From: Chloroflexota bacterium | GTDB taxonomy: Bacteria; Chloroflexota; Dehalococcoidia; Lucifugimonadales; Lucifugimonadaceae | Direction of reading: 5' to 3' | DNA length: 64,000 nucleotides | Assembly (NCBI GenBank): GCA_002718415.1 | Contig: PBEM01000009.1 | Coordinates: 62,001-126,000, forward strand | Shown here: piece after piece, positions 1 to 64,000 of the stretch | Position numbering within the stretch: position 1 is the first letter of the stretch | Layout of the letters: each line of letters starts with the position of its first letter | Notes under the pieces: generated by a model | Database searches by the model: none | The model's input: the letters and a program-made list of their open reading frames with translations, nothing else | What the model was told of the DNA's origin: nothing | Translations under genes and position numbers: made by a program

Positions 1-1
1 T

Positions 2-1312
2 ACAAAAGGAGCTTGGCAAGTTCCATCACCTGAAAGGATTCCGGAATTTATATCACTTGCTTTTAGAACAGCACTTAGTGGAAGACAAGGTCCTGTGCAC
101 CTAACAATTCCCCATGATTTTCAATCAGCTAAAGTGGACGAAAAGGATTTATATAGATATTCTACTAATTCGTTTGGCGTACCTCGGGATGTAAGAGGTG
201 ACAGTAATCAGATTGTAGAAGCAGTTAGTATACTTAATAATGCTGAAAGACCTTTGATTTTTGCTGGGTCTACTGCATTATTTTCTTTAGAAGAAGAATC
301 TATAATAAAGTTTTTAGATTTAACAAATATTCCATTTTTTTCTGAAGACTCAATTAGAGGAATTGTCCCTGATTCTCATCCGGTTTCTTTTGGCTTAGGA
401 TATCAACCATTGAACGAAGCCGCGCAAAATATTAAAGAAGCTGATGTGGTTTTGATGTTAGGTAAGAAATTAGACTATACTTTAGGTTTTGGTGGTGATC
501 CTCCATTTGCTAATAATGTCAAACAAATAATTATAGATCCTTCAATTTCTCAAATTGGAATAGCTAGAACTCCAGAAATTGGAATTTTGGGTGATATAGG
601 ACCTGTGGTTTCTGAAATGTTTGAAATTGCAAAAAAGAAAAAATGGAGAAAAAATATAGATTGGATAAAAAAACTTACTAAATCTAGTGATGAATGGATA
701 GATAAATTAGATAGTTTATCAACAAAAACCGATCCTATTCATCCGATGTTTATTTCCAAGATTTTAAAAAAATTTATTGATGATGAAACACATATAACTT
801 TTGATGGCGGAGATTATTGTCATTTCCTAAGAGCTTCAATTGAAAGAAATAAACCTTATAGATTTAATAATGTTTCTAGTTTTGGAATGATAGGAACAGG
901 AATTCCTTATGCTATTGGAGCACAAATTGCACTTCCTAAACATAAAGTTGTAGTAGTTACAGGTGATGGTTCTTTTGGTTTTAATGGTATGGAAATTGAC
1001 ACAATGGTAAGACATAATTTACCAGTAAAAATCATACTTGGGAATAATTCAATTTGGGGTATTGATTGGCAAATACAGAAGGGACTTTATGGAAGGCCTG
1101 TTTGGACGGATTTGTTACCTACTAGATACGATAAGATGGCTGAGTCATTAGGGGCACATTCAGAATATGTTAAAAATTCCTCCGATCTTGAAAGTTCATT
1201 ATTAAGATCTTTTTCACATGATGGTCCATCTTTAGTGAATATTGAAATTGATCAAATAATAAGTCCGGTTGCAGAAGCTGCGATAAATCGTAAATTAGGT
1301 TCACATGGATAG
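2..1312 (+). CDS. Thiamine-diphosphate-dependent lyase/decarboxylase, 3' part (acetolactate synthase / 2-hydroxyacyl-CoA lyase-like)
   Basis: The reading frame is open from base 2. A GTG at 95 lies inside the conserved segment before 'GPVHLTIPHD', so it is not the start, and the N-terminal pyrimidine-binding domain lies off the window. What is seen is the end of that domain, the middle nucleotide-binding-like domain, and the C-terminal pyrophosphate domain with the ThDP/Mg motif GDGSFGFNG...NN at about 964-1050. Enzymes of this fold ligate or cleave 2-keto or 2-hydroxyacyl substrates in the cytoplasm. The segment 'FGGDPPFANNVKQIIID' is closer in style to oxalyl-CoA decarboxylase and 2-hydroxyacyl-CoA lyase than to biosynthetic acetolactate synthase, but substrate cannot be settled. 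A long inverted repeat follows the stop codon. Confidence 0.88.
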   Translation, partial: TKGAWQVPSPERIPEFISLAFRTALSGRQGPVHLTIPHDFQSAKVDEKDLYRYSTNSFGVPRDVRGDSNQIVEAVSILNNAERPLIFAGSTALFSLEEESIIKFLDLTNIPFFSEDSIRGIVPDSHPVSFGLGYQPLNEAAQNIKEADVVLMLGKKLDYTLGFGGDPPFANNVKQIIIDPSISQIGIARTPEIGILGDIGPVVSEMFEIAKKKKWRKNIDWIKKLTKSSDEWIDKLDSLSTKTDPIHPMFISKILKKFIDDETHITFDGGDYCHFLRASIERNKPYRFNNVSSFGMIGTGIPYAIGAQIALPKHKVVVVTGDGSFGFNGMEIDTMVRHNLPVKIILGNNSIWGIDWQIQKGLYGRPVWTDLLPTRYDKMAESLGAHSEYVKNSSDLESSLLRSFSHDGPSLVNIEIDQIISPVAEAAINRKLGSHG

Positions 1313-1334
1313 ATAAAAAATATATCTTTTTTGT

Positions 1335-1380
1335 TTTAAAGACTTTTTAGAAATTTATTTATTCCTAAAAAGTCTTTAAA
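1335..1380. repeat. Perfect 16-bp inverted repeat between convergent genes
   Basis: TTTAAAGACTTTTTAG (1335-1350) and its exact reverse complement (1365-1380) flank a 14-base spacer. It sits between the stop codons of the ThDP enzyme and sodN, where a bidirectional terminator is expected. Neither side is followed by a clean T-tract, so a classical intrinsic terminator is not proven. The alternative is a processing or stability hairpin. Confidence 0.6.
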
Positions 1381-1414
1381 TAATGATCTTAGTCAGAATA
1401 ATTACGGGGAAATA

Positions 1415-1852
1415 TTATTTCTTTGTCTCCCAAAAAATTTCTCCAATTTCTTCCAAAGCAGATTTAAATTCATTGGCTTTATCCATATCAACATGTTGTT
1501 TAACATAAGAACCAAGTTTACAGGCATTCCAGACTTTATCGTGCAAATTGGGGTATTTTTCTAAGTGTTCAGGCTTAAAATAATCCGTCCAGATTATTAA
1601 GATATCATCTTTAGCTTTTTTTGCATGTTCCTCTTTTACTGTTACATATCTTGCCATTGAATTGGCTAGATCATGTGATGGACCCCCAGAAAAATCTATT
1701 TCTTCGATTAACTCAGTCATTCGAATCACAGTTTGAGCAGCTTGAATAGCATCTCTTGGGTCGTATATTCCACATGGGATATCACAATGAGCATTGACTA
1801 TTTGAAAAGGGCCTAATTTATTTGAAGTAATTTTAGATATAAAATTAATCAT
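1415..1852 (-). CDS. sodN: Nickel-containing superoxide dismutase precursor
   Basis: This 145-residue protein detoxifies superoxide to peroxide and oxygen with a nickel centre. The diagnostic nickel hook HCDIPCGIYDP is at residues 22-32. After removal of a 21-residue leader, His22 becomes residue 1, and Cys23 and Cys27 become the nickel ligands Cys2 and Cys6. The remainder is helical and charged, with the usual length for the family (mature form about 124 residues). The start is supported by AGGAG seven bases upstream on the minus strand. It is divergent from a signal-peptidase-like gene, the usual partner that cuts before the nickel-hook histidine. The leader does not look like a Sec signal, so a cytoplasmic enzyme is likely. 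Confidence 0.96.
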   Translation of the reverse strand: MINFISKITSNKLGPFQIVNAHCDIPCGIYDPRDAIQAAQTVIRMTELIEEIDFSGGPSHDLANSMARYVTVKEEHAKKAKDDILIIWTDYFKPEHLEKYPNLHDKVWNACKLGSYVKQHVDMDKANEFKSALEEIGEIFWETKK

Positions 1853-1913
1853 TATTGTTCTCCTAAAATATTGGATGTTAAAATATATTCAACTATATAT
1901 ACGTAAATTTATC

Positions 1914-2375
1914 ATGAAGAAGTTAAGAAAAATTAAAAAAATAATCGATTTTTTAAAATTTAAATTTTTAACAAGATATATTTTGATTATAATAAATGGT
2001 CATAGTATGTCACCTACACTGAAAAATAAGTCTCTAAAAATTGTTGATAAAGATCAAAATGGTATAAAAAAAATTGATAGATTTGACGTTGTATTTATTA
2101 CTAAGAAATCTTCAATAAATTCTTCGCGAATTAAATACGTAAAAAGAGTTATAGGATTACCTAATGAATGGATAGAAATTAAAAGTAATAAATTGTTTAT
2201 AAATGGTAAAGAAGTGGAGTGTAAATATTGGATACAAAGAGAGTTTACGCGTAATTATGTATGGAATACTAAATCTGATGAGATTGTAATCATAGGTGAT
2301 AATTTAGAATATTCTACGGATTCGAGAAAAATTGGACCAGTATATATAGATTGTATAGTTGGTAAAATTATTTAA
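1914..2375 (+). CDS. sodX: Nickel-SOD maturation protease (S26 signal-peptidase family)
   Basis: This is a small serine peptidase of the signal peptidase I type, likely SodX, which removes the SodN leader to free the nickel-binding histidine. The Ser/Lys dyad is visible: GHSMSPTL (Ser31) and VKRVIGLP (Lys77), followed by GDN...STDSR. A hydrophobic stretch precedes the serine. The preferred start is the ATG at 1914. An in-frame ATG at 1875 would leave only 22 bases for two divergent promoters. It is back-to-back with sodN, which is the main reason to call it SodX rather than a general LepB. Its last 8 bases overlap the 3' end of the convergent aquaporin gene. Confidence 0.88.
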   Translation: MKKLRKIKKIIDFLKFKFLTRYILIIINGHSMSPTLKNKSLKIVDKDQNGIKKIDRFDVVFITKKSSINSSRIKYVKRVIGLPNEWIEIKSNKLFINGKEVECKYWIQREFTRNYVWNTKSDEIVIIGDNLEYSTDSRKIGPVYIDCIVGKII

Positions 2376-3081
2376 TTTTTATGATTCCAAATGATTCTTT
2401 TTCTTTTTTGATTCCGAACAATATAATATATATAAATGTTCCAATTACTGATCCTATTATAGGTCCACCCCAATATATCCAATGATTGATCCATTCGCCT
2501 GATAGTAATGCCGGTGCTAAACTTCTAGCAGGGTTCATTGAAGCACCTGTTAATGGCATTGCTACGATCCCACACATAAAAACCACTAAAGAAATTGTCA
2601 ATGGTGCAATATCTTTATTATTTTGTATAGTTAGTAATATCGTGATAACTAGTATAAAAGTTATTATAATCTCTATTAATAGTCCGTCAATTAAACTTAT
2701 TTCTGGTGAGATAGTATGTAAGCCCATCCCTGTTTCTAGATTTAACCAAAGATAGTTATATAGTAAAAATACAGCAATAAGAGAACCTATTATTTGCGCA
2801 AATATATAAATTAAAGAAGTAATTAAGCTTATTTTTCCTGTAAGCAGCATAGAAATAGTTACAACTGGATTTAGATGAGATTCTGAGATTTTTTTTAAGG
2901 ATGAAATTCCTAAAAAAACCCCGATTCCTTGACCTGTAGACATAATAAACAAACCGATTCCGCTTAAAGATAAATCTAAATATGATGTAACACAAACTGA
3001 TCCAACAGTAAAAAATACAAAAATAAATGTAGCTAAAAGTTCACCATAAAAAATTTTTATATTTTTCAACATATAATTCAC
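2368..3081 (-). CDS. MIP-family channel (aquaporin/glycerol facilitator type)
   Basis: A 237-residue integral membrane protein with six predicted transmembrane helices and two half-helix pore motifs. The first is NPV (residues 71-73) in place of the usual NPA. The second is canonical NPA (183-185), followed by Arg186 of the selectivity filter. Members conduct water, glycerol or small neutral solutes across the inner membrane. 'GASMNPARSLAPAL' resembles aquaporin Z-like or plant-type channels more than GlpF, since no aspartate follows the second motif. The NPV substitution occurs elsewhere in the family and need not abolish transport. The gene converges on and slightly overlaps sodX. Confidence 0.93.
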   Translation of the reverse strand: MNYMLKNIKIFYGELLATFIFVFFTVGSVCVTSYLDLSLSGIGLFIMSTGQGIGVFLGISSLKKISESHLNPVVTISMLLTGKISLITSLIYIFAQIIGSLIAVFLLYNYLWLNLETGMGLHTISPEISLIDGLLIEIIITFILVITILLTIQNNKDIAPLTISLVVFMCGIVAMPLTGASMNPARSLAPALLSGEWINHWIYWGGPIIGSVIGTFIYIILFGIKKEKESFGIIKIK

Positions 3082-3154
3082 CTAGCTTCAATTTAAAGTT
3101 TCGATATTGATAAAAAGAATATAGTAGTTTTATTAAAATTTTATTAAAAACAAA

Positions 3155-4204
3155 TTAGGATTCACGGTATAGAAGAAATTCACCTAATTCTTCTAGATCT
3201 TTTTTTGATTTATCATTGAGATCTAAAGTTGAAATTATTTCTTTTGCTTTATACCAATGTGATTCAGCCATTGATTGGCAAAATTTAAATGTATCTATAT
3301 CTTCCATAATTTCAAGTATATTGTTAACTTTTGTTTGATTGATTTTATCTGAAGAAAATAAAGACTTCATCTTATTTCTTATTTTTGAAGATTCAGTATT
3401 GAGTGCATGTACAGCTGGTAAAGATTTTTTTTTTCTTAATAAATCTGCACCTACCGGTTTTCCTGTCTTATTAGTTCCCCAAACACCTAAAATATCATCT
3501 CTAATTTGATAAATTCTACCTATTTCATGACCTATAATTCGCATATGTTCGGATATTTTAGATTGAATTTGTTGCAAGTTTGTCATGCTACCAAGGTACA
3601 TTGCAGATTCTATCAATGCTCCAGTTTTAAGTTCTATCATTCTAAGGTACTGATCAATGGATACTGTTAGTGTATTTTCATATGCTATATCCAAATATTG
3701 ACCCTCCATCATTTTTAAATAACTTAGTGTAATTTCTTTTTGTAACTCAATTGCGAATTCTTTACTAATTTCATTAGAAATAATTTTTCCCATTATTTCG
3801 TCAGAAATTTTCAACATTCCATTTCCTGAAATAATAGCTTTACTGTCTCCCCAAATTGCCCAAACTGTAGGTCTATGATGTCGAAATTTATCTCTATCTT
3901 CTAGGTCATCATGAATTAGGGAAAAATTATGAATATATTCTAGTGCAGTAGCAAGATTAATAGCTATATTAGGATTACCATTCACACAATCAGAAGATAA
4001 TAAAAGTAATGTGGGTCTAAATCTCTTCCCTATATGATTTTCATATTTTCCACCTAGAGAATTCCAGCCCATATAATATTCATGAGTAGTGTAAATAGGA
4101 TTTTTTCTATGTAGTAGTTCTTTTTTTAGTCCTTGATCAATTTGTTGATTATATTTATTGAAACAATTGGGCAGATTGAAGGTTTTTTTATAATTATTAT
4201 TCAC
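3155..4204 (-). CDS. Polyprenyl diphosphate synthase, short-chain type (FPP/GGPP synthase-like)
   Basis: A 349-residue trans-prenyltransferase that condenses isopentenyl diphosphate with an allylic primer. The first aspartate-rich motif is HDDLEDRD (Asp99, Asp100, Asp103). The second is DDILG (236-240), with Gly where many family members have the third Asp, as in actinobacterial, chloroflexal and archaeal relatives. An aromatic residue (Phe94) five positions before the first motif usually limits chain length, so a C15-C20 product is inferred. The substrate can come from the MEP pathway, two steps of which are encoded at 8.1-9.3 kb. It is divergent from the dnaJ-hspR-clpC operon. Confidence 0.92.
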   Translation of the reverse strand: MNNNYKKTFNLPNCFNKYNQQIDQGLKKELLHRKNPIYTTHEYYMGWNSLGGKYENHIGKRFRPTLLLLSSDCVNGNPNIAINLATALEYIHNFSLIHDDLEDRDKFRHHRPTVWAIWGDSKAIISGNGMLKISDEIMGKIISNEISKEFAIELQKEITLSYLKMMEGQYLDIAYENTLTVSIDQYLRMIELKTGALIESAMYLGSMTNLQQIQSKISEHMRIIGHEIGRIYQIRDDILGVWGTNKTGKPVGADLLRKKKSLPAVHALNTESSKIRNKMKSLFSSDKINQTKVNNILEIMEDIDTFKFCQSMAESHWYKAKEIISTLDLNDKSKKDLEELGEFLLYRES

Positions 4205-4413
4205 TATGATTTTTTAATTTTTTATCAGTATATCTAACTATATATATATGATAAAAAAGTTGCTTAGTTTTATATATTAACTAAAAAAAGTTTTTGAATA
4301 TTAATTTTATAATTAATATTTACTTATCATTAAACTTTATAACATTATTGTAAATAAATATTAGTATGATAATATATATATAATTATAAAATGATTTTAT
4401 ATTTGAGGTATTT
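4205..4413. promoter_or_regulatory. Divergent regulatory region with three inverted repeats
   Basis: This 209-base AT-rich gap separates the prenyl synthase from the dnaJ-hspR-clpC operon and must hold promoters for both. Three perfect inverted repeats are readable: TTTTTTATCA (4218-4227) with TGATAAAAAA (4249-4258); TTAGTT (4264-4269) with AACTAA (4279-4284) across 9 bases; and AATATTAAT (4297-4305) with ATTAATATT (4312-4320) across 6 bases. No TTGA-N11-TCAA HAIR element like the one at 60972 is seen. The richness in A and T makes chance repeats possible. Confidence 0.45.
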
Positions 4414-5256
4414 GTGGGACATTATGAAACTCTTGGCGTTTCTAAAAATGCTACTGATTCTGAAATAAAAAAACGCTATCGTGAGTTAGCCAGAGAATTA
4501 CATCCAGATTTGAATCATAATGACAAATCTGCATCTGAGAATTTTAAAAAAATTAATGATGCTTATGATGTTCTTTCAGATAAAAATAATCGTAGAGATT
4601 ATGACCAATTTGGAGACAACTGGAAACATGCCGAGGAATTAAGGAAAGCAGGGTATAGTAACAGTAACTTTTCTGGTGTAAATGATTTTTTCAACCATTC
4701 CTTTACAAATCAAAATCCCTTTGGAGATATTTTTTCAGGTTCAAAATCTAAGCCTAGAGTGAATGAAGTAACTGTTGAAATTACTCTTGAAGAAGCTTTT
4801 TATGGGACTCAGAGAAGATTGACTTTAAGAGATAACCATTCTGGAAATAAGACTATCGAGATTAAAATACCTCATGGAATAACTGACGGTAAAACTATTA
4901 GACTTAATACTTCTTCAGGAGTGATAGATGTTAAGGTTAAAATAAAGAGGCATCTTAATTTTCAAGTTCAAGCTAATAATCTGAAATTTAAACTTAATAT
5001 TTCTATGTTTGATGCAATTTTTGGTTCAGATATTGAAATCCCTACTATAGATGGTAAAATTTCACTTTTTGTTCCTCCGGGGACTCCAAATGGAAAAAAG
5101 TTTCGAATAACCGGTAAAGGTATGAAGTTAATGGATAGTGATTCTAGAGGTGATATGTACGTACAAGTAGAAATTTCATTACCTAGAGATTTTACAGATA
5201 AAGAACTAAAAGAGCTTAAAAAGATGAAAGATAAAAGGAAGGATAATCTGCAGTGA
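4414..5256 (+). CDS. DnaJ-type co-chaperone without zinc finger (CbpA-like)
   Basis: A 280-residue Hsp40. The J domain occupies residues 1-65, with the HPD tripeptide in 'ELHPDLNHND'. A Phe/Asn/Gly-rich linker follows (about 85-113), then the two beta-barrel substrate-binding domains (115-275). The four CxxCxGxG zinc repeats of classical DnaJ are absent, so this is the CbpA/DnaJ2 class that delivers clients to DnaK. It starts with GTG at 4414 after a GAGG ribosome site, and the next gene overlaps its stop by 4 bases. Being first in an operon with hspR and clpC, it is probably heat-induced through HspR. dnaK itself lies about 57 kb away. Confidence 0.93.
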   Translation: MGHYETLGVSKNATDSEIKKRYRELARELHPDLNHNDKSASENFKKINDAYDVLSDKNNRRDYDQFGDNWKHAEELRKAGYSNSNFSGVNDFFNHSFTNQNPFGDIFSGSKSKPRVNEVTVEITLEEAFYGTQRRLTLRDNHSGNKTIEIKIPHGITDGKTIRLNTSSGVIDVKVKIKRHLNFQVQANNLKFKLNISMFDAIFGSDIEIPTIDGKISLFVPPGTPNGKKFRITGKGMKLMDSDSRGDMYVQVEISLPRDFTDKELKELKKMKDKRKDNLQ

Positions 5257-5582
5257 TGCATGGAGAAAATGAACCTGTTTATGCTATTGGAGTTGTCTCT
5301 CGAATTATAGGTGTACATCAACAAACTATTAGAAATTACGAGAGATGGGGATTGGTTATTCCTAGTAGATCAGTGGGTGGTAGAAGATATTATTCTCAGG
5401 TTGAGGTTGAAAACATACAAAAAATTAGAGAATGGATTGAAGTATTGGGGCTAAATAGAGCAGGAGTGGAAGTAATGAAAAAAGCCTATAGGCAAATTAG
5501 TTTACTTGAGGAAGAAAATAAAAAATTAAAATTAGAGCTGATTAAATTACATAAAAAGAATGAATCACTTTTGGATTATTGA
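5253..5582 (+). CDS. hspR: HspR-like MerR-family heat-shock repressor (copy 1)
   Basis: A 109-residue DNA-binding protein. The winged helix-turn-helix spans residues 10-70, with the HspR-type signature 'HQQTIRNYERWGL' and 'GGRRYYS'. A leucine- and lysine-rich coiled-coil tail (85-107) probably mediates dimerisation. HspR represses chaperone operons and is typically released when DnaK is busy with unfolded protein. It is translationally coupled to the dnaJ-like gene: either GTG 5253 or ATG 5256 can serve as start, overlapping the upstream stop. It precedes clpC by 21 bases. A second paralogue heads the grpE-dnaK operon at 61 kb. Confidence 0.9.
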   Translation: MMHGENEPVYAIGVVSRIIGVHQQTIRNYERWGLVIPSRSVGGRRYYSQVEVENIQKIREWIEVLGLNRAGVEVMKKAYRQISLLEEENKKLKLELIKLHKKNESLLDY

Positions 5583-5603
5583 AATTTTAATGGAGAAAAT
5601 CTT

Positions 5604-8024
5604 ATGAATATAAATTTGTTTGACAATACCAATTCTACTGAACAAGTAATTAATGCTATACAAATAGCTGCTCAAGAAGCTATAGAAAATCGAACTTATG
5701 TAGATATTGAAAATATTTTAGTTGGATTAATCGATGTTAATGATTCTTTAGTGAAAAAAATCTTTGAACATTTTGGTGCTAATCCTGATCAAATAAAAAG
5801 AGATGCTAGAGATGTGATTTCGCGTTTTCAAAAATTTAATCCTGAGCAGACAATTACAATTCAATTTAATAATAGAGTTATTACATTGAAAAATAATGCT
5901 AATGATGAAAAACAAAGGCTCAAAGATGAATTTATCAGTGCTGAACATTTATTAATTGCTATGACTAAATTTATTGATGGAGGAATAGCTGATATTTTTC
6001 ATAAACATAACATAAATCAGACTAATATTTATAATTCTGTTTTATCAGTCCGAGGATCCTCTAGAGTTACAGATCAAAATGCAGAAAGTAAGTATAAGGC
6101 ATTGAGTAAATATAGTATTGATCTAACAGAACTAGCTTCTTCAGGTAAACTCGACCCTGCTATTGGAAGACATTCTGAAATCAAAAGGGTTATGCAAACT
6201 CTTACTAGAAGAACTAAGAATAATCCTGTACTAATTGGAGATGCTGGAGTAGGTAAAACAGCTATTGCCGAAGGATTAGCACATATGATAATTAATGGAG
6301 ATGTTCCTGATAACTTAAAAGGGAGAAAAGTAATATCTCTTGATATGGGTTCATTTTTAGCTGGATCAAAATTCAGAGGAGAATTTGAAGAAAGATTAAC
6401 AGCTGTATTAGATGAAATAAAACAAGCAGCTGGAGAGATAGTTCTCTTTATAGATGAAATACACACTATTGTTGGGGCAGGTAGAGGGGATGGGAGTTCT
6501 TTGGATGCAAGTAATATGATGAAGCCAGCATTAGCTAGAGGAGAACTACAAACACTGGGTGCTACGACTCAAGATGAGTATAGGAAATTTATAGAATCCG
6601 ATTCTGCATTAGAAAGAAGATTTTCTCCAATTTATGTTGAAGAACCAGATAATGATGTTGCAAATTTAATGATAAAGACATTAAAGCCTCGTTATGAGAA
6701 ACACCATGGTTTAAATATTTCAGACGAAGCAATATCTTCTGCAATAAAATTATCTTCAAGATACATTTTTGATCGTTATCTTCCTGATAAAGCTATTGAT
6801 TTAATTGATGAAGCTGCAGCAAAGTTACGTATAGAAAATGATTCTATGCCTAAAGAAATTAAGGATTTAAGAGATTCTATTAGTAATATCAAAGATCAAG
6901 AGCAGGCAGCATCATCTAGAAATGATTATGAAATAGCTGCAAACTTAAAAACTGAACATATAAGAGAAAAAGATAAATTAAATAATTTACTTAAGAATTG
7001 GCAAACAGAACACGAGGTTTCAGATACCGTTAGAGATAAAGATATAGCTGTTTTAATTGAAGAGAAAACTGGCATTCCTGTAAGAAGGTTATTAGAAGGA
7101 GAGGTAGAAAAATTTCTTAATTTAGAAAAGAGATTGCATACTAGAGTTATAGGTCAAAATCATGCAGTTTCTTCCTTGTCAGATTCTGTTAGACGCACTC
7201 GTGCAGGTATAAAAGATCCAAAAAGACCTGTAGGGAGTTTTATTTTTTTAGGACCTACAGGGGTAGGTAAAACAGAATTAGCAAGAGCACTTGCAGAATT
7301 TATGTTTGATGATGAAAATAACATGATTAGAGTGGACATGTCTGAGTATCAAGAAAGTCATAATGTTTCGAGATTAATCGGTTCACCTCCAGGGTATGTC
7401 GGTTATGATGATGCAGGTCAACTAACTGAACAAGTTAGAAGAAGACCATTTTCTGTAATCTTATTTGATGAGATTGAAAAAGCCCATCCTGAGATTTTCA
7501 ACGTACTCTTACAGGTATTAGATGATGGACGTTTAACTGATGGTCATGGGAGAACTGTTGATTTTAGTAATTGCATCATTATTATGACAAGTAATTTAGG
7601 TTCCGAAGGTGTTGCAAAAGAATCATTTGGTTTTAATAAATCTGATGTTGATGATGTTCGAATCAGAACTAATGTGGAAGATGCATTAAAAAGACATTTT
7701 AGACCAGAATTTTTAAATCGTATAGATGAATATATAATTTTCGATTCATTAAATTCAGATGATATAAAAATGATTGTAGAAAAATTTTTATCTGAATTTA
7801 ATGACAGGATCAAAGATATGGAGATATCTATAAAAATTTCTAATAGTGCTAAAGATTGGCTAGCGAAAAAAGGTTTTGATCGTATGTATGGAGCTAGACC
7901 ATTAAAAAGAGCTATACAGAAATATATTGAAAACCCTATATCAAAAGAAATTCTTTCAGGAAGATATTCTAAAGGGGATTTAATCTCTATTGGATTGAAA
8001 AAAGATTCTTTAACAATTACTTAG
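5604..8024 (+). CDS. clpC: ClpC-type AAA+ chaperone / unfoldase
   Basis: An 806-residue Hsp100 ATPase. An N-terminal double Clp repeat (1-150) precedes AAA domain 1 with Walker A GDAGVGKT (about 212-219) and 'LFIDEIHT'. A short middle segment with a UVR-like pattern 'NDYEIAANLKTE' (about 435-465) follows, then AAA domain 2 with Walker A GPTGVGKT (about 550-557) and 'FDEIEKAHPE', and a C-terminal D2-small domain. The short UVR-bearing middle and total length favour ClpC over ClpB, whose coiled-coil middle domain is much longer. It would unfold substrates, probably for ClpP. It is third in the dnaJ-like/hspR operon, so HspR control is likely. The ClpC/ClpB distinction is less certain than the Hsp100 call. 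Confidence 0.9.
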   Translation: MNINLFDNTNSTEQVINAIQIAAQEAIENRTYVDIENILVGLIDVNDSLVKKIFEHFGANPDQIKRDARDVISRFQKFNPEQTITIQFNNRVITLKNNANDEKQRLKDEFISAEHLLIAMTKFIDGGIADIFHKHNINQTNIYNSVLSVRGSSRVTDQNAESKYKALSKYSIDLTELASSGKLDPAIGRHSEIKRVMQTLTRRTKNNPVLIGDAGVGKTAIAEGLAHMIINGDVPDNLKGRKVISLDMGSFLAGSKFRGEFEERLTAVLDEIKQAAGEIVLFIDEIHTIVGAGRGDGSSLDASNMMKPALARGELQTLGATTQDEYRKFIESDSALERRFSPIYVEEPDNDVANLMIKTLKPRYEKHHGLNISDEAISSAIKLSSRYIFDRYLPDKAIDLIDEAAAKLRIENDSMPKEIKDLRDSISNIKDQEQAASSRNDYEIAANLKTEHIREKDKLNNLLKNWQTEHEVSDTVRDKDIAVLIEEKTGIPVRRLLEGEVEKFLNLEKRLHTRVIGQNHAVSSLSDSVRRTRAGIKDPKRPVGSFIFLGPTGVGKTELARALAEFMFDDENNMIRVDMSEYQESHNVSRLIGSPPGYVGYDDAGQLTEQVRRRPFSVILFDEIEKAHPEIFNVLLQVLDDGRLTDGHGRTVDFSNCIIIMTSNLGSEGVAKESFGFNKSDVDDVRIRTNVEDALKRHFRPEFLNRIDEYIIFDSLNSDDIKMIVEKFLSEFNDRIKDMEISIKISNSAKDWLAKKGFDRMYGARPLKRAIQKYIENPISKEILSGRYSKGDLISIGLKKDSLTIT

Positions 8025-8036
8025 ATAATCTTGAAT

Positions 8037-8079
8037 CAATTATTGTTAGTTAATTTATAATTAATCAAATGAATAATTG
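8037..8079. other. Nested inverted repeat between clpC and ispDF
   Basis: An outer 8-bp pair, CAATTATT (8037-8044) and AATAATTG (8072-8079), encloses an inner 6-bp pair, TTAATT (8050-8055) and AATTAA (8059-8064), around a 3-base loop. The transcript could fold into a two-level hairpin just after the clpC stop and before the ispDF start. There is no T-tract, so its use as terminator or processing site is unproven. Confidence 0.35.
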
Positions 8080-8088
8080 GATTACTAT

Positions 8089-9279
8089 ATGAAAAATTCT
8101 ATAAAAGTTTACGGGATACTTTTAGCTGCAGGCTCAAGTGAAAGAATGAACGGGGTTGATAAAATATGGGCAGAACTTAATGGGAAACCAGTAATTTCTT
8201 ATAGTGTTGATTTTTTTCACCAATCAGATTTGGTTAGTGATTTTGTTATTGTCACATCAAAAAAAAATATAGACAGTTTAGGAAATTATTTACAAGAAAA
8301 AGGATTATCTAAAATTAAGTTAATTATTGGAGGTGATCGAAGGCAAGATTCAGTAAAAAAAGCTATAGATTATATAAATAGTTTAAAAAAGAAACCTGAA
8401 TATATCGCTATACATGATGTTGCCCGTCCATTAATATCGCAATCTATTTTAGAAAAAGGTCTAAAATTAGCCAGCAATATAGGTGCAGCAATTCCTGTAA
8501 TACCTTCAAAAGATACAGTAAAAAAAATTTCAAATAATTTAGTACAAAATACTCTTAATAGAGATGAAATATTTTTCTCTCAGACTCCACAAATTTTTTC
8601 TCTTGGGAATTTATCTTCAGCTTTTGAAATGGTTAATCAAGAAATTACTGATGATTCTATGCTAATAGAAATTTCAGGAGGTATCGTATCTACTTTTCTA
8701 GGGGATCAAAAAAATATAAAGATTACTAATACTAATGACTTGAATTATATCTCATATCTATTAGGTGAAGGTCAATATGAATGGTCAAACGGTAATGGTT
8801 TTGATGGCCATAAATTTGAAAAAGGTGGGCCGTTAATTTTGGGAGGTATTAAAATAGATTTTGGATATCATCTCAAAGGACACTCAGATGGAGATGTTCT
8901 TTTGCATTCTATTTCTAATGCTATTTTAGGAGGCGCATCACTTGGAGATTTGGGGAGATATTTTCCATCTACAGATTCAAGATATAAGGATTTGAATTCA
9001 AGTTTTTTTATTAAGAAATCAGTTGAATTAGTAAAAAATAATGGTTGGAATATAAACAATATTGATGCTACTATAATTGCCGAGAAACCTAGGTTGAAGG
9101 AATTTGCTCTTAAAATGGAGGATAATATTAAATTTTTGATTGATTCATCTTTAGTTAATGTTAATGTTAAAATTACCTCTACAGATGAAGTTGGAGAATC
9201 TGGTAATAGTGAAGGTATCTTAGCTCAATCAACAGCTACACTATATAGAAATATGAAAATTAAATATGAAAATTTATAA
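8089..9279 (+). CDS. ispDF: Bifunctional IspD-IspF isoprenoid enzyme
   Basis: A fusion of two MEP-pathway enzymes. The N-terminal IspD part (about 1-225) activates methylerythritol 4-phosphate with CTP; it shows 'GILLAAGSSERM' and 'AIHDVARPLI'. The C-terminal IspF part (about 235-396) forms the 2,4-cyclodiphosphate; it shows the metal motif FDGHKF, 'GHSDGDVLLHSI' and 'KITSTDEVGESG'. The intervening IspE step is not in this window. The ATG at 8089 is preferred to a TTG four codons upstream. Its end overlaps the start of cysS by 14 bases, suggesting coupling. Such fusions are best known from alpha- and epsilonproteobacteria, so the arrangement is worth noting here. Confidence 0.95.
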   Translation: MKNSIKVYGILLAAGSSERMNGVDKIWAELNGKPVISYSVDFFHQSDLVSDFVIVTSKKNIDSLGNYLQEKGLSKIKLIIGGDRRQDSVKKAIDYINSLKKKPEYIAIHDVARPLISQSILEKGLKLASNIGAAIPVIPSKDTVKKISNNLVQNTLNRDEIFFSQTPQIFSLGNLSSAFEMVNQEITDDSMLIEISGGIVSTFLGDQKNIKITNTNDLNYISYLLGEGQYEWSNGNGFDGHKFEKGGPLILGGIKIDFGYHLKGHSDGDVLLHSISNAILGGASLGDLGRYFPSTDSRYKDLNSSFFIKKSVELVKNNGWNINNIDATIIAEKPRLKEFALKMEDNIKFLIDSSLVNVNVKITSTDEVGESGNSEGILAQSTATLYRNMKIKYENL

Positions 9280-10624
9280 TAGTCTCACTAGAAAGAAGGA
9301 AGATTTTACAGCTACTAATAATAGTGTAAATATGTATGTATGTGGTGTTACTACCTATGATAAACCTCATATAGGGCATGCTATGAGTTATATAATTTTT
9401 GATACATTTCACAGATATTTGGAGTACTTAGGTTTTACTGTAAATCGTGTGCAAAATTTTACTGATATTGATGACAAAATAATCGATAGAGCAAATAAAG
9501 ATTCTTTAGATTCAAATCAAGTTTCAGAAAAAAATATTAAAGCTTATTTTGATGTTATGGATAAGCTCAATATAAAGAGGGCTAATCACTATCCTAGAGC
9601 TACTAATGAAATTAAAGAAATAATAGGTATAATTTCTAATTTAATTGAACGTGAATATGCTTATGAATCAGGAGGTTCAGTATATTTTTCAGTTAAAAAA
9701 TTTAAAGACTATGGTAAGTTAAGTCATAGAAATGTAGATGAAATGCTAGAAGCAACAAGATTTGATGTAGATGAAAATAAAATAAATTTTGCGGATTTTG
9801 TATTATGGAAATCGGCAAAACCTGGAGAACCTTTTTGGGATAGCCCATGGGGTAATGGTAGACCAGGTTGGCATATAGAATGTTCAGCAATGGTATTGCA
9901 TCATCTTGGTGAACAAATTGATATACATGGAGGTGGGCAAGATTTAGTTTTTCCTCATCATGAAAATGAAATTGCTCAAAGTGAAGCTGCTTTAGGTGTA
10001 AATTCTTTTGCTAGATTTTGGGTTCATAATGGATTAGTACAAATGGATGGAGATAAGATGAGTAAATCTTTGGGGAATGTCTTTGATGTTGAAGTAGCAT
10101 TAAAAAAATATACATCTGATGCAATTCGTTTGTGGGTATTGCAGAGCCATTATCGTAAACCTTTAAATTTAGATGAAAATCATATAATTTCTTCCGAAAA
10201 ATCTATTAGTAGATTAAGAAATGCTATTGATATTGAATCTAATCAAGATAAACAACCTATTTCTTCGCAAACTTATATTGATAAATTTATTCAGTCTATG
10301 AATGATGATTTAGGTACTCCTGCAGCTATCGCAACTTTATTTGATCTAGCTAGAGCTATTTTTAGAGGTAGAGACAATAAAGATAATGTAATAGATCTTA
10401 TAAAAGCACTAAAAAAATATTCAAAATTATTGGGTTTTGACCTTAAACCATCGAAAAAAAACATTCAAATATCTGAGAAGGATATAGAAGAATTAATTGA
10501 TTTAAGAAATGATGCTAGGAGTAACAAACTTTTTGAAGAATCTGATCGATTGAGGGATAAACTTCAGAGCTTAGGTGTTCAGATTTCAGATTCCCCTGAA
10601 GGGACAACGTGGGAAAGGATATAA
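9266..10624 (+). CDS. cysS: Cysteinyl-tRNA synthetase
   Basis: A 452-residue class I aminoacyl-tRNA synthetase that charges tRNA-Cys. The HIGH motif appears as PHIGHA (34-39), directly after the zinc ligand Cys26 in 'YVCGVTTYD'. Further zinc and active-site segments are 'GWHIECSAM' and 'FPHHENEIAQSEA'. The KMSKS loop is 'DKMSKSLGN'. The C-terminal helical anticodon domain is present, and the length is typical. Translation starts inside the ispDF 3' end. Its stop codon is immediately followed by the end of secG on the other strand, leaving no room for a terminator. Confidence 0.97.
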   Translation: MKIYNSLTRKKEDFTATNNSVNMYVCGVTTYDKPHIGHAMSYIIFDTFHRYLEYLGFTVNRVQNFTDIDDKIIDRANKDSLDSNQVSEKNIKAYFDVMDKLNIKRANHYPRATNEIKEIIGIISNLIEREYAYESGGSVYFSVKKFKDYGKLSHRNVDEMLEATRFDVDENKINFADFVLWKSAKPGEPFWDSPWGNGRPGWHIECSAMVLHHLGEQIDIHGGGQDLVFPHHENEIAQSEAALGVNSFARFWVHNGLVQMDGDKMSKSLGNVFDVEVALKKYTSDAIRLWVLQSHYRKPLNLDENHIISSEKSISRLRNAIDIESNQDKQPISSQTYIDKFIQSMNDDLGTPAAIATLFDLARAIFRGRDNKDNVIDLIKALKKYSKLLGFDLKPSKKNIQISEKDIEELIDLRNDARSNKLFEESDRLRDKLQSLGVQISDSPEGTTWERI

Positions 10625-10843
10625 CTATCCACTAAATCTCACGTTTAGTATCGCTACTACAACAAATAATATAGCCAAAATAATAGTAAACCTAAATAAA
10701 AATTGTTCGATACCTCGACGTGATCTAAAAGTGGTTTCTGCTTCCCCAAACAAGTTACCACCAGTACCTCTGGCTTGTAAAAGTAAAACAACTATGGTGA
10801 TGATAGCTATTACTATAAGTACGAAATTAAAAGTAGTTTGCAT
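10625..10843 (-). CDS. secG: Preprotein translocase subunit SecG
   Basis: A 72-residue membrane protein with two hydrophobic segments (about 5-23 and 49-67). They flank a polar loop containing the family signature 'LLQARGTGGNLFGEAET'. SecG associates with SecYE in the inner membrane and assists the SecA-driven export cycle. It lies 45 bases downstream of gatB on the same strand and abuts cysS tail to tail. The small size is normal for SecG. Confidence 0.93.
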   Translation of the reverse strand: MQTTFNFVLIVIAIITIVVLLLQARGTGGNLFGEAETTFRSRRGIEQFLFRFTIILAILFVVVAILNVRFSG

Positions 10844-10887
10844 ATTATTATTTTATCCATTAAAAAAATTTTAGCACTTAAATGATA

Positions 10888-12360
10888 TCATTGATCAAGT
10901 TTTGAACGGATTAATTTTATTGATTGATTAGGATCTGCTTGGCCTTTTGTTTGTTTCATTAGTTGTCCCATTAGAAATTTTAGAGCATTTTCTTTACCAT
11001 TATTATAATCTTCTACTGCTGAAGGATTGTTACTGATTATTTCGTTTATAATAGAGTTTAGTTTATTATCATCTTTGACTATTACTAAATTTAATTTATC
11101 AATTATTTTTTCTGGATTCTCGTTATTTTTTAACATTATTTCAAAAATTTTTTTTGCAGAGTTATTATTTATTTTTTTTGTTATTATTTTTTCTATTAGG
11201 ATAGATAAATTTTGAGGGGATATTGGAAAAGATTGGATATCTGATACTTTATTTTCTTTTAAATATCTAAAAATTTCACCATTTACCCAATTTGCTGTTT
11301 CTTTAGCATATCGTTGCTTATAATCTTCATTTTCTATATTTATATTAGTAATTGTTTTTTCGAAGTATTCAGCAACATTTTTTGAAGAAGTAAGAAGTTC
11401 AGTATCATAATCTGAGAGTTTATACTCTTTTATGAATCTTGATTTTTTTTGTAACGGTAACTCAGGTAATTTTGACTTAACTTTTTCTATTGTTGAATTA
11501 TAAATTTTTAATGGAGGTATATCGGGTTCAGGAAAATATCTATAATCATTAGCTTCTTCTTTGCTTCTTTGCGAAACAGTTATTCCTTTATGATCATTCC
11601 ATCCTCTAGTTTCTTGTACAATTTTACCTCCAGATTCTATCTCTTTTATTTGTCTAGATATTTCGAATTCAATTGCTCTAGTTACAGCTTTAATTCTGTT
11701 CATATTTTTAATTTCGACCTTGGTCGTTAATTTTTTTTTCCCTTTTTTTCTTACACTAATATTAGCATCACATCTAAATGATGCTTCTTCCATATTTGCG
11801 GTTCCTACTTCAAGGTATCTAATTATTTTTTGTAATGATGAAATATATAGTTCAACTTCTTCTGAAGTATTCATATCAGGTTCAGTTACAATTTCCATTA
11901 ATGGGACTCCAGATCTATTTACGTCAATTAAAGTATGAGTAGGTTCTCCATCCACTCCATATTCATGAATTAATTTTGCAACATCTTCTTCCATATGAAC
12001 TCTATTGATTCTAACTCGGGTAATTTGATTGTTTGGTAAATCAATATATCCGTTATAGCATATAGGTTGATCAAACTGAGAAATTTGATAACCCTTCATA
12101 AGGTCAGGATAAGTATACTGTTTTCTATCAAATTTTGTTATTTCTCTTATTGAACAATTTAAAGATAGTCCTATTGCAATTGCATCCTCAATTGCTTTTT
12201 TATTTACTACAGGTAATGTACCTGGCAAAGCTAAAGTAACTGGATCGACAACTGTATTTGGTTCTGCAGATTGATAATTATTACTACAAGAGCTGAACAT
12301 TTTTGTTTCAGTATCTAATTGAACATGTGTTTCAAGGCCTATTACAGCTTCGTATTCCAA
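10888..12360 (-). CDS. gatB: Asp/Glu-tRNA amidotransferase subunit B
   Basis: Subunit B of the GatCAB complex, which converts misacylated Glu-tRNA-Gln or Asp-tRNA-Asn to the amide form. The catalytic cradle begins 'YEAVIGLETHVQL' and contains 'RKQYTYPDLMKGYQISQ' and 'DVNRSGVPLMEIV'. The C-terminal YqeY-like tail domain ends with 'LMGQLMKQTKGQADP'. The frame stays open upstream with a hydrophobic stretch from an ATG at 12456, but that is not part of the family. A TTG at 12360 with GGAG five or six bases upstream gives 490 residues, the expected size. GatA and GatC are not in the window. Confidence 0.95.
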   Translation of the reverse strand: MEYEAVIGLETHVQLDTETKMFSSCSNNYQSAEPNTVVDPVTLALPGTLPVVNKKAIEDAIAIGLSLNCSIREITKFDRKQYTYPDLMKGYQISQFDQPICYNGYIDLPNNQITRVRINRVHMEEDVAKLIHEYGVDGEPTHTLIDVNRSGVPLMEIVTEPDMNTSEEVELYISSLQKIIRYLEVGTANMEEASFRCDANISVRKKGKKKLTTKVEIKNMNRIKAVTRAIEFEISRQIKEIESGGKIVQETRGWNDHKGITVSQRSKEEANDYRYFPEPDIPPLKIYNSTIEKVKSKLPELPLQKKSRFIKEYKLSDYDTELLTSSKNVAEYFEKTITNINIENEDYKQRYAKETANWVNGEIFRYLKENKVSDIQSFPISPQNLSILIEKIITKKINNNSAKKIFEIMLKNNENPEKIIDKLNLVIVKDDNKLNSIINEIISNNPSAVEDYNNGKENALKFLMGQLMKQTKGQADPNQSIKLIRSKLDQ

Positions 12361-12530
12361 ATTTTTCTCCAATGTAAAAAATAAATATATAATACTAGTA
12401 TATTTAAACCTCAAAAAAATAAATAAAATTATTATAGAATTTATATTGATTTTCAATTTTATTTATTAATAATTTACATTTTTTGGTATAAAATTAAAAT
12501 ACTAATAAATTTATTTATATATTACTCATT

Positions 12531-13994
12531 ATGAATCAAAAAAATACTATTTCTAGAACTACTGATTTGTCAAATAAAGACTATAAATGGGGATTCTCAA
12601 CTAATGTAGATACAGAGCTAGCTCCGAAAGGACTTAATGAAGATATAGTTAGATTAATTTCATCAAAAAAAAATGAGCCTAAGTGGTTACTTGATTGGCG
12701 TCTTAAAGCATACAATTATTGGACCGATTTAGAAAGTAAAAAAGAAGAACCAAAATGGTCTATGATAAATTATCCTGGAATTGATTTTCAAGATATTTAT
12801 TATTATGCAGCTCCAGTTTCATCAGAAAAATCTCCAGAGTCTTTAGATGATGTAGATCCAGAAATGTTGGAAGCTTTCGATAAACTAGGTATCCCACTTC
12901 ATGAAAGAGAGAAATTAGCTGGAGTAGCTGTTGATGCGGTTTTTGATTCTGTATCTGTTGCTACCACTTTTGCCGATAAATTAGCCGAACTGGGTATAAT
13001 TTTCTGTTCTTTTACAGAAGCAGTAAAAAATCATCCAGATTTAATAAAAAAATATTTAGGATCTGTGGTGCCATATACTGATAATTTTTATTCTGCATTA
13101 AATTCAGCTGTATTTAGTGATGGATCTTTTGCTTATATTCCTCCTGGTGTTAAATGTCCGATGGAACTAATGACTTATTTCAGAATAAATACAGAAGGAA
13201 GTGGTCAATTTGAAAGAACACTGATAGTCGCAGATAAAGATTCTTATGTTTCTTATCTTGAAGGATGTACAGCTCCTATGAGAAAAAGTAGCCAATTACA
13301 TGCAGCTGTGGTTGAACTTGTGGCATTAGAAGATTCTGAAATAAAATATTCTACTATTCAAAATTGGTTTCCAGGAACTAAAGATGGAGAGGGAGGAGTA
13401 TATAATTTTGTCACTAAACGCGGTAGAGCAGAAAAATCAGCAAAGATTTCTTGGACTCAAGTTGAAACTGGTTCTGCAATTACCTGGAAATATCCAAGCG
13501 TAATACTTAAAGGTGATAATTCTGTAGGAGAATTTTTTTCTGTGGCATTGGCAAATAATTATCAACAAGCAGATACTGGAACAAAAATGATTCATATAGG
13601 TAAAAATACTAAATCTACTATAGTTTCTAAAGGGATTTCTGCAGGTAAAGGTAATAATACCTATAGAGGTAGCGTACAAATTTTACCAAAGGCTGAAAAT
13701 GCTACTAATCATACCCAATGTGATTCCTTATTGATAGGTGATAAATGTGGAGCACATACTGTACCATACATTGAAGTTAAAAATCCTACAGCAAAATTAG
13801 AGCATGAAGCATCTACATCTAAAGTTTCTGATGACCAATTATTTTATTTAATGTCTAGGGGTCTTTCTGAAGAAGAAGCTCATCATATGATAATTACTGG
13901 TTGGAGTAGAGATGTAATTAAAGAACTTCCTTTTGAATTTGCTGTAGAAGCATCTCAATTATTGAAAGTGTCTTTAGAAGGTGCTGTTGGCTAA
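12531..13994 (+). CDS. sufB: Fe-S cluster assembly protein SufB
   Basis: A 487-residue scaffold subunit of the SufBCD complex, in which iron-sulfur clusters are built before delivery to apoproteins. The beta-helix core carries family blocks such as '[20 protein letters not shown]', '[10 protein letters not shown]' and '[12 protein letters not shown]'-type sequence. The C-terminal region, '[20 protein letters not shown]', precedes the final helices. The start ATG at 12531 lies 74 bases after an AT-rich gap shared with divergent gatB. It begins an uninterrupted run of sufB, C, D, S and U, all on the plus strand with gaps of 10 bases or fewer. Confidence 0.97.
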
Positions 13995-14000
13995 ATTAAA

Positions 14001-14750
14001 ATGTTAGAAATTAAAAACCTTCATTCTTCTGTTACAGATGATAGTAATATAAAAATTCTTAATGGTGTAAATTTATCAATTTCTCCAGGGGAAGTTCATG
14101 TCATTATGGGACCAAATGGTAGCGGTAAAAGTACGTTAGCAAATTTACTAATGGGAAGACCAGATTACGAGATAACTGAAGGTGAAATAAAATTTGACAA
14201 TAAATTAATTAATGAATTACCTACAGATAAAAGATCTCATTTGGGGATGTTTTTAGCATTTCAATATCCTGTTGAAGTTCCTGGGGTAAGACCTTGGCAG
14301 TTCCTTAAAGCTTCGCTAGATTCCAAATATGAAGCTTTGGATCAGGAAAAGATTTCCGTAAGAGAATTTAATAAAATCTTCGAAAAAAATGTAGAAGAGG
14401 TAGGGATTAAATCTGATCTTATTAAAAGATCTTTAAATGAAGGTTTTTCTGGTGGTGAAAAGAAACGTAATGAGATATTGCAGCTTAAAATTTTAAAACC
14501 TAAACTAGCTATTATGGATGAGACTGATTCGGGGTTAGACATTGATGCATTAAAAGTAGTATCTGAAGGAATAAATTCAATGAGATCTGAGGAAAGATCT
14601 TTTCTGATTGTTACACATTATCAGAGATTATTAAATTACGTTAAACCGGATTTTGTACATGTGCTTATTGGTGGAGAAATTGTAAAATCTGGTAGGTCAG
14701 AATTAGCTTTAGAAATTGAAAATTCTGGATATAAATCGTATATTACGTAG
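14001..14750 (+). CDS. sufC: Fe-S assembly ATPase SufC
   Basis: A 249-residue ABC-type ATPase that drives structural change in the SufBCD scaffold. It is soluble, with no membrane partner. Walker A is GPNGSGKST (about residues 35-43), the signature is 'FSGGEKKRNEILQ', and Walker B is 'LAIMDETDSGLD'. 'THYQRLL' carries the switch histidine. The start is 6 bases after sufB, and the sufD ATG follows 10 bases after its stop. All catalytic motifs appear intact. Confidence 0.97.
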   Translation: MLEIKNLHSSVTDDSNIKILNGVNLSISPGEVHVIMGPNGSGKSTLANLLMGRPDYEITEGEIKFDNKLINELPTDKRSHLGMFLAFQYPVEVPGVRPWQFLKASLDSKYEALDQEKISVREFNKIFEKNVEEVGIKSDLIKRSLNEGFSGGEKKRNEILQLKILKPKLAIMDETDSGLDIDALKVVSEGINSMRSEERSFLIVTHYQRLLNYVKPDFVHVLIGGEIVKSGRSELALEIENSGYKSYIT

Positions 14751-14760
14751 GATATATTTT

Positions 14761-16083
14761 ATGGCGGACAATTTTTTTCCAAAATCTGTGCAACAATTTG
14801 ACCAGCTCTATAATAAAATTGAAAAAAAATCTTATACTGATCAAAAAATTCAAGAAATAAAGAATATTGCTTGGGATTATTTTTTATCTACAGGTTTACC
14901 TCTTCATCGAAGAGGTAATGAAGAATGGAAATATACAAATTTAAATCCGATATCTGAAATTAATTTCAATTTAAATCAATCGAATTCTGATATTAAAGAA
15001 ATTAATAAATTGATACCAATCTCTTCAGATTGGCAGAATATAATTTTTATTGACGGTAAGATTTCAAACCAAAATTTCATTTCTAACAAGGAGATAATAA
15101 TTTCTAAGATAGATTCAATTAACTTACCAGATGAATTTGCAACCTTAGCTAAGCCTGATTCTAGCCCATTTACTGCATTGAATACGGCATTTTTTTCTGA
15201 AGGTATACTAATTGAAATTCCAGATAATGTTATTGTACAAAAAGATTTAAATATAACTTTTGTTAACTCTAATTTTTCTAAAAATCTTATTACGTTTCCA
15301 AGGGTTTTTTTGAAATGTGGAGAAAATTCCGAATTAAAATTAATTGAAAATTATATTAATTTATCTAATAGTGTCAATCTAACACTTCCAGTGTTGGAAA
15401 TTGTTCAATCAAAAAACTCAAGAATTGAACATTTCAGAGTACAGATTGAAAATCCATATTCATTTAATATAGCTAGCACTAGAATTTTACAAAAAAGTAA
15501 TTCAAATTTTTTCTCAACTTCTTTTTCAACTGGAGCAAAAATAGGTAGAAATGATATTCATGTACTTTTTGATGCCCCAGAAGCAGAGTGCGGCTTATAC
15601 GGACTTTATATTAGTAATGGTGATCAACAGCAAGACAGTGAAATAAGTACTACACATTCAAAGCCTAATTGCACTTCCAAACAGTATTATAAAGGAATTC
15701 TTTCTGGAAATTCTAAAGCAGTATTTAGTGGAAAAATTTTGGTTGATAAAGATGCACAACAATCTGATGCTGATCAGAAAGATTTAAATTTATTACTCTC
15801 AAGAAATTCAGAAGTTTACACCAAGCCTTCATTAGAGATATATGCCGATGATGTCACTTGTGCTCATGGAGCTACTGCAGGAAATATAGATATGGATACC
15901 CTTTTCTATCTTCAGAGTAGAGGTTTAGATTTAGAAACAGCCAAAGTTATTTTGATTAAGGGATTTGCAGAAGAAATGATTAATAGATTTAAACCAAAGG
16001 ATTTAAGAAATTACATTTCCAATTTTATTGATGATCTTATTCCAGTATTAAGAGACCAATCAGATACAATTGGGACATTTTAG
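14761..16083 (+). CDS. sufD: Fe-S cluster assembly protein SufD
   Basis: A 440-residue paralogue of SufB that completes the SufBCD scaffold. The N-terminal part is variable ('GLPLHRRGNEEWKYTNLNPI' is the recognisable block). The C-terminal beta-helix and tail include 'ADDVTCAHGATAGNIDMDTLFYLQSRGL'-type sequence typical of SufD. I place the start at ATG 14761. A TTG- or ATG-type extension 15 codons upstream would run through the sufC 3' end. The following sufS start is one base after its stop, so the genes are tightly coupled. Confidence 0.95.
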   Translation: MADNFFPKSVQQFDQLYNKIEKKSYTDQKIQEIKNIAWDYFLSTGLPLHRRGNEEWKYTNLNPISEINFNLNQSNSDIKEINKLIPISSDWQNIIFIDGKISNQNFISNKEIIISKIDSINLPDEFATLAKPDSSPFTALNTAFFSEGILIEIPDNVIVQKDLNITFVNSNFSKNLITFPRVFLKCGENSELKLIENYINLSNSVNLTLPVLEIVQSKNSRIEHFRVQIENPYSFNIASTRILQKSNSNFFSTSFSTGAKIGRNDIHVLFDAPEAECGLYGLYISNGDQQQDSEISTTHSKPNCTSKQYYKGILSGNSKAVFSGKILVDKDAQQSDADQKDLNLLLSRNSEVYTKPSLEIYADDVTCAHGATAGNIDMDTLFYLQSRGLDLETAKVILIKGFAEEMINRFKPKDLRNYISNFIDDLIPVLRDQSDTIGTF

Positions 16084-16084
16084 G

Positions 16085-17299
16085 ATGATAAATTTCGATA
16101 ATATCCGAAAAGATTTTCCTATATTGGATAGCAAAGTAAATGGTCAAAATTTAATTTATTTTGACAACGCAGCTACTTCACAAAAACCTAAAAAGGTAAT
16201 TGATTCAATATCAGATTATTATACAAATTATAATTCTAACGTTCATCGGGGTGTACATACCCTTTCCATGAAGGCTACAGATGCATATGAAGAGGGAAGA
16301 AACAAAGTAGCAAAATTAATTAATGCACCAACTGATTGTATTATTTGGACGAGAAATACAACAGAATCTTTGAATTTAATTGCAACTTCGTGGGCTATAA
16401 ATAATATATCTGAAGATAACAATATAATCATTACAAATGCTGAACATCATTCTAATTTGGTAACTTGGCAACAGGTTTCTAAAAAGACAGGTTGTGAATT
16501 ACGTTTTTTAGATATTACTGATGGTTTTAATATTAATGAATTAAAGAATATTTTTGATGTTAATACCAGTTTAATTTCTATTACACATATGTCTAATGTA
16601 TTAGGATATGTCATTCCAATTGAGCAAATTACTGAACTCATTAGTGGAACAAACACTAAAATTATTGTTGATGGTGCTCAATCAGTACCTCATATGCCTG
16701 TCGATGTATCAGATTTAGATATAGACTTTTTAACTTTTTCTGCACACAAAATGATGGGCCCAACTGGAATTGGAGTGTTATATGGTAAAAAAGAATTATT
16801 GTTAGATATGCAACCATTTCTTTTTGGTGGAGATATGATTATTGAAGTTTCTTATGATGATGCTAAATGGAACCAATTACCATATAAATTTGAAGCTGGT
16901 ACACCTAATATCGCGGATGCTATTGCTACTGGAGTTGCAGCAGATTATTTAAGTAATATAGGCATGGAAAATATTTGGAACCATGAATTAGAACTATCGA
17001 AATATGCCTTAAATAAATTTTCTAGTTATGATAAATTTACTGTTTTAGGTGATAATTTCTCACATTTACGAGGTGGAGTTATTTCTTTCATACATGATAA
17101 GATACATCCACATGATATTGGAACTTTTTTAGATCAAAAAGGCATTGCTATTAGAACTGGACATCATTGTGCTATGCCACTAATAAGAAGCTATGATACC
17201 TCCGCAGCAGCACGAATAAGTTTTTATATTTATAATTCTATTGAAGAAATAGATAGTTTTTTTGAAGCTCTTAATGAAGTAGAGGAATACTTTTCATGA
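16085..17299 (+). CDS. sufS: Cysteine desulfurase SufS
   Basis: A 404-residue group II cysteine desulfurase, a PLP enzyme that extracts sulfur from cysteine for cluster building. The PLP lysine is in 'SAHKMMGPTGIG' (about Lys222). The persulfide-carrying cysteine is in 'RTGHHCAMP' (about Cys362). 'DNAATSQKPKKVID' marks the N-terminus. The ATG at 16085 overlaps the region just after the sufD stop. sufU, which relays sulfur or zinc-activates SufS in Gram-positive-type systems, overlaps its end by 4 bases. Confidence 0.96.
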   Translation: MINFDNIRKDFPILDSKVNGQNLIYFDNAATSQKPKKVIDSISDYYTNYNSNVHRGVHTLSMKATDAYEEGRNKVAKLINAPTDCIIWTRNTTESLNLIATSWAINNISEDNNIIITNAEHHSNLVTWQQVSKKTGCELRFLDITDGFNINELKNIFDVNTSLISITHMSNVLGYVIPIEQITELISGTNTKIIVDGAQSVPHMPVDVSDLDIDFLTFSAHKMMGPTGIGVLYGKKELLLDMQPFLFGGDMIIEVSYDDAKWNQLPYKFEAGTPNIADAIATGVAADYLSNIGMENIWNHELELSKYALNKFSSYDKFTVLGDNFSHLRGGVISFIHDKIHPHDIGTFLDQKGIAIRTGHHCAMPLIRSYDTSAAARISFYIYNSIEEIDSFFEALNEVEEYFS

Positions 17300-17760
17300 A
17301 TATGGGAGGATTATCAGGGTTAGATGATTTGAATGAGATGTATGAAAGCATAATTTTAGATCATTATAGGAATCCTAGAAAATCAGAAAAAATTGAAAAT
17401 TCTGATTTTGAAATCAATGTAAATAATCCTTTTTGTGGTGATGAGTTATTTATACAATTGAAAATAAATGAGGGTATTGTTGACGATTTATCAATTTCTG
17501 GAAATGGATGTGCTATAAGCCAGAGCTCAGGTTCTTTATTGGCTGAAAGTATTCAAAATTTAAATAAAGATCAGATTTTAATTTTAATAACTAATGTAAG
17601 AAAAATGATGAAAGATGAAGATATTTCTGAAGAAGATAGAGATTCCTTAGGAGATATTGAAGCTTTAGAAGGTGTGAAAAAATTTCCCGTAAGAATTAAA
17701 TGTGCTTTATTAGGATGGGCTGGATTAGAAGATCTAATAAAGGATAAAATGACCAGTTAA
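17296..17760 (+). CDS. sufU: SufU-type sulfur-transfer protein (IscU/NifU-like)
   Basis: A 154-residue IscU-fold protein that accepts persulfide from SufS. Its ligands match the SufU pattern: Cys47 and Asp49 in 'PFCGDE', Cys72 in 'GNGCAIS', and Cys136 in 'RIKCALLGW'. The insertion of about 18 residues between the second and third cysteines, characteristic of SufU as against IscU, appears as the acidic stretch 105-120. It starts with ATGA overlapping the sufS stop. Its own TAA overlaps the stop of the convergent epimerase gene through a shared TTAA. Confidence 0.95.
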   Translation: MNMGGLSGLDDLNEMYESIILDHYRNPRKSEKIENSDFEINVNNPFCGDELFIQLKINEGIVDDLSISGNGCAISQSSGSLLAESIQNLNKDQILILITNVRKMMKDEDISEEDRDSLGDIEALEGVKKFPVRIKCALLGWAGLEDLIKDKMTS

Positions 17761-18692
17761 TTATTTTTTACAAACCAATCAATAGTTCTCTTTAATCCAT
17801 CCTCTAATATAATATCTGGAGACCATTTTAAGAGGTTCTTAGCTTTATTAATATCTAATATAATTTTATCTATATCTCCCGGTCTCTTATCCAAAAAAAC
17901 AGGATTCAATTTGTATTTACAGTATTTTGATAACGTATTAAATATTTCTAAAACTGATGTGCCTTTTTCTGTTCCTAAATTAATAGGATATGGTAAATAT
18001 AATTCAGATGCTAAAATACAACCTTTTACTAGATCAGTAATATATATGTAATCTCTTATATTTTCACCATCTCCAAAAATATTTATATTTTTATTATTTA
18101 ACATAGAATTTATAAATATTGCTATTACTCCTGCCTCACCATTAGGATCTTGGCGAGGCCCATATATATTAGCTGGCCTGACAATGGATGTTTTTATTTT
18201 ATGATTTTTTCTAAAGTATTTAATATAATTTTCTGAAGAAAATTTTGAGATTGCATATGGAGATTCAGGTTTTGGAATTAAGGATTCATTAGCAGGGATA
18301 GTTTTTGTATTGCCATAGATCGCTCCACCTGTAGAAATAAATAAAAAGGATTCATTTCCTTTTCCTACGGTGGATAATGCTTCTAATATTTTAATTGTAA
18401 CTACTATGTTCTGTTCTGCATCAAAAGAAGCTAATTTTGTAGATTTAGAAACACTTACTTGTGCTGCAGTATGGAAAATTGAATTAGGTTTAATTAGTTT
18501 AGTTAATTTGTTGATATCCCCAGTTGTTAGATCTATAAGTTCTAAATCAATATCGTCTGAAATATTTGATTCTTTACCTGTTGATAGGTTGTCAGCAACT
18601 ACTACGTTCCATCCTTCGTTTTTCAAGTAATCAGCAATATGACTACCTACAAAACCAGCTCCACCAGTAACCAAAGCTGTTTTTTTTGACAT
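17757..18692 (-). CDS. NAD-dependent epimerase/dehydratase (UDP-glucose 4-epimerase-like)
   Basis: A 311-residue extended short-chain dehydrogenase. The Rossmann motif is 'VTGGAGFVGSHIA' (residues 7-19). The catalytic Ser/Thr-Tyr-Lys set is visible in 'FISTGGAIYG' and 'SPYAISKFSSE'. 'RPANIYGPRQDP' is the usual substrate-side block. Such enzymes interconvert nucleotide sugars for cell-surface glycans, and the best match by eye is GalE/WbpP-like. No glycosyltransferases are nearby, so the substrate is unknown. A plausible AGGAA-type ribosome site precedes the ATG. Confidence 0.9.
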   Translation of the reverse strand: MSKKTALVTGGAGFVGSHIADYLKNEGWNVVVADNLSTGKESNISDDIDLELIDLTTGDINKLTKLIKPNSIFHTAAQVSVSKSTKLASFDAEQNIVVTIKILEALSTVGKGNESFLFISTGGAIYGNTKTIPANESLIPKPESPYAISKFSSENYIKYFRKNHKIKTSIVRPANIYGPRQDPNGEAGVIAIFINSMLNNKNINIFGDGENIRDYIYITDLVKGCILASELYLPYPINLGTEKGTSVLEIFNTLSKYCKYKLNPVFLDKRPGDIDKIILDINKAKNLLKWSPDIILEDGLKRTIDWFVKNN

Positions 18693-18823
18693 ATTTTTTC
18701 CTTCCTATAGATTATTATGATAATACTATTTGTTTTTATATTAATACAATTATTTAGTTTGTTAAGTATTTGTTGAGATTATAATTTTATTGTTAAATAT
18801 TTTAGAATTTATTGGGGGTAATT

Positions 18824-19699
18824 ATGACACATCTAAAAATCATGGTTTCTCGTCATTCTGCTTTTTATAGTCCATTAATTGCTACTATAAGTGGGAATTT
18901 CCTTGATCAATATGGAATTTCAGCTAGTTATCATATCGCAGACAAAGGTAATACTATTGAAGAAGTAGGTAATGGGAATATGGATATAGGTCAAGCAGCA
19001 GTATCGGGTAGTTGGTCTTATTTGGAGAATATCCAAAAACCTCCGGTAACACATTTTGCTCAAATAAATTCTTATGATGGTTTTTTTATTTTAGGTAGAA
19101 AAGAGTTAGATTTTTTTAGTTGGAATGAAATAACCAAAGGAAAATTTTTGTTCGTGCATGGTGGACAACCTGAAGCAATGCTTAGATATGCTTTATCAAA
19201 AAAAGGAATTGATTTAGATAGAGTTGATAAGATTTTTTCAAATGGAGGGGAGGAAATGATGAAACAATGGGATGATGGGATTGCAGATTTTTTTCATGAG
19301 CAGGGAGCTTATCCCCAACAACTCGAGTATGAAAATAAAGGTAAAATTTTAGGATCTGTAGGTCAAGTTATTGGTCCAGTAGCATTCAGTAGTCTGATTT
19401 GTAGTTGGGATTGGGTTAGATCAGATATATATTATAAATTTATTGAAGCTTATGCGAAGGCACGTGAATGGGTAAATACAGCAGAACCATTTGAGGTAGC
19501 TGAAATAGAAAGAGATTATTTCCCTAACATTTCTATAGAATCTATCTCTAAAGCTATAGAATTCTATCAAAAACTTGGTACATGGGATAAAGATATAAAA
19601 ATAGAGCCGGAATTATACGAAAAAGCCTTAGATGTATTTGAATTTTCTAACCTTATAAAAAGTCGTTATGATTATGATGATGTTGTATTTAACGGCTAG
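18824..19699 (+). CDS. THI5/NMT1-like substrate-binding-fold protein, no signal peptide
   Basis: A 291-residue protein with the type 2 periplasmic-binding fold of the NMT1/THI5-like (SsuA) family. It has an N-terminal 'HLKIMVSRHSAFYSPLIATIS', a ligand-side 'GNGNMDIGQAAVSG' and 'YDGFFILGRKEL', and a helical C-terminus. Relatives are usually secreted binding proteins for thiamine precursors, nitrate or sulfonates. Here the N-terminus (ATG 18824, preceded by GGGGG) has no hydrophobic signal and no lipobox, and no permease or ATPase lies beside it. It may therefore be a cytoplasmic binding or catalytic protein. The ligand cannot be read from sequence. Confidence 0.75.
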   Translation: MTHLKIMVSRHSAFYSPLIATISGNFLDQYGISASYHIADKGNTIEEVGNGNMDIGQAAVSGSWSYLENIQKPPVTHFAQINSYDGFFILGRKELDFFSWNEITKGKFLFVHGGQPEAMLRYALSKKGIDLDRVDKIFSNGGEEMMKQWDDGIADFFHEQGAYPQQLEYENKGKILGSVGQVIGPVAFSSLICSWDWVRSDIYYKFIEAYAKAREWVNTAEPFEVAEIERDYFPNISIESISKAIEFYQKLGTWDKDIKIEPELYEKALDVFEFSNLIKSRYDYDDVVFNG

Positions 19700-19716
19700 A
19701 TTAGTAGGATATATTC

Positions 19717-20484
19717 ATGTCTCGATATAGTAAGGCAAAAAAGTTACATATTGCTACTGTCGAAGGTAGAAGATCAGTACTTGAGACTATTAGATCAGAC
19801 CGAGAAATCAAGAAATTATTAATTGATGAATCTATTGAGTTAGGTTCTCAATTAATAGAAATTAAGAAATTAGCAGAGAATAGAAATATACAAATTGAAT
19901 TATTGAGCAAGAGAAATTTAGAAAAACAGGCTCATACAAAAAAACATCAAGGTGTTGTTGCTGTAGTTCCTGATCCAATATATTCAGATGTAGATGAAAT
20001 TTTAGATCTTGCTTCGAGTAAATCTGAATTACCTCTTATAGTAATGTTGGATAATGTACAGGATCCTCAAAATTTTGGTGCAGTTGCTAGGAATGTCGAT
20101 GCATCTGGGGCACATGGTTTAATAATACCATTGAGAAGGTCTGCAAGTATTTCCCCTGGTTCTATGAAGGCCTCTTCTGGAGCTCTAGAACATATTTTAG
20201 TATCTAGAGTCACAAATTTAAATTCTGTAATTCTAAACTTAAAAGAACGAGGATTTATTGTTATAGGCTTAGATTCCGATGGTAATTCTAATTATAAAGA
20301 TGTAGATTATTCATTTCCTACCTTAATTGTTGCAGGTTCAGAAAATGAAGGATTATCAAAAATGGTAAAGAAAAATTGTGATTATTTAGTTTCTTTACCT
20401 ATGAAAGGGAAGATTTCTTCTTTAAATGTCTCAGTTTCGACTGGAATCCTTTTATATAAGATTATTGAAAAAAGAATTAGTTAA
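19717..20484 (+). CDS. rlmB: RNA 2'-O-ribose methyltransferase, TrmH/RlmB family
   Basis: A 255-residue SpoU/TrmH-class methyltransferase. The N-terminal substrate-binding domain (about 1-90) is followed by the knotted catalytic domain. The three SPOUT motifs are 'LDNVQDPQNFGAVARN', 'IVAGSENEGLSKM' and 'SLPMKGKISSLNVSVSTGI'. The likely target is G2251 of 23S rRNA by similarity to RlmB; a related rRNA site or tRNA is possible. It starts 17 bases after the THI5-like gene. Its TAA overlaps the stop of the convergent dehydrogenase within TTAA. Confidence 0.88.
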   Translation: MSRYSKAKKLHIATVEGRRSVLETIRSDREIKKLLIDESIELGSQLIEIKKLAENRNIQIELLSKRNLEKQAHTKKHQGVVAVVPDPIYSDVDEILDLASSKSELPLIVMLDNVQDPQNFGAVARNVDASGAHGLIIPLRRSASISPGSMKASSGALEHILVSRVTNLNSVILNLKERGFIVIGLDSDGNSNYKDVDYSFPTLIVAGSENEGLSKMVKKNCDYLVSLPMKGKISSLNVSVSTGILLYKIIEKRIS

Positions 20485-21503
20485 TTCTTCGATATATTTT
20501 CTATAACATTCAGGATAGGTTTTTTTGTAACAAATCTATCAATATTTTCAGCAACTGTAGTATACCTTCTCTTCATTGTTCCAATAGTAGCTCCTGAATG
20601 ATGTGGTGTCATAATTAAATTATCTAGTTCCCAGAAAGGGAATCTTGAAGGCCTAGGTTCATCTTTTTTACCTTCAGGATATATGTACCACGTATCTATT
20701 GCAGCACCTGCAATAGTACGATTTTTTAGGGCATAATATAGAGATTCTTCATTGATAATTTGACCTCTTGCTACATTAATTATATATGCTGTTTTTTTCA
20801 TCAATTTTAGTTCCCGTTTATTAATTAAATCCTGAGTCATTTTATTAAGTGGTGTAGAAATTAGAACAAAATCTGATCTTGTCATAACTTCATCTATTCC
20901 CTTTTTACCGTAATGATATTCAATTTCTGATTGATTTTTTATAGAATTTCTTTTAGTTCTCCCTGTTCCTATTACTCTCATGTCATATGCTAAGGCGAGT
21001 TTAGCAACTCTCATCCCAATATTACCAAGTCCTATTATTCCAAAAGTTTTATTATATAGTTCACTGTAAGCTCCAAGTCTTGCAGGCCATTGACTCCATG
21101 AACCATTAGCAAACGTAAGATGACTTTTAATTAAACTATGATCAAGTGCACTAGCTACCATCATTACCCATTCTGAAATCGGAGCTTCATGATGATATGC
21201 ATTTGCTACAATCGTTCCATCTGGTAAAGCATCTGGATTTATTCTCTCATAACCAGCTGCAGGGATGAATATAGCTTTAAGTCTGTTGGCATATTTAGAC
21301 ATTTCCAAAGTAAAATCAGTACCAATCAAAATATCAATATTTTTTAGTTTTATAGGTTCTGGTTTGTAATTAGTATACTCTGTTTTTATGAAATTCACTT
21401 TTGTATCACTTGGCCACTTTTTTGACATTACAAAACTTAAAGGTAAAGGGTCATTAGCAATTAAAATATTTATTTCATTTTTATTAGACATTAATTTATC
21501 CAT
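20481..21503 (-). CDS. D-2-hydroxyacid dehydrogenase family protein
   Basis: A 340-residue NAD(P)-dependent oxidoreductase. The cofactor-binding motif is 'GIIGLGNIGMRVA', the substrate-binding arginine is in 'INVARGQIINEE', and the catalytic histidine is in 'MTPHHSGATIG'. These enzymes reduce 2-keto acids or act on hydroxypyruvate, glyoxylate or related acids. 'SEWVMMVASAL' matches the family segment before the Rossmann domain. An ATG at codon 5 (21491) with GGAT upstream could also be the start. A separate relative lies at 35.8 kb, and the two are too different to be a recent duplication. Confidence 0.88.
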   Translation of the reverse strand: MDKLMSNKNEINILIANDPLPLSFVMSKKWPSDTKVNFIKTEYTNYKPEPIKLKNIDILIGTDFTLEMSKYANRLKAIFIPAAGYERINPDALPDGTIVANAYHHEAPISEWVMMVASALDHSLIKSHLTFANGSWSQWPARLGAYSELYNKTFGIIGLGNIGMRVAKLALAYDMRVIGTGRTKRNSIKNQSEIEYHYGKKGIDEVMTRSDFVLISTPLNKMTQDLINKRELKLMKKTAYIINVARGQIINEESLYYALKNRTIAGAAIDTWYIYPEGKKDEPRPSRFPFWELDNLIMTPHHSGATIGTMKRRYTTVAENIDRFVTKKPILNVIENISKN

Positions 21504-21557
21504 ATGATTTTTTTTGAGTATACAATTACGTATATATTACTATCCAAATAATTATTA

Positions 21558-23009
21558 TTGACCACAAATATAGGACTATATTCTTCATCTTTTAGTCGCT
21601 GGAAAATTGTTATAGTTGCAGCGATAGCTTTGTTTATATTTGTTTTTGATATGGTAGTTACTACTATGTCCCTTCCAAGTATCGCTTCTGATCTTTCAAT
21701 TACATTAAGATCAGTTGCTTGGGTTGTGATAATTTCTTCTTTGACAATGTGTGCATTTATGCTTCCTTTGGGAAGAGTAGCTGATGTATATGGGAGAAAA
21801 AAACTTCATATTATAGGATTAGTAATTTTTATTATTGGTTCTATTATTATTATTATTTCACCAGGTTTATCTAGCATACTTTTTGGAAGATTTTTAATGT
21901 CTATTGGAAATGCTATATGTTCTGCTGTAGCATTTGCGATAATAATTTCTAGTTTCCCTGATCAACAAAAAGGTAAGGCATTAGGAATAATAACTACTAC
22001 TGTCGGTTTAGGAAGTAGTATCGGGCCATTACTATCTGGAGTACTTATTCCTGTTTTTGAGTGGCGTGGAATGTTTGTAATAATGGGGATTTTATCTTTT
22101 GGATGTTTGATTTTATCTTATATAGTTTTAGATAAACGAAATATTGATTCGACTAAATCATATTCTATATCTGACTATGATTGGATAGGAGCTATTTTGT
22201 CTGCTGTATTTTTTACACTATTAATAGTTACTATTTCTAATCCTTTCAAAATTCCTTGGATATCATTTATATTATTTTCATTGTTTTTATTTTCTATTAT
22301 TTTTTTATATTTATTTATTAGGTGGGAATTAAAGTATAAAAATCCTATGATAGATTTAAGAATTTTTTCTAATTCAACATTTTCTCTTTCTTCTTTGGTA
22401 AGACTTTGTGGATTTATTGGGAATTCAGCTGTATTTTTTTTGATACCAATTTTTGTTCAAAGTTTTCTCGGACTTAGTCCTATTAATGCTGGGTTAATTT
22501 TGTTTAGTACTGCAGCCGGAGTAGTAGTTTCATCTCTTTTTTCAGGTAGATACTCAGATAAATACGGGACAAAAAGGTTTATTTTATTTGGATTATCACT
22601 AATCTTTATTACTGGAATATTTTTAGCATTTATCACTGCCCAAACAAAAACCAATATATTAATGCTCGTTTTATTTGTTAATGGTTTAGGTATGGGTTTA
22701 TTTATGGCTCCCAATATGAGAGCTACTCTTAGTGATGTTTCAAGGGATAATTATGCTACTTTTAGTGCTTTTTTAAATCAAGTTAGAAATGTTGCTACAG
22801 CTATTGGACAAGCAGTTTCAACAGCAATTATTACAGGAATAATGTTAATGAATGGCAATGAGGTGGGATTAAGTGAAATTAGTGCTAATTCTGGTAATGA
22901 TTCTTTAGTAGATAGTTTTCTTTTTGGTTGGAAGATTGCTTTTATTATTCTAGGTTTAGTTATTCTTATAGGATTTATTACCGCTTATAAAGTTAGATCA
23001 AAATTATAA
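21558..23009 (+). CDS. MFS drug-efflux-type transporter, DHA2 family (first of tandem pair)
   Basis: A membrane protein of about 483 residues with some 14 predicted transmembrane helices, as in the 14-helix DHA2 proton antiporters. The family motifs are readable: 'LPLGRVADVYGRKKL' (motif A, first cytoplasmic loop) and 'GLGSSIGPLLSGVLI' (motif C, antiporter motif). The second half repeats the loop as 'SGRYSDKYGTKRF'. The likely start is TTG at 21558; the next Met lies inside the first helix. The substrate is unknown. The next gene, a related carrier, begins 4 bases downstream. Confidence 0.9.
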   Translation: MTTNIGLYSSSFSRWKIVIVAAIALFIFVFDMVVTTMSLPSIASDLSITLRSVAWVVIISSLTMCAFMLPLGRVADVYGRKKLHIIGLVIFIIGSIIIIISPGLSSILFGRFLMSIGNAICSAVAFAIIISSFPDQQKGKALGIITTTVGLGSSIGPLLSGVLIPVFEWRGMFVIMGILSFGCLILSYIVLDKRNIDSTKSYSISDYDWIGAILSAVFFTLLIVTISNPFKIPWISFILFSLFLFSIIFLYLFIRWELKYKNPMIDLRIFSNSTFSLSSLVRLCGFIGNSAVFFLIPIFVQSFLGLSPINAGLILFSTAAGVVVSSLFSGRYSDKYGTKRFILFGLSLIFITGIFLAFITAQTKTNILMLVLFVNGLGMGLFMAPNMRATLSDVSRDNYATFSAFLNQVRNVATAIGQAVSTAIITGIMLMNGNEVGLSEISANSGNDSLVDSFLFGWKIAFIILGLVILIGFITAYKVRSKL

Positions 23010-23013
23010 TTAT

Positions 23014-24435
23014 ATGTTAAATATTGACTATAAATGGAAGGCTTTTTCTGCAGTCGGTATGTCATTAGTTACTATGGTAATGAGCATGAGTATGATTGCC
23101 GTTGCATTACCATCGATTTCTGGATTTTTTGGTAGTTCATTGCAAGTTGTTTCATGGGTGGTAATTGCAAATTCTCTCACTGTAACTGCTGTATTATTAC
23201 CATTTGGGAGACTTTCTGATTTGCTTGGAAGGAAATTAATTTTAACATCAGGATTATTATTTTTTTTAGTTGGTTCTTTGATGTGTATACTAGCAAATAA
23301 TATAATATTTTTAATTTTTTCTAGGGTAGTAATGGGATTAGGTGGAGCTATGGCACAATCGGTAGGAACAGCTATAGTGGTTTCAGTTTTTAAAAAAAAT
23401 GAGAGAGGGAAAGGTTTAGGATCTCAATCTACGGCTGTAGCTTTAGGTGGAGCATTAGGTCCTTTTGCTGGAGGGTTAATTTTACAATTTTATGAATGGC
23501 AGGCTGTGTTTATATGTATATTCATAATGGCTACAATATCTTGTATTTGGAGTTTATTGATTCTAGATGATTCAAAAATAGGCTCAAATCAATTAAAAGA
23601 TGAGAAATTCGATTTAATTGGAGCAATTTTTTCTGGTATTGCTATGCTTTCTTTAGTTTTATCAATGAATAATCCTTTTGAAGGGTTATTATTTTACTTA
23701 GTTACTTTGATAAATTTTTCTATCTTTTTGTTTTTCTTAACACTTTTTATTATTAATCAAAGAAAATCCGAATCACCAATTATTGATCTGAATCTTTTTT
23801 TTGATCCTGTTTTTCGATATGCCTCAATCACAAGAATTATAGGATTTATAGGTCGTTCATCACTTTTTATATTGATGCCAGTTTATTTGATAAATATTAG
23901 AAATTTACAACCAGCTATGGTTGGAATATTATTGTTAGGTTCAGCCATAGGAATGGGCATAGGAGCGCAAATGGGTGGTAGATTGGCAGATATTTATGGG
24001 CACAGGAGGTTTACTATTATTGGCTTCATATTAGCGATTATAACGGGTGTTTTTATTGCTAATTTTAATCTTCAAACTTCTTTATTATTGATTGTAATAA
24101 TATTATTATTCAACGGTTTTTCGATGGGAGTTTGGGCTACTCCAAATCAGTTAGCTACAATGAATTCTGTGACCAAGGAAAAATATGGATCTGTAGGAGC
24201 ATTTGTTAATCTTACTAGAAATACTGGAAATGTAATTGGACAGGCTTTAGCTACCTCAATTATTTCATTTGTAATGATTTATAAAGGATTTGATGTTGAA
24301 TTATCTGAAGTCGGGAAAATACCAAAAACAACTGATGCATTTATATTAGGATGGGAAATAGCGTATTTTTTTGTGATAATTATTACATTCATTGGTTTAA
24401 TTTCAGCAATTATGACAAAACCTAATAAAAAATAA
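23014..24435 (+). CDS. MFS drug-efflux-type transporter, DHA2 family (second of tandem pair)
   Basis: A 473-residue paralogue of the upstream carrier, with about 14 predicted helices. Motif A is 'LPFGRLSDLLGRKLI', motif C is 'ALGGALGPFAGGLI', and the second-half loop is 'GGRLADIYGHRRF'. The two proteins align along their whole length but are well diverged, so the duplication is old. They could act as separate pumps or as a heterodimer. A GAGG site after its stop leads into the SDR gene 12 bases on. No regulator gene is adjacent. Confidence 0.9.
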   Translation: MLNIDYKWKAFSAVGMSLVTMVMSMSMIAVALPSISGFFGSSLQVVSWVVIANSLTVTAVLLPFGRLSDLLGRKLILTSGLLFFLVGSLMCILANNIIFLIFSRVVMGLGGAMAQSVGTAIVVSVFKKNERGKGLGSQSTAVALGGALGPFAGGLILQFYEWQAVFICIFIMATISCIWSLLILDDSKIGSNQLKDEKFDLIGAIFSGIAMLSLVLSMNNPFEGLLFYLVTLINFSIFLFFLTLFIINQRKSESPIIDLNLFFDPVFRYASITRIIGFIGRSSLFILMPVYLINIRNLQPAMVGILLLGSAIGMGIGAQMGGRLADIYGHRRFTIIGFILAIITGVFIANFNLQTSLLLIVIILLFNGFSMGVWATPNQLATMNSVTKEKYGSVGAFVNLTRNTGNVIGQALATSIISFVMIYKGFDVELSEVGKIPKTTDAFILGWEIAYFFVIIITFIGLISAIMTKPNKK

Positions 24436-24447
24436 TGAGGTATCTAA

Positions 24448-25191
24448 ATGAATAAATTAAAAGGTAAGGTTGCTATAGTAACTGGTGGTGCTACTGGAAT
24501 TGGTAAAGCTATCACCGAAAAATTTTTATCAGAAGGGTGCAATGTAGTAATTGCAGCTAGAGATCTTTCTAGATTAGAAAATGTAGTTAAAGAACTTTAT
24601 ACTAACAAGTCAGATATATTATCAATTAAAACAGATGTTACTAAAGAAACTGAAGTAGAAAATTTATTTTCTTCAGTTATAGAAAAATATGGAAGATTAG
24701 ATATTCTTGTTAATAATTCGGGAGCATTTGATGGAGGAGTTTTGGAAGATATTACTTTCGATCAATGGAATCGGGTAATGAGTGTAAATGTAACTGGAAT
24801 GTTTTTATGTACAAGGCAAGCTTTTCCTATAATGAAAAATCAAGGTGGAGGTAAAATTATAAATATAGGATCTATAGCTGCACAGAGAGCTAGGCATAAT
24901 TCTGTCCCTTATACTACAAGTAAGCATGCTGTTTGGGGTTTAACTCAAGCATCTGCTTTAGAAGGAAGAGATTTTGGAATAGCAGTAAGTTCTATACATC
25001 CTGGAAATGTTGCTGTAGAAAGAAGATCCGATGGTAGATCTTCAACTGGACGTGATGAAGGACCTGAACCACTAATAAACCCTGAAGAAATTGGTGAGAC
25101 AGCTTTATTAATGGCATCTCTGCCGAAAAGTTCTAATATGTTGGAGGCGATAATATTACCATTATCTCAAGATTATTTAGGTAGAGGTTAG
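24448..25191 (+). CDS. Short-chain dehydrogenase/reductase
   Basis: A 247-residue classical SDR. The NAD(P)-binding motif is 'VTGGATGIGKA' (residues 10-20), 'LVNNSGAF' is the NNAG-type block, and the catalytic Ser and Tyr-x3-Lys are in 'NIGSIAAQ' and 'PYTTSKHAVWG'. Such enzymes oxidise or reduce alcohols and ketones, and the substrate is unknown. The ATG follows GAGGT. The downstream membrane-protein gene starts at the base after its stop, so it belongs to the same transcript as the two MFS carriers. Confidence 0.92.
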   Translation: MNKLKGKVAIVTGGATGIGKAITEKFLSEGCNVVIAARDLSRLENVVKELYTNKSDILSIKTDVTKETEVENLFSSVIEKYGRLDILVNNSGAFDGGVLEDITFDQWNRVMSVNVTGMFLCTRQAFPIMKNQGGGKIINIGSIAAQRARHNSVPYTTSKHAVWGLTQASALEGRDFGIAVSSIHPGNVAVERRSDGRSSTGRDEGPEPLINPEEIGETALLMASLPKSSNMLEAIILPLSQDYLGRG

Positions 25192-27078
25192 ATGTTAACC
25201 ATAAGAAAAATAATAGCTATTTTATTAATATTTATTTTTACTCCTTTTTTTATTATTAGTCTAATAATTTCACAATCTACTTCATTCTTTCAAAATTCAA
25301 AAACTCTTAATCAATTTATAAATGAAACATTAATCATAGAAAATTTTTATCAAGTAATTTTGCCTGAAATATCTAATGAAATTGTAAAGAAAGAAATTGA
25401 AGTTGCAAAAATTAATGATCAACCAATCTATTTGAAATTCATTCCAGATGAATCTTCGTCTATGGTTATAAATGATATATTTATAAATCTTTTGCCTGAA
25501 GAGTATATTTCAGAAATTTCTGAAAATTTAGTAACACAATTATCTTTATATATTAATGGCGATATTGATGAATTTGAAATAGATTTTAAGTTTGGTCAAA
25601 GGATTTCTTCAATAGGGGATTCTTTTGAGAAGGCAGTTTATGAACTCAATTTAGTTCAAAGTTTATCTCAAGATGTTATTATTCCTATTTCTTATAATAA
25701 GTTTTCACCCACAATTTCAAATTCGATTGGAATAAATTTTACCGATGAAGAATTTAGTAATTATTTCCAGACTGTAATGCCAAATGATTGGCTCGAACAA
25801 AATCTGATTAATGGAGTTAATGAAATAACATTTTATTTTTCTGGAGAATCTGATGATTTCAATATTAATATTCCTGTATCTGATCGGGTAAATTTAATCG
25901 GTGAAGTGTTTAAGGACAAACTACAAAAGGATGAATCTGCTAGAACTGTTGTTTTTACAAAAATAATTGAACCTATGTCTAAAACTATGATTAAATCTAC
26001 TAATAATTTTAATTACGGAATTAGTCTTTCTAGAGAAGAAATTATTAAGACTATTAAAGGTAAAGCATCTGATAAGTGGATGAAAGAAGAATCAGGAAAA
26101 TTTATTGATGCATTTATAGATCATTTAAATAGTGATGAAGAAAAATTTCTATATGATGTGGATATTACAACTTTAAGAGATGCAGCAATAGAAAATTTCA
26201 TTATAGTTACATCTGATAGATTAGATCAAAGAGTTGAAAATCTCCCACAATGTAGTGGATTGGCAGCTTTATTTACAATTAATCTAAAATCTCCTGATCT
26301 CCCTAAATGTTTGCCTGAAGATGAAAATTTACGCGAAAATATATCTTCTGCATTACATGAAGTTATTAAAACTCAGGTAACTTCTTTTGTGATGAAGAGT
26401 TTACCTACCTCATTCAAATTTTCACTATCTCAAATTTCTGGAGGTAAGAATTCTGATATAGATAAATCAGTTAAGGATATTAAGGGGATTATGAAAAAAG
26501 GAATAGTTTTTTCTGAGCAAGATTTTTATGAGATTTTATTAGATTCAAATAATCAAAACTTCAAAGAAAATATAGACTTAGTTAGAAAGGATATTCCGGT
26601 TAAGTTTGATTCAGATAACTTGGAAATGTTAGAACCGGTTAAAACTATTACAAAAAGAATATCTCCATTATCATATTTGCAATGGATTTTTATCCCAATA
26701 ATTTTATTAATTTCTTTCCTTGCAGTTAATGGATTAAGAAAAAAAATTAAATGGGCATTATCAATAATTGGGTTTTGGATATTGTTTTATTTAATTTTAT
26801 TTACATTGGTTTGGGGTTTTGTTTCTCCTGATAAAATTATTTTTCAAATAATTAAATTAACCGAGATTCCATTTATAACCGAACCTAAAACCGTAGAGAT
26901 AATAAATTCTGAATTATCATTATCAATTTCAAATGGTGTAACATTTATCAGGAACCAATTTTTGTCTGCAGTATTACCTTGGGCGACAATCTTTTTAGTA
27001 CTATTAGGAATATACTTTTTTTTGCAAAAAAATAATAAAATCAGTAAATATTTAAATTCTAATAAGGAATCTAGTTAA
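25192..27078 (+). CDS. Membrane protein of unknown function with three internal repeats
   Basis: I do not recognise this 628-residue protein. An N-terminal hydrophobic segment (5-27) anchors or exports a large hydrophilic region (28-490). Three further hydrophobic helices follow (about 497-515, 520-543 and 593-612), with a short basic tail. Three diverged repeats of about 55-65 residues are visible at about 92-145, 185-246 and 281-346. Each has an acidic or amide-rich helix with Trp/Tyr near its start ('LPEEYIS', 'MPNDWLE', 'ASDKWMK'), then an aromatic/hydrophobic run with 'NGDIDEF', 'SGESDDF' or 'NSDEEKF', a short beta-like segment, and a helix with Asp/Gly-Arg. Two cysteines (354, 373) flank a short loop. 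It directly abuts the SDR stop. Confidence 0.7.
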   Translation: MLTIRKIIAILLIFIFTPFFIISLIISQSTSFFQNSKTLNQFINETLIIENFYQVILPEISNEIVKKEIEVAKINDQPIYLKFIPDESSSMVINDIFINLLPEEYISEISENLVTQLSLYINGDIDEFEIDFKFGQRISSIGDSFEKAVYELNLVQSLSQDVIIPISYNKFSPTISNSIGINFTDEEFSNYFQTVMPNDWLEQNLINGVNEITFYFSGESDDFNINIPVSDRVNLIGEVFKDKLQKDESARTVVFTKIIEPMSKTMIKSTNNFNYGISLSREEIIKTIKGKASDKWMKEESGKFIDAFIDHLNSDEEKFLYDVDITTLRDAAIENFIIVTSDRLDQRVENLPQCSGLAALFTINLKSPDLPKCLPEDENLRENISSALHEVIKTQVTSFVMKSLPTSFKFSLSQISGGKNSDIDKSVKDIKGIMKKGIVFSEQDFYEILLDSNNQNFKENIDLVRKDIPVKFDSDNLEMLEPVKTITKRISPLSYLQWIFIPIILLISFLAVNGLRKKIKWALSIIGFWILFYLILFTLVWGFVSPDKIIFQIIKLTEIPFITEPKTVEIINSELSLSISNGVTFIRNQFLSAVLPWATIFLVLLGIYFFLQKNNKISKYLNSNKESS

Positions 27079-27145
27079 ATAAAGGATATACTTCAGATAA
27101 CATTTTTATAATTACTTAGTAGTTTTATAGAGAAAGATTTCAATT

Positions 27146-27841
27146 ATGTATATTTTAATGGTTAGGTTAAAAGTAAAAGAAGATAAAATTCAAGAATTTA
27201 TCGAGTCATCTATAGGTGATGCTAAAGGTTCTGTGATGAATGAACCAGGCTGCCGTAGATTTGATATTATACAAGACAATTCTGATCCTACTAATTTTGC
27301 CTTTTGTGAAATATATAATAGTAAATTAGATTTTGAAGCTCATACCACTTATCCGCATTTTGAAAAATGGAGAGATGCCACTAAAGATATGTTAGATGGA
27401 GACCCAGAAGTTTCATTTTGCAAACCAGTTTTTCCTTTAGGTGATGCTAGTTGGGATTCTTATAAAGATGATGCTGTAGATGACACATATTTCGCTTCAA
27501 GTTTACATGTAATACATGTCCCTAAATATGTTAAGGCAGATAAAGTAGATGCATTTATCGATTCTGTAAGCTTGGATGGTGTCGGTTCAACAAATGAAGA
27601 ACCAGGATGTTTAAGATTTGATGTATATCAAAATATTGAAGACCCAACTGAGTTATATTTATATGAGGTTTATGTAAATCCTGCCGCTTTTGATTATCAT
27701 AAAGGTACTCCACATATAAAAGAATGGGCTGAAACCGTAAAGGATTGGTATGATACATCACGTGATGGAGGTGGGAGAGTGGGTAAAAATATTTGGCCTC
27801 CTGATAATTGGAAATGGAGTTCAGGAGAACCTAAAAGGTAA
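27146..27841 (+). CDS. Tandem ABM-domain protein (antibiotic-biosynthesis-monooxygenase/LsrG-like fold)
   Basis: A 231-residue protein made of two copies of the small ferredoxin-like ABM fold. Copy one (about 1-95) has 'EPGCRRFDIIQD', 'FAFCEIY' and 'AHTTYPHFEKW'. Copy two (about 110-210) has 'EPGCLRFDVYQN', 'LYLYEVY' and 'YHKGTPHIKEW'. Family members act as cofactor-free monooxygenases, isomerases (LsrG) or haem-degrading enzymes, and usually dimerise; here one chain supplies both halves. The conserved histidine before the last helix is kept in both. Function is open. It converges with the amidohydrolase gene 3 bases away. Confidence 0.8.
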   Translation: MYILMVRLKVKEDKIQEFIESSIGDAKGSVMNEPGCRRFDIIQDNSDPTNFAFCEIYNSKLDFEAHTTYPHFEKWRDATKDMLDGDPEVSFCKPVFPLGDASWDSYKDDAVDDTYFASSLHVIHVPKYVKADKVDAFIDSVSLDGVGSTNEEPGCLRFDVYQNIEDPTELYLYEVYVNPAAFDYHKGTPHIKEWAETVKDWYDTSRDGGGRVGKNIWPPDNWKWSSGEPKR

Positions 27842-27844
27842 TTT

Positions 27845-28678
27845 TTATATTTTTAAATCGTAGAATTTTTTTGCTGTTTCTCCAAGAATTTTCTTTTTAG
27901 AGTTTTGATCTAAATTTCCAATTAAATTTCTAGCAGTTTCAATAACTTTTTCGTAATCTGCTGCTAACGTACATACAGGCCAATCACTACCGATCATTAT
28001 TCTGTCATATCCAAACATTGACAAAACGTGATGAGCATAAGGTCTAAGATCATCTATTGTCCATTTTGTTAGATCGGCTTCAGTTACCATTCCAGATAAT
28101 TTTATAAAAATTGATTCTATATTAGCTACTTTTCTAAGATCAGATAACCATGGTTCTATTTTTTTATTAGCTATTTCAGGTTTTGCTATATGATCTATTA
28201 CACCTTTTAGATTAGGAACTAGGTCAAAAACTTGAGGTATATATTTGATATGATTTGGTCTAGCTAAAAAATCAAAAGTTAAATTTCTTTTAGATAGTTC
28301 TTTTAGTCCATTTATAACACCAGAATTTAATATCCATTTTTCATCTTTTTCATCATGCCAAAGATGTCTAACGCCCTTAAAATATGGATCTTTTTGTAAA
28401 TAATCTAGTACTTTTCCTATTTTAGGGTCTGTTAGATCTACCCATCCAACAATACCAGAAATAAACTCGTTTTTATTAGCGAGTTCTAATAACCATTTTG
28501 TTTCTTCTATTGATTGGTGTGCCTGAACAGTTACTGTATAATTTACATTTGAGGTTTCTGTAAGTTTTTTTAGTGTGTTCGGAATCATATCTTCTTTTAG
28601 AGGTGATTTTTTTGGCATCCAGTCATAATCGAACCTATTTATTTCCCAAAAATGTTGATGAGTGTCTACTGTAATCAT
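27845..28678 (-). CDS. Amidohydrolase family 2 (metal-dependent lactonase-like hydrolase)
   Basis: A 277-residue TIM-barrel hydrolase. The N-terminal metal motif is 'DTHQHFWE', with 'DYDWMP' next, as in L-fuconolactonase and rhamnonolactonase relatives. Later ligands are 'GVRHLWHDE', 'VIDHIAKPEI' and 'IMIGSDWPVCTLAADY' with the catalytic Asp. The family opens sugar lactones or hydrolyses related cyclic esters. A role in sugar-acid use is plausible given the neighbouring hydroxyacid enzymes, but no sugar kinase or transporter is adjacent. It is followed upstream by the largest low-content gap (28679-28951). Confidence 0.9.
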   Translation of the reverse strand: MITVDTHQHFWEINRFDYDWMPKKSPLKEDMIPNTLKKLTETSNVNYTVTVQAHQSIEETKWLLELANKNEFISGIVGWVDLTDPKIGKVLDYLQKDPYFKGVRHLWHDEKDEKWILNSGVINGLKELSKRNLTFDFLARPNHIKYIPQVFDLVPNLKGVIDHIAKPEIANKKIEPWLSDLRKVANIESIFIKLSGMVTEADLTKWTIDDLRPYAHHVLSMFGYDRIMIGSDWPVCTLAADYEKVIETARNLIGNLDQNSKKKILGETAKKFYDLKI

Positions 28679-28951
28679 TAAAAAGTTTATGTTTCCTAAG
28701 AGTTGTAATTTTTTATAAGGTGAATTTTGTATTGTTAATATATATTGTTCGAATCAAAATCTATTTTAAATACGTATAAAAAATATATATAAATATTTTT
28801 TTAAAATCCACTATAATTAATTGTCAGGTATGTTAATTACGGAGCATATTTATTTTAAATACTATTTTTTACTTAACAACATTTATTAGCTTCGTTTAAA
28901 TAATCTTAGTTGTAGAATATCTGTGATGTTGTTAGTATACATGGAGTTAAT
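28679..28951. other. Intergenic region, 273 bases, no gene seen
   Basis: This very AT-rich gap lies between the divergent amidohydrolase and NYN-domain genes and should contain both promoters. I see no tRNA-like fold, no open frame longer than about 20 codons with a ribosome site, and no strong inverted repeat. GGAG at 28942-28945 is the ribosome site of the NYN gene. Confidence 0.6.
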
Positions 28952-29827
28952 ATGCCTTCGAAATCAATGGTAAAATCTTCCGATAGAAATTCAGAAAGAG
29001 TTATGGTTTTTGTTGATGGTTCAAATTTATATCATGTACTTGGGCAAAATTGTTCAAGACATAATGTTCATTTTGATAAATTAGCTAATAAACTTGCTAA
29101 TGGAAGAGATTTACGACGTACTTATTATTACAACATAAAACAGGAAGATGTAAATGGAGATCAAAAGAAATTTTTAGATTCTATGTTTGATACACCTTAT
29201 CTAGAAGTAAAGTTGGGGATTTCTAAACAAAGAGGTGAGGCAGTTGTAGAAAAAGGTGTAGATGTTATGCTTGCTACTGATTTAGTAGTGCATGCTTATA
29301 AAAATCATTTTGATACAGCTATAGTTGTGAGTGGAGATGCTGATTTTTATCCAGCATTACAAGCAGTTAAAGATGTAGGTAAACATGTTGAAGTTGCTGC
29401 TTTTGAAAGTAATATTTCTAACGAATCTTCAAAAATTTCAGATGTACATATTAGATTAACTAAATCCTATTTTACTGGTTTATGGATGCCAAAAATATCA
29501 AATACTGTTCCAAAAGCAGAAATTTCCGATGAAGCAGCTTCTCCGAATGGCGAAGATAAATCAAAAACTAGAAAAAATTCTACAAATAATAGACGTACAC
29601 TTAATAAAAATATAGAAAACAAAAAATATATAAAAAAAGAACCAAAAAAATCAAATTCTTTGTCTTCTACTGATGAATCAAATCTTAGAACTACCCCTAC
29701 AAGAAGAAAAGTAGGAGGATCTACTAGTGGAAGAGGTGATTACAAAAAAATATCACCCCCTAAACTAAGAAATGATATTGATAAAGATTCAGAAAAAACT
29801 GGATGGTTGAAAAAACTCGGGATTTAA
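28952..29827 (+). CDS. NYN-domain (LabA/DUF88-like) putative ribonuclease with basic disordered tail
   Basis: A 291-residue protein. The PIN-like NYN domain (about 16-175) keeps its acidic site: 'VFVDGSNLYHV' (Asp22, Asn25), 'EKGVDVMLATDLV' (Asp104, Asp110) and 'VVSGDADFYPAL' (Asp129, Asp131). These coordinate metal for RNA cleavage in the family. Residues 190-280 are low-complexity and rich in Lys, Arg, Asn and Ser, as in RNA-binding tails, and end with 'GWLKKLGI'. The ATG follows GGAG. The RNA target is unknown. The domain call is firm and the nuclease activity is inferred. Confidence 0.87.
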   Translation: MPSKSMVKSSDRNSERVMVFVDGSNLYHVLGQNCSRHNVHFDKLANKLANGRDLRRTYYYNIKQEDVNGDQKKFLDSMFDTPYLEVKLGISKQRGEAVVEKGVDVMLATDLVVHAYKNHFDTAIVVSGDADFYPALQAVKDVGKHVEVAAFESNISNESSKISDVHIRLTKSYFTGLWMPKISNTVPKAEISDEAASPNGEDKSKTRKNSTNNRRTLNKNIENKKYIKKEPKKSNSLSSTDESNLRTTPTRRKVGGSTSGRGDYKKISPPKLRNDIDKDSEKTGWLKKLGI

Positions 29828-29831
29828 TATA

Positions 29832-30827
29832 TCACCAATCTGCATCTATTATTTCGTATGAAGTATTTGTTATTCTCTTTTGGTTTTCTCCAGAATTTTC
29901 CATATAATATAAATCGAAATCCCCATCGTTCATAGATCTAAATAAAATATTTGATCCTTTATCATTCCAAACTGGTGAATGATCTTCTACTCTATTATTA
30001 GTTAGACGATTTTCTTTATTATTATTTGGGTCAAAAGTATATATTTCAGAGTTACCATCTTTGTCACTTACAAATAATAATTTACTTTCTCTTGACCAAG
30101 AAATAAATTCTTCATTAAAGTCATCTGGTGCGACATTTTGAGATCTTTCATTATTAATATCATGAAGATATAAATCGTTAGATCCATCTTCCGTCATTCT
30201 ATTGAATGCTATCCATTTACCATCTGGAGACCATATTGCATTAGTATCTTTACCTGATGTAACTAAAACTTCATCAACTCCATCTGGATTCTTTTTTCTT
30301 ATTCCAGGATTATTATTTTCAATAATGCTAAATAGTAACCATTCACCATCAGGTGACCATCCACCTAAAGTAGCATTTTCTTTTTTTCTAGTTAAATGAC
30401 TTATTTCATCATTTTCTAAATCTATCACTGATACCCATGTGTAGTTATCATCGTTGATTTGAGCAGCAATTTTCTTAGATTTTGGACACCACTTAAAATT
30501 TTCCACATCTCCTAATTCGGATAACAGAGATTTTTTTGATTCTCCATCTTTATTCATAATATACAAAGACGAAATACCATTTTTTTCTGATAAAAATGCG
30601 ATTTTGTCTTTATCTTTTGACCACCTAGGTTTTGTATCTATACCTTTATTATTGGTTAATCTTGTTACTTCAAAATCTTTTAAGTCTATTTTATATATAT
30701 CGGTATTATTATTCTTATTAGCTGAATAAATAATTTCTTGATCATTAATACTATCTCCAGAACATGAAATAAAGATTAATGTAAATATCATAGATATAAA
30801 TAGGATATTTTTTTTGTTTTGAGTCAT
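29832..30827 (-). CDS. TolB-like beta-propeller lipoprotein
   Basis: A 331-residue secreted protein. An N-terminal hydrophobic segment ends in the lipobox-like 'FISCSG' with Cys22 as the lipidation site. The rest is built of WD40-like/PD40 repeats, each with 'W(S/C)(P/K)D(G/K)' followed by a strand: 'PRWSKDKDKIAFLSEKNG', 'GGWSPDGEWLLFS', 'AIWSPDGKWIAFNR', 'PVWNDKGSNILFRS'. About six blades are visible. Related proteins bind partners in the cell envelope. There is no Tol-Pal gene nearby, so this is not TolB itself. It converges with the NYN gene 4 bases away. Confidence 0.85.
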   Translation of the reverse strand: MTQNKKNILFISMIFTLIFISCSGDSINDQEIIYSANKNNNTDIYKIDLKDFEVTRLTNNKGIDTKPRWSKDKDKIAFLSEKNGISSLYIMNKDGESKKSLLSELGDVENFKWCPKSKKIAAQINDDNYTWVSVIDLENDEISHLTRKKENATLGGWSPDGEWLLFSIIENNNPGIRKKNPDGVDEVLVTSGKDTNAIWSPDGKWIAFNRMTEDGSNDLYLHDINNERSQNVAPDDFNEEFISWSRESKLLFVSDKDGNSEIYTFDPNNNKENRLTNNRVEDHSPVWNDKGSNILFRSMNDGDFDLYYMENSGENQKRITNTSYEIIDADW

Positions 30828-30904
30828 TTTCTCAATAAATTTTATTCTTACGAAGAAATCCTAACAATAAAATATAAAATATTTCTACAGTAAAAGTTTT
30901 CTTA

Positions 30905-30977
30905 TATCCATAAATTTTCAGTAAGATATATACAAAATACTTTTTTATTTTAATAATTCAATGAAAATTTATGGATA
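30905..30977 (+). promoter_or_regulatory. 16-bp inverted repeat covering the M20 peptidase start codon
   Basis: TATCCATAAATTTTCA (30905-30920) is the exact reverse complement of 30962-30977, which includes the ATG at 30971. The spacer is 41 bases. If transcription begins upstream of the left arm, the mRNA could hide the start codon in a 16-bp stem. No Shine-Dalgarno motif is seen before the ATG. The repeat is seen directly; regulation is inferred. Confidence 0.5.
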
Positions 30978-32332
30978 AATTACAAAAACTTTTTAATATT
31001 GTTGATGATTCTGTAGAAGAAATAGTAAAGCTTGAGCAAGAATTAGTTCGTATTCCTTCTGTTAACACTGGTGTAATGCCTACTGGTAACGAATCTGAAG
31101 TATGTGATTTTATATCAGACTTACTTAAGAAAGAAGGTATAAAATCAAAATTATTACATAGAGATCCTGGTAGAGATAACTTAATTGTAGATTATCCAAA
31201 TGTAATATCTAGTGAATGTAAATTATTGTTAATGTCTCATACAGATGTGGTTCCAGTAGAAAATGAATCTAAATGGAAATATGATCCCTTCGGAGGTGAA
31301 ATTTCTTCAGGGAGAATATATGGTAGAGGTTCTAATGATTGTAAATCGCTGCTTACTAGTCAATTAATGTCAATAATATTGATGAATAGAGAAGATGTAA
31401 AATTAGATAAAGGATTGAGACTCATAAGTGGTGCTGATGAAGAGCATGGTGGAAGATGGGGTTTTGGTTGGTTATTGGAAAAATATCCAGAATTGTTAAA
31501 ATCTGAATATGCTGTAAATGAAGGAGGAGGAATACCTGTAGAAATTGGGGAAAAAATTTATTATTTGTTGGGGACTGGAGAAAAAGGCAGGTTAGAGGTA
31601 GAGATTACAATTAAAGGTGAAAGTGCCCATGCCTCATTACCTTGGCTTGGTGTAAACTCAAGTTATATATTATCTCAAGCATTAGAATTAATAAAAAATT
31701 ATCAACCTAAAATAGATACCTCTTTACCGTTTTTCCAATATATGGAAAATTTTGGAATAGAAGAAAAAATATCATCAAAAAATATAAATCAAGTAATTAA
31801 AATACTTGAGAAAAAACTTCCAAGGATTAGTCATCTTTCAAAAGCTTTATCAAGAATGACAATAACTCCAACTATAATAAATGGAGGAATTAAATCAAAT
31901 AGTGTTCCAGAGAAAATAAAATTAATCTGTGATATACGGACATTGCCATTTCAAGATGAAAAATATGTAATAGAAGAATTAAATAAATTGTTCCATAAAA
32001 TTGAAGAAATAGATTATGAAATTGATTATATGTCTGTACCTAATTCTTCTTCTTTTGATACTCAGTTAAAAGATTCTATAAGTAGAGCACATGCGAAATC
32101 TATTGGGCTAGATGAAATAAAGTTAATTCCTTCAACAAGTAATGGATTCACTGATTCTAGATTTACCAGAGCAAATGGGACTATTACTTATGGATTTTCA
32201 GGAGCTCATCCTGATGATGATCCTGGTTTAGCTAATGTTCATGGCACTGATGAATCCATTGGAATCTCTTCATTAGTGAGCGGTACAAAAACAATGCTTG
32301 CTTTAGCATATGATTTATGTAATTCTGAATAG
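30971..32332 (+). CDS. M20 family metallopeptidase / deacetylase
   Basis: A 453-residue two-zinc hydrolase of the ArgE/DapE/CPG2 group. The metal and catalytic residues are in place: 'LMSHTDVVP' (His90, Asp92), 'SNDCKS' (Asp123) and 'GADEEHGG' (general base Glu157, ligand Glu158), with a C-terminal ligand in 'YGFSGAHPDDD'. The dimerisation domain ('GESAHASLPWLGVNS') is inserted between the metal-site halves. Such enzymes remove acyl groups from amino acids or cleave dipeptides and carbamoyl compounds. The substrate is unknown. It is a single-gene unit with a start-codon-covering inverted repeat, converging with ilvD. Confidence 0.9.
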   Translation: MDKLQKLFNIVDDSVEEIVKLEQELVRIPSVNTGVMPTGNESEVCDFISDLLKKEGIKSKLLHRDPGRDNLIVDYPNVISSECKLLLMSHTDVVPVENESKWKYDPFGGEISSGRIYGRGSNDCKSLLTSQLMSIILMNREDVKLDKGLRLISGADEEHGGRWGFGWLLEKYPELLKSEYAVNEGGGIPVEIGEKIYYLLGTGEKGRLEVEITIKGESAHASLPWLGVNSSYILSQALELIKNYQPKIDTSLPFFQYMENFGIEEKISSKNINQVIKILEKKLPRISHLSKALSRMTITPTIINGGIKSNSVPEKIKLICDIRTLPFQDEKYVIEELNKLFHKIEEIDYEIDYMSVPNSSSFDTQLKDSISRAHAKSIGLDEIKLIPSTSNGFTDSRFTRANGTITYGFSGAHPDDDPGLANVHGTDESIGISSLVSGTKTMLALAYDLCNSE

Positions 32333-32350
32333 TACTATTTAAGAATTACT

Positions 32351-34069
32351 CTAACCTGTAACTGCTCCTTTAGAAGCTGGTTGAACCAATTTTATATATT
32401 TACCAAGAGTTCCTGATTTATATAACGGATCTTTAGGTACCCAAAACGTTTTTCTGAGTTCTATTTCATTTTCAATCGATTTACCAGTACTTTTCCAATT
32501 TTTGAAATCAATAACATTTAATTCAAATTTTTCTAAATTAATTTCTACAACATCATTATTTTCTACTATAGCTATAGGACCTCCTACAGCTGCTTCAGGT
32601 CCTACATGACCTATCATAGATCCATGGCTAGCACCTGAAAATCTTCCGTCAGTAATTAAGAAAACTTTTTCTCCAAGTCCTTGCCCAACTAGTGCTGCGG
32701 TCACTGATAACATTTCCCTCATACCTGGTCCCCCTTTAGGACCTTCGTATCTTATAATAATCACATCACCTTCGTTAATTTCTCTTTTCTGTAATGATTC
32801 CATTACACCTTCTTCTTGTTCGAAAACTTTTGCAGGCCCTGAGAATTTTGAACCGAATTGATGCCCAGCTACTTTTAATACACAACCTTCCGGAGCTAAA
32901 TTCCCGAATAAAGTTACTAATCCGCCTGTTTTTGATAATGGTTTTTTCACAGGATATACTACTTTATTATCACCTGGATCTTCAATATCTTTTAGATTTT
33001 CTTCAATTGTTTTTCCTGTGACAGTCATGCAATCTCCATGTAATAAACCTGCATTTAATAATCTTTTCATAACCACAGGAACTCCACCGATTTTATCTAG
33101 ATCTAGCATGATATGTTTTCCACCTGGTTTCATATCAGCTAAAAGAGGTGTTTTCATAGAAATATCGTGTATATCTTTTAGAGATAAATTTATACCTGAT
33201 TCATAAGCAATAGCAGGTAAATGTAGAGCAGTATTTGTAGAACCCCCCATAGCTACAACTAGTGTTACTGCATTTTCAAATGCCTTACGAGTGAGAATAT
33301 CACTTGGCCTTATATTTTTCTTTAGTAATTCTAATATGTAATGTCCAGCCTCTCTTGAAGATGCTAATTTTCGCTGATCAACATTTGGTTCGGATGCTGA
33401 TCCTGGAATTGATAAACCTAATGCTTCACCGATCGAAGACATAGTATTGGCTGTAAACATTCCTCCACATGAACCAGGACCAGGGCATGCTCTTATTTCT
33501 ACATTTCTTAATTCATCATCATCAATTTCTTTTAGTTGATGTTTGCCTACTGCCTCAAAAACTGTTTGAATTTGTATATCTTCCCCCCTCCAATTACCTG
33601 GCATTATAGAACCGCCATATATAAAAATTGCAGGAATATTTAACCTAGCTATAGCCATCATTGCTCCAGGTAATGATTTATCACATCCTGCTACTGCAAT
33701 AAGTCCATCATATCTTTCTGCAAAACATACTGTTTCTATAGAATCGGCAATTATTTCTCTAGATACTAAAGAACCTTTCATTCCTTCGGTTCCCATTGAA
33801 ATGGCATCAGAAACTGTTATAGTCCCAAATTCAAAAGGAGTACCATTAGCTGCAAATATTCCCTTTTTAACTTCATTAACTATTGGAAGTATTCCTGCGT
33901 TACAAGGCGTAACCTCATTGTGAGTAGATGCTACACCTACAAATGGAGATTCAATATCTTTATCTGTTAACCCCATTGCTCTCATCATAGATCGATGTGG
34001 AGCTCTGATAGCTCCTTCCGTTGTCTCCCAACTACGCCATTTTCCTTCTGCTCTTTTTTTTGCTTTCAA
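32351..34069 (-). CDS. ilvD: Dihydroxy-acid dehydratase
   Basis: A 572-residue IlvD/Edd family dehydratase, which converts dihydroxy-isovalerate or -methylvalerate to the 2-keto acids in valine and isoleucine synthesis. Iron-sulfur ligands Cys56 ('EVTPCNAG'), Cys129 ('[10 protein letters not shown]') and Cys201 ('[16 protein letters not shown]') are all present, as is the metal segment '[11 protein letters not shown]'-type sequence. The length and IlvD blocks are typical. Sugar-acid dehydratases of the same family are an alternative, since no other ilv gene is adjacent. The cluster could be supplied by the Suf system at 12.5 kb. AGGAAC precedes the ATG. Confidence 0.92.
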
Positions 34070-34224
34070 AATAAAATTATTGTTCCTTTTAAATAAAAAA
34101 TTATATTAATATAATAAAATATTTATGAATTAATACTTAACTGATGTTAACATTTTTTTTATGTCATTATTTAATTGTTTTTCAAAATTATATTACAGAT
34201 TATAATTCAATTTTCAGTAAATTT

Positions 34225-35316
34225 ATGAGTTTCGAATATTTACCTGAATTAGGTACTAAAATAAATGATCTAGATACTCCTGCATTAGTTATTGATTTAG
34301 ATCTTGTAGAAAGTAATCTTTCTATAATGCAAAATGCTGCAAATAAAATGAATATAAATTTAAGGCCACACTCTAAAACTCATAAGAGTACTTATTGGGC
34401 GAAAAAACAGATTACTTTAGGAGCAATAGGTATTTGTTGTGCAAAGATTGGAGAAGCAGAAATAATGTCTAGATCTGGAGTTGATAATATACTTATAGCT
34501 AATCAAATTATAGGACATTCAAAAATTGAGCGATTGATTTCCATAGCAAAAATGTCAAATGTTATTGTAGCTTGTGATTCCGAGAAAAATATAAGGGAAT
34601 TATCCATGGCTTCGACACTCAATAGTTTAACATTAGGAGTTTTAGTAGAAATAAATGTCGGACAAAATAGATGCGGAATTGATCCTGCTAAATCATTGGA
34701 GTTTGCTAAATTAATTGACACTTTACCAGGTTTGACTTTTAAAGGGATTATGGGTTATGAAGGTCACATAGTTGGTGAGAAAGATTATGAAATAAGAAGT
34801 AAAAAAGCTAGAGAGAGCATGAAATTTTTACAAGATTCTGTGGAAATTATTAAAGCTGGAGGTTTGAAATGTGAAATTGTTTCGGCTGCAGGTACTGGAA
34901 CATACTCTTTTTCTGGTTCTGTAAAAGAGGTTACAGAATTACAATGCGGTTCTTATATTTTTATGGATGGTGATTATATGAATGTAATGGATGATTTTGA
35001 TTCAGCACTTTTTTTACTAACGTCAGTAATTTCTAATAACGTACACAATCAAATAGTAGTTGATTGTGGATTGAAGTCTATTAGTGTTGATAGAGGACTT
35101 GCTAATGTCATTACTCCAAATGATGCTGAAATAGTTAAACATTCTGAAGAGCATACGATTATTTCTACAGATGGAGACTTAGAAATAGGTGATAAAGTTA
35201 GATTACTACCTCAACATGGTGATACTACTATTAATTTACATGATTTTTATTTTGGTGTACGTAATGGGAAATTAGAAACAATTATTCCAATTGATGCAAG
35301 AGGAAAATTTAGATAG
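34225..35316 (+). CDS. D-threonine aldolase / D-serine dehydratase-like PLP enzyme
   Basis: A 363-residue fold-type III PLP enzyme (alanine-racemase-like barrel). The PLP lysine is in 'LRPHSKTHKS' (about Lys51). The C-terminal metal site reads 'LLPQHGDTTINLHD'; the His-x-Asp pair matches metal-dependent D-threonine or 3-hydroxyaspartate aldolases better than the His-x-Cys of D-serine dehydratase. It would cleave D-beta-hydroxy amino acids to glycine and an aldehyde, or dehydrate them. The start is ATG 34225; an upstream in-frame ATG would add a hydrophobic, non-family stretch. It lies between ilvD and a Nudix gene. Confidence 0.88.
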   Translation: MSFEYLPELGTKINDLDTPALVIDLDLVESNLSIMQNAANKMNINLRPHSKTHKSTYWAKKQITLGAIGICCAKIGEAEIMSRSGVDNILIANQIIGHSKIERLISIAKMSNVIVACDSEKNIRELSMASTLNSLTLGVLVEINVGQNRCGIDPAKSLEFAKLIDTLPGLTFKGIMGYEGHIVGEKDYEIRSKKARESMKFLQDSVEIIKAGGLKCEIVSAAGTGTYSFSGSVKEVTELQCGSYIFMDGDYMNVMDDFDSALFLLTSVISNNVHNQIVVDCGLKSISVDRGLANVITPNDAEIVKHSEEHTIISTDGDLEIGDKVRLLPQHGDTTINLHDFYFGVRNGKLETIIPIDARGKFR

Positions 35317-35318
35317 AA

Positions 35319-35807
35319 TTATTTTTCATTTGTTATAAAATCTATAGCTTTTATTCCGAGCTTAATCACGTCTTCAGGAGGCATAGATTTTTTTCCTTCT
35401 AGGTTAAAAATTTTAGATCTTTTTAGTAACTGTTCTTTTGTAACCCAAAACCATTTTTGTTTTGTATTTACATTTATTTTATTTATATGACTTGTTAATT
35501 TTGTAAAATAAATTAGATCTATATGTTTATGCTTTCCATCTTTAGGATCATCAATATCTTCAATCATTATCGTAAAAGGTGTTATGATTTGTTTCAGGTT
35601 ACTGATTTTTAAAATTTTATTTGTAGGAATGATTGTAACTTCTAAACCAGTTTCTTCTAAGATCTCTCTGTTTAAAGCTTCAATAGGGTCTTCATTTTTT
35701 TCTATATGTCCACCTGGAGGTAACCATTCCTTAACTTTTTCGTGCCAATGTAGTAGGATAGATTTTTTTTTAACTATGAATGCTGTGACAGTCATATGTT
35801 TTTTCAT
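35319..35807 (-). CDS. Nudix hydrolase
   Basis: A 162-residue Nudix protein. The full signature is visible from Gly33 to Leu55: G-x5-E-x7-REILEETGL, following 'WLPPGGHIE'. It hydrolyses nucleoside diphosphates linked to another group, often for housecleaning. The exact substrate cannot be read, although the family form 'HEKVKEWLPPGGHIE' is common in chloroflexal and archaeal small Nudix proteins. The start is supported by GGAGAG just upstream on the minus strand. The end lies 2 bases from the convergent aldolase gene. Confidence 0.93.
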   Translation of the reverse strand: MKKHMTVTAFIVKKKSILLHWHEKVKEWLPPGGHIEKNEDPIEALNREILEETGLEVTIIPTNKILKISNLKQIITPFTIMIEDIDDPKDGKHKHIDLIYFTKLTSHINKINVNTKQKWFWVTKEQLLKRSKIFNLEGKKSMPPEDVIKLGIKAIDFITNEK

Positions 35808-35829
35808 TTTTTCTCTCCTATATTATCTA

Positions 35830-36819
35830 TTAGAACCATAAAGATTTGTTTACTATGTTCAGTAATTCATTATTATTTTGGAACCGATAAAAATTTTCAA
35901 TAATTATTTCGAATCTCCTATCATCTATATTTAAATCTCCATATGCAGCTATATGAGGCGTTAGTATAATGTTTGGAGCATCCCATAATGGATGATTAAT
36001 TGGTAATGGTTCTATTTCATATACATCTAGTGCTGCACCAGCTATATAATTCTTTCTTAGAGCAGTATTTAAATCATCAAGTTTAGTAGTCATACCTCTA
36101 CCTATATTTATAAAATTACTCGTTTTTTTCATAATTTTGAATTTATCTAAATCAAATAAACCTTCTGTCTCAGGTGTGTGTGGGATAGTAAGTACTACAA
36201 AATCTGATAGTGGGAGATAATAATCTAATTTTTCGGGTGTAGAAAGAATATCTATATAATCAAAATTTTCTTTTTCTATAGAATCTATACCTATAACTTT
36301 CATTCCAATTGATTTACATAATTTAGCAGTTTCTTTACCTATTCCTCCTACACCTATTATTAGTACGGTTGATTCTGGAAGGAAAGTTGAATGATACTTT
36401 GGAGTTTCAAGAGGTTCCCATTTTTTAGAAATTTGTTGGGTGATATAAAGATTTATATGTTTTGTTAGTGATAACATTAGAGCTAGAATATGTACAGAAA
36501 TATGATCATTGTAAATTCCTCGAAAGTTAGTCACTTTTGCAGGATGTTTAATTAATTCTTCGAAATAATAACCAGCAGGAGGGGCAGCAGCTGGTGCTTG
36601 AATCCATTTAAGATTTGTTGCATGAGACAACATTTCTCGATCTAGGGTGCCAAAAATAGCATCAGCTTCAATAATTTCTGATAAAGCTTCTTCTCTAGTA
36701 TTAGGTACTTTTATATTCCAGTTATCAAATCTATCTTGTAACTTTACTTGCCAATTTTTAATTATCTCAGAGTGTGGAGGCAAGAATACAAAATTTATTT
36801 GTTTATTGTTTTTTGTCAT
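35830..36819 (-). CDS. D-2-hydroxyacid dehydrogenase family protein (second type)
   Basis: A 329-residue NAD(P)-linked oxidoreductase. The Rossmann motif is 'LIIGVGGIGKETAKL', the substrate arginine is in 'INIGRGMTTKLDD', and the glutamate-histidine relay is in 'DVYEIEPLP' and 'LTPHIAAYGD'. This C-terminal half is closest to glyoxylate/hydroxypyruvate reductase A-like enzymes. The N-terminal domain is more divergent. Reduction of a short 2-keto acid is likely. It lies 22 bases upstream of the Nudix gene on the same strand and may share a transcript. It is divergent from the PAC2-family gene. Confidence 0.88.
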   Translation of the reverse strand: MTKNNKQINFVFLPPHSEIIKNWQVKLQDRFDNWNIKVPNTREEALSEIIEADAIFGTLDREMLSHATNLKWIQAPAAAPPAGYYFEELIKHPAKVTNFRGIYNDHISVHILALMLSLTKHINLYITQQISKKWEPLETPKYHSTFLPESTVLIIGVGGIGKETAKLCKSIGMKVIGIDSIEKENFDYIDILSTPEKLDYYLPLSDFVVLTIPHTPETEGLFDLDKFKIMKKTSNFINIGRGMTTKLDDLNTALRKNYIAGAALDVYEIEPLPINHPLWDAPNIILTPHIAAYGDLNIDDRRFEIIIENFYRFQNNNELLNIVNKSLWF

Positions 36820-36912
36820 AATATTTTTGAACTAACTTTCATAATAAAATTTTCGATAATAATGATTATATTTGGTAATATATATTTTTAGAAAATATGA
36901 AATTATAATACT

Positions 36913-37791
36913 ATGGCATTAAAAGATTTTAAAATAGAAGATGTACAACTTTTTCCTGGTGTTACATATTGTATTGCTACTTTACATCCATGGATAAATG
37001 TAGGAAATGTTTCAAAATTAGTTATAGATAGATTATCTAAAAATTTTGGCGCAAAAAAAATTGGTGAGTTAATTCGACCTAGCGAATTTTATGATTATAC
37101 TCGTTATAGACCAAAAATAGAAATTAACTCTGATAAGAGGTCTGTATTAATACCTAACACAAAAATTAGTTTAATAAAAATTGATCAAATAAAAACAAAT
37201 TTAATATTATTAGAGATGTTAGAACCACATATGTTTTCAGAAAAATTTAATGATTCAATTATTTCTTTGTTGAAATTTTTAAATGTTCAAAAATATCTTA
37301 TGATAGGTTCAATGTATGATTCGGTACCACACACTAGGGCATTATTAGTGTCTGGATCAGTTAGAGGGGACACATATCCTGATATAGGGAAGGTAAATTT
37401 TTCGGAATCTACCTACACTGGACCTACTTCTATAACATCACAGATTTCTGAAAGAATAAATATTGAATTAGGTATTAGTACAATGTCTCTTATAGTACAT
37501 CTACCTCTTTATTTAAAATTGGATAATGATTTTTCTGGAGCGACTAGAATACTGAATATATTATCAAAAATATATAATTTAGATTTGGATTTACCAGAAA
37601 GTAAGTTGGGTATAGAGCAATATTCTCAAATCAATCCAGCGCTAATTGGGAATGATTCTCTCAAAAAGCTTATTGCAAAATTTGAAGTCGATTATGATGA
37701 AAAAAAACCATCTACTCAGCAAAATTATACTCTTTCACCTGAGGTAGAAAATTTTCTTAAAGAAATATCTGAAGATTATAATGAAAATTAG
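36913..37791 (+). CDS. PAC2 (proteasome assembly chaperone) family protein
   Basis: A 292-residue protein of the PAC2/COG2047-like group, known from actinobacteria, chloroflexi and archaea. Recognisable blocks are 'LHPWINVGNVSKLVIDRLS', 'IGSMYDSVPHTR' and 'SIVHLP'-type strands with a central 'TGPTSITSQI', followed by a helical acidic C-terminus. Eukaryotic homologues assist 20S proteasome assembly. The bacterial role is unknown, and no proteasome gene is in this window. It stands alone, with a 93-base gap before it and a convergent dehydrogenase after it. Confidence 0.8.
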   Translation: MALKDFKIEDVQLFPGVTYCIATLHPWINVGNVSKLVIDRLSKNFGAKKIGELIRPSEFYDYTRYRPKIEINSDKRSVLIPNTKISLIKIDQIKTNLILLEMLEPHMFSEKFNDSIISLLKFLNVQKYLMIGSMYDSVPHTRALLVSGSVRGDTYPDIGKVNFSESTYTGPTSITSQISERINIELGISTMSLIVHLPLYLKLDNDFSGATRILNILSKIYNLDLDLPESKLGIEQYSQINPALIGNDSLKKLIAKFEVDYDEKKPSTQQNYTLSPEVENFLKEISEDYNEN

Positions 37792-37798
37792 TAATTAA

Positions 37799-38689
37799 TT
37801 ATTTCTTGACTTCAACGCCACTTAATGATTCTACATAATGAAGTATTGCAGAATGATCGTTTTTACCTTTTCCTGATTGCATCAATGAAGCTAAAATCTG
37901 TTGTAGGTTTGCTGTGACTTGTATAGGCACACCTAAAGATTTTGCAGTCGACATTGCGTTATTAATATCCTTATAATGTAGTTCGATTCTAAATCCAGGA
38001 TCAAAATTTCTATTAAACATCATTGGTGCTTTAGCATTCATAACGTTCGATCCAGCTAATCCACCTTTAATAGCTTCAAATATTATTTCTGGATTTACTC
38101 CAGCTTTTGTTGCAAGAACTAAAGCTTCAGATAAAGCATGTATATTTGCTGCTACTATAATTTGATTTGCTAGTTTAGTTACATTACCTGCACCATGATC
38201 CCCACATAATACGGATGATTTTCCCACAATATCAAAAATTGGTTTGGCATTATCAAAATCTTTGGTGTTTCCTCCTGCCATAATTGCTAGATCTCCAGAT
38301 ATTGCAAATGGTTCTCCTCCTGATACAGGGGCGTCAATAAAATTTATTTTTTTATCGAGTAATTTTTTTGCAATTGATTTTGATATTTCTGGCTCTATTG
38401 ATGACATATCTATTACTAGGTCGTTCTCTGAGGCTCCTTCTATTATTCCATTATTACCTGTAATAACCTCTAAAGATTGTGGACTATCCTGAACCATTGT
38501 TATTGTGATATCACTGTTTCTAGCAGTATCGGCTGGAGATGATCTTCCTATCGCACCTATTCTAGTTAAATCTTCTATATTTTCTTTGTGTCTATCAAAA
38601 ACAGATAACTCATAACCTGCATTTTTAATATTAATCGCCATTGGTTTACCCATAATACCTAAACCAATAAAACCAATCTTTTTATTCAT
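37799..38689 (-). CDS. Beta-hydroxyacid dehydrogenase (3-hydroxyisobutyrate / tartronate-semialdehyde reductase family)
   Basis: A 296-residue NAD(P)-dependent enzyme. The cofactor motif is 'GFIGLGIMGKPMA' at the N-terminus, the substrate block is 'DAPVSGGEPFA', and the catalytic lysine is in 'GAGNVTKLANQ'. 'HYKDINNAM' is the usual C-terminal segment. It oxidises or reduces beta-hydroxyacids such as 3-hydroxyisobutyrate or tartronate semialdehyde. ATG 38689 with GGAGAG upstream is the start; a longer frame would run into the preceding gene. It lies 23 bases behind the flavin reductase and is probably co-transcribed. Confidence 0.92.
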   Translation of the reverse strand: MNKKIGFIGLGIMGKPMAINIKNAGYELSVFDRHKENIEDLTRIGAIGRSSPADTARNSDITITMVQDSPQSLEVITGNNGIIEGASENDLVIDMSSIEPEISKSIAKKLLDKKINFIDAPVSGGEPFAISGDLAIMAGGNTKDFDNAKPIFDIVGKSSVLCGDHGAGNVTKLANQIIVAANIHALSEALVLATKAGVNPEIIFEAIKGGLAGSNVMNAKAPMMFNRNFDPGFRIELHYKDINNAMSTAKSLGVPIQVTANLQQILASLMQSGKGKNDHSAILHYVESLSGVEVKK

Positions 38690-38712
38690 AATATTCTCTC
38701 CAATAATTGTTA

Positions 38713-39489
38713 TTAGTCGTCGTCTTTCCAAAATCTTTCTTCAATGAAATAGAAATCTGTGTTGGAAAATCTTTGATTTACATCTTCAATCATTTGAGGA
38801 TGTCCGCAAGCATATACACAAGTTTCTTTAGGATTCAATTTTCTTTGTTCTACATAATCTTCTACTAAAGTATTTATTCTTCCTTTTGCACCATTCCATC
38901 CAGAATTTCTTTTCTCATCCGGTCTACTTATTGAAGGATAAAAATCAATATTATTATATTCTTCTGATAGACTTTTTAATTCTTTATCGTATCCGAACTC
39001 ATCAACATAGCTTGCACCTTCCAAAACATAAAAATTGTAATTTTCTCTCTTTATTTCATTATCATTTTGCCATTGATTATCATTAAGATATTTTCTAAGC
39101 ATAGAAACATATGGAACTGTCCCTGTCACAGTACCTACCATAACGTGATTTTTATAATTTGGTTGAAAAACAAAAAGCCCTTTCGCTCTTGGGCGAATAG
39201 TAAGTTCTTCACCTATATTTAATTCTTGTATTATTGGTGTGAGATTTCCGTCTGGAGGAGGAACTACTTCAATAAATAGTTCAATTTCTTTTTCATCAGG
39301 TGAAGATACTATTGAATATGGTCTTTCAATACCATTTTTACCTATAGTGCAATATTGTCCAGGTTTAAAATTAAAAGGATCAGAAGTTTCAATCCAAATT
39401 TTAAGTAAATCTTCTGTAAGGTCTTCTCTACGAGTAATTTTACATGTTGAAAATTTACCCTTAATTGTGGATGATTGAGATGTAGTCAT
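38713..39489 (-). CDS. Ferredoxin/flavodoxin-NADP reductase-type oxidoreductase
   Basis: A 258-residue flavoprotein of the FNR fold. The FAD part has 'FKPGQYCTIG' and 'RPYSIVSSPDE', the diagnostic RxYS motif. The NAD(P) part has 'VGTVTGTVPYVSMLR', 'CVYACGHPQMIEDV' and a C-terminal aromatic ending 'FIEERFW'. It moves electrons between NADPH and a ferredoxin or flavodoxin, or an attached oxygenase. No ferredoxin domain is fused. AGGAG precedes the ATG. It leads an apparent two-gene unit with the beta-hydroxyacid dehydrogenase and is divergent from a DAO-type oxidase across a strong palindrome. Confidence 0.9.
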   Translation of the reverse strand: MTTSQSSTIKGKFSTCKITRREDLTEDLLKIWIETSDPFNFKPGQYCTIGKNGIERPYSIVSSPDEKEIELFIEVVPPPDGNLTPIIQELNIGEELTIRPRAKGLFVFQPNYKNHVMVGTVTGTVPYVSMLRKYLNDNQWQNDNEIKRENYNFYVLEGASYVDEFGYDKELKSLSEEYNNIDFYPSISRPDEKRNSGWNGAKGRINTLVEDYVEQRKLNPKETCVYACGHPQMIEDVNQRFSNTDFYFIEERFWKDDD

Positions 39490-39548
39490 TTTAAATATTT
39501 CTCCTAAAAAAAATCAACTACTATAGGGTAACTCAATAAATAATCATT

Positions 39549-39572
39549 TGTAGTAACTTGAATGTTACTACA
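39549..39572. promoter_or_regulatory. Perfect 9-6-9 palindrome, candidate operator
   Basis: TGTAGTAAC (39549-39557) and GTTACTACA (39564-39572) flank TTGAAT. It lies in the 144-base gap between the flavin reductase (minus) and the DAO oxidase (plus), 60 bases before the oxidase start. The perfect 24-base dyad with unusual G/C content for this region suggests a repressor or activator site, possibly of the GntR class. No regulator gene is adjacent. Confidence 0.6.
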
Positions 39573-39633
39573 GACAATTTTAAAATGAAAATACTAAAAA
39601 TTATATATTTTTAGTTGGATCTGAGTGAAATTT

Positions 39634-40743
39634 ATGAATATTTGTATTGTGGGCGGAGGAATTGTAGGGTGTGCAGCAGCATATTATTTATCTAAAGCAG
39701 GAAATGATGTTACTCTACTTGAAAAAGATGATATAGCGTCAAAGGCTTCTGGATTTTCTTTTGGTGGCCTATTACCTCCAATGGTTTCAGATCAAGATAA
39801 ATTGAATTTATTTACAGATTTTTCTATTCAGCTACATAAAAAATTATTTTCTGATCTTTCATCAAAAAATATAAATTATGGATTTCGCAAAAAAAATTCT
39901 CTTATTCTCGCTACCAGTGAGGATGAGTTAAAAAATATAATTGAATTTTCTTCAGGAATGTATTTTCCTAGTGGTCAAAATCCCGTAATACTTAATCATG
40001 GTGAAATAAGTCATATTGACGCGAGAATTTCCGATAAAGTTTTAGGAGGATTATATATAAATAATTCTTATGATGTTGACGCTTTTAATTTATGCTCTTC
40101 ACTCTGGTACGCAGCAAAAAAATATGGAGCAAAATTAATTAAGGATGAAGTTATATCAATTGATGTTAAAAATAATTCAGTCCGATCGATAGCTTTAAAA
40201 TATTCTAAAAAAAAAATAAATACCCAAAATGTAATTTTGGCTGCAGGTCCATGGAGTAAATTATTAACTGAATCATTAGGTATAGATATACCCTTAAAAC
40301 CACTAAAGGGCCAGATACTTAGATTTGATAACGAAAATCATCCTGATATGAATATAAATTTTTGGTGGGGAGCTAACTATATTTCAACAAAATATGATGG
40401 ATATTTATGGGCAGGTACCACTGAAGAAGATGTTGGCTTTGATCAGAATATAGATAAGAAAGGTGCTCAAAGTATACTTTCTTCTTGTATAGAAATTTTT
40501 CCTTATATCAAAAAATTAAAGATAATTAAACAAACAGCATGTCTTAGGCCAATTACTAGTGATTTACGTCCAATTATTGAAAATTTTCCAAATGAAATTT
40601 CTGGTTTAGTATTGTCAACTGGTGGCGGAAGAAATGGGATTTTATTTGGTCCAGCTATGGGGTATATTGCTGCTGAAATGGTTTTATCAAAAAAAAATTC
40701 AGTTGATACTGCTTTTTTAAATTTAAAAAGGTTTAATAATTGA
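39634..40743 (+). CDS. FAD-dependent oxidoreductase, DAO family
   Basis: A 369-residue flavoenzyme of the glycine/sarcosine/D-amino-acid oxidase family. The dinucleotide-binding motif is 'CIVGGGIVGCAAAYYLSKAG' at the N-terminus, with the glutamate that binds ribose at 'LLEKDD'. 'GGLLPP' and the C-terminal 'TGGGRNGILFGPAMG' are family blocks. It would oxidise a secondary or D-amino acid. An aldolase acting on D-beta-hydroxy amino acids lies 4 kb away, so D-amino acid use is a plausible theme. The ATG at 39634 is preferred to a GTG at 39625. It is followed by the pyr attenuator. Confidence 0.9.
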   Translation: MNICIVGGGIVGCAAAYYLSKAGNDVTLLEKDDIASKASGFSFGGLLPPMVSDQDKLNLFTDFSIQLHKKLFSDLSSKNINYGFRKKNSLILATSEDELKNIIEFSSGMYFPSGQNPVILNHGEISHIDARISDKVLGGLYINNSYDVDAFNLCSSLWYAAKKYGAKLIKDEVISIDVKNNSVRSIALKYSKKKINTQNVILAAGPWSKLLTESLGIDIPLKPLKGQILRFDNENHPDMNINFWWGANYISTKYDGYLWAGTTEEDVGFDQNIDKKGAQSILSSCIEIFPYIKKLKIIKQTACLRPITSDLRPIIENFPNEISGLVLSTGGGRNGILFGPAMGYIAAEMVLSKKNSVDTAFLNLKRFNN

Positions 40744-40790
40744 CTTTTTTTTCAAATAACTTATAGAATTGTAATTGAAAAATTTAATAA

Positions 40791-40821
40791 CCTTTAAGTT
40801 TTATCCAGAGAGGTAACAAGG
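40791..40821 (+). promoter_or_regulatory. PyrR-binding anti-antiterminator hairpin
   Basis: The leader before pyrR holds a close match to the PyrR-binding consensus ARUCCNGNGAGGYU: UAUCCAGAGAGGUA at 40802-40815. It folds as expected: lower stem CCUU (40791-40794) with AAGG (40818-40821), upper stem UUA(U)CC (40801-40806) with GGUAA (40812-40816), one bulged U, and an AGAGA loop. With UMP bound, PyrR stabilises this hairpin and lets the downstream terminator form. The fold was drawn by eye. Confidence 0.85.
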
Positions 40822-40850
40822 TAAATAAAAATGCAATTTCTTTCAAATAT

Positions 40851-40874
40851 CCTCGCGTATATGCGGGGTTTTTT
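40851..40874 (+). terminator. Intrinsic terminator of the pyr attenuator
   Basis: CCTCGC (40851-40856) pairs with GCGGGG (40863-40868) around a 6-base loop (one G-U pair), followed by six T. It lies 31 bases before the pyrR start. GAGG of the PyrR-binding loop (40810-40813) could instead pair with CCTC (40851-40854), giving the competing antiterminator. It thus controls the whole pyr operon by UMP. Confidence 0.85.
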
Positions 40875-40905
40875 ATTTAATAGTAATTATTAGAGTAGTA
40901 ATATT

Positions 40906-41448
40906 TTGAGTCAAATTTTAATGGATCAAACTAATATCTCTCGTTCAATAAAAAGAATATCTTTTGAAATAATTGAAAATAATCAATTAGAGAATTTAGT
41001 TTTAGTTGGAATTCATACTAGAGGTGTTAATTTAGCTCAACGTATAAGAGATAATATTCGTTTAAATTCAGGACATGAATTTACAGTAAATAAATTGAAT
41101 CCAATACGTTTTAGAGATGATTCAAAAATTTTAGATCCTAATACTCTTAATACAACTTCTCTAAATAATGATATAAATAATAAAACAGTCATTCTTATAG
41201 ATGATGTTTTATATACTGGAAGGACTGTTCGAGCGTCTATACAGGCTTTATCAGAATATGGAAGAGCAAAAAACATTAAGATAGCAGTATTAGTTGATAG
41301 AGGTCACAGAGAAATACCTATTAAGCCAGATTATGTAGGGAAAAATATACCTACTTCTGCAGAAGAAAAGATTAGTGTTAAATTTATTGAAGTTGATGGG
41401 ATTGATAGAGTTGATTTATTCTTACCTGAAGGAGAATTATCAAAATAA
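40906..41448 (+). CDS. pyrR: PyrR bifunctional regulator / uracil phosphoribosyltransferase
   Basis: A 180-residue phosphoribosyltransferase-fold protein. It binds pyr mRNA and attenuates the operon when UMP is high, and often has uracil phosphoribosyltransferase activity. The PRPP motif is 'VILIDDVLYTGRTVRAS', and 'LVGIHTRGVNLAQRI' and 'LVDRGHREIPI' are family blocks. The N-terminus 'MSQILMDQTNISRSI' fits PyrR best with the TTG at 40906 as start; an ATG five codons in is the alternative. It is first in pyrR-pyrB-pyrC-carA-carB and sits behind its own binding site and terminator. Confidence 0.95.
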   Translation: MSQILMDQTNISRSIKRISFEIIENNQLENLVLVGIHTRGVNLAQRIRDNIRLNSGHEFTVNKLNPIRFRDDSKILDPNTLNTTSLNNDINNKTVILIDDVLYTGRTVRASIQALSEYGRAKNIKIAVLVDRGHREIPIKPDYVGKNIPTSAEEKISVKFIEVDGIDRVDLFLPEGELSK

Positions 41449-42410
41449 TGAATTTAATAGATGATAAAGAAGAATCTCGAAGAGGACGAAAAGTTAATCA
41501 TTTACTTGACGTTGATTCTCTTTCATTAAATTCCGTTAATACTATTATAAATTCATCTAAAAAAGCTAAAAGTATTTTACTTTCAAAAAATAAGACTCTT
41601 TCACTTAAGGGCAAAACTATTGTAAGTATTTTTTTCGAAAACAGCACTAGAACTAGAGTTTCTTTTGAACAAGCTGGAAAAATTCTGGGTGCAGATGTAA
41701 TAAATGTTAATGTTCCCTCCAGTAGTATTTCAAAGGGGGAATCAATTTTAAATACGGTGAAGACTATACAGTCAATTGGTATGGATAGTCTTATAGTTAG
41801 GCATAATCATTCAGGAGTACCTTATTTTATTGCTAGAAATGTTAATGTTCCAGTTATTAATGCTGGAGATGGAATGCATGCACATCCCACTCAATCTCTT
41901 CTAGATATTTTTACTATTAAAACTGAAATAGGTGACATAAAAAATAAGAAAATATTAATTATTGGAGATGTAAAACATTCTAGGGTAGCTAGATCTAATA
42001 TTAATTTACTTGTCAGATTAGGAGCAAAAATTACTGTAGCGGCTCCTACTACGTTACTTCCAGATTCATGGATAGGAATTAATAAAAAAGATTTCAAAAT
42101 TATTAGTCACTATAAAAAAATGGAATCAAATTTATCTGATACTGATTTAATTATGCTTCTTCGAGTACAAAAGGAAAGACAAGATCAGGGTTCCTTACCT
42201 AATTTGGAAGAATATTCAAAATTATGGGGATTGACTAAATATCGATATGATACTTTATCTCCCAATACTTTTATTATGCATCCTGGACCTGTTAATGAAG
42301 GTGTAGAGGTCGCATCTGAGTTGTTGAACCATAAAAACTCACTAATAGATAAACAAGTAGAAAATGGCGTAGCGGTAAGAATGGCAGTATTAGAATTTTG
42401 TATTTCATAA
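41448..42410 (+). CDS. pyrB: Aspartate carbamoyltransferase catalytic subunit
   Basis: A 320-residue enzyme that joins carbamoyl phosphate and aspartate, the first committed pyrimidine step. Key motifs are 'FENSTRTRVSFEQA' for carbamoyl phosphate, 'HPTQSLLDIF', 'HSRVARSN' and the C-terminal 'HPGPVNEGVE'. The lysine of the 80s loop is in 'SISKGES'. No PyrI regulatory chain is adjacent. Control is probably at the RNA level through PyrR. The start ATG shares its first base with the pyrR stop (TAATG), so the two are coupled. The length is slightly above the usual 305-310. Confidence 0.97.
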   Translation: MNLIDDKEESRRGRKVNHLLDVDSLSLNSVNTIINSSKKAKSILLSKNKTLSLKGKTIVSIFFENSTRTRVSFEQAGKILGADVINVNVPSSSISKGESILNTVKTIQSIGMDSLIVRHNHSGVPYFIARNVNVPVINAGDGMHAHPTQSLLDIFTIKTEIGDIKNKKILIIGDVKHSRVARSNINLLVRLGAKITVAAPTTLLPDSWIGINKKDFKIISHYKKMESNLSDTDLIMLLRVQKERQDQGSLPNLEEYSKLWGLTKYRYDTLSPNTFIMHPGPVNEGVEVASELLNHKNSLIDKQVENGVAVRMAVLEFCIS

Positions 42411-42431
42411 AGATAGTATTTGGAGTATAGT

Positions 42432-43775
42432 TTGGACAATAAGTATAAAAAATTAATTTTGAAAGGCGGATTTGTTTGTGACCCTTTTCAAAAAATTAAT
42501 CAGATTTCTGACATTGTAATTATTGATGGGAAAATTACTGAAATTAGTAATCTTTTCAAAGATGACACTAAAATAAGTAATGACTTTAAGATAATTGATG
42601 TTAAAGGTATGATTGTTATGCCTGGATTAGTAGATTTGCATACGCATTTAAGAGATCCAGGATACGAATGGAAAGAAGATATTTATTCTGGATCTTTAGC
42701 TGCAGCTAAAGGTGGGTTTACAACAATTTGTGCCATGCCTAATACAAGTCCAGTCCCTGATTCAGCACCTGTGGTGAGAGACTTTTTTAATAAATCAAAA
42801 AATTCAATTATTAGAACTTTACCTTTCGGTTCTATAACTAAAGGTAGATTAGGTAAAAGTTTATCTCCTATGTATGAATTACAGGAAGCTGGAGTAGTAG
42901 GGTTTTCCGATGATGGAGATACTTTAATGGATTCCAATATTATGCGACAAGCTCTTTTATATTCCATAGACACCGGACTACCTATTATAAATCATGCTGA
43001 AGATATAGTAATTAAAAATAATGGAGTTATGAATAGTGGGTTAGTTGCAGATAGATTAGGTTTAAAGGGGACTTTACCATCATCTGAATATTTGATGGTA
43101 AAAAGGGATATAGATTTAGCTTTTGAAACTGGAGGTATAATACATATACCACATATTTCTACTGAACAAACAGTATCGTATATTTTTCAAGCTAAAGATG
43201 CAGGACTAAAATTTTCTTCAGAAGTTACTCCTCACCACTTAACAATGACAGAAGAATGGGTATATGGAGAAAGTGGCATTGATCCTGAATTTCTTTCAGA
43301 AAAATCTTATGATACTAATGCAAAAGTTAATCCTCCTCTTAGAAGTCATAATGATGTGAGCGCTTTAATTCAAGGAATTAATGAAGGAATTATTGATACA
43401 ATTGCTACCGATCATGCTCCACACTCGCTAAGTGATAAAGAGTGTAGTTTTGATGAAGCTGCTCCTGGTATTAATAATATTGAAACTGCTTTTTCCCAAC
43501 TATACGAATTAGTTAAAGATAAAAAGATATCTCTGGAAAAGCTTGTTTCTGCATTATCAGTTAATCCATCAAGAATTTTAAATAAAGAGCCATTTGGATC
43601 ATTACATTTAAATAAACCAGCTGAATTAACGATTTTTGATCCAAATACTTCGTGGGTAGTAAATGAAAAAAATTTATTATCGAAAAGTTCTAACACTCCT
43701 CTAAAGGGAAAGTTATTAAATGGAAAGATTGTATTAACTATTTTTAAAGGAAGGATTGTGTATGATGAACTCTGA
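42432..43775 (+). CDS. pyrC: Dihydroorotase
   Basis: A 447-residue type I dihydroorotase (amidohydrolase barrel) that closes carbamoyl aspartate to dihydroorotate. Zinc ligands are in 'DLHTHLRDPGYEWKED', 'NHAED' and 'HIPHIST', and the catalytic Asp is in 'ATDHAPHS'. 'EVTPHHL' is also typical. The TTG at 42432 has GGAG six bases upstream and is preferred to a TTG four codons earlier. It overlaps the start of carA by about 14 bases. It belongs to the pyr operon. Confidence 0.96.
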   Translation: MDNKYKKLILKGGFVCDPFQKINQISDIVIIDGKITEISNLFKDDTKISNDFKIIDVKGMIVMPGLVDLHTHLRDPGYEWKEDIYSGSLAAAKGGFTTICAMPNTSPVPDSAPVVRDFFNKSKNSIIRTLPFGSITKGRLGKSLSPMYELQEAGVVGFSDDGDTLMDSNIMRQALLYSIDTGLPIINHAEDIVIKNNGVMNSGLVADRLGLKGTLPSSEYLMVKRDIDLAFETGGIIHIPHISTEQTVSYIFQAKDAGLKFSSEVTPHHLTMTEEWVYGESGIDPEFLSEKSYDTNAKVNPPLRSHNDVSALIQGINEGIIDTIATDHAPHSLSDKECSFDEAAPGINNIETAFSQLYELVKDKKISLEKLVSALSVNPSRILNKEPFGSLHLNKPAELTIFDPNTSWVVNEKNLLSKSSNTPLKGKLLNGKIVLTIFKGRIVYDEL

Positions 43776-44922
43776 TGCTAGATTAATACTTGAGGATGGT
43801 ACTGTTTTTAAAGGTAAAGGATTTGGAAGCAAAGTAGAAGTAATTGGTGAGGTGGTATTTAATACATCAATGACTGGTTATCAAGAAATGTTAACTGATC
43901 CTTCATATGCTGGTCAAATCTTAATTCCCACCTATCCATTGATAGGTAATTATGGAATAAATAAAATTGACGTAGAATCAAATAAAGTCCAAGTGTCAGG
44001 ATTTGTAGTAAGGAACCATTGTGAAAATCCATCTCATCCGTTATCAGAAATGACAATTGATGAGTACTTATTTGATAATAAAACACCAGGAATTTCAGGT
44101 ATAGATACTAGATCTTTAGCAAAGAAAATTCGTTCAAGTGGAGTGATGATGGGGTTAATAACTTTTGAAGATGATATTGATTTATCTGTATCAAAATTGA
44201 AATCGTCAAAAAAATATGGGGAAACTGATTCGATTTCAAATATCACAACAGATGGTATGTACAAATGGGAAAATGATGATTTTGAGAAATCTAAATCTTT
44301 TTTTGATATGGACAGACGTTCTAAAAAAAATAATGCATATAATAAAACACCAAATATTTTGATAATTGACTTTGGAATAAAATATAATATACCTCGTTCA
44401 ATTAGAGCAAGAGGTTGTGACGTAAAAATTGTACCCCCCTTTGGATCTTATTCTGAAATATTAGACTTAAATCCAGATGGGATAATACTTTCCCCAGGAC
44501 CTGGAGATCCTAAACTACTAGATAACATTATAAAAGAAATACGAAAAATAGTCGGGATTGTTCCTATAATGGGAATTTGTTTAGGTCACCAGATTATTGC
44601 AAGATCTATGGGTGCCAGAACTTTTAAATTACATTATGGTCATAGAGGAGGAAATCAACCCGTAAAGGATTTATTTTCTGGGAATATTTATGTAACTGCA
44701 CAGAATCATGGTTATGCAGTAGATAAGAATTATATTCCTAAAGATTTTGAAATTAGTCATATAAATCTTAATGACGATACTGTTGAAGGATTAGTTAATA
44801 AAAAATTGAATATTATGACTATCCAATATCACTCGGAAGCTTCTCCTGGTCCACATGATTCAGAATATTTATTTGATAGATTTTTATCGATGGTTACAAA
44901 TGAAATGCGAAAGAAATTATAA
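43762..44922 (+). CDS. carA: Carbamoyl-phosphate synthase small (glutaminase) subunit
   Basis: A 387-residue glutamine amidotransferase subunit that feeds ammonia to CarB. The N-terminal half shows 'FNTSMTGYQEMLTDPSYAGQ'. The class I amidotransferase domain carries the nucleophile in 'MGICLGHQIIA' and the His-x-Glu pair in 'QYHSEASPGP'. ATG 43762, after AAGGAAGG, is the likely start, with ATG 43765 equally possible. It sits inside the pyrC 3' end, and carB follows 2 bases after its stop. Confidence 0.97.
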   Translation: MMNSDARLILEDGTVFKGKGFGSKVEVIGEVVFNTSMTGYQEMLTDPSYAGQILIPTYPLIGNYGINKIDVESNKVQVSGFVVRNHCENPSHPLSEMTIDEYLFDNKTPGISGIDTRSLAKKIRSSGVMMGLITFEDDIDLSVSKLKSSKKYGETDSISNITTDGMYKWENDDFEKSKSFFDMDRRSKKNNAYNKTPNILIIDFGIKYNIPRSIRARGCDVKIVPPFGSYSEILDLNPDGIILSPGPGDPKLLDNIIKEIRKIVGIVPIMGICLGHQIIARSMGARTFKLHYGHRGGNQPVKDLFSGNIYVTAQNHGYAVDKNYIPKDFEISHINLNDDTVEGLVNKKLNIMTIQYHSEASPGPHDSEYLFDRFLSMVTNEMRKKL

Positions 44923-44924
44923 AT

Positions 44925-47900
44925 TTGAATTCGAATAAAATTAATAATAAAAAGGTATTGGTTATAGGTTCTGGACCGATTGTTATCGGTCAAGCTGCTG
45001 AATTTGATTATGCAGGAACTCAGGCTTGTAAATCTTTAAAAGAAGAAGGAATTGAAGTAGTTTTAGTTAACTCTAATCCTGCAACTATTATGACCGATCG
45101 TGATATTGCTGATCGTATATATATAGAACCTCTAAATGTGGAGGTTATAGAGAGAATCATTCAAAGAGAAAGACCATATGGATTGATTCCTACTTTAGGA
45201 GGTCAAACAGCACTCAATTTGTCTGTGGATTTGTTTAATTTAGGAATTTTAAAAAAATATTCTGTAAAAGTTTTAGGAACTTCAATATCTTCAATTGAAA
45301 GAGCAGAAGATAGAGAAAAGTTTAATTCTTTACTAAAAAAAATTAATGAACCAATTTTACCTTCTTACGCTGTAGATAATCTTGATGATGCAATTTCAGC
45401 AGCTAATGAAATTGGGTTCCCTTTAGTTATTAGACCCGCTTATACACTCGGAGGTACAGGAGGTGGGATAGCATACAATCTTCAGGATTTAAAAAGGATT
45501 ACAACTTCAGGATTAAATGCTAGTAAAGTTAATCAAGTTTTAGTAGAGAAATCATTGTTGGGATGGAAAGAAATAGAATATGAAGTAATGAGAGACTTAT
45601 CAGGGAATGTGATTACTATATGTAATATGGAAAATATAGATCCTATGGGAGTTCATACAGGCGATTCCATTGTAGTTGCTCCAAGCCAGACTTTAAATGA
45701 TAAAGATTATCAGAGATTAAGAAGTTCAGCATTAAGGATTATATCTGAATTGGGAATAATTGGTGGTTGTAATGTTCAATATTCATATAGACCTAGTTCC
45801 GTAGTTAGTGAAGAATTAGATTCAGATTCAAATTATCTTGAAGAAGGTCCAATGTATTATGTTATTGAAGTTAATCCTAGAGTTAGTCGCTCTTCGGCCT
45901 TAGCTTCAAAAGCTACTGGATATCCTATAGCAAGGGTCGCGGCAAAGTTAGCACTAGGTAGAAGATTAGATGAGATTTCAAATTCTGTAACGGGCAAGAC
46001 AACAGCTGCTTTTGAACCTGCTTTAGATTATTGTGTGGTTAAAATACCTAGGTGGCCATTTGATAAGTTTCGCGAAGGAGATCGCAATTTAGGGACACAG
46101 ATGAAAGCTACTGGGGAAGTTATGGCTATAGATAGGAATTTTGAATCTGCTTTACAGAAAGCGGTCAGATCATTAGAAAATGGGAGAGGTTCACTTTTAT
46201 GGGAAGATTCTGAATTAGATGTCAAAGAACTAAAGCCTAATGATGATAGGCTATGGTCTATTATGAAATTTTTACGTAATGATGGTAATTATATAGATGC
46301 TACAAAAAAAACTTTTATAGATCCTTGGTTTACTTTTGCATTGCAAAATATAGTAGATATAGAAAAAAAACTAATTAATAATAAATTATCTAATGAAAAT
46401 TTAAGAGAGGCCAAAGAATTTGGATTTTCAGATAATCAAATTGCTACATTGTCAGATCTTTTACCTGATCAAGTAAGAAAATTAAGAAAATCTTATGGAA
46501 TAGTACCTGTTTATAAGATGGTTGATACTTGTGCAGGTGAGTTTGAATCAGTTACACCTTATTTTTATTCAACATATGAAATAGAAAATGAAGCCTTTTC
46601 CGAAAATACTAAAAAAGCTATTGTACTAGGGAGTGGACCGATTAGAATTGGACAGGGTATAGAATTCGATTATTGTTCAGTGCATGCTGCCTGGGCATTA
46701 AAAAAATTAGGATATTATAGCGTTATGATTAATTCAAATCCAGAAACTGTTTCTACGGATTTTGATACTTCTAGACGTCTTTATTTTGAGCCTTTAGATG
46801 ATGAAAGTGTGATGAATATTTTAGAAAACGAAAAAATAATTGACAGTTCAGGTTCATCAAATTGTCCAGGGACATTAGTACAATTTGGTGGACAAACTGC
46901 TATTAATTTATCACAACATTTAGGTAAGAATAATTTTCCAATTTTAGGTTCTAGCCACGAAGTAATTGATTTAGCCTCTGATAGAGGAAAATTTGAAAAG
47001 CTGTCTTCTAAAAATGGACTTCCGTTACCCCCAGGAGGAACTGCAAAAAATCATGAATTAGCTATTGATATTGCTAATAATATTGGTTATCCAGTTCTTG
47101 TTAGACCAAGTTATGTTTTGGGTGGAAGAGCAATGGAAATTATTCAAAATCAATCAGAAATAGTAAGATATTTTGATAAAATTTCTGATGATATCACAGA
47201 CCAAAATATTCTTATTGATAAATATCTTACAGGTATAGAAGTAGAAATTGATGTTGTTTCTGACGGCGAAAATATTCTTATTCCTGGAATTATGCAACAT
47301 ATAGAAAGGGCTGGGGTGCATTCTGGAGATTCTATGGCAATATATCCTTCTGTTTCTCTTACTGATAAGGAAATTGAAAAACTAGTCGAATATACGAAAA
47401 TGATTGCTAAATCTCTAGGGACTATTGGATTAATGAATATCCAATTCGTTATTACTGGTTCTGGTAATTATAGATCTTTAAGAAGTTCTGAGATTGAGAA
47501 GAATGATTCTGATTCAAAAATTCATATCATTGAGGTTAATCCTAGATCTTCTAGAACAATACCTTTTATTTCTAAAGTGACTAATATTCCTATGGTTGAA
47601 ATTGCAACCTCAGTTATGTTAGGTAAAAAACTTAAAGATTTACCATATGGAATAAATCTTATACCACCAAAAAAAATTTTTGCTGTAAAAGCTCCAGTTT
47701 TTTCAATGTCAAAACTAGCTGGCGTAGATACATATTTAGGTCCTGAAATGAAATCTACAGGAGAAGTTATGGGAATCGATAAAACCCCTAACTCAGCTAT
47801 GGTAAAAGCTTTAATTGCTTCGGGTTTAGTTATTAAATCCGGAGTATCAGTTTTGATAAGTGTTGCAGATATTGATAAAAAGGATTCGATTCCATTAATT

Positions 47901-48248
47901 AAAGATTTAGATCGACTAGGACATAAAATTTATTCTACCTCAGGAACAGCTAAAATAATAAAGGATTTAGGTATAGAAGTTGTCGTAGTAGAAAAAAGAT
48001 TAAATAATAATAATAATAAAAATGTAGTTGATATTATCAGGGATGGAACTGTTGAAATGGTGGTGAATACTGTTACTGGAGATAGATCAGTTATCCAAGA
48101 TGGATATTATATTAGGCGATCCGCTTCAGAAATGAATATTCCTTGTTTTACATCTATTGATACAGCAAGATGTGCTGTAGAGTCAGAAAATTCAGATGTT
48201 TCAAATTCTTATAATGTATTGACTATGAATGAGTATGTACTAGATTAA
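44925..48248 (+). CDS. carB: Carbamoyl-phosphate synthase large subunit
   Basis: A 1107-residue enzyme with two homologous ATP-grasp halves joined by an oligomerisation region and a C-terminal MGS-like allosteric domain (about 950-1100, 'STSGTAKIIKDLG'). The N-terminal lobes begin 'VLVIGSGPIVIGQAAEFDYAG' and, in the second half, 'VLGSGPIRIGQGIEFDY'. It forms carbamoyl phosphate from bicarbonate, glutamine-derived ammonia and two ATP. The start is TTG at 44925. It is the last gene of the pyr operon, and its TAA overlaps the stop of a convergent methyltransferase in TTAA. It is slightly longer than E. coli CarB because of small insertions. Confidence 0.97.
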   Translation: MNSNKINNKKVLVIGSGPIVIGQAAEFDYAGTQACKSLKEEGIEVVLVNSNPATIMTDRDIADRIYIEPLNVEVIERIIQRERPYGLIPTLGGQTALNLSVDLFNLGILKKYSVKVLGTSISSIERAEDREKFNSLLKKINEPILPSYAVDNLDDAISAANEIGFPLVIRPAYTLGGTGGGIAYNLQDLKRITTSGLNASKVNQVLVEKSLLGWKEIEYEVMRDLSGNVITICNMENIDPMGVHTGDSIVVAPSQTLNDKDYQRLRSSALRIISELGIIGGCNVQYSYRPSSVVSEELDSDSNYLEEGPMYYVIEVNPRVSRSSALASKATGYPIARVAAKLALGRRLDEISNSVTGKTTAAFEPALDYCVVKIPRWPFDKFREGDRNLGTQMKATGEVMAIDRNFESALQKAVRSLENGRGSLLWEDSELDVKELKPNDDRLWSIMKFLRNDGNYIDATKKTFIDPWFTFALQNIVDIEKKLINNKLSNENLREAKEFGFSDNQIATLSDLLPDQVRKLRKSYGIVPVYKMVDTCAGEFESVTPYFYSTYEIENEAFSENTKKAIVLGSGPIRIGQGIEFDYCSVHAAWALKKLGYYSVMINSNPETVSTDFDTSRRLYFEPLDDESVMNILENEKIIDSSGSSNCPGTLVQFGGQTAINLSQHLGKNNFPILGSSHEVIDLASDRGKFEKLSSKNGLPLPPGGTAKNHELAIDIANNIGYPVLVRPSYVLGGRAMEIIQNQSEIVRYFDKISDDITDQNILIDKYLTGIEVEIDVVSDGENILIPGIMQHIERAGVHSGDSMAIYPSVSLTDKEIEKLVEYTKMIAKSLGTIGLMNIQFVITGSGNYRSLRSSEIEKNDSDSKIHIIEVNPRSSRTIPFISKVTNIPMVEIATSVMLGKKLKDLPYGINLIPPKKIFAVKAPVFSMSKLAGVDTYLGPEMKSTGEVMGIDKTPNSAMVKALIASGLVIKSGVSVLISVADIDKKDSIPLIKDLDRLGHKIYSTSGTAKIIKDLGIEVVVVEKRLNNNNNKNVVDIIRDGTVEMVVNTVTGDRSVIQDGYYIRRSASEMNIPCFTSIDTARCAVESENSDVSNSYNVLTMNEYVLD

Positions 48249-49075
48249 TTTTTTTTTACGGCCGAAATTGATAACCATAAACGGGGTACAGAGCTGAGTT
48301 TCATATCGTCCCAAACATCTTTTAGAGATTTTTGTAAAACATCACACCCTTTATCTAGGGGTACTCCTGGTAAAATTCCTTCTATCCAATCTGAAAATCC
48401 AGAAATATGGTGATATCCATCTTTGGGTACTTCAATCCTTTGAATATCTTTCACTACTACATTGAAACCAGCGTTCTCTAAAATGGAAATATATTCTTCA
48501 GGTGTAAGTTGTTTTCGAGATTCTACTTTAGCAGATTTATCGGGTGATAGTCCATATTCAGTTTTTAATACCCTAAGGGATCTAATCATCCATTTTCTAT
48601 AAAATTTGTGTGTCTCTGGAGGATGAGAACCCTCGAAAAATGATGTATTGAAAACAAAAATACCGTCTGATTTTAGTTGATTTTTGATTTGTTTAATTAA
48701 GGACAATTTATCTGGAACATAGTGAATAGAATTACAGTAAATTACTGCCTCTACTTTATCTTTTAGAACTTCTTTTAAATTTTGTACTTCAGAATGAATG
48801 AATTTGACTGTCGCTTGTTTTTTTTCACCAATTTCCTCTGAAGCAGTTTTTAATGCATTTGAAGAATGGTCAACAGCATAAACAATACAATCGTTAGCAT
48901 CTTTTTTAATCTTTTTAAGAATTAATTTAGTAATTAATCCTGTTCCACACCCTAGGTCTACTATAGATTTTTGATTTTCTATTTTTGCTAGATCAAGGAG
49001 TCTTTTATTAATCTTTTTATAAAAAGGAAGTTTTGAAAAACTTGAAAAAGAATATTCTTCTGAGTAATTGGACAC
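48245..49075 (-). CDS. SAM-dependent methyltransferase (class I)
   Basis: A 276-residue Rossmann-fold methyltransferase. Motif I is 'IVDLGCGTGLITKLI', the acidic end of strand 2 is 'VYAVDHSSNAL', and motif IV is 'EAVIYCNSIHYV'. A Met/Trp-rich helical region (about 150-185) may form the substrate lid. The substrate is unknown; the overall look is of the UbiE/trans-aconitate type. It is a single gene, convergent with carB and divergent from modA. Nothing in the context fixes the function. Confidence 0.85.
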   Translation of the reverse strand: MSNYSEEYSFSSFSKLPFYKKINKRLLDLAKIENQKSIVDLGCGTGLITKLILKKIKKDANDCIVYAVDHSSNALKTASEEIGEKKQATVKFIHSEVQNLKEVLKDKVEAVIYCNSIHYVPDKLSLIKQIKNQLKSDGIFVFNTSFFEGSHPPETHKFYRKWMIRSLRVLKTEYGLSPDKSAKVESRKQLTPEEYISILENAGFNVVVKDIQRIEVPKDGYHHISGFSDWIEGILPGVPLDKGCDVLQKSLKDVWDDMKLSSVPRLWLSISAVKKN

Positions 49076-49164
49076 TAAATCTTCTCACTATGTATCATAA
49101 TTTATAAACAAAAAACTATTTCAAATCAATTATTAGTATATCTACATTAAGTTGTAAAGTACAA

Positions 49165-49926
49165 ATGCTTATGAAATCCAAATTAATATATCTTTTATTA
49201 TTTAGTTTAGTTATATGTAATTCATGTAAAGTTAATAATAATGATCAACCTATGATCTTCGCTGCTGCATCACTTCATGATGTTTTATTAGATTTATCTT
49301 TAGAATATGAAAAAAAATTTCAAAGAAAAATCAGATTTAATTTTGGAGGTTCTAACAGCTTGGCGACACAAATAAAATCTTATGAGGCTCCTGCTGATGG
49401 GGTGATTTTTTCTGGTTTCCAACCATTAAATTTATTACTAGAATCAGAACATGTAAGAAAAGAAGATATTTTTATTTTTTGCGAGAATCTACTTGTCTTA
49501 GCATGGTTAAACGATAAAAATAAAGTTGAATCAATATCTGAATTAGCTTCTAAAAAAGGGAAAATAGCTATTGCAGATAAAAATTTAGCTCCTGCTGGGT
49601 TATATTCATATGAAGCACTTAATAATTCAGGAATTTTAGATGAAATTTCGAATAGATTGATTTATCTGCCGAATGTTAGAAATGCTTTATATACTCTATC
49701 TACCGGGAATGCAAATTATGCCTTGGTGTATTTATCTGATTTGAACAGTACAGGAAAAAAATTTGAATATATACTTGTAGATCATGATTATTATTCTCAG
49801 ATTTTTTATCCAATGTCATCTATTATAGGATCAGAATTAAATTCAGAAGTAGAATTATTTTTTAAATTTTTGCGTTCAAATTATTCAAAGAATATATTTA
49901 TAGAGAATGGTTTTATAGTGGATTAG
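49165..49926 (+). CDS. modA: Molybdate/tungstate ABC transporter binding lipoprotein
   Basis: A 253-residue extracytoplasmic binding protein. An N-terminal hydrophobic segment ends at 'ICNSC', with Cys21 as likely lipidation site. The ModA blocks are 'IFAAASLHDVL', 'FNFGGSNSLATQI' and 'APADGVIFSG', which contribute to oxyanion binding, and 'LAPAGLYSYEAL'. The ATG at 49165 or at codon 3 can start. It leads modA-B-C with gaps of 5-8 bases. Molybdate and tungstate cannot be told apart from the sequence. Confidence 0.93.
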   Translation: MLMKSKLIYLLLFSLVICNSCKVNNNDQPMIFAAASLHDVLLDLSLEYEKKFQRKIRFNFGGSNSLATQIKSYEAPADGVIFSGFQPLNLLLESEHVRKEDIFIFCENLLVLAWLNDKNKVESISELASKKGKIAIADKNLAPAGLYSYEALNNSGILDEISNRLIYLPNVRNALYTLSTGNANYALVYLSDLNSTGKKFEYILVDHDYYSQIFYPMSSIIGSELNSEVELFFKFLRSNYSKNIFIENGFIVD

Positions 49927-49931
49927 TTAGA

Positions 49932-50609
49932 ATGTCAGTTTCAGAGTTAGAAATAATAATTATTTCATTAAGGTCATCGCTTTTAGCTATTTTTTTAATT
50001 CTTCCTATAGGAATAATAGTTTCATGGATAATAACCAAAACAAATTTTAAGCTAAATTTTCTTTTAGAATTAATTAGTTCTCTACCTTTAGCATTACCTC
50101 CTGTAGTAACAGGATACTTTTTACTTTGGATATTAGGTTCAAATTCTTTTATTGGAAAGTATATAGAGTCATTATTTAATTACAATTTATCATTTACATG
50201 GATAGCTACTGTTTTTGCTGCAGCAATAGTATCTTTTCCTTTAGTAGTAAGATCTTTCATTGTGGCATTCCAATCTGCTGATCCTGAACTTGAAAAATGT
50301 GCACGTGGATTAGGTGCAAATAATTTAAAAATTTTTATATCCATCACATTACCACTATCATTGAAAGGAATCATGGCAGGTTTGTTATTGGGGTTTGGTC
50401 GTGCTTTTTCAGAATTTGGAGCTACTATTGTTGTAGCAGGGAATATTCCTGGAGAGACCTCCACCATTCCCCTTGCCATATATACTAATATTATTGTAGG
50501 AGATCCGGGATCTGCCACAAGACTTATAATTATTTCTATTGTTATAGCAATAATTACTTTAGGGATTCATAATAATCTTTCTCGTTTTGGAAGTTATAGG
50601 AAGGCTTAA
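49932..50609 (+). CDS. modB: Molybdate ABC transporter permease
   Basis: A 225-residue inner-membrane permease with about five hydrophobic helices. The ATPase-coupling loop reads 'EKCARGLGANNLKIFISITLP' (the EAA motif), and 'SLPLALPPVVTGYFLL' is a ModB signature. 'GRAFSEFGATIVVAGNIPGET' near the C-terminal part is likewise typical. It pairs with ModA and ModC as the transport channel. It starts 5 bases after the modA stop. Confidence 0.95.
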   Translation: MSVSELEIIIISLRSSLLAIFLILPIGIIVSWIITKTNFKLNFLLELISSLPLALPPVVTGYFLLWILGSNSFIGKYIESLFNYNLSFTWIATVFAAAIVSFPLVVRSFIVAFQSADPELEKCARGLGANNLKIFISITLPLSLKGIMAGLLLGFGRAFSEFGATIVVAGNIPGETSTIPLAIYTNIIVGDPGSATRLIIISIVIAIITLGIHNNLSRFGSYRKA

Positions 50610-50617
50610 GAAATATT

Positions 50618-51682
50618 TTGGAAATCAAGTTTAATTTTATTGTTAAAAATGGGATATTTATTGGTGAATATAAAGGTAAATTAAGTAATGGAATAACTAC
50701 AATTATAGGACCTTCTGGTTGTGGTAAGACTACTTTTTTAAGATGCTTCTCTGGAGATCTAACTCCATTTAATGGTGATATTAAATTAGGAGAAAAGATT
50801 TTATTTTCAAAAACGAATAGGATTGATGTGCCTATTAATAAGAGGAATGTTTCTACTGTTTATCAAAATCATCTGTTATTTCCTCATATGAAAGTTAAAA
50901 ATAATATTGAATATGGTTATAAGATCAAGAATAGACCTTTAAGAATAAATACTTCAGAGATTTTACATATATTGAAAATTGAACATTTATTAAATAAATT
51001 TCCACATCAATTATCTGGAGGAGAGGCCCAACGAGTTGGTTTAGCACGAGCTATATTTTCGAATCCTGACATTTTATTAATGGATGAACCTTTTACTTCT
51101 CTAGATTATGATACTAAAGGACCAATATTATTATATTTAAAACAATTACAAAAAAAATTGAACATTCCGTTTTTTTTTGTAACGCATTCTTTAGAGGAGA
51201 TGTATTACATGTCCGATCAAGTTATTTTGATGAACAAAGGGCAAATAATTTCTGTTGGGAATCCCGATACAATTATATTAAATAAAATTGATGGTATTTC
51301 AAATAAAATAAGTAATTATATTCATGGTGAAATACTTAGTATATCTGATGAGAAAATCGCACAAATAAAAATAGGAAATATTGAATTATTTGCTCCAGTA
51401 AAATTAGCTCAGGTAGGATCTAATATTTTAGTACATTTTTTTGCTAATGATGTAATAATTTCTACTTCAAATATGTCTAATGTTTCAGCTAGGAATTTAA
51501 TAAAAGGGGAACTGATTGCTTATCGATATATAGATACTTCTTGTCTATTAACTCTTTTGGTACAAGATATTGAAATATATGTCGAGATTACTAAATTTTC
51601 TATGGAAAAATTATCAATTACAATAGGAAATGATTTATATATGATAATAAAGAGTTCAAGTTGTAATGTAGTAGAATATTAA
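50618..51682 (+). CDS. modC: Molybdate ABC transporter ATPase with TOBE domain
   Basis: A 354-residue ABC ATPase. Walker A is GPSGCGKTT (about 32-40), the signature is 'LSGGEAQRVGLARAIF', Walker B is 'ILLMDEPFTSLD', and the switch is 'FVTHSLEEM'. The C-terminal part (about 225-354) matches TOBE/MOP-type oxyanion-sensing domains ('YIHGEILSISD', 'LAQVGSNILVHFFANDVIIS'), which in ModC can bind molybdate and inhibit transport. The TTG at 50618 is the apparent start. pyrF follows 3 bases after its stop. Confidence 0.93.
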   Translation: MEIKFNFIVKNGIFIGEYKGKLSNGITTIIGPSGCGKTTFLRCFSGDLTPFNGDIKLGEKILFSKTNRIDVPINKRNVSTVYQNHLLFPHMKVKNNIEYGYKIKNRPLRINTSEILHILKIEHLLNKFPHQLSGGEAQRVGLARAIFSNPDILLMDEPFTSLDYDTKGPILLYLKQLQKKLNIPFFFVTHSLEEMYYMSDQVILMNKGQIISVGNPDTIILNKIDGISNKISNYIHGEILSISDEKIAQIKIGNIELFAPVKLAQVGSNILVHFFANDVIISTSNMSNVSARNLIKGELIAYRYIDTSCLLTLLVQDIEIYVEITKFSMEKLSITIGNDLYMIIKSSSCNVVEY

Positions 51683-51685
51683 GAA

Positions 51686-52492
51686 ATGGGAATATTTCAT
51701 AAATTAAAATCAATTATCGATAAAAAAAAATCTTTTGTATGTGTGGGTTTAGATCCACATAAAGATTATTTGCCTATTAGTGATGTTTTAGAATTCAACA
51801 AAATTATTATAGATTCCACAATAGATGTAGTCTCAGCCTATAAACCACAATTCGCATTTTATGAATCTCTTGGTTTGGAGGGATTGAAACAACTAAAACT
51901 AACGATTGAATATATAAAAAATACTTCAGACGACGTTCTAATAATAGGTGATGCTAAAAGGGGAGATATTGATTCTACTTCGGCAGCTTATGCAAATAGT
52001 TTATTTAATTATTGGGAATTGGATATAGCTACTGTAAATCCTTATATGGGGAGAGATAGTATCTTACCTTTCTTAGAATATGAAAATAAAGGGATATACG
52101 TGATTTGCAGGACATCAAATATGGGAGGAAAAGATCTTCAGGAGTTGAAACTTGACTCTGGAGAGAAGATTTTTGAAAAAGTTGCTGAGTACTGTGATGA
52201 AATTTCTATTGAAGACAATTTAGGTTATGTTATAGGAGCGACATATCCTAATGAGATAAAAAGCTTAAGGCAAAAATATCCATTTAGATCTTTCTTAATT
52301 CCTGGAATAGGTAAACAGGGTGGAGATTTAAAAAATTCCGTGGATTCAGCAAAAGACTTTGACAATACTGGATTTTTAATTAATGCATCTAGATCTATCA
52401 TTTTTTCAGCTAAAAATAATGAAGATTTTGGCTCGTCTGCAAGAAAAGAATCAATTAAATTGAGAGATAATATAAACAATTTATTAATATAG
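51686..52492 (+). CDS. pyrF: Orotidine 5'-phosphate decarboxylase (type 2)
   Basis: A 268-residue TIM-barrel enzyme that decarboxylates OMP to UMP, the last step of pyrimidine synthesis. Active-site blocks are 'FVCVGLDPHKDYLP', 'VSAYKPQFAFYE' and the Lys/Asp network 'IGDAKRGDIDSTS'. 'VIGATYPNEI' and 'LIPGIGKQGGD' form the phosphate side. The length and layout fit the longer bacterial PyrF type 2 class. It is physically in the modABC unit (3-base gap), not the pyrR-carB operon. pyrD and pyrE are not in this window. Confidence 0.95.
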   Translation: MGIFHKLKSIIDKKKSFVCVGLDPHKDYLPISDVLEFNKIIIDSTIDVVSAYKPQFAFYESLGLEGLKQLKLTIEYIKNTSDDVLIIGDAKRGDIDSTSAAYANSLFNYWELDIATVNPYMGRDSILPFLEYENKGIYVICRTSNMGGKDLQELKLDSGEKIFEKVAEYCDEISIEDNLGYVIGATYPNEIKSLRQKYPFRSFLIPGIGKQGGDLKNSVDSAKDFDNTGFLINASRSIIFSAKNNEDFGSSARKESIKLRDNINNLLI

Positions 52493-52618
52493 ATTTTAGT
52501 AAATTGAATTTAAAACTTAAAACTTTCATAAAATCTTAGATTATTTGGATTAATTTCGATTTCGTTTGATTATAATTTGAAAAACATAGATAACGATAAT
52601 TAGGTATTATGAATTTTT

Positions 52619-53212
52619 ATGATTGAATTAGAAATAGAAAGTATAAGGGTAAATAAGATTTTTCAATCTAGAGTGGTACTTTTAAAAGATATTAATTCAG
52701 ATAGATATCTACCTATATATATTGGGAATAGTGAAGCTTCTGCAATGGCTGTTCAATTAGAAAAATTTGAGACTAAGAGACCTCTCACACACGATTTAAT
52801 ATATCAAATGACCGAATTAATGGGCTGGAAATTTCAAAGGATAATTGTTTGGAAAATAGAAAATGATGTTTTTTTTGCAAAAGTAATTATTTCAAGAGAA
52901 TCTAAATTTATTGAGATTGATGCTAGACCATCTGATGCTTTAAATTTAGCTATAAGAGCGAAAGTACCTATATATGCTGAAGAAAAGGTTATGGATATAA
53001 GTTCCATAACTATAGATCCAGAAACAGGAATCCCAGTTGTAGGGAATCAAAATGAAACATCAGATTCTGATGGTCTTCATGTTCCTTTGGGAAAAAAAGA
53101 ATTAGATTCATTATCTATATTTGAAGATTTTGTAGAATCACTAGATATGAAGGGTATTGGTTTTGAGCAAAATGATGAGGACGAAGAACCTGAACCTCAG
53201 TCAGAAAAATAA
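52619..53212 (+). CDS. Bifunctional nuclease (BFN/DUF151) domain protein
   Basis: A 197-residue protein. The BFN domain (about 1-130) has 'YLPIYIGNSEASAMAVQLE', 'RPLTHDLIYQM' and 'IDARPSDALNLAIRAKVPIY', the conserved Asp-Ala-Arg-Pro-Ser-Asp block. Some family members cut DNA and RNA, but the bacterial role is not settled. The C-terminal 60 residues are acidic and probably flexible ('EQNDEDEEPEPQSEK'). It precedes the ATP synthase genes by 6 bases and may be co-transcribed with them. The 126-base gap before it contains TATAAT at 52571 but no clear -35 at good spacing. Confidence 0.88.
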   Translation: MIELEIESIRVNKIFQSRVVLLKDINSDRYLPIYIGNSEASAMAVQLEKFETKRPLTHDLIYQMTELMGWKFQRIIVWKIENDVFFAKVIISRESKFIEIDARPSDALNLAIRAKVPIYAEEKVMDISSITIDPETGIPVVGNQNETSDSDGLHVPLGKKELDSLSIFEDFVESLDMKGIGFEQNDEDEEPEPQSEK

Positions 53213-53218
53213 GAAACA

Positions 53219-53437
53219 TTGCAATCTAATTATAAAGATACTTTTATTTTGTTATCAAAGGTAGCCGGTATTGGGTGGTTTATCGCTATATCATTATCTC
53301 TTTTTGGATTACTGGGAGTATTTTTAGATAATAAATTTTCAACTGGTCCGATCTTCTTAATTTTAGGTGTAATTATAGGTTCATTTGTTTCATTTTCAGG
53401 GATATTTCGAATTTTTAAAAAATTTAATAATAAATAA
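53219..53437 (+). CDS. AtpZ/AtpI-like ATP synthase accessory membrane protein
   Basis: A 72-residue protein with two hydrophobic helices (about 13-35 and 42-64) separated by 'DNKFSTGP'. This is the usual shape of the AtpZ/AtpI family, whose members help assemble the c-ring or carry Mg or Ca. The glycine-rich second helix 'PIFLILGVIIGSFVSF' is typical. The start is TTG at 53219, 6 bases after the nuclease-domain gene, and 62 bases precede atpB. Its position at the head of the atp operon supports the call more than its sequence does. Confidence 0.8.
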   Translation: MQSNYKDTFILLSKVAGIGWFIAISLSLFGLLGVFLDNKFSTGPIFLILGVIIGSFVSFSGIFRIFKKFNNK

Positions 53438-53499
53438 AAATTCCTTTTTTGAAACTAACATTTTTTTTTAAATAGTTTTAAGATAGTTTGGGAGAATTA

Positions 53500-54807
53500 A
53501 TGATAAGTCTAAAATCTTTTATAATAATTTTTTTTGTAGCTACGTTTATATTGTCTATCATTGGTGGTGCTCTAGGAAATTCTTTTGGTAGCTTCGGTGG
53601 ATTTTTGGGAGGTCCTGTTCCTTTTATTTCTGTGCCAGCAGAAAAGTTTGTAGAAATTTATGGATATAAATTGCTCAATTCTACTGTTATGTTTTGGTTT
53701 GCTGGACTTCTATTATTGTTAATAGTCTGGTTAGGAACTAAAAATATCAATCAAATTCCAAATCGTATGCAAGGTTTATTAGAGGTTATATTTGAATTTT
53801 TTGCTAATTTATGCGATACAGTTGCAGGGGGAGGATCTAAATCAGGTAGAAGATTTTTACCTCTTGTAATAATCATTTTTCTTGTTGTTCTTTTCTCAAA
53901 CTGGGTTGGTATTATTCCAGGAGTTGGTTCCATTGGACAAATAGAAACTTTAAGTGATTGGGTACATCATAAAGAACATCAAATAGAATCTGAAATTATA
54001 GAAAATTACCCAAACTTGAATCATGAAGAACATAAATACCTTATTGATTTAAAAATCTTATCTAAAGATGAAACATTTGTAATATTTGATGGCCCATGGG
54101 TTCATTTAGGAATGGGAGAAAAGGATAGAGTGCCTATAAGTGCATTGGTTAATTTTGATGCAGATCAGGTTGATATGATTTATAAAAAGATAAAATCTGA
54201 TTACAGCATTATTTCTTTGGATAGATCTTTGGTTGCAAAGGATGTGGAATTTTTGAAAAAACTTCATGAATCAGTACATCATGATATTGAAATTGGTAAA
54301 GTAATAAAAAATTTCGATCTAGTTGGTAATTCTAATTACAACAATTGGGATAAGCATGAAGGTAAAACAGCAGGCTTACTTGTACCGTTTTTTAGAGGTG
54401 CTAATACAGATTTAAATACTCCGTTGGCTATAGCTATTTTTGTAATTATTGTTGTTCAATTCTGGGGATTTAAAGCTCTTGGATTTAAGTCTTATGCAGG
54501 TAAATTTTTTGTTAATCCTATTAGTAAAGGTCCAATTAATTCATTTGTGGGGATTCTTGAATTTTTAGGAGAATTCACTAGGGTAGTTAGTTTTACTTTT
54601 AGATTATTTGGGAATATGTTTGCTGGTGAAATACTTCTCATTGCTATGGCATTTTTATTTCCTTTAATAGGTATAATCCCATTTATGGGAATGGAGTTAT
54701 TTGTTGGTGCTATTCAAGCATTTATTTTTGCAATGTTGACTCTGTTTTTTGGTGTAATGGCTGTGGCAAGTCATGAAGGTCATGATTCAGATTCAGAAGA
54801 TCATTGA
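53500..54807 (+). CDS. atpB: F-type ATP synthase subunit a with large external insertion
   Basis: The membrane stator subunit that forms the proton half-channels next to the c-ring. The conserved half-channel region is intact: the essential Arg in 'FTFRLFGNMFAGE' (about Arg368), Glu in 'GMELFVGAIQ' (about Glu399) and Gln406. The protein is 435 residues, against the usual 240-300. The excess lies between the helix ending 'NWVGIIPGVGSIG' and 'FFRGANTDLNTPLA', about residues 147-293, and is hydrophilic with ten histidines. By E. coli topology this loop faces outside. The start is ATG 53500, with GGGAG upstream. The frame is continuous, so this is not a frameshift artefact. Confidence 0.95.
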   Translation: MISLKSFIIIFFVATFILSIIGGALGNSFGSFGGFLGGPVPFISVPAEKFVEIYGYKLLNSTVMFWFAGLLLLLIVWLGTKNINQIPNRMQGLLEVIFEFFANLCDTVAGGGSKSGRRFLPLVIIIFLVVLFSNWVGIIPGVGSIGQIETLSDWVHHKEHQIESEIIENYPNLNHEEHKYLIDLKILSKDETFVIFDGPWVHLGMGEKDRVPISALVNFDADQVDMIYKKIKSDYSIISLDRSLVAKDVEFLKKLHESVHHDIEIGKVIKNFDLVGNSNYNNWDKHEGKTAGLLVPFFRGANTDLNTPLAIAIFVIIVVQFWGFKALGFKSYAGKFFVNPISKGPINSFVGILEFLGEFTRVVSFTFRLFGNMFAGEILLIAMAFLFPLIGIIPFMGMELFVGAIQAFIFAMLTLFFGVMAVASHEGHDSDSEDH

Positions 54808-54850
54808 TTTTAGGCTTGAAATTTTATTAAATCGTGTAAATATTAATTAA

Positions 54851-55123
<273 letters not shown>

Positions 55124-55175
55124 AATATATGAATTTAAAATTGTTTGATAATCAACAAATATTGAGGTTTAAGAT

Positions 55176-55676
55176 ATGGGTGCATTAGGTATCAGTATTT
55201 CACAATTACTTACACAAGTAATAAGTTTTTTGATACTTTTTTTCTTGCTTTATAAATTGGCTTATGGTCCTCTTATAAAGATGTTGGATTCTAGATCAGA
55301 TAAGATTAAGGAAAGTCTTGATGCTGCAGAGAAAGCAAAAGATTCCGTTAAAGAATCTGAAGATAGGATCGAGAAAGAACTCGCTAATGCTCGTCAGGAA
55401 GGTCAAAAGCTTATTTCTGATGCACGGGAAGCTGCTGAAAGAATTAGGAATCAAGAAATTGCTAAGGCAAAAAAAGATGCTGAAGATTTAATCAGTAAAG
55501 CTAAATCGGAAATTATTTTAGAAAAGGAAACAGCAATTGAAAATCTAAGGAAAGATTTTGCTGCCCTATCTATTATTGCAGCTGAGAAGATCATAAAAAA
55601 GAACATTAATAAAAGTGATCATGAAACCTTAATTAATGAAGTAATAAATAATGAATTGGATTCTATACAAAAATGA
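55176..55676 (+). CDS. atpF: F-type ATP synthase subunit b
   Basis: A 166-residue stator stalk protein. One N-terminal membrane helix (about 8-28) is followed by a long charged coiled coil ('DAAEKAKDSVKESEDRIEKE'-type sequence) reaching to the C-terminus, where it meets subunit delta. There is a single b gene, so a homodimer is expected rather than the b/b' pair of photosynthetic lineages. GAGG precedes the ATG. Its stop overlaps the start of atpH by 4 bases. Confidence 0.95.
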   Translation: MGALGISISQLLTQVISFLILFFLLYKLAYGPLIKMLDSRSDKIKESLDAAEKAKDSVKESEDRIEKELANARQEGQKLISDAREAAERIRNQEIAKAKKDAEDLISKAKSEIILEKETAIENLRKDFAALSIIAAEKIIKKNINKSDHETLINEVINNELDSIQK

Positions 55677-56206
55677 TTTCTCATCTAAGATATGCGAAAG
55701 CTTTATTTGAATTATCTAAAGAAAATTCTTCAATAGAAAACTGGTTGCTTCAAATGAAAGAGGCAGAGAGCGTACTATCAAATGAAGATGTGATTGAATT
55801 GTTAGATTCTCCACAAGTCCCTGAGAAAGTAAAATTTGATGGGGTTAAAACTTTATTTACTAATATTGATATTCTTATTAGAAATTTGGTGTTTTTAATG
55901 ATTAGAAATGGAGATGTAAGTAAATTTAATTTAGTTATTGATGAGTTTAATAAATTGGTTGATACTCATATGGGAATTACTAGAGTTCAGATAACTACTG
56001 TGGAGAAAATTTCAAGTCAACAAATTAATGATATAAAGCAAAAGTTACTTGATGTTTTTAATGTATCTAAAATTGAAATTTCTGAACACTTTGACGATAA
56101 TATCATTGGTGGTATTGTTATTCGTGTTGGAGATAAAGTTATAGATGCAAGTTCTAGGACAAAGATTGGTAATATGAAGGAATTTTTGATTAAAGGATCA
56201 GTATAA
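55673..56206 (+). CDS. atpH: F-type ATP synthase subunit delta
   Basis: A 177-residue OSCP/delta subunit linking the b stalk to the top of the catalytic head. The N-terminal helical bundle begins 'HLRYAKALFELSKEN'. The C-terminal domain ends with the family block 'IGGIVIRVGDKVIDASSRTKI'. The ATG overlaps the atpF stop (ATGA). The order and size are standard. 50 bases separate it from atpA. Confidence 0.95.
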   Translation: MISHLRYAKALFELSKENSSIENWLLQMKEAESVLSNEDVIELLDSPQVPEKVKFDGVKTLFTNIDILIRNLVFLMIRNGDVSKFNLVIDEFNKLVDTHMGITRVQITTVEKISSQQINDIKQKLLDVFNVSKIEISEHFDDNIIGGIVIRVGDKVIDASSRTKIGNMKEFLIKGSV

Positions 56207-56256
56207 ATTTATATTTTTATAAAAAATTAAAGTTATTAAAGGATAAGAGGTAATTT

Positions 56257-57768
56257 ATGCCTACTGCAGGACAAGATATAGCATCAGTAATAAAAAAACA
56301 GATACAGGAATTTGGTGGAGACCTGTCTATGGTTGACGTTGGAACAGTTGTAGAAGCAGCTGATGGAGTTGCCAGAATTCATGGGATGTCAGGAGTAAAA
56401 TACTCGGAAGTTTTATCTTTTCCTGGCGGTGTGTTAGGAATGGCATTGAATCTGGAAGAAAATAGTGTAGGTGCAGTTATCCTTGGAGATTATTTAAGTA
56501 TAAAAGAAGGTGATGAAGTAAAAAGTACTGGGAAAATTATTCAAGTGCCAGTAGGTGATGATATGTTAGGTCGTGTTTTAGATCCACTAGGTAGACCCAT
56601 TGATGGTAGAGGAGATTTTTCTTCATCTGAAATCTTACCTGTTGAGAAAATTGCACCTGGTGTTGTTGAAAGAAAATCTGTAGATCAACCAGTTCAGTTT
56701 GGATTGAAAATCGTAGACGCGATGGTTCCTGTTGGTAGAGGGCAAAGAGAATTAGTGATTGGAGACAGAGTTACAGGAAAAACATCTTTGTGTATTGACG
56801 CTTTGATAAATCAAAAAGATAGTGAAATTCTTGGAGTATATGTTGCGATTGGACAAAAGGCCTCAAAAGTAGCTGAGACAGTTAGTAGATTGGAAGAAAA
56901 TGGTGCTTTGGATAACACAATAGTTGTAGCAGCAAATGCGTCTGATCCTGCACCATTACAATATTTAGCTCCTTATGCAGGTTGTGCAATGGCTGAATAT
57001 TTTATGAGTAAAGGTAAAGATGTATTAATTGTTTATGATGATCTAACTAAACATGCTTGGGCTTATAGACAAATGTCTTTACTCTTAAAACGTCCACCAG
57101 GAAGAGAAGCTTATCCTGGGGATGTGTTTTATTTACATTCTAGACTACTTGAAAGAGCCGCAAGAATTGATTCTAAGTTTGGTGGAGGTTCTATTACTGC
57201 ATTACCGATTATAGAAACTCAAGCAGGAGATGTTTCTTCATATATACCTACAAATGTAATATCTATTACTGATGGTCAATTATATTTAGAACCAGATCTT
57301 TTTAATTCAGGAGTTCGTCCAGCTGTCAACTCTGGATTATCAGTTACTAGAGTTGGATCTTCAGCGCAGCTTAAAGGAATGAAGAAAGTTGCTGGTTCAT
57401 TAAAAAGTGAAATGGCTCAATTTGCTTCTTTAGCTACATTTGCTCAATTTGGTACCGAAGACTTGGATGCTGTTACCAAAAGGCAATTAGAAAGAGGAGC
57501 TAGATTAACCGAAATACTTAAACAAGATGAGAATTCTCCATTGCCTTATGAAAATCAAGTTTGCATAATATACATTGCTAATTCAGGAGGGTTTGATGAT
57601 GTGCCAGTTGAAGATGTTAGAAGGTATGAATCTGATTGGCATGATTATGTAAATGCAAATCTTCCAGATGTAATGTCAGAAATTTCCAAATCTGGAGATA
57701 TATCTGATGAAAATGAAAAAAAACTTACTGAAGCTTTCAACGCTTTCAAGTCTACTATGAAGAAATAG
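56257..57768 (+). CDS. atpA: F-type ATP synthase subunit alpha
   Basis: A 503-residue non-catalytic nucleotide-binding subunit of the F1 head. The P-loop is GDRVTGKT (169-176). '[17 protein letters not shown]' and the arginine-finger segment '[15 protein letters not shown]' are intact. The N-terminus '[13 protein letters not shown]' contacts delta. The length is usual. AAGGATAAGAGG precedes the ATG. Confidence 0.98.
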
Positions 57769-57785
57769 TATTAGGATTAGATATT

Positions 57786-58649
57786 TTGCCAAGTACAAAA
57801 GACTTAAGAGATAGAATTAGATCAGTATCAAATACTGCCAAGGTTACTGGTGCTATGCAGTTAATTGCAGCTTCAAAAATGAACCGTGCTCAACTAACAG
57901 TACAAAGAAGTCGTTCATATTCTGAACAAATAGCTAAAGTTCTATCTATTATTTCTCAAGAGGTTACTAAATTGGAAGATATCGATTCATTGCCTCTTAT
58001 AAAGCAGAGGCCTTTAAAAAAAGTTTTATTACTACTTATAACTCCAGATAGAGGTCTAGCTGGTCCTTTAGTATCAAATTTATATAAAGAAGCTGGTGAA
58101 TTTATTTCTAATTCTACTGAACCTATTTCAATAGTTACTGTTGGTAGAAAAGGTGAAAGATTTATTGGAAGAACATCTCAAGATTTGTTAGCTTCATATA
58201 GTGTTCCTGATAGACCTAAATTAGAAGATACTAATTCTATTTCTAACTTTTTGATTAATGAATATGTAAATGAAAGATTTGATAAAGTGGTTATGATTTA
58301 TGCAAAATTTATCAATACTGCATCTCAAGTAGCAGTAACGAAGCCTATACTACCGATATCTCCACAAATAGACGATAAATCTCCAAATGGAGAGTTAATT
58401 TATGAACCTGATCCTATATCTGTTCTGAATGAACTTATACCCAGGTATGTGGAAACTCAAATCTATCAAGGGGTACTTGAAGCTATCGCAAGTGAACATT
58501 CTGCAAGAATGGTTGCCATGCAGAATGCTACAGATAATGCCAATGAGTTAATAGATGGATTGACTTTAGATTTAAACAAAGCTAGACAAGAATCAATTAC
58601 ATCCGAACTACTAGATATTGTAGGTGGGGTAGCAGCACTTGAGTCTTAA
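57786..58649 (+). CDS. atpG: F-type ATP synthase subunit gamma
   Basis: A 287-residue central rotor shaft. N-terminal 'LRDRIRSVSNTAKVTGAMQLIAASKM' and C-terminal 'SEHSARMVAMQNATDNANELI' form the coiled coil that turns inside the head. 'TPDRGLAGPL' marks the middle Rossmann-like domain. The start is TTG at 57786, 17 bases after atpA. The size is standard. Confidence 0.97.
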   Translation: MPSTKDLRDRIRSVSNTAKVTGAMQLIAASKMNRAQLTVQRSRSYSEQIAKVLSIISQEVTKLEDIDSLPLIKQRPLKKVLLLLITPDRGLAGPLVSNLYKEAGEFISNSTEPISIVTVGRKGERFIGRTSQDLLASYSVPDRPKLEDTNSISNFLINEYVNERFDKVVMIYAKFINTASQVAVTKPILPISPQIDDKSPNGELIYEPDPISVLNELIPRYVETQIYQGVLEAIASEHSARMVAMQNATDNANELIDGLTLDLNKARQESITSELLDIVGGVAALES

Positions 58650-58690
58650 TATAAAAAATACAAAAATCAAATTAAATTTATTTGGAGTAG

Positions 58691-60106
<1,416 letters not shown>

Positions 60107-60114
60107 AAATTGTT

Positions 60115-60534
60115 ATGTCACGTATAAATCTCAATATTACTACTGCGGAAGGAGAAATTTTTTCTGGGAATGTTGATTCTGTAACCCTTCCAGGAGAAAT
60201 AGGGGAGATGACAATTTTACCTTCTCATGCCCAATTGATTTCTACATTATCTTCAGGTGAAATGAAATTAGTAATAAACAAAGAAGAAGAATTTTTATCA
60301 ATTATTGGTGGTTTTATTCAGGTAAATAAAGATTCTGTAGTTATATTAGCTGATGCCGCAGAGCGTGACAGCCAAATAGATTTAGATAGAGCAGAGCAAG
60401 CCCTTAAAAGAGCAGAAGAAAGAGTTGCTAATAGTAAAACAGATATGGATTTGCAACGTGCTGTTAGCTCGTTAAGAAGAGCTAAAATTAGACTGAAGAT
60501 AGGTAAGAAGAGAAAAAACAGATCTCCCAATTAG
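60115..60534 (+). CDS. atpC: F-type ATP synthase subunit epsilon
   Basis: A 139-residue rotor-stalk subunit. The N-terminal beta sandwich (about 1-85) contains 'SVTLPGEIGEMTILPSHAQLI'. The C-terminal helical hairpin (about 88-130) is rich in Ala, Arg and Glu and can brake the enzyme. A short basic tail, 'KKRKNRSPN', ends it. It is the last gene of the atp operon and converges with the small zinc-ribbon gene. Confidence 0.95.
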   Translation: MSRINLNITTAEGEIFSGNVDSVTLPGEIGEMTILPSHAQLISTLSSGEMKLVINKEEEFLSIIGGFIQVNKDSVVILADAAERDSQIDLDRAEQALKRAEERVANSKTDMDLQRAVSSLRRAKIRLKIGKKRKNRSPN

Positions 60535-60557
60535 TCAATTTATATTATAGAAAACTT

Positions 60558-60752
60558 TTATACTGACGCTTCTGATGTTTCTGCTTCTGCTGAATCTATT
60601 TCTATACCATCAGATCCATCAAGTGCCCTTTTGGCTGACGCTTTAGAATCAACTGTATAAGAACATTGAAGACATTCTAGTTTTGCACCAAAAGAATCAA
60701 CTGTGTATTCAACATCACCTTTACATTTCGGGCAAGCTTTTATGTATATCAT
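60558..60752 (-). CDS. Small zinc-ribbon protein
   Basis: A 64-residue protein of unknown role. Two CxxC knuckles, 'CPKC' (Cys7, Cys10) and 'CLQC' (Cys27, Cys30), form a zinc ribbon over the first 35 residues. The remainder is acidic and alanine-rich, with no predicted fold. A ribosome site, AGGAT, lies at good spacing before the ATG on the minus strand. The gene is free-standing and convergent with atpC. Similar short ribbons occur as LysW-like carriers, but the Glu-rich end of LysW is not matched at its last residues. Confidence 0.75.
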   Translation of the reverse strand: MIYIKACPKCKGDVEYTVDSFGAKLECLQCSYTVDSKASAKRALDGSDGIEIDSAEAETSEASV

Positions 60753-60936
60753 TTTATAATCCTGTTACTAAGTCTCCGCCAATTAGGTCAGAGCAATATT
60801 TATTTTACATAAATCTTTGACGAATTACATTCATAGATTTTTATTTTTTTTTCCCGAAACAGATAGTACTACGAAAAAAGTAATAAGTCTACATTTATTA
60901 ATATTAAAACGTAAGAAGTTTAAAAAAATATTTCTT

Positions 60937-60965
60937 TTGAAATTATTTAAGTTACGAAAAATACT
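60937..60965 (+). promoter_or_regulatory. Candidate sigma-70 promoter of the hspR-grpE-dnaK operon
   Basis: TTGAAA (60937-60942) and AATACT (60960-60965) are separated by 17 bases. Transcription would begin near 60972, right at the left arm of the HAIR-like element. The region 60753-61049 is otherwise gene-free and AT-rich, so chance promoter-like boxes are common. The fit with the operator is the main support. Confidence 0.4.
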
Positions 60966-60970
60966 ATATA

Positions 60971-60991
60971 GTTGATATATATTGTATCAAG
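60971..60991. promoter_or_regulatory. HAIR-like HspR operator
   Basis: The dyad TTGATATATATTGTATCAA (60972-60990) has arms TTGATA and TATCAA around 7 bases. The core TTGA-N11-TCAA has exactly the arrangement of the known HspR-associated inverted repeat (CTTGAGT-N7-ACTCAAG). It lies 60-80 bases before the second hspR gene, just downstream of a promoter-like sequence. Confidence 0.6.
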
Positions 60992-61049
60992 TTAATGATA
61001 TGATATGTATTAAGTGTTTGGGGAATTTCCCAACATTATAAGTATTATC

Positions 61050-61469
61050 ATGGTAAAGAAAACTTATTTCATATCTCATCAATCTTATTTAGATACTGTA
61101 AATTCTGATGAATCTTACACCTATCTAAGAGGTGTATATGTTATTAGTGTAGCAGCTAAAATGGCTCGAATGCATCCACAAACACTTCGTAAATATGAAC
61201 GTGTTGGTGTAGTAATTCCTAATAGAACATCAGGTGATCAGAGATTATACTCAGATATGGATGTAAAAAGATTACAGATAACTAAGCAGTTAATCGATGA
61301 TTATGGTTTAAATCTAAATGGTGTTAGTTTAATTTTAAAAATATTAGATGTATTAAATGTCTGGAAAGATTTGTTGGACAAAAAAAGAAAAAATAATAAT
61401 TCAACAGATTTAGATGAGATTTATCAGAACATTAAATCCTTAATCAATAATATTTCACCTACTAAATAA
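61050..61469 (+). CDS. hspR: HspR-like MerR-family heat-shock repressor (copy 2)
   Basis: A 139-residue winged-helix regulator. The MerR-type domain (about 30-100) has 'MHPQTLRKYERVGVVIPNRT' and 'GDQRLYSDMDVKRL', closely parallel to copy 1 at 5.3 kb but clearly diverged. An extra N-terminal stretch of about 30 residues and a Lys/Asn-rich tail differ from copy 1. ATG 61050 is preferred; GTG 61014 would add 12 residues. It is first gene before grpE and dnaK, so feedback repression of this operon is expected. An HspR-type operator-like dyad lies upstream at 60971. Confidence 0.88.
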   Translation: MVKKTYFISHQSYLDTVNSDESYTYLRGVYVISVAAKMARMHPQTLRKYERVGVVIPNRTSGDQRLYSDMDVKRLQITKQLIDDYGLNLNGVSLILKILDVLNVWKDLLDKKRKNNNSTDLDEIYQNIKSLINNISPTK

Positions 61470-61486
61470 TTAAATTGAGTAAATGT

Positions 61487-62014
61487 ATGTCAAAAGAAGA
61501 TAAAATAAAATCAGATAAAGATCATAAAATAACAGATAATTCTGTTGATTTTGAAAATTTACAGAAAAATTATGAAAAACTTGAAAATATAGCTGCAAGG
61601 GCTCAAGCTGATTTAGTTAATTTTCGAAATAGAGTTCAATCTGAACAATCTCAAATCAAATTACGATCTGAACAAAGAATAGCTTTGAAATTTATTGAAA
61701 TTATAAATCAATTTGAGGTTGCGATTAATTCTGAAAATATCGATAAAAATGATCCATGGATTGAAGGTATTACCGTTATTTTTAAAAATTTCGAACAGGT
61801 TTTAAATTCTGAAGGTTATGTAAGAATCGATACTGTTGGGCACCCATTTGATCCTAGATTGCATGAAGCTATATTAAATACACCTTCTGAAAAATTTGAT
61901 ACTGGAACTATAATCAGTGAACTTATACCTGGTTATATTCATAATGATGTAGTTGTTAAACCAGCGTCTGTTGAGATTGCTACATCTAATAAAAAAAATA
62001 ATGATATTAGTTAA
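61487..62014 (+). CDS. grpE: GrpE nucleotide-exchange factor
   Basis: A 175-residue co-chaperone that releases ADP from DnaK. The long N-terminal helix (about 20-75, 'ARAQADLVNFRNRVQSEQ') leads into the four-helix region and the C-terminal beta wing. There the family block 'GHPFDPRLHEAI' and 'DVVVKPASVEIA' are readable. ATG 61487 has GAG eight bases upstream; a TTG four codons earlier is possible. It lies 17 bases after hspR and 26 before dnaK. Confidence 0.95.
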   Translation: MSKEDKIKSDKDHKITDNSVDFENLQKNYEKLENIAARAQADLVNFRNRVQSEQSQIKLRSEQRIALKFIEIINQFEVAINSENIDKNDPWIEGITVIFKNFEQVLNSEGYVRIDTVGHPFDPRLHEAILNTPSEKFDTGTIISELIPGYIHNDVVVKPASVEIATSNKKNNDIS

Positions 62015-62040
62015 TTTATAATAATAAGAGGTAAGAAATA

Positions 62041-63912
62041 ATGTCTAAAATTATTGGAATTGATTTAGGTACAACTAATTCAGCAATGGCTGTTATAAGT
62101 GCAGGAGAACCTGAGATTATCGAATCTTCTGAAGGTAGAAGAACTGTACCTTCTGTTGTGGCAATTAACCCTAAAACAGATGAAAGATTTGTTGGAGAAT
62201 TAGCAAGACGACAAGCTATAACTAATCCTAAAGATACTATTTATTCATCTAAACGTTTCATTGGGAGACGCTTTGATGATCCATCAGTTCAAAAAGATAT
62301 TAAAAGAGTTTCATTTGATTTAAAAAAATTAAAAAATGGTGATGCAGGTATAGATTTAAAAGGAGAGACAAGGCCACCTGCAGAAATTTCGGCCATGGTG
62401 TTGAGAAAATTAAAAGATGATGCTGAAAAAAAATTAGGTGAAAAAGTAGATCAAGCTGTTATTACAGTTCCCGCATATTTTAATGACAGTCAAAGAGAAG
62501 CAACTAAAGTTGCTGGACAAATTGCTGGTTTGGAAGTTTTAAGAATAATTAATGAACCTACAGCTGCATCACTTGCATATGGGCTTGACAAAAAAGGTGA
62601 TCGTACAATTGCAGTATATGATTTAGGTGGAGGAACTTTCGATATAACGATATTAACTATTGGTGATGGAGTATTTGAAGTTAAGAGCACTAATGGTGAT
62701 ACTCATTTAGGTGGTGATGATTTTGACTTAAATATAGTTGATTACTTATCTGACGAGTTCAAAAAAGAACATTTAATTGATCTTCGTGAAGATCCGGCAG
62801 CACATCAGAGACTTCGTGTTGAATCTGAGAGAGCTAAAATAGAGTTATCTTCTGTAACATCAACTGAAATAAATCTACCTTTCATAACTGCAGATTCTAC
62901 AGGCCCAAAACATTTACAAATTACTTTATCAAGAGCTAAGCTAGAGGAATTGTCTTCAGAGTTGGTTAAGCGCACTATAAAACCGACTGAAAATGCATTG
63001 AAAGATGCAGGTATTAAATCTTCAGAAATTGATGATATAGTTTTAGTTGGTGGCATGACAAGAATGCCATTGGTAATAAAACAAGTTTCTGAAACTTTTG
63101 GGAAAGAACCTAATAAATCTATTAATCCTGATGAAGTTGTAGCTATCGGAGCGTCTATACAGGCAGGGGTATTACAAGGGGATGTTAAGGACGTTCTTTT
63201 ATTAGACGTTACACCGTTGACATTAGGTATTGAAACGCTTGGCGGTGTTCGTACTGTGTTAATTGATAGAAATACTACAATACCTACATCAAAAACAGAA
63301 ACTTTTTCCACTGCAGCTGACAATCAACCAGGGGTTGAAATTCATGTTGTACAAGGTGAAAGAGAAATGGCTGCTGATAATATTTCTATAGGTAGATTTA
63401 CTTTAGATGGGATTGTACCTGCTCCTAGAGGAGTTCCTCAGATTGAGGTTACTTTTGATATAGATGCAGATGGTATTTTGAAAGTTTCTGCCAAAGATAA
63501 AGGAACTAATAAGGAGCAACATATAACTATTACTGGTAGGTCTGGTTTAGATGAAAACGAAATTGATGATTTAATTAAGGAGGCTGAAGAGCATTCTAAA
63601 GAAGATAAACAAAAGAGAGAAAAAGTAGAAATAGTTAATACTGCAGAAACTATGATATTTCAAGCAGAAAAAATTATCAAAGAAAATCCTGATCAAATTG
63701 AAGATGGGATAAAGTTGGAGATAGAAAATAATATAAAGGAATTAAATGATTTAATTTCTGATCAAAATTCTAAATCAGAATTAATTGCTGAATCAAGTAA
63801 AAATTTACAAGAATCTTTACAAAAATTAAATATTACAAATGAATCTCCACCATCTGATGATACAAATGAAGATACGGATGATACAGTTGAAGGTGAGTTT
63901 AAAGAAGTTTAA
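62041..63912 (+). CDS. dnaK: Molecular chaperone DnaK (Hsp70)
   Basis: A 623-residue Hsp70. The ATPase domain begins '[15 protein letters not shown]' and includes '[17 protein letters not shown]', '[13 protein letters not shown]' and '[14 protein letters not shown]'. The substrate-binding domain follows the linker '[15 protein letters not shown]'. The acidic C-terminus ends '...[11 protein letters not shown]', close to the EEVD-like bacterial tails. GAGGTAAG precedes the ATG. It works with GrpE just upstream and a DnaJ protein; the only one in this window is the zinc-finger-less one at 4.4 kb. Confidence 0.98.
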
Positions 63913-63927
63913 TTTATAGAGGAAAGT

Positions 63928-64000
63928 ATGTTTTACAATCAAATCTTATTGAATAATAAAAAACATGTAACTGTAAGAAATGATGAAGATTTAGATAGAG
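63928..64000 (+). CDS. Start of an unidentified gene, cut by the window end
   Basis: An ATG at 63928 follows GAGGAAAG at ideal spacing, 15 bases after the dnaK stop. The frame stays open to the window end and encodes 24 residues beginning MFYNQILLNNKKHV. This is not the start of a J domain, which would normally appear within the first residues of DnaJ. Identity cannot be judged from so short a piece. Confidence 0.55.
   Translation, partial: MFYNQILLNNKKHVTVRNDEDLDR

Follow-up and report, generated by a model that had tools for sequence, protein, structure and literature searches.

Divergent bacterial genes can be controlled from a shared operator, in which a regulator dimer is placed on or beside both −35 regions. 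Operators of the GntR and IclR families are short inverted repeats in intergenic gaps, and CRP/FNR-type sites are 5-6-5 dyads. The locus described here lies in a 64,000-nucleotide stretch of DNA from a marine Chloroflexota bacterium, the whole of which is called the window below. It shares a feature with each of these systems, being a short inverted repeat in an intergenic gap, having a 6-base spacer between its arms, and forming a single dyad with a 6-base centre that touches both predicted −35 regions. Unlike a typical shared divergent operator, it has no linked regulator and no regulon that could be found, and its symmetry is incomplete in the nearest relative. We propose that the dyad is the operator of a dimeric DNA-binding regulator, bound between back-to-back promoters and confined to this genus, a reading to which we give a probability of about 0.5.

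A sequence-only reading had described a perfect 9-6-9 palindrome between divergent genes, and its coordinates and sequence are exact, the whole 24-mer being TGTAGTAACTTGAATGTTACTACA (Table 1). It stands in a 144-base non-coding gap between a leftward FNR-type reductase gene and a rightward DAO-family oxidase gene. The names given earlier to the oxidase and to the 3-hydroxyisobutyrate-dehydrogenase-type gene agree with Pfam, whereas the 'flavin reductase' is better called an FNR-family NAD(P)H oxidoreductase. The oxidase probably starts at ATG 39634, judging by alignment with a congener (G001), and not at the tool-listed GTG 39625; from the sequence MNKKIGFIG we infer that the dehydrogenase-type gene starts at ATG 38689. 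The G+C content of the dyad (29%) had been described as above that of its surroundings, which holds against its own gap (21%) but not against the window (30%).

Table 1. Coordinates of the genes, candidate promoters and dyad elements within the window
Feature	Position	Strand	Remarks
3-hydroxyisobutyrate-dehydrogenase-type gene, downstream of FNR	37799..38689	-	Pfam; ORF listed from TTG 38731
FNR-type reductase, 258 aa	38713..39489	-	FAD_binding_6 and NAD_binding_1 (Pfam); 76% identical in G001
Candidate leftward promoter, FNR gene: ATGATT-N16-TATAGT	39520..39547	-	Read by eye
Perfect 9-6-9 dyad, TGTAGTAAC-TTGAAT-GTTACTACA	39549..39572		Candidate operator; 21/24 positions identical in G001
Relaxed core, TAnTAAC-N6-GTTAnTA	39551..39570		Common to window and G001
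Candidate rightward promoter, DAO gene: TTGAAT-N17-TAAAAT	39558..39586	+	Promoter scan, 9/12
DAO-family FAD oxidoreductase, 369 aa	39634..40743	+	Pfam DAO

Dyads with 9-base arms are ordinary across this AT-rich window, and one with three G/C per arm is rarer than chance in the gap. With arms of at least 9 bases and spacers of 0-12, the window holds 12 dyads against a mean of 10.0 (sd 3.1) in 100 dinucleotide shuffles, and those with at least three G/C per arm number six against a mean of 1.85. When the 144-base gap itself was shuffled, any such dyad arose in 198 of 5000 shuffles, and one with at least three G/C per arm in only six. The non-coding divergent gap thus shows more dyad symmetry than chance would give, as expected for the operator of a dimeric regulator. 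The main rival to the operator reading holds that the symmetry is accidental, asymmetric promoter DNA being conserved and the second arm matching by chance in this strain; the ten or so 9-base-arm dyads expected per window by chance speak for it, and the six in 5000 shuffles of the gap speak against it and for an operator. The same gap also contains a second, AT-rich 9-5-9 dyad, ACTAAAAAT-TATAT-ATTTTTAGT, at 39593-39615, in a stretch that is poorly conserved in G001.

G001 (contig PBDR01000022.1) belongs to the same genus, is the one congener that keeps the FNR/DAO pair, and is the sole informative close relative; its synteny with the window extends from 5.6 to 63 kb. The FNR/DAO gap is 84% identical there over 101 columns (z 24.7 against shuffles), the highest identity of the nine divergent gaps compared in the syntenic stretch (62-77% in the other eight). 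It also contains the longest exact match of the nine, 17 bases covering one arm. Both figures support an operator. Against it, two longer gaps between divergent genes (12361 and 28679), each 72% identical, reach equal or higher alignment z scores (54.6 and 24.8). Few proteins of the stretch are as poorly conserved as the oxidase itself (57% identity to G001, with neighbours at 65-79%).

Column by column, identity with G001 within the dyad is 9/9 in the left (FNR-side) arm, 5/6 in the centre and 7/9 in the right arm. On the FNR side it is 16/18 in the −10 region and 4/6 in the −35, and on the DAO side 5/8 in the next eight bases past the right arm, 10/10 in the rightward −10 region and 4/10 beyond. 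Because of these identities, the gap is read as being under constraint, yet constraint that is asymmetric about the dyad. Two C-to-G changes in the right arm of G001 are uncompensated in the left arm, leaving seven of nine pairs and no perfect symmetry, and all arm differences between the two genomes fall on one side. Such one-sided conservation, strong in the FNR-side arm and FNR −10 region and weaker in the far arm and beyond it, counts against an operator and is what accidental symmetry would leave. What is conserved would then be the leftward promoter, the element CAAGTTACTACAAATGA upstream of it (minus strand), and the −35 and −10 of the rightward promoter. Against accidental symmetry, the symmetric core is intact, with all 12 fixed positions kept in the one informative relative. 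On balance we regard accidental symmetry as a real possibility, though a somewhat doubtful one.

The operator reading draws its mechanism from the position of the dyad relative to the candidate promoters. The rightward −35 hexamer, TTGAAT, is the 6-base centre of the dyad, and the spacing of this promoter is kept in G001 (TTGTAT-N17-TAAAAT). The leftward promoter fell below the scan threshold in the window and was not listed by the scan; its G001 counterpart, ATGACA-N16-TATAAT, is near-consensus. These promoters are predicted from consensus matches only, of which four were found against a shuffle mean of 1.6, and this too weighs against an operator. The dyad centre would form the −35 of the oxidase promoter, and the left arm of the dyad would lie a single base away from the −35 of the promoter serving the reductase and dehydrogenase. 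A dimer bound there would cover one −35 and flank the other, so that the protein could block or modulate transcription in both directions; the sign of its action and the genes that respond are likewise predictions from this layout.

The dyad could instead act as RNA, as a hairpin or a terminator in either transcript. The 24-mer folds at -10.5 kcal/mol (z -4.5) and a scan flags it as a terminator-like element of the minus strand, but its tail, AATGATTATT, is not a U-run and there is no upstream minus-strand gene to terminate. The dyad also lies upstream of both transcription starts, predicted near 39513 for the leftward and near 39593 for the rightward transcript, the whole G001 gap folds no better than its shuffles (z -0.3), and no Rfam family matches at the dyad. 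We consider an RNA role highly improbable.

A second genomic copy had been suggested as a check on the operator, and none was found at up to 3/18 mismatches in the assembly that contains the window, which comprises 15 contigs (1.06 Mb) and is 74% complete; the dyad itself was the one match, and the reversed-pattern control likewise gave one. The relaxed core recurs once in this genome, inside a biotin-ligase-type coding sequence, and no second intergenic copy of it was found there; in G001 it occurs as a single copy. A 14-position version of the dyad, searched with up to one mismatch in 76 family genomes, gave zero-mismatch matches only in the window's genome and G001, both at this locus. Neither this search nor that with the 7-6-7 core at two mismatches was enriched over reversed-pattern controls, which overall matched as often as the real pattern or oftener at one and two mismatches. 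The lack of a second intergenic copy and the behaviour of the controls in most searches argue against an operator, and the absence of other copies in the assembly also favours accidental symmetry. Single-site regulators exist, however, and the assembly is 74% complete, both of which bear on the absence of further copies. The earlier reading had held that it would fail if there were no second copy anywhere and no conservation in relatives; what was found is no second copy, yet partial conservation in the relative. A scan of a genome contig database with the two-species consensus returned two matches, one being G001's own contig; the other, in a transporter-like coding sequence of an AT-rich record, was taken as chance. 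The DAO protein found no related loci in that database. Among the papers listed by a literature search, none appeared to deal with regulatory sites in this lineage, which is no proof of absence; by its gene content and the Chloroflexi title of a record, the lineage may be of SAR202 type.

No regulator gene adjoins the dyad, a further point against an operator. The sequence-only reading had looked to a GntR- or IclR-like protein. Its first suggestion failed, since no GntR domain was detected in any of the three genomes of the genus (G000, which is the window's own, G001 and G002; 74, 86 and 71% complete; control 12/14). For the second, HTH_IclR gave one match each in G000 and G001 and none in G002 (all three assemblies being incomplete), and the G000 match is Lrp/AsnC by Pfam. 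The dyad differs from GntR- and IclR-family operators in the regulators found for it. It also differs from CRP/FNR-type sites, as its arm departs from their consensus and no match exceeded the Pfam HTH_Crp_2 cut-off in the three genomes. One TetR protein is encoded in each of G000 and G001, and matches like the TetR and Lrp/AsnC proteins of G000 occur in G001 and not in G002. Near the TetR and Lrp/AsnC-type loci, which in the window's genome lie at G000:C6:204615 and G000:C12:26047, no dyad was found, the best 24-base match having 5/18 mismatches. By eye, the only further candidates in the window are two MerR-like ORFs (5253 and 61014). Overall, the dyad is real and probably regulatory, yet ordinary, with no evidence of a regulon or of a GntR or IclR regulator.

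The gene pair itself is much more widespread. FNR and DAO genes are adjacent and divergent in 24 family genomes, G000 and G001 included, where a pair was defined as an FNR at least 56% identical with a DAO adjacent on one contig. This leaves out five of the 29 genomes with such an FNR (G008, G018, G024, G027 and G035), which had no adjacent DAO among the matches listed. Also left out are genomes whose FNR was weaker or missing; among them are G016 and G025, each with a more distant DAO-like match on the same contig. In the third genome of the genus, G002, no FNR match was found and the DAO and dehydrogenase matches were only distant; as this assembly is 71% complete, true loss and missing assembly are indistinguishable there. 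In the other 22 family genomes (22/22), the sequence scanned on the FNR side of the gap, up to 320 bases long, contained nothing close to the dyad, the best match having 4/12 core mismatches. The joint gene arrangement is therefore wider than, and independent of, the dyad, which on present data appears restricted to one genus. For the earlier claim of a transcription-factor site with joint control, the unusually conserved shared gap in G001 and the pair kept in 24 genomes are in its favour, whereas the missing second copy, the imperfect symmetry in G001 and the 22 distant gaps are not; these last also count against the operator reading itself.

The gap also seems to record how an ACT-malic enzyme gene was lost step by step, an order read from present-day gaps and not from tree reconstruction, because long gaps with the gene, a fragment, an ACT-only ORF and an empty gap are all represented. 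Seventeen of the 24 gaps are 1.7-1.95 kb long, and an ACT-domain match occurs in 16 of these (in long gaps, the dyad was sought in the 320 bases adjoining FNR and the ACT domain in 1500). Two long-gap ORFs scanned by Pfam (G029 and G013) are ACT plus malic enzyme, which in relatives is the first rightward gene. In G031 the gap measures 470 bases and contains an ACT fragment, and G001 keeps a 104-residue ACT-only ORF (Pfam ACT_4; L003:2634-2948). Neither ACT nor malic enzyme is present in the gap of G000 (window 39490-39633) or of G007, G017, G026 and G034, which belong to another genus. The malic-enzyme NAD domain was not found in G000, G001 or G002 (control 13/14). A genus-specific, single-target operator might have arisen during this loss, with the oxidase coming under the former malic-enzyme promoter and an unlinked regulator of a small set, e.g. 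the lone TetR or the Lrp/AsnC protein of G000, controlling both directions; we consider this fuller scenario unlikely.

If the dyad is an operator, it would give a lineage of small genomes one defined control site, and would illustrate how a promoter can be reused once a gene is lost; otherwise the gap is routine promoter DNA. In both cases, the conserved divergent arrangement of FNR and (malic enzyme) DAO suggests a functional link between reductase and oxidase.

In three of the four genomes of the other genus, the same gap has a perfect dyad of its own, ATGAATTA-ATTA-TAATTCAT (L034, L035 and L036, upstream of FNR), which is unrelated in sequence to that of the window and is perhaps part of an AT-rich promoter. 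Downstream of the oxidase gene, a PyrR binding-site RNA (RF00515) is matched at 40787-40880 (+) of the window, upstream of a pyrR-type gene and the pyrimidine genes that follow; it is the sole Rfam match within 38600-41500, at 45.9 bits (E 0.00019), under the Rfam gathering score of 54.

Follow-up and report, generated by a model that had tools for sequence, protein, structure and literature searches.

A predicted histidine- and acid-rich ectodomain in ATP synthase subunit a of SAR202 bacteria

Introduction

Few parts of ATP synthase are as constrained as subunit a, and in the solved bacterial forms its external loops are short. Two described systems have His and acidic residues at a channel mouth of this subunit. 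In E. coli Fo, an external funnel about 30 Å wide and lined with carboxylate and imidazole groups is a proposed proton antenna; it is built of short loops and the N terminus of subunit b, without a separate domain (PMC9447477). In P. aeruginosa, a metal ion held by four fixed ligands (Glu/His/Asp/His) of the C-terminal tail caps the cytoplasmic channel (PMC12796488). The nearest solved enzyme to the one considered here is that of Chloroflexus aurantiacus (PDB 9itj–9itx series), whose 18 entries together contain 36 chains of a, 72 of b and 180 of c, i.e., a2 b4 c10; by themselves, these chain counts suggest that the natural enzyme has two stators per ring.

Here we describe subunit a (AtpB) of a SAR202 bacterium (Chloroflexota, Dehalococcoidia), in which a predicted folded domain stands between the transmembrane helices aH3 and aH4. 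Such a domain, shared across a clade of abundant ocean bacteria with a cultured member and apparently positioned where protons enter, may tune the proton collection of the motor. As a natural module that could be added or removed, it would make the long-debated proton-antenna idea testable.

Results

The atpB gene and its insert

The window, i.e., the whole 64,000-nucleotide stretch of DNA analysed, holds a complete atp operon in the consecutive order I-a-c-b-delta-alpha-gamma-beta. On its plus strand, atpB (53500–54807) encodes an F-type subunit a of 435 residues, the only AtpB copy in the genome, and its ATG at 53500 is preceded by a Shine-Dalgarno-like GGGAGA (53490–53495, plus strand). The gene is flanked on the same strand by an AtpI-like small membrane protein matched by PF09527 (53219–53437) and by atpE (subunit c, 54884–55123) and atpF (subunit b, 55176–55676). 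PF00119 matches AtpB at 140.4 bits (curated cut-off 33.9) in two pieces flanking residues 147–290, and the profile score, the channel residues and the operon setting together place the protein in the subunit a family. The NCBIfam equivalog TIGR01131 reaches 92.0 bits against a cut-off of 102.6, likewise in two stretches with the insert between them.

As the first-pass annotation had stated, the channel residues are intact. The essential motif R368-L-F-G-N372-M-F-A-G-E377 (54601–54630, plus strand) is present, as are Q406 and E399, the latter occupying what we take, from its spacing to Q406, to be the position of E. coli H245. Among 77 relatives, N372, E377 and Q406 are invariant and R368 is conserved in at least 90%. 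The C-terminal tail of AtpB bears His; by homology it would be cytoplasmic, close to the metal-binding site of P. aeruginosa.

The segment between the two PF00119 pieces (residues 147–290; 53938–54369, plus strand) comprises about 144 residues and lies between aH3 (residues 116–138; 53845–53913, plus strand, from the AlphaFold2 model and homology to 9itj_T) and aH4 (residues 306–327; 54415–54480, plus strand, from the model). It contains 10 His, 27 Asp plus Glu and 17 Lys plus Arg, including the His clusters that had been noted near its two ends, H156-H157-x-x-H160 (HHxxH) and H260-H261. The His content is 6.9%, compared with 1.66% in the 52 open reading frames of the window (binomial P 1.6e-4), and none of the 10,682 other 144-residue windows in these frames has 10 or more His (highest 9). 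Hydrophilic 144-residue windows alone have a mean of 2.6 and a maximum of 9. The reported His-rich insertion of about 145 residues thus stands. Across the 77 full-length AtpB proteins, acidic residues outnumber basic residues in every insert (77 of 77), and His makes up 6.8% of the inserts compared with 1.6% of the remainder of the protein. The His enrichment is thus relative to a mainly transmembrane core and to the proteins of one window. The membrane core is an imperfect null for this bias, here and in the phylum-wide loops described below, because polar residues rise in any hydrophilic loop.

An assembly error or a frameshift is ruled out as the source of the extra length, because a same-genus genome has a protein of equal length with 90% identity. 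Upstream of the operon (49932–53212) are genes that look like those for the permease and ATPase of an ABC transporter, an orotidine-phosphate decarboxylase-like protein and a bifunctional-nuclease-like protein, the last of which adjoins atpB in many SAR202 loci.

Predicted fold of the insert

In the AlphaFold2 model of the whole subunit (pLDDT 76), values above 80 cover the greater part of the insert's first half. The domain modelled alone with 73 relatives reaches pLDDT 87 and pTM 0.82. This model begins with a strand (145–150), followed by helices 151–169 and 175–188, a strand (192–197), a short strand, and helices 221–233 and 246–265; a closing strand (290–299) runs on to aH4. As modelled, with both strands and helices, the insert is an ordered, folded alpha/beta domain. 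The earlier description of the segment as helical-looking is borne out by four long helices, though it is incomplete given the three strands. Disordered filler finds no support in view of the confident model of the lone domain, and the segment is conserved throughout the lineage.

The insert matches neither a known curated family nor a solved fold. Pfam returned no family (best NUCB1_N, E 0.11, below the cut-off) and NCBIfam no match, so in these two collections there is no sign that the insert is a captured domain of a described family such as Biotin_lipoyl. Against solved structures, the best hits were E 1 for the PDB by sequence, E 4.0 for Foldseek and Z 3.0 for VIA-align; a viral library gave a best E of 1.8. 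The novelty of the segment, which had been proposed subject to a family search with the insert alone, therefore stands with respect to curated families and solved structures.

Location and ion type

The SAR202 subunit a core aligns with subunit a of C. aurantiacus, mycobacteria, PS3 and E. coli. The C. aurantiacus protein (chains T/Z, 312 aa) is the best solved match (E 4.7e-77; Z 18.4, rmsd 5.4 Å over 245 residues), and it shares with SAR202 the phylum and the LVP(L/F)(F/L)R...DLN edge leading to aH4. The SAR202 profile matches C. aurantiacus through residue 140 and resumes at residue 168; the unmatched stretch is much smaller than the SAR202 insert, and the profile finds no match inside it. 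By homology with these solved subunits, the insert would be external, beside the mouth of the input half-channel; the subunit model is of a lone subunit, and the closeness of the domain to the channel mouth follows from the same homology. SAR202 cells are monoderm (PMC10444878), so the domain would face the outside medium. The suggestion of an external cap over the half-channel thus agrees with an extracytoplasmic placement, and the capping itself is plausible.

The site of the window subunit c reads E-A-L-A-I-Y, and nearly all relatives have EA(I/L)(A/G)IY; the Na+-type signature (ES/ET) is absent from the window protein. With a proton-type EA(I/L) site in the c subunits, the entering ion would be the proton.

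As in the E. coli funnel, carboxylate and imidazole groups of the SAR202 subunit a would be external and near the entrance of the input channel, the side being assigned by homology, but SAR202 has a domain where E. coli relies on short loops together with the N terminus of subunit b (PMC9447477). With the P. aeruginosa cap it has in common that His and acidic residues of this subunit would stand by the opening of a channel; the P. aeruginosa site is cytoplasmic and its ligands lie in the tail (PMC12796488), whereas the SAR202 insert is in the external aH3–aH4 loop.

Distribution and origin in SAR202

The host genome is 1.06 Mb at 74% completeness, and its small size resembles that of streamlined euphotic SAR202 genomes (PMC11994032). 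A search of this genome for rhodopsin gave no match at that completeness, and the control likewise gave none. The nearest named relative is the marine Chloroflexi MAG PBDR01000022, with 90% identity across the segment. Further relatives are MAGs of SAR202 and Dehalococcoidia, together with the cultured Candidatus Lucifugimonas marina JH1073 (CP046147, 164-aa loop). All 46 surveyed AtpB proteins of the clade, Candidatus Lucifugimonas marina included, have a long loop of like kind with the conserved core (76–171 aa). Within the family, all AtpB proteins recovered at full length have a like loop, with 108–188 aa between GIIPGVGS and DLNTPLAI, and about ten more families of the order also carry it; other members of the order have 35–42 aa between the same two motifs, or two inserts of different sequence. 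Judged from these alignments, the insert is lineage-wide and conserved rather than unique to the host genome, which answers the check proposed at the outset. The first-pass annotation had also raised the case of relatives sharing the loop with a described function; the relatives do have the loop, and the literature searched gave no earlier description of this domain or of a function for it.

In an AtpB tree of 121 cores, built with the loop excluded, the SAR202-type carriers fall together with the lineage designated f31 into a single group of 46 members, each with a long loop (SH-aLRT 95), which points to a single origin of the SAR202 insert. Viral relatives of the insert were not found. Searches of 148 class genomes gave seven matches, each within an AtpB-sized frame, and no stand-alone copies.

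Conserved positions and selection

Among the 77 proteins, the consensus reads SIGRIETxEExVHH...FVVFDG....P.GRGE...GKxAGLLVPFLRGASTD. E149 at the base of the insert (53944–53946, plus strand) is conserved in 94% and is present in all 46 members of the surveyed clade, and H157 within HHxxH (53968–53970, plus strand) is conserved in 88%. F196 and G204 of the core TFVIFDGPWVHLGMG (192–206; 54073–54117, plus strand) are each conserved in 97%, and G292, P296, R299 and D304 in 100%. H157 and E149 are the only widely conserved His and Glu of the insert, respectively.

These two residues, together with the HHxxH cluster itself, are grounds for supposing that the insert is a metal-binding gate, in which HHxxH (156–160) and E149 would bind Zn, Cu or Ni at the external mouth and act as a brake or seal on the channel, or as a metal sensor. 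The P. aeruginosa cap offers a precedent (PMC12796488), and stretches such as HHLHHSDDHGDDHH occur in some relatives. However, there is no invariant set of four ligands, H157 is absent from some family members (e.g., VEEFLEVKIV), Cys residues are few, and the precedent lies on the opposite side of the membrane. Given the variable His positions, bulk chemistry or clade-specific sites fit better than a single fixed metal site, and we regard the metal gate as unlikely.

The conserved F196/G204 core combined with a variable outer part would also suit a structural contact domain, which would stabilize Fo assembly or touch another stator part, the c N termini, a second subunit a across the ring or an envelope protein. 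This role gains some weight from the nearest solved enzyme, that of C. aurantiacus, whose entries each contain two copies of a, four of b and ten of c, an arrangement that SAR202 may share. Against it, a partner gene was not found in the operon and the insert varies in length from 76 to 171 aa, which leaves a contact function rather improbable, though still worth considering.

In 27 non-overlapping close pairs, the dN/dS of the insert is 0.002–0.34 where dS is unsaturated, and that of the AtpB core is usually below it in the same pairs; for the window AtpB and its nearest relative, the values are 0.18 for the insert and 0.06 for the core. The insert thus appears to be under purifying selection, constrained though less than the core.

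Inserts at the same loop elsewhere in Chloroflexota

Across the phylum survey, the aH3–aH4 loop ranges from 7 to 237 residues, the value of 7 belonging to a divergent long-branch row. Long loops outside the SAR202 group require about ten parsimony changes, at least four of them forced by well-supported branches; these counts are approximate, because single-gene trees of such length hold many weak nodes. When the SAR202 core hairpin was compared by hhalign, the f31 lineage scored 94.6% and three families (f42, f44 and f49) a weak 43%, and nine other long-loop families were unmatched. The f31 insert (G180, L147), from the same class, resembles that of SAR202 in its hairpin LVIFDG..GTRLIPIG, which aligns with the SAR202 profile, and the lineage is sister to SAR202 in the AtpB tree, but the flanking segments are unlike in sequence. 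Elsewhere in Chloroflexota, the loop appears to have gained unrelated inserts several times, so that a universal enzyme has, in this single loop, a phylum-wide hot spot for insertions.

Three of these loops merit description on their own account. The 89-aa loop of L164 (G392, f45) matches Biotin_lipoyl (E 2.9e-7, 30.7 bits, cut-off 22.1), i.e., a barrel-sandwich domain of the biotinyl/lipoyl type within ATP synthase subunit a. The 132-aa insert of L059 (G040, f5) weakly resembles ribosomal L15/L18e, just below the cut-off (E 3.8e-4, 21.2 bits, cut-off 21.5), as though it had been acquired from part of another protein. The longest loop, that of L203 (G374, f40), is 237 aa long, contains 11 His and 42 acidic residues, and has no detectable relatedness to the SAR202 insert.

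The loop is rich in His and acidic residues in every length class, with family means of 4.8–6.5% His compared with 0.7–1.3% in the core. His exceeds the core in 65 of 70 family averages, and acidic residues outnumber basic ones in 63 of 70. In 52 of 56 other families, an acidic residue or His lies at +7 to +11 past the proline of aH3. Since the bias recurs in inserts without detectable relatedness, the chemistry seems to persist where the fold does not.

The repeated use of this loop also suits a tolerated elaboration, in which the loop simply accepts insertions and the domain, fixed by drift, is kept because it must fold. The unrelated inserts of several Chloroflexota families, the faster evolution of the insert relative to the core and the absence of stand-alone copies all agree with this explanation. 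Nevertheless, all 46 clade members retain the insert, streamlined genomes included, its dN/dS is far below 1, and inserts without detectable relatedness share the His/acid bias; drift is accordingly the account to which we give the least credence.

A proposed role in proton collection

Because the His/acid chemistry is kept though sequence and even fold change, a bulk role is favoured over a fixed metal site or partner, and proton capture or buffering is the bulk role that the pattern favours. We tentatively propose, as a reading with a reasonable though less than even chance, that the insert is an enlarged proton-collecting antenna at the external channel mouth, the collection step itself being conjectural. 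SAR202 would have gained, once, a folded ectodomain on the stator subunit a, in the external aH3–aH4 loop and at the outer opening through which protons enter the half-channel. Its surface, dense in imidazole and carboxylate groups, would draw protons off the membrane surface or out of dilute alkaline seawater and pass them to the channel entrance, with the membrane-adjacent E149 and H157 as the putative last relay. Against an antenna, most His positions of the insert are not conserved, the His enrichment is relative to the limited baselines given above, and exported proteins of marine organisms often have acidic surfaces. The broader proposition, that a dedicated stator ectodomain collecting or gating protons was gained once in SAR202 while separate Chloroflexota insertions converged on the same His/acid chemistry, is possible but somewhat more doubtful.

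We note that the subunit c open frames downstream of five atpB genes of the survey (L094, L096, L101, L103 and L113) extend upstream into a basic, hydrophilic stretch (e.g., ERKGPWRAQLEEIITKITEFKGLE), a candidate N-terminal extension.
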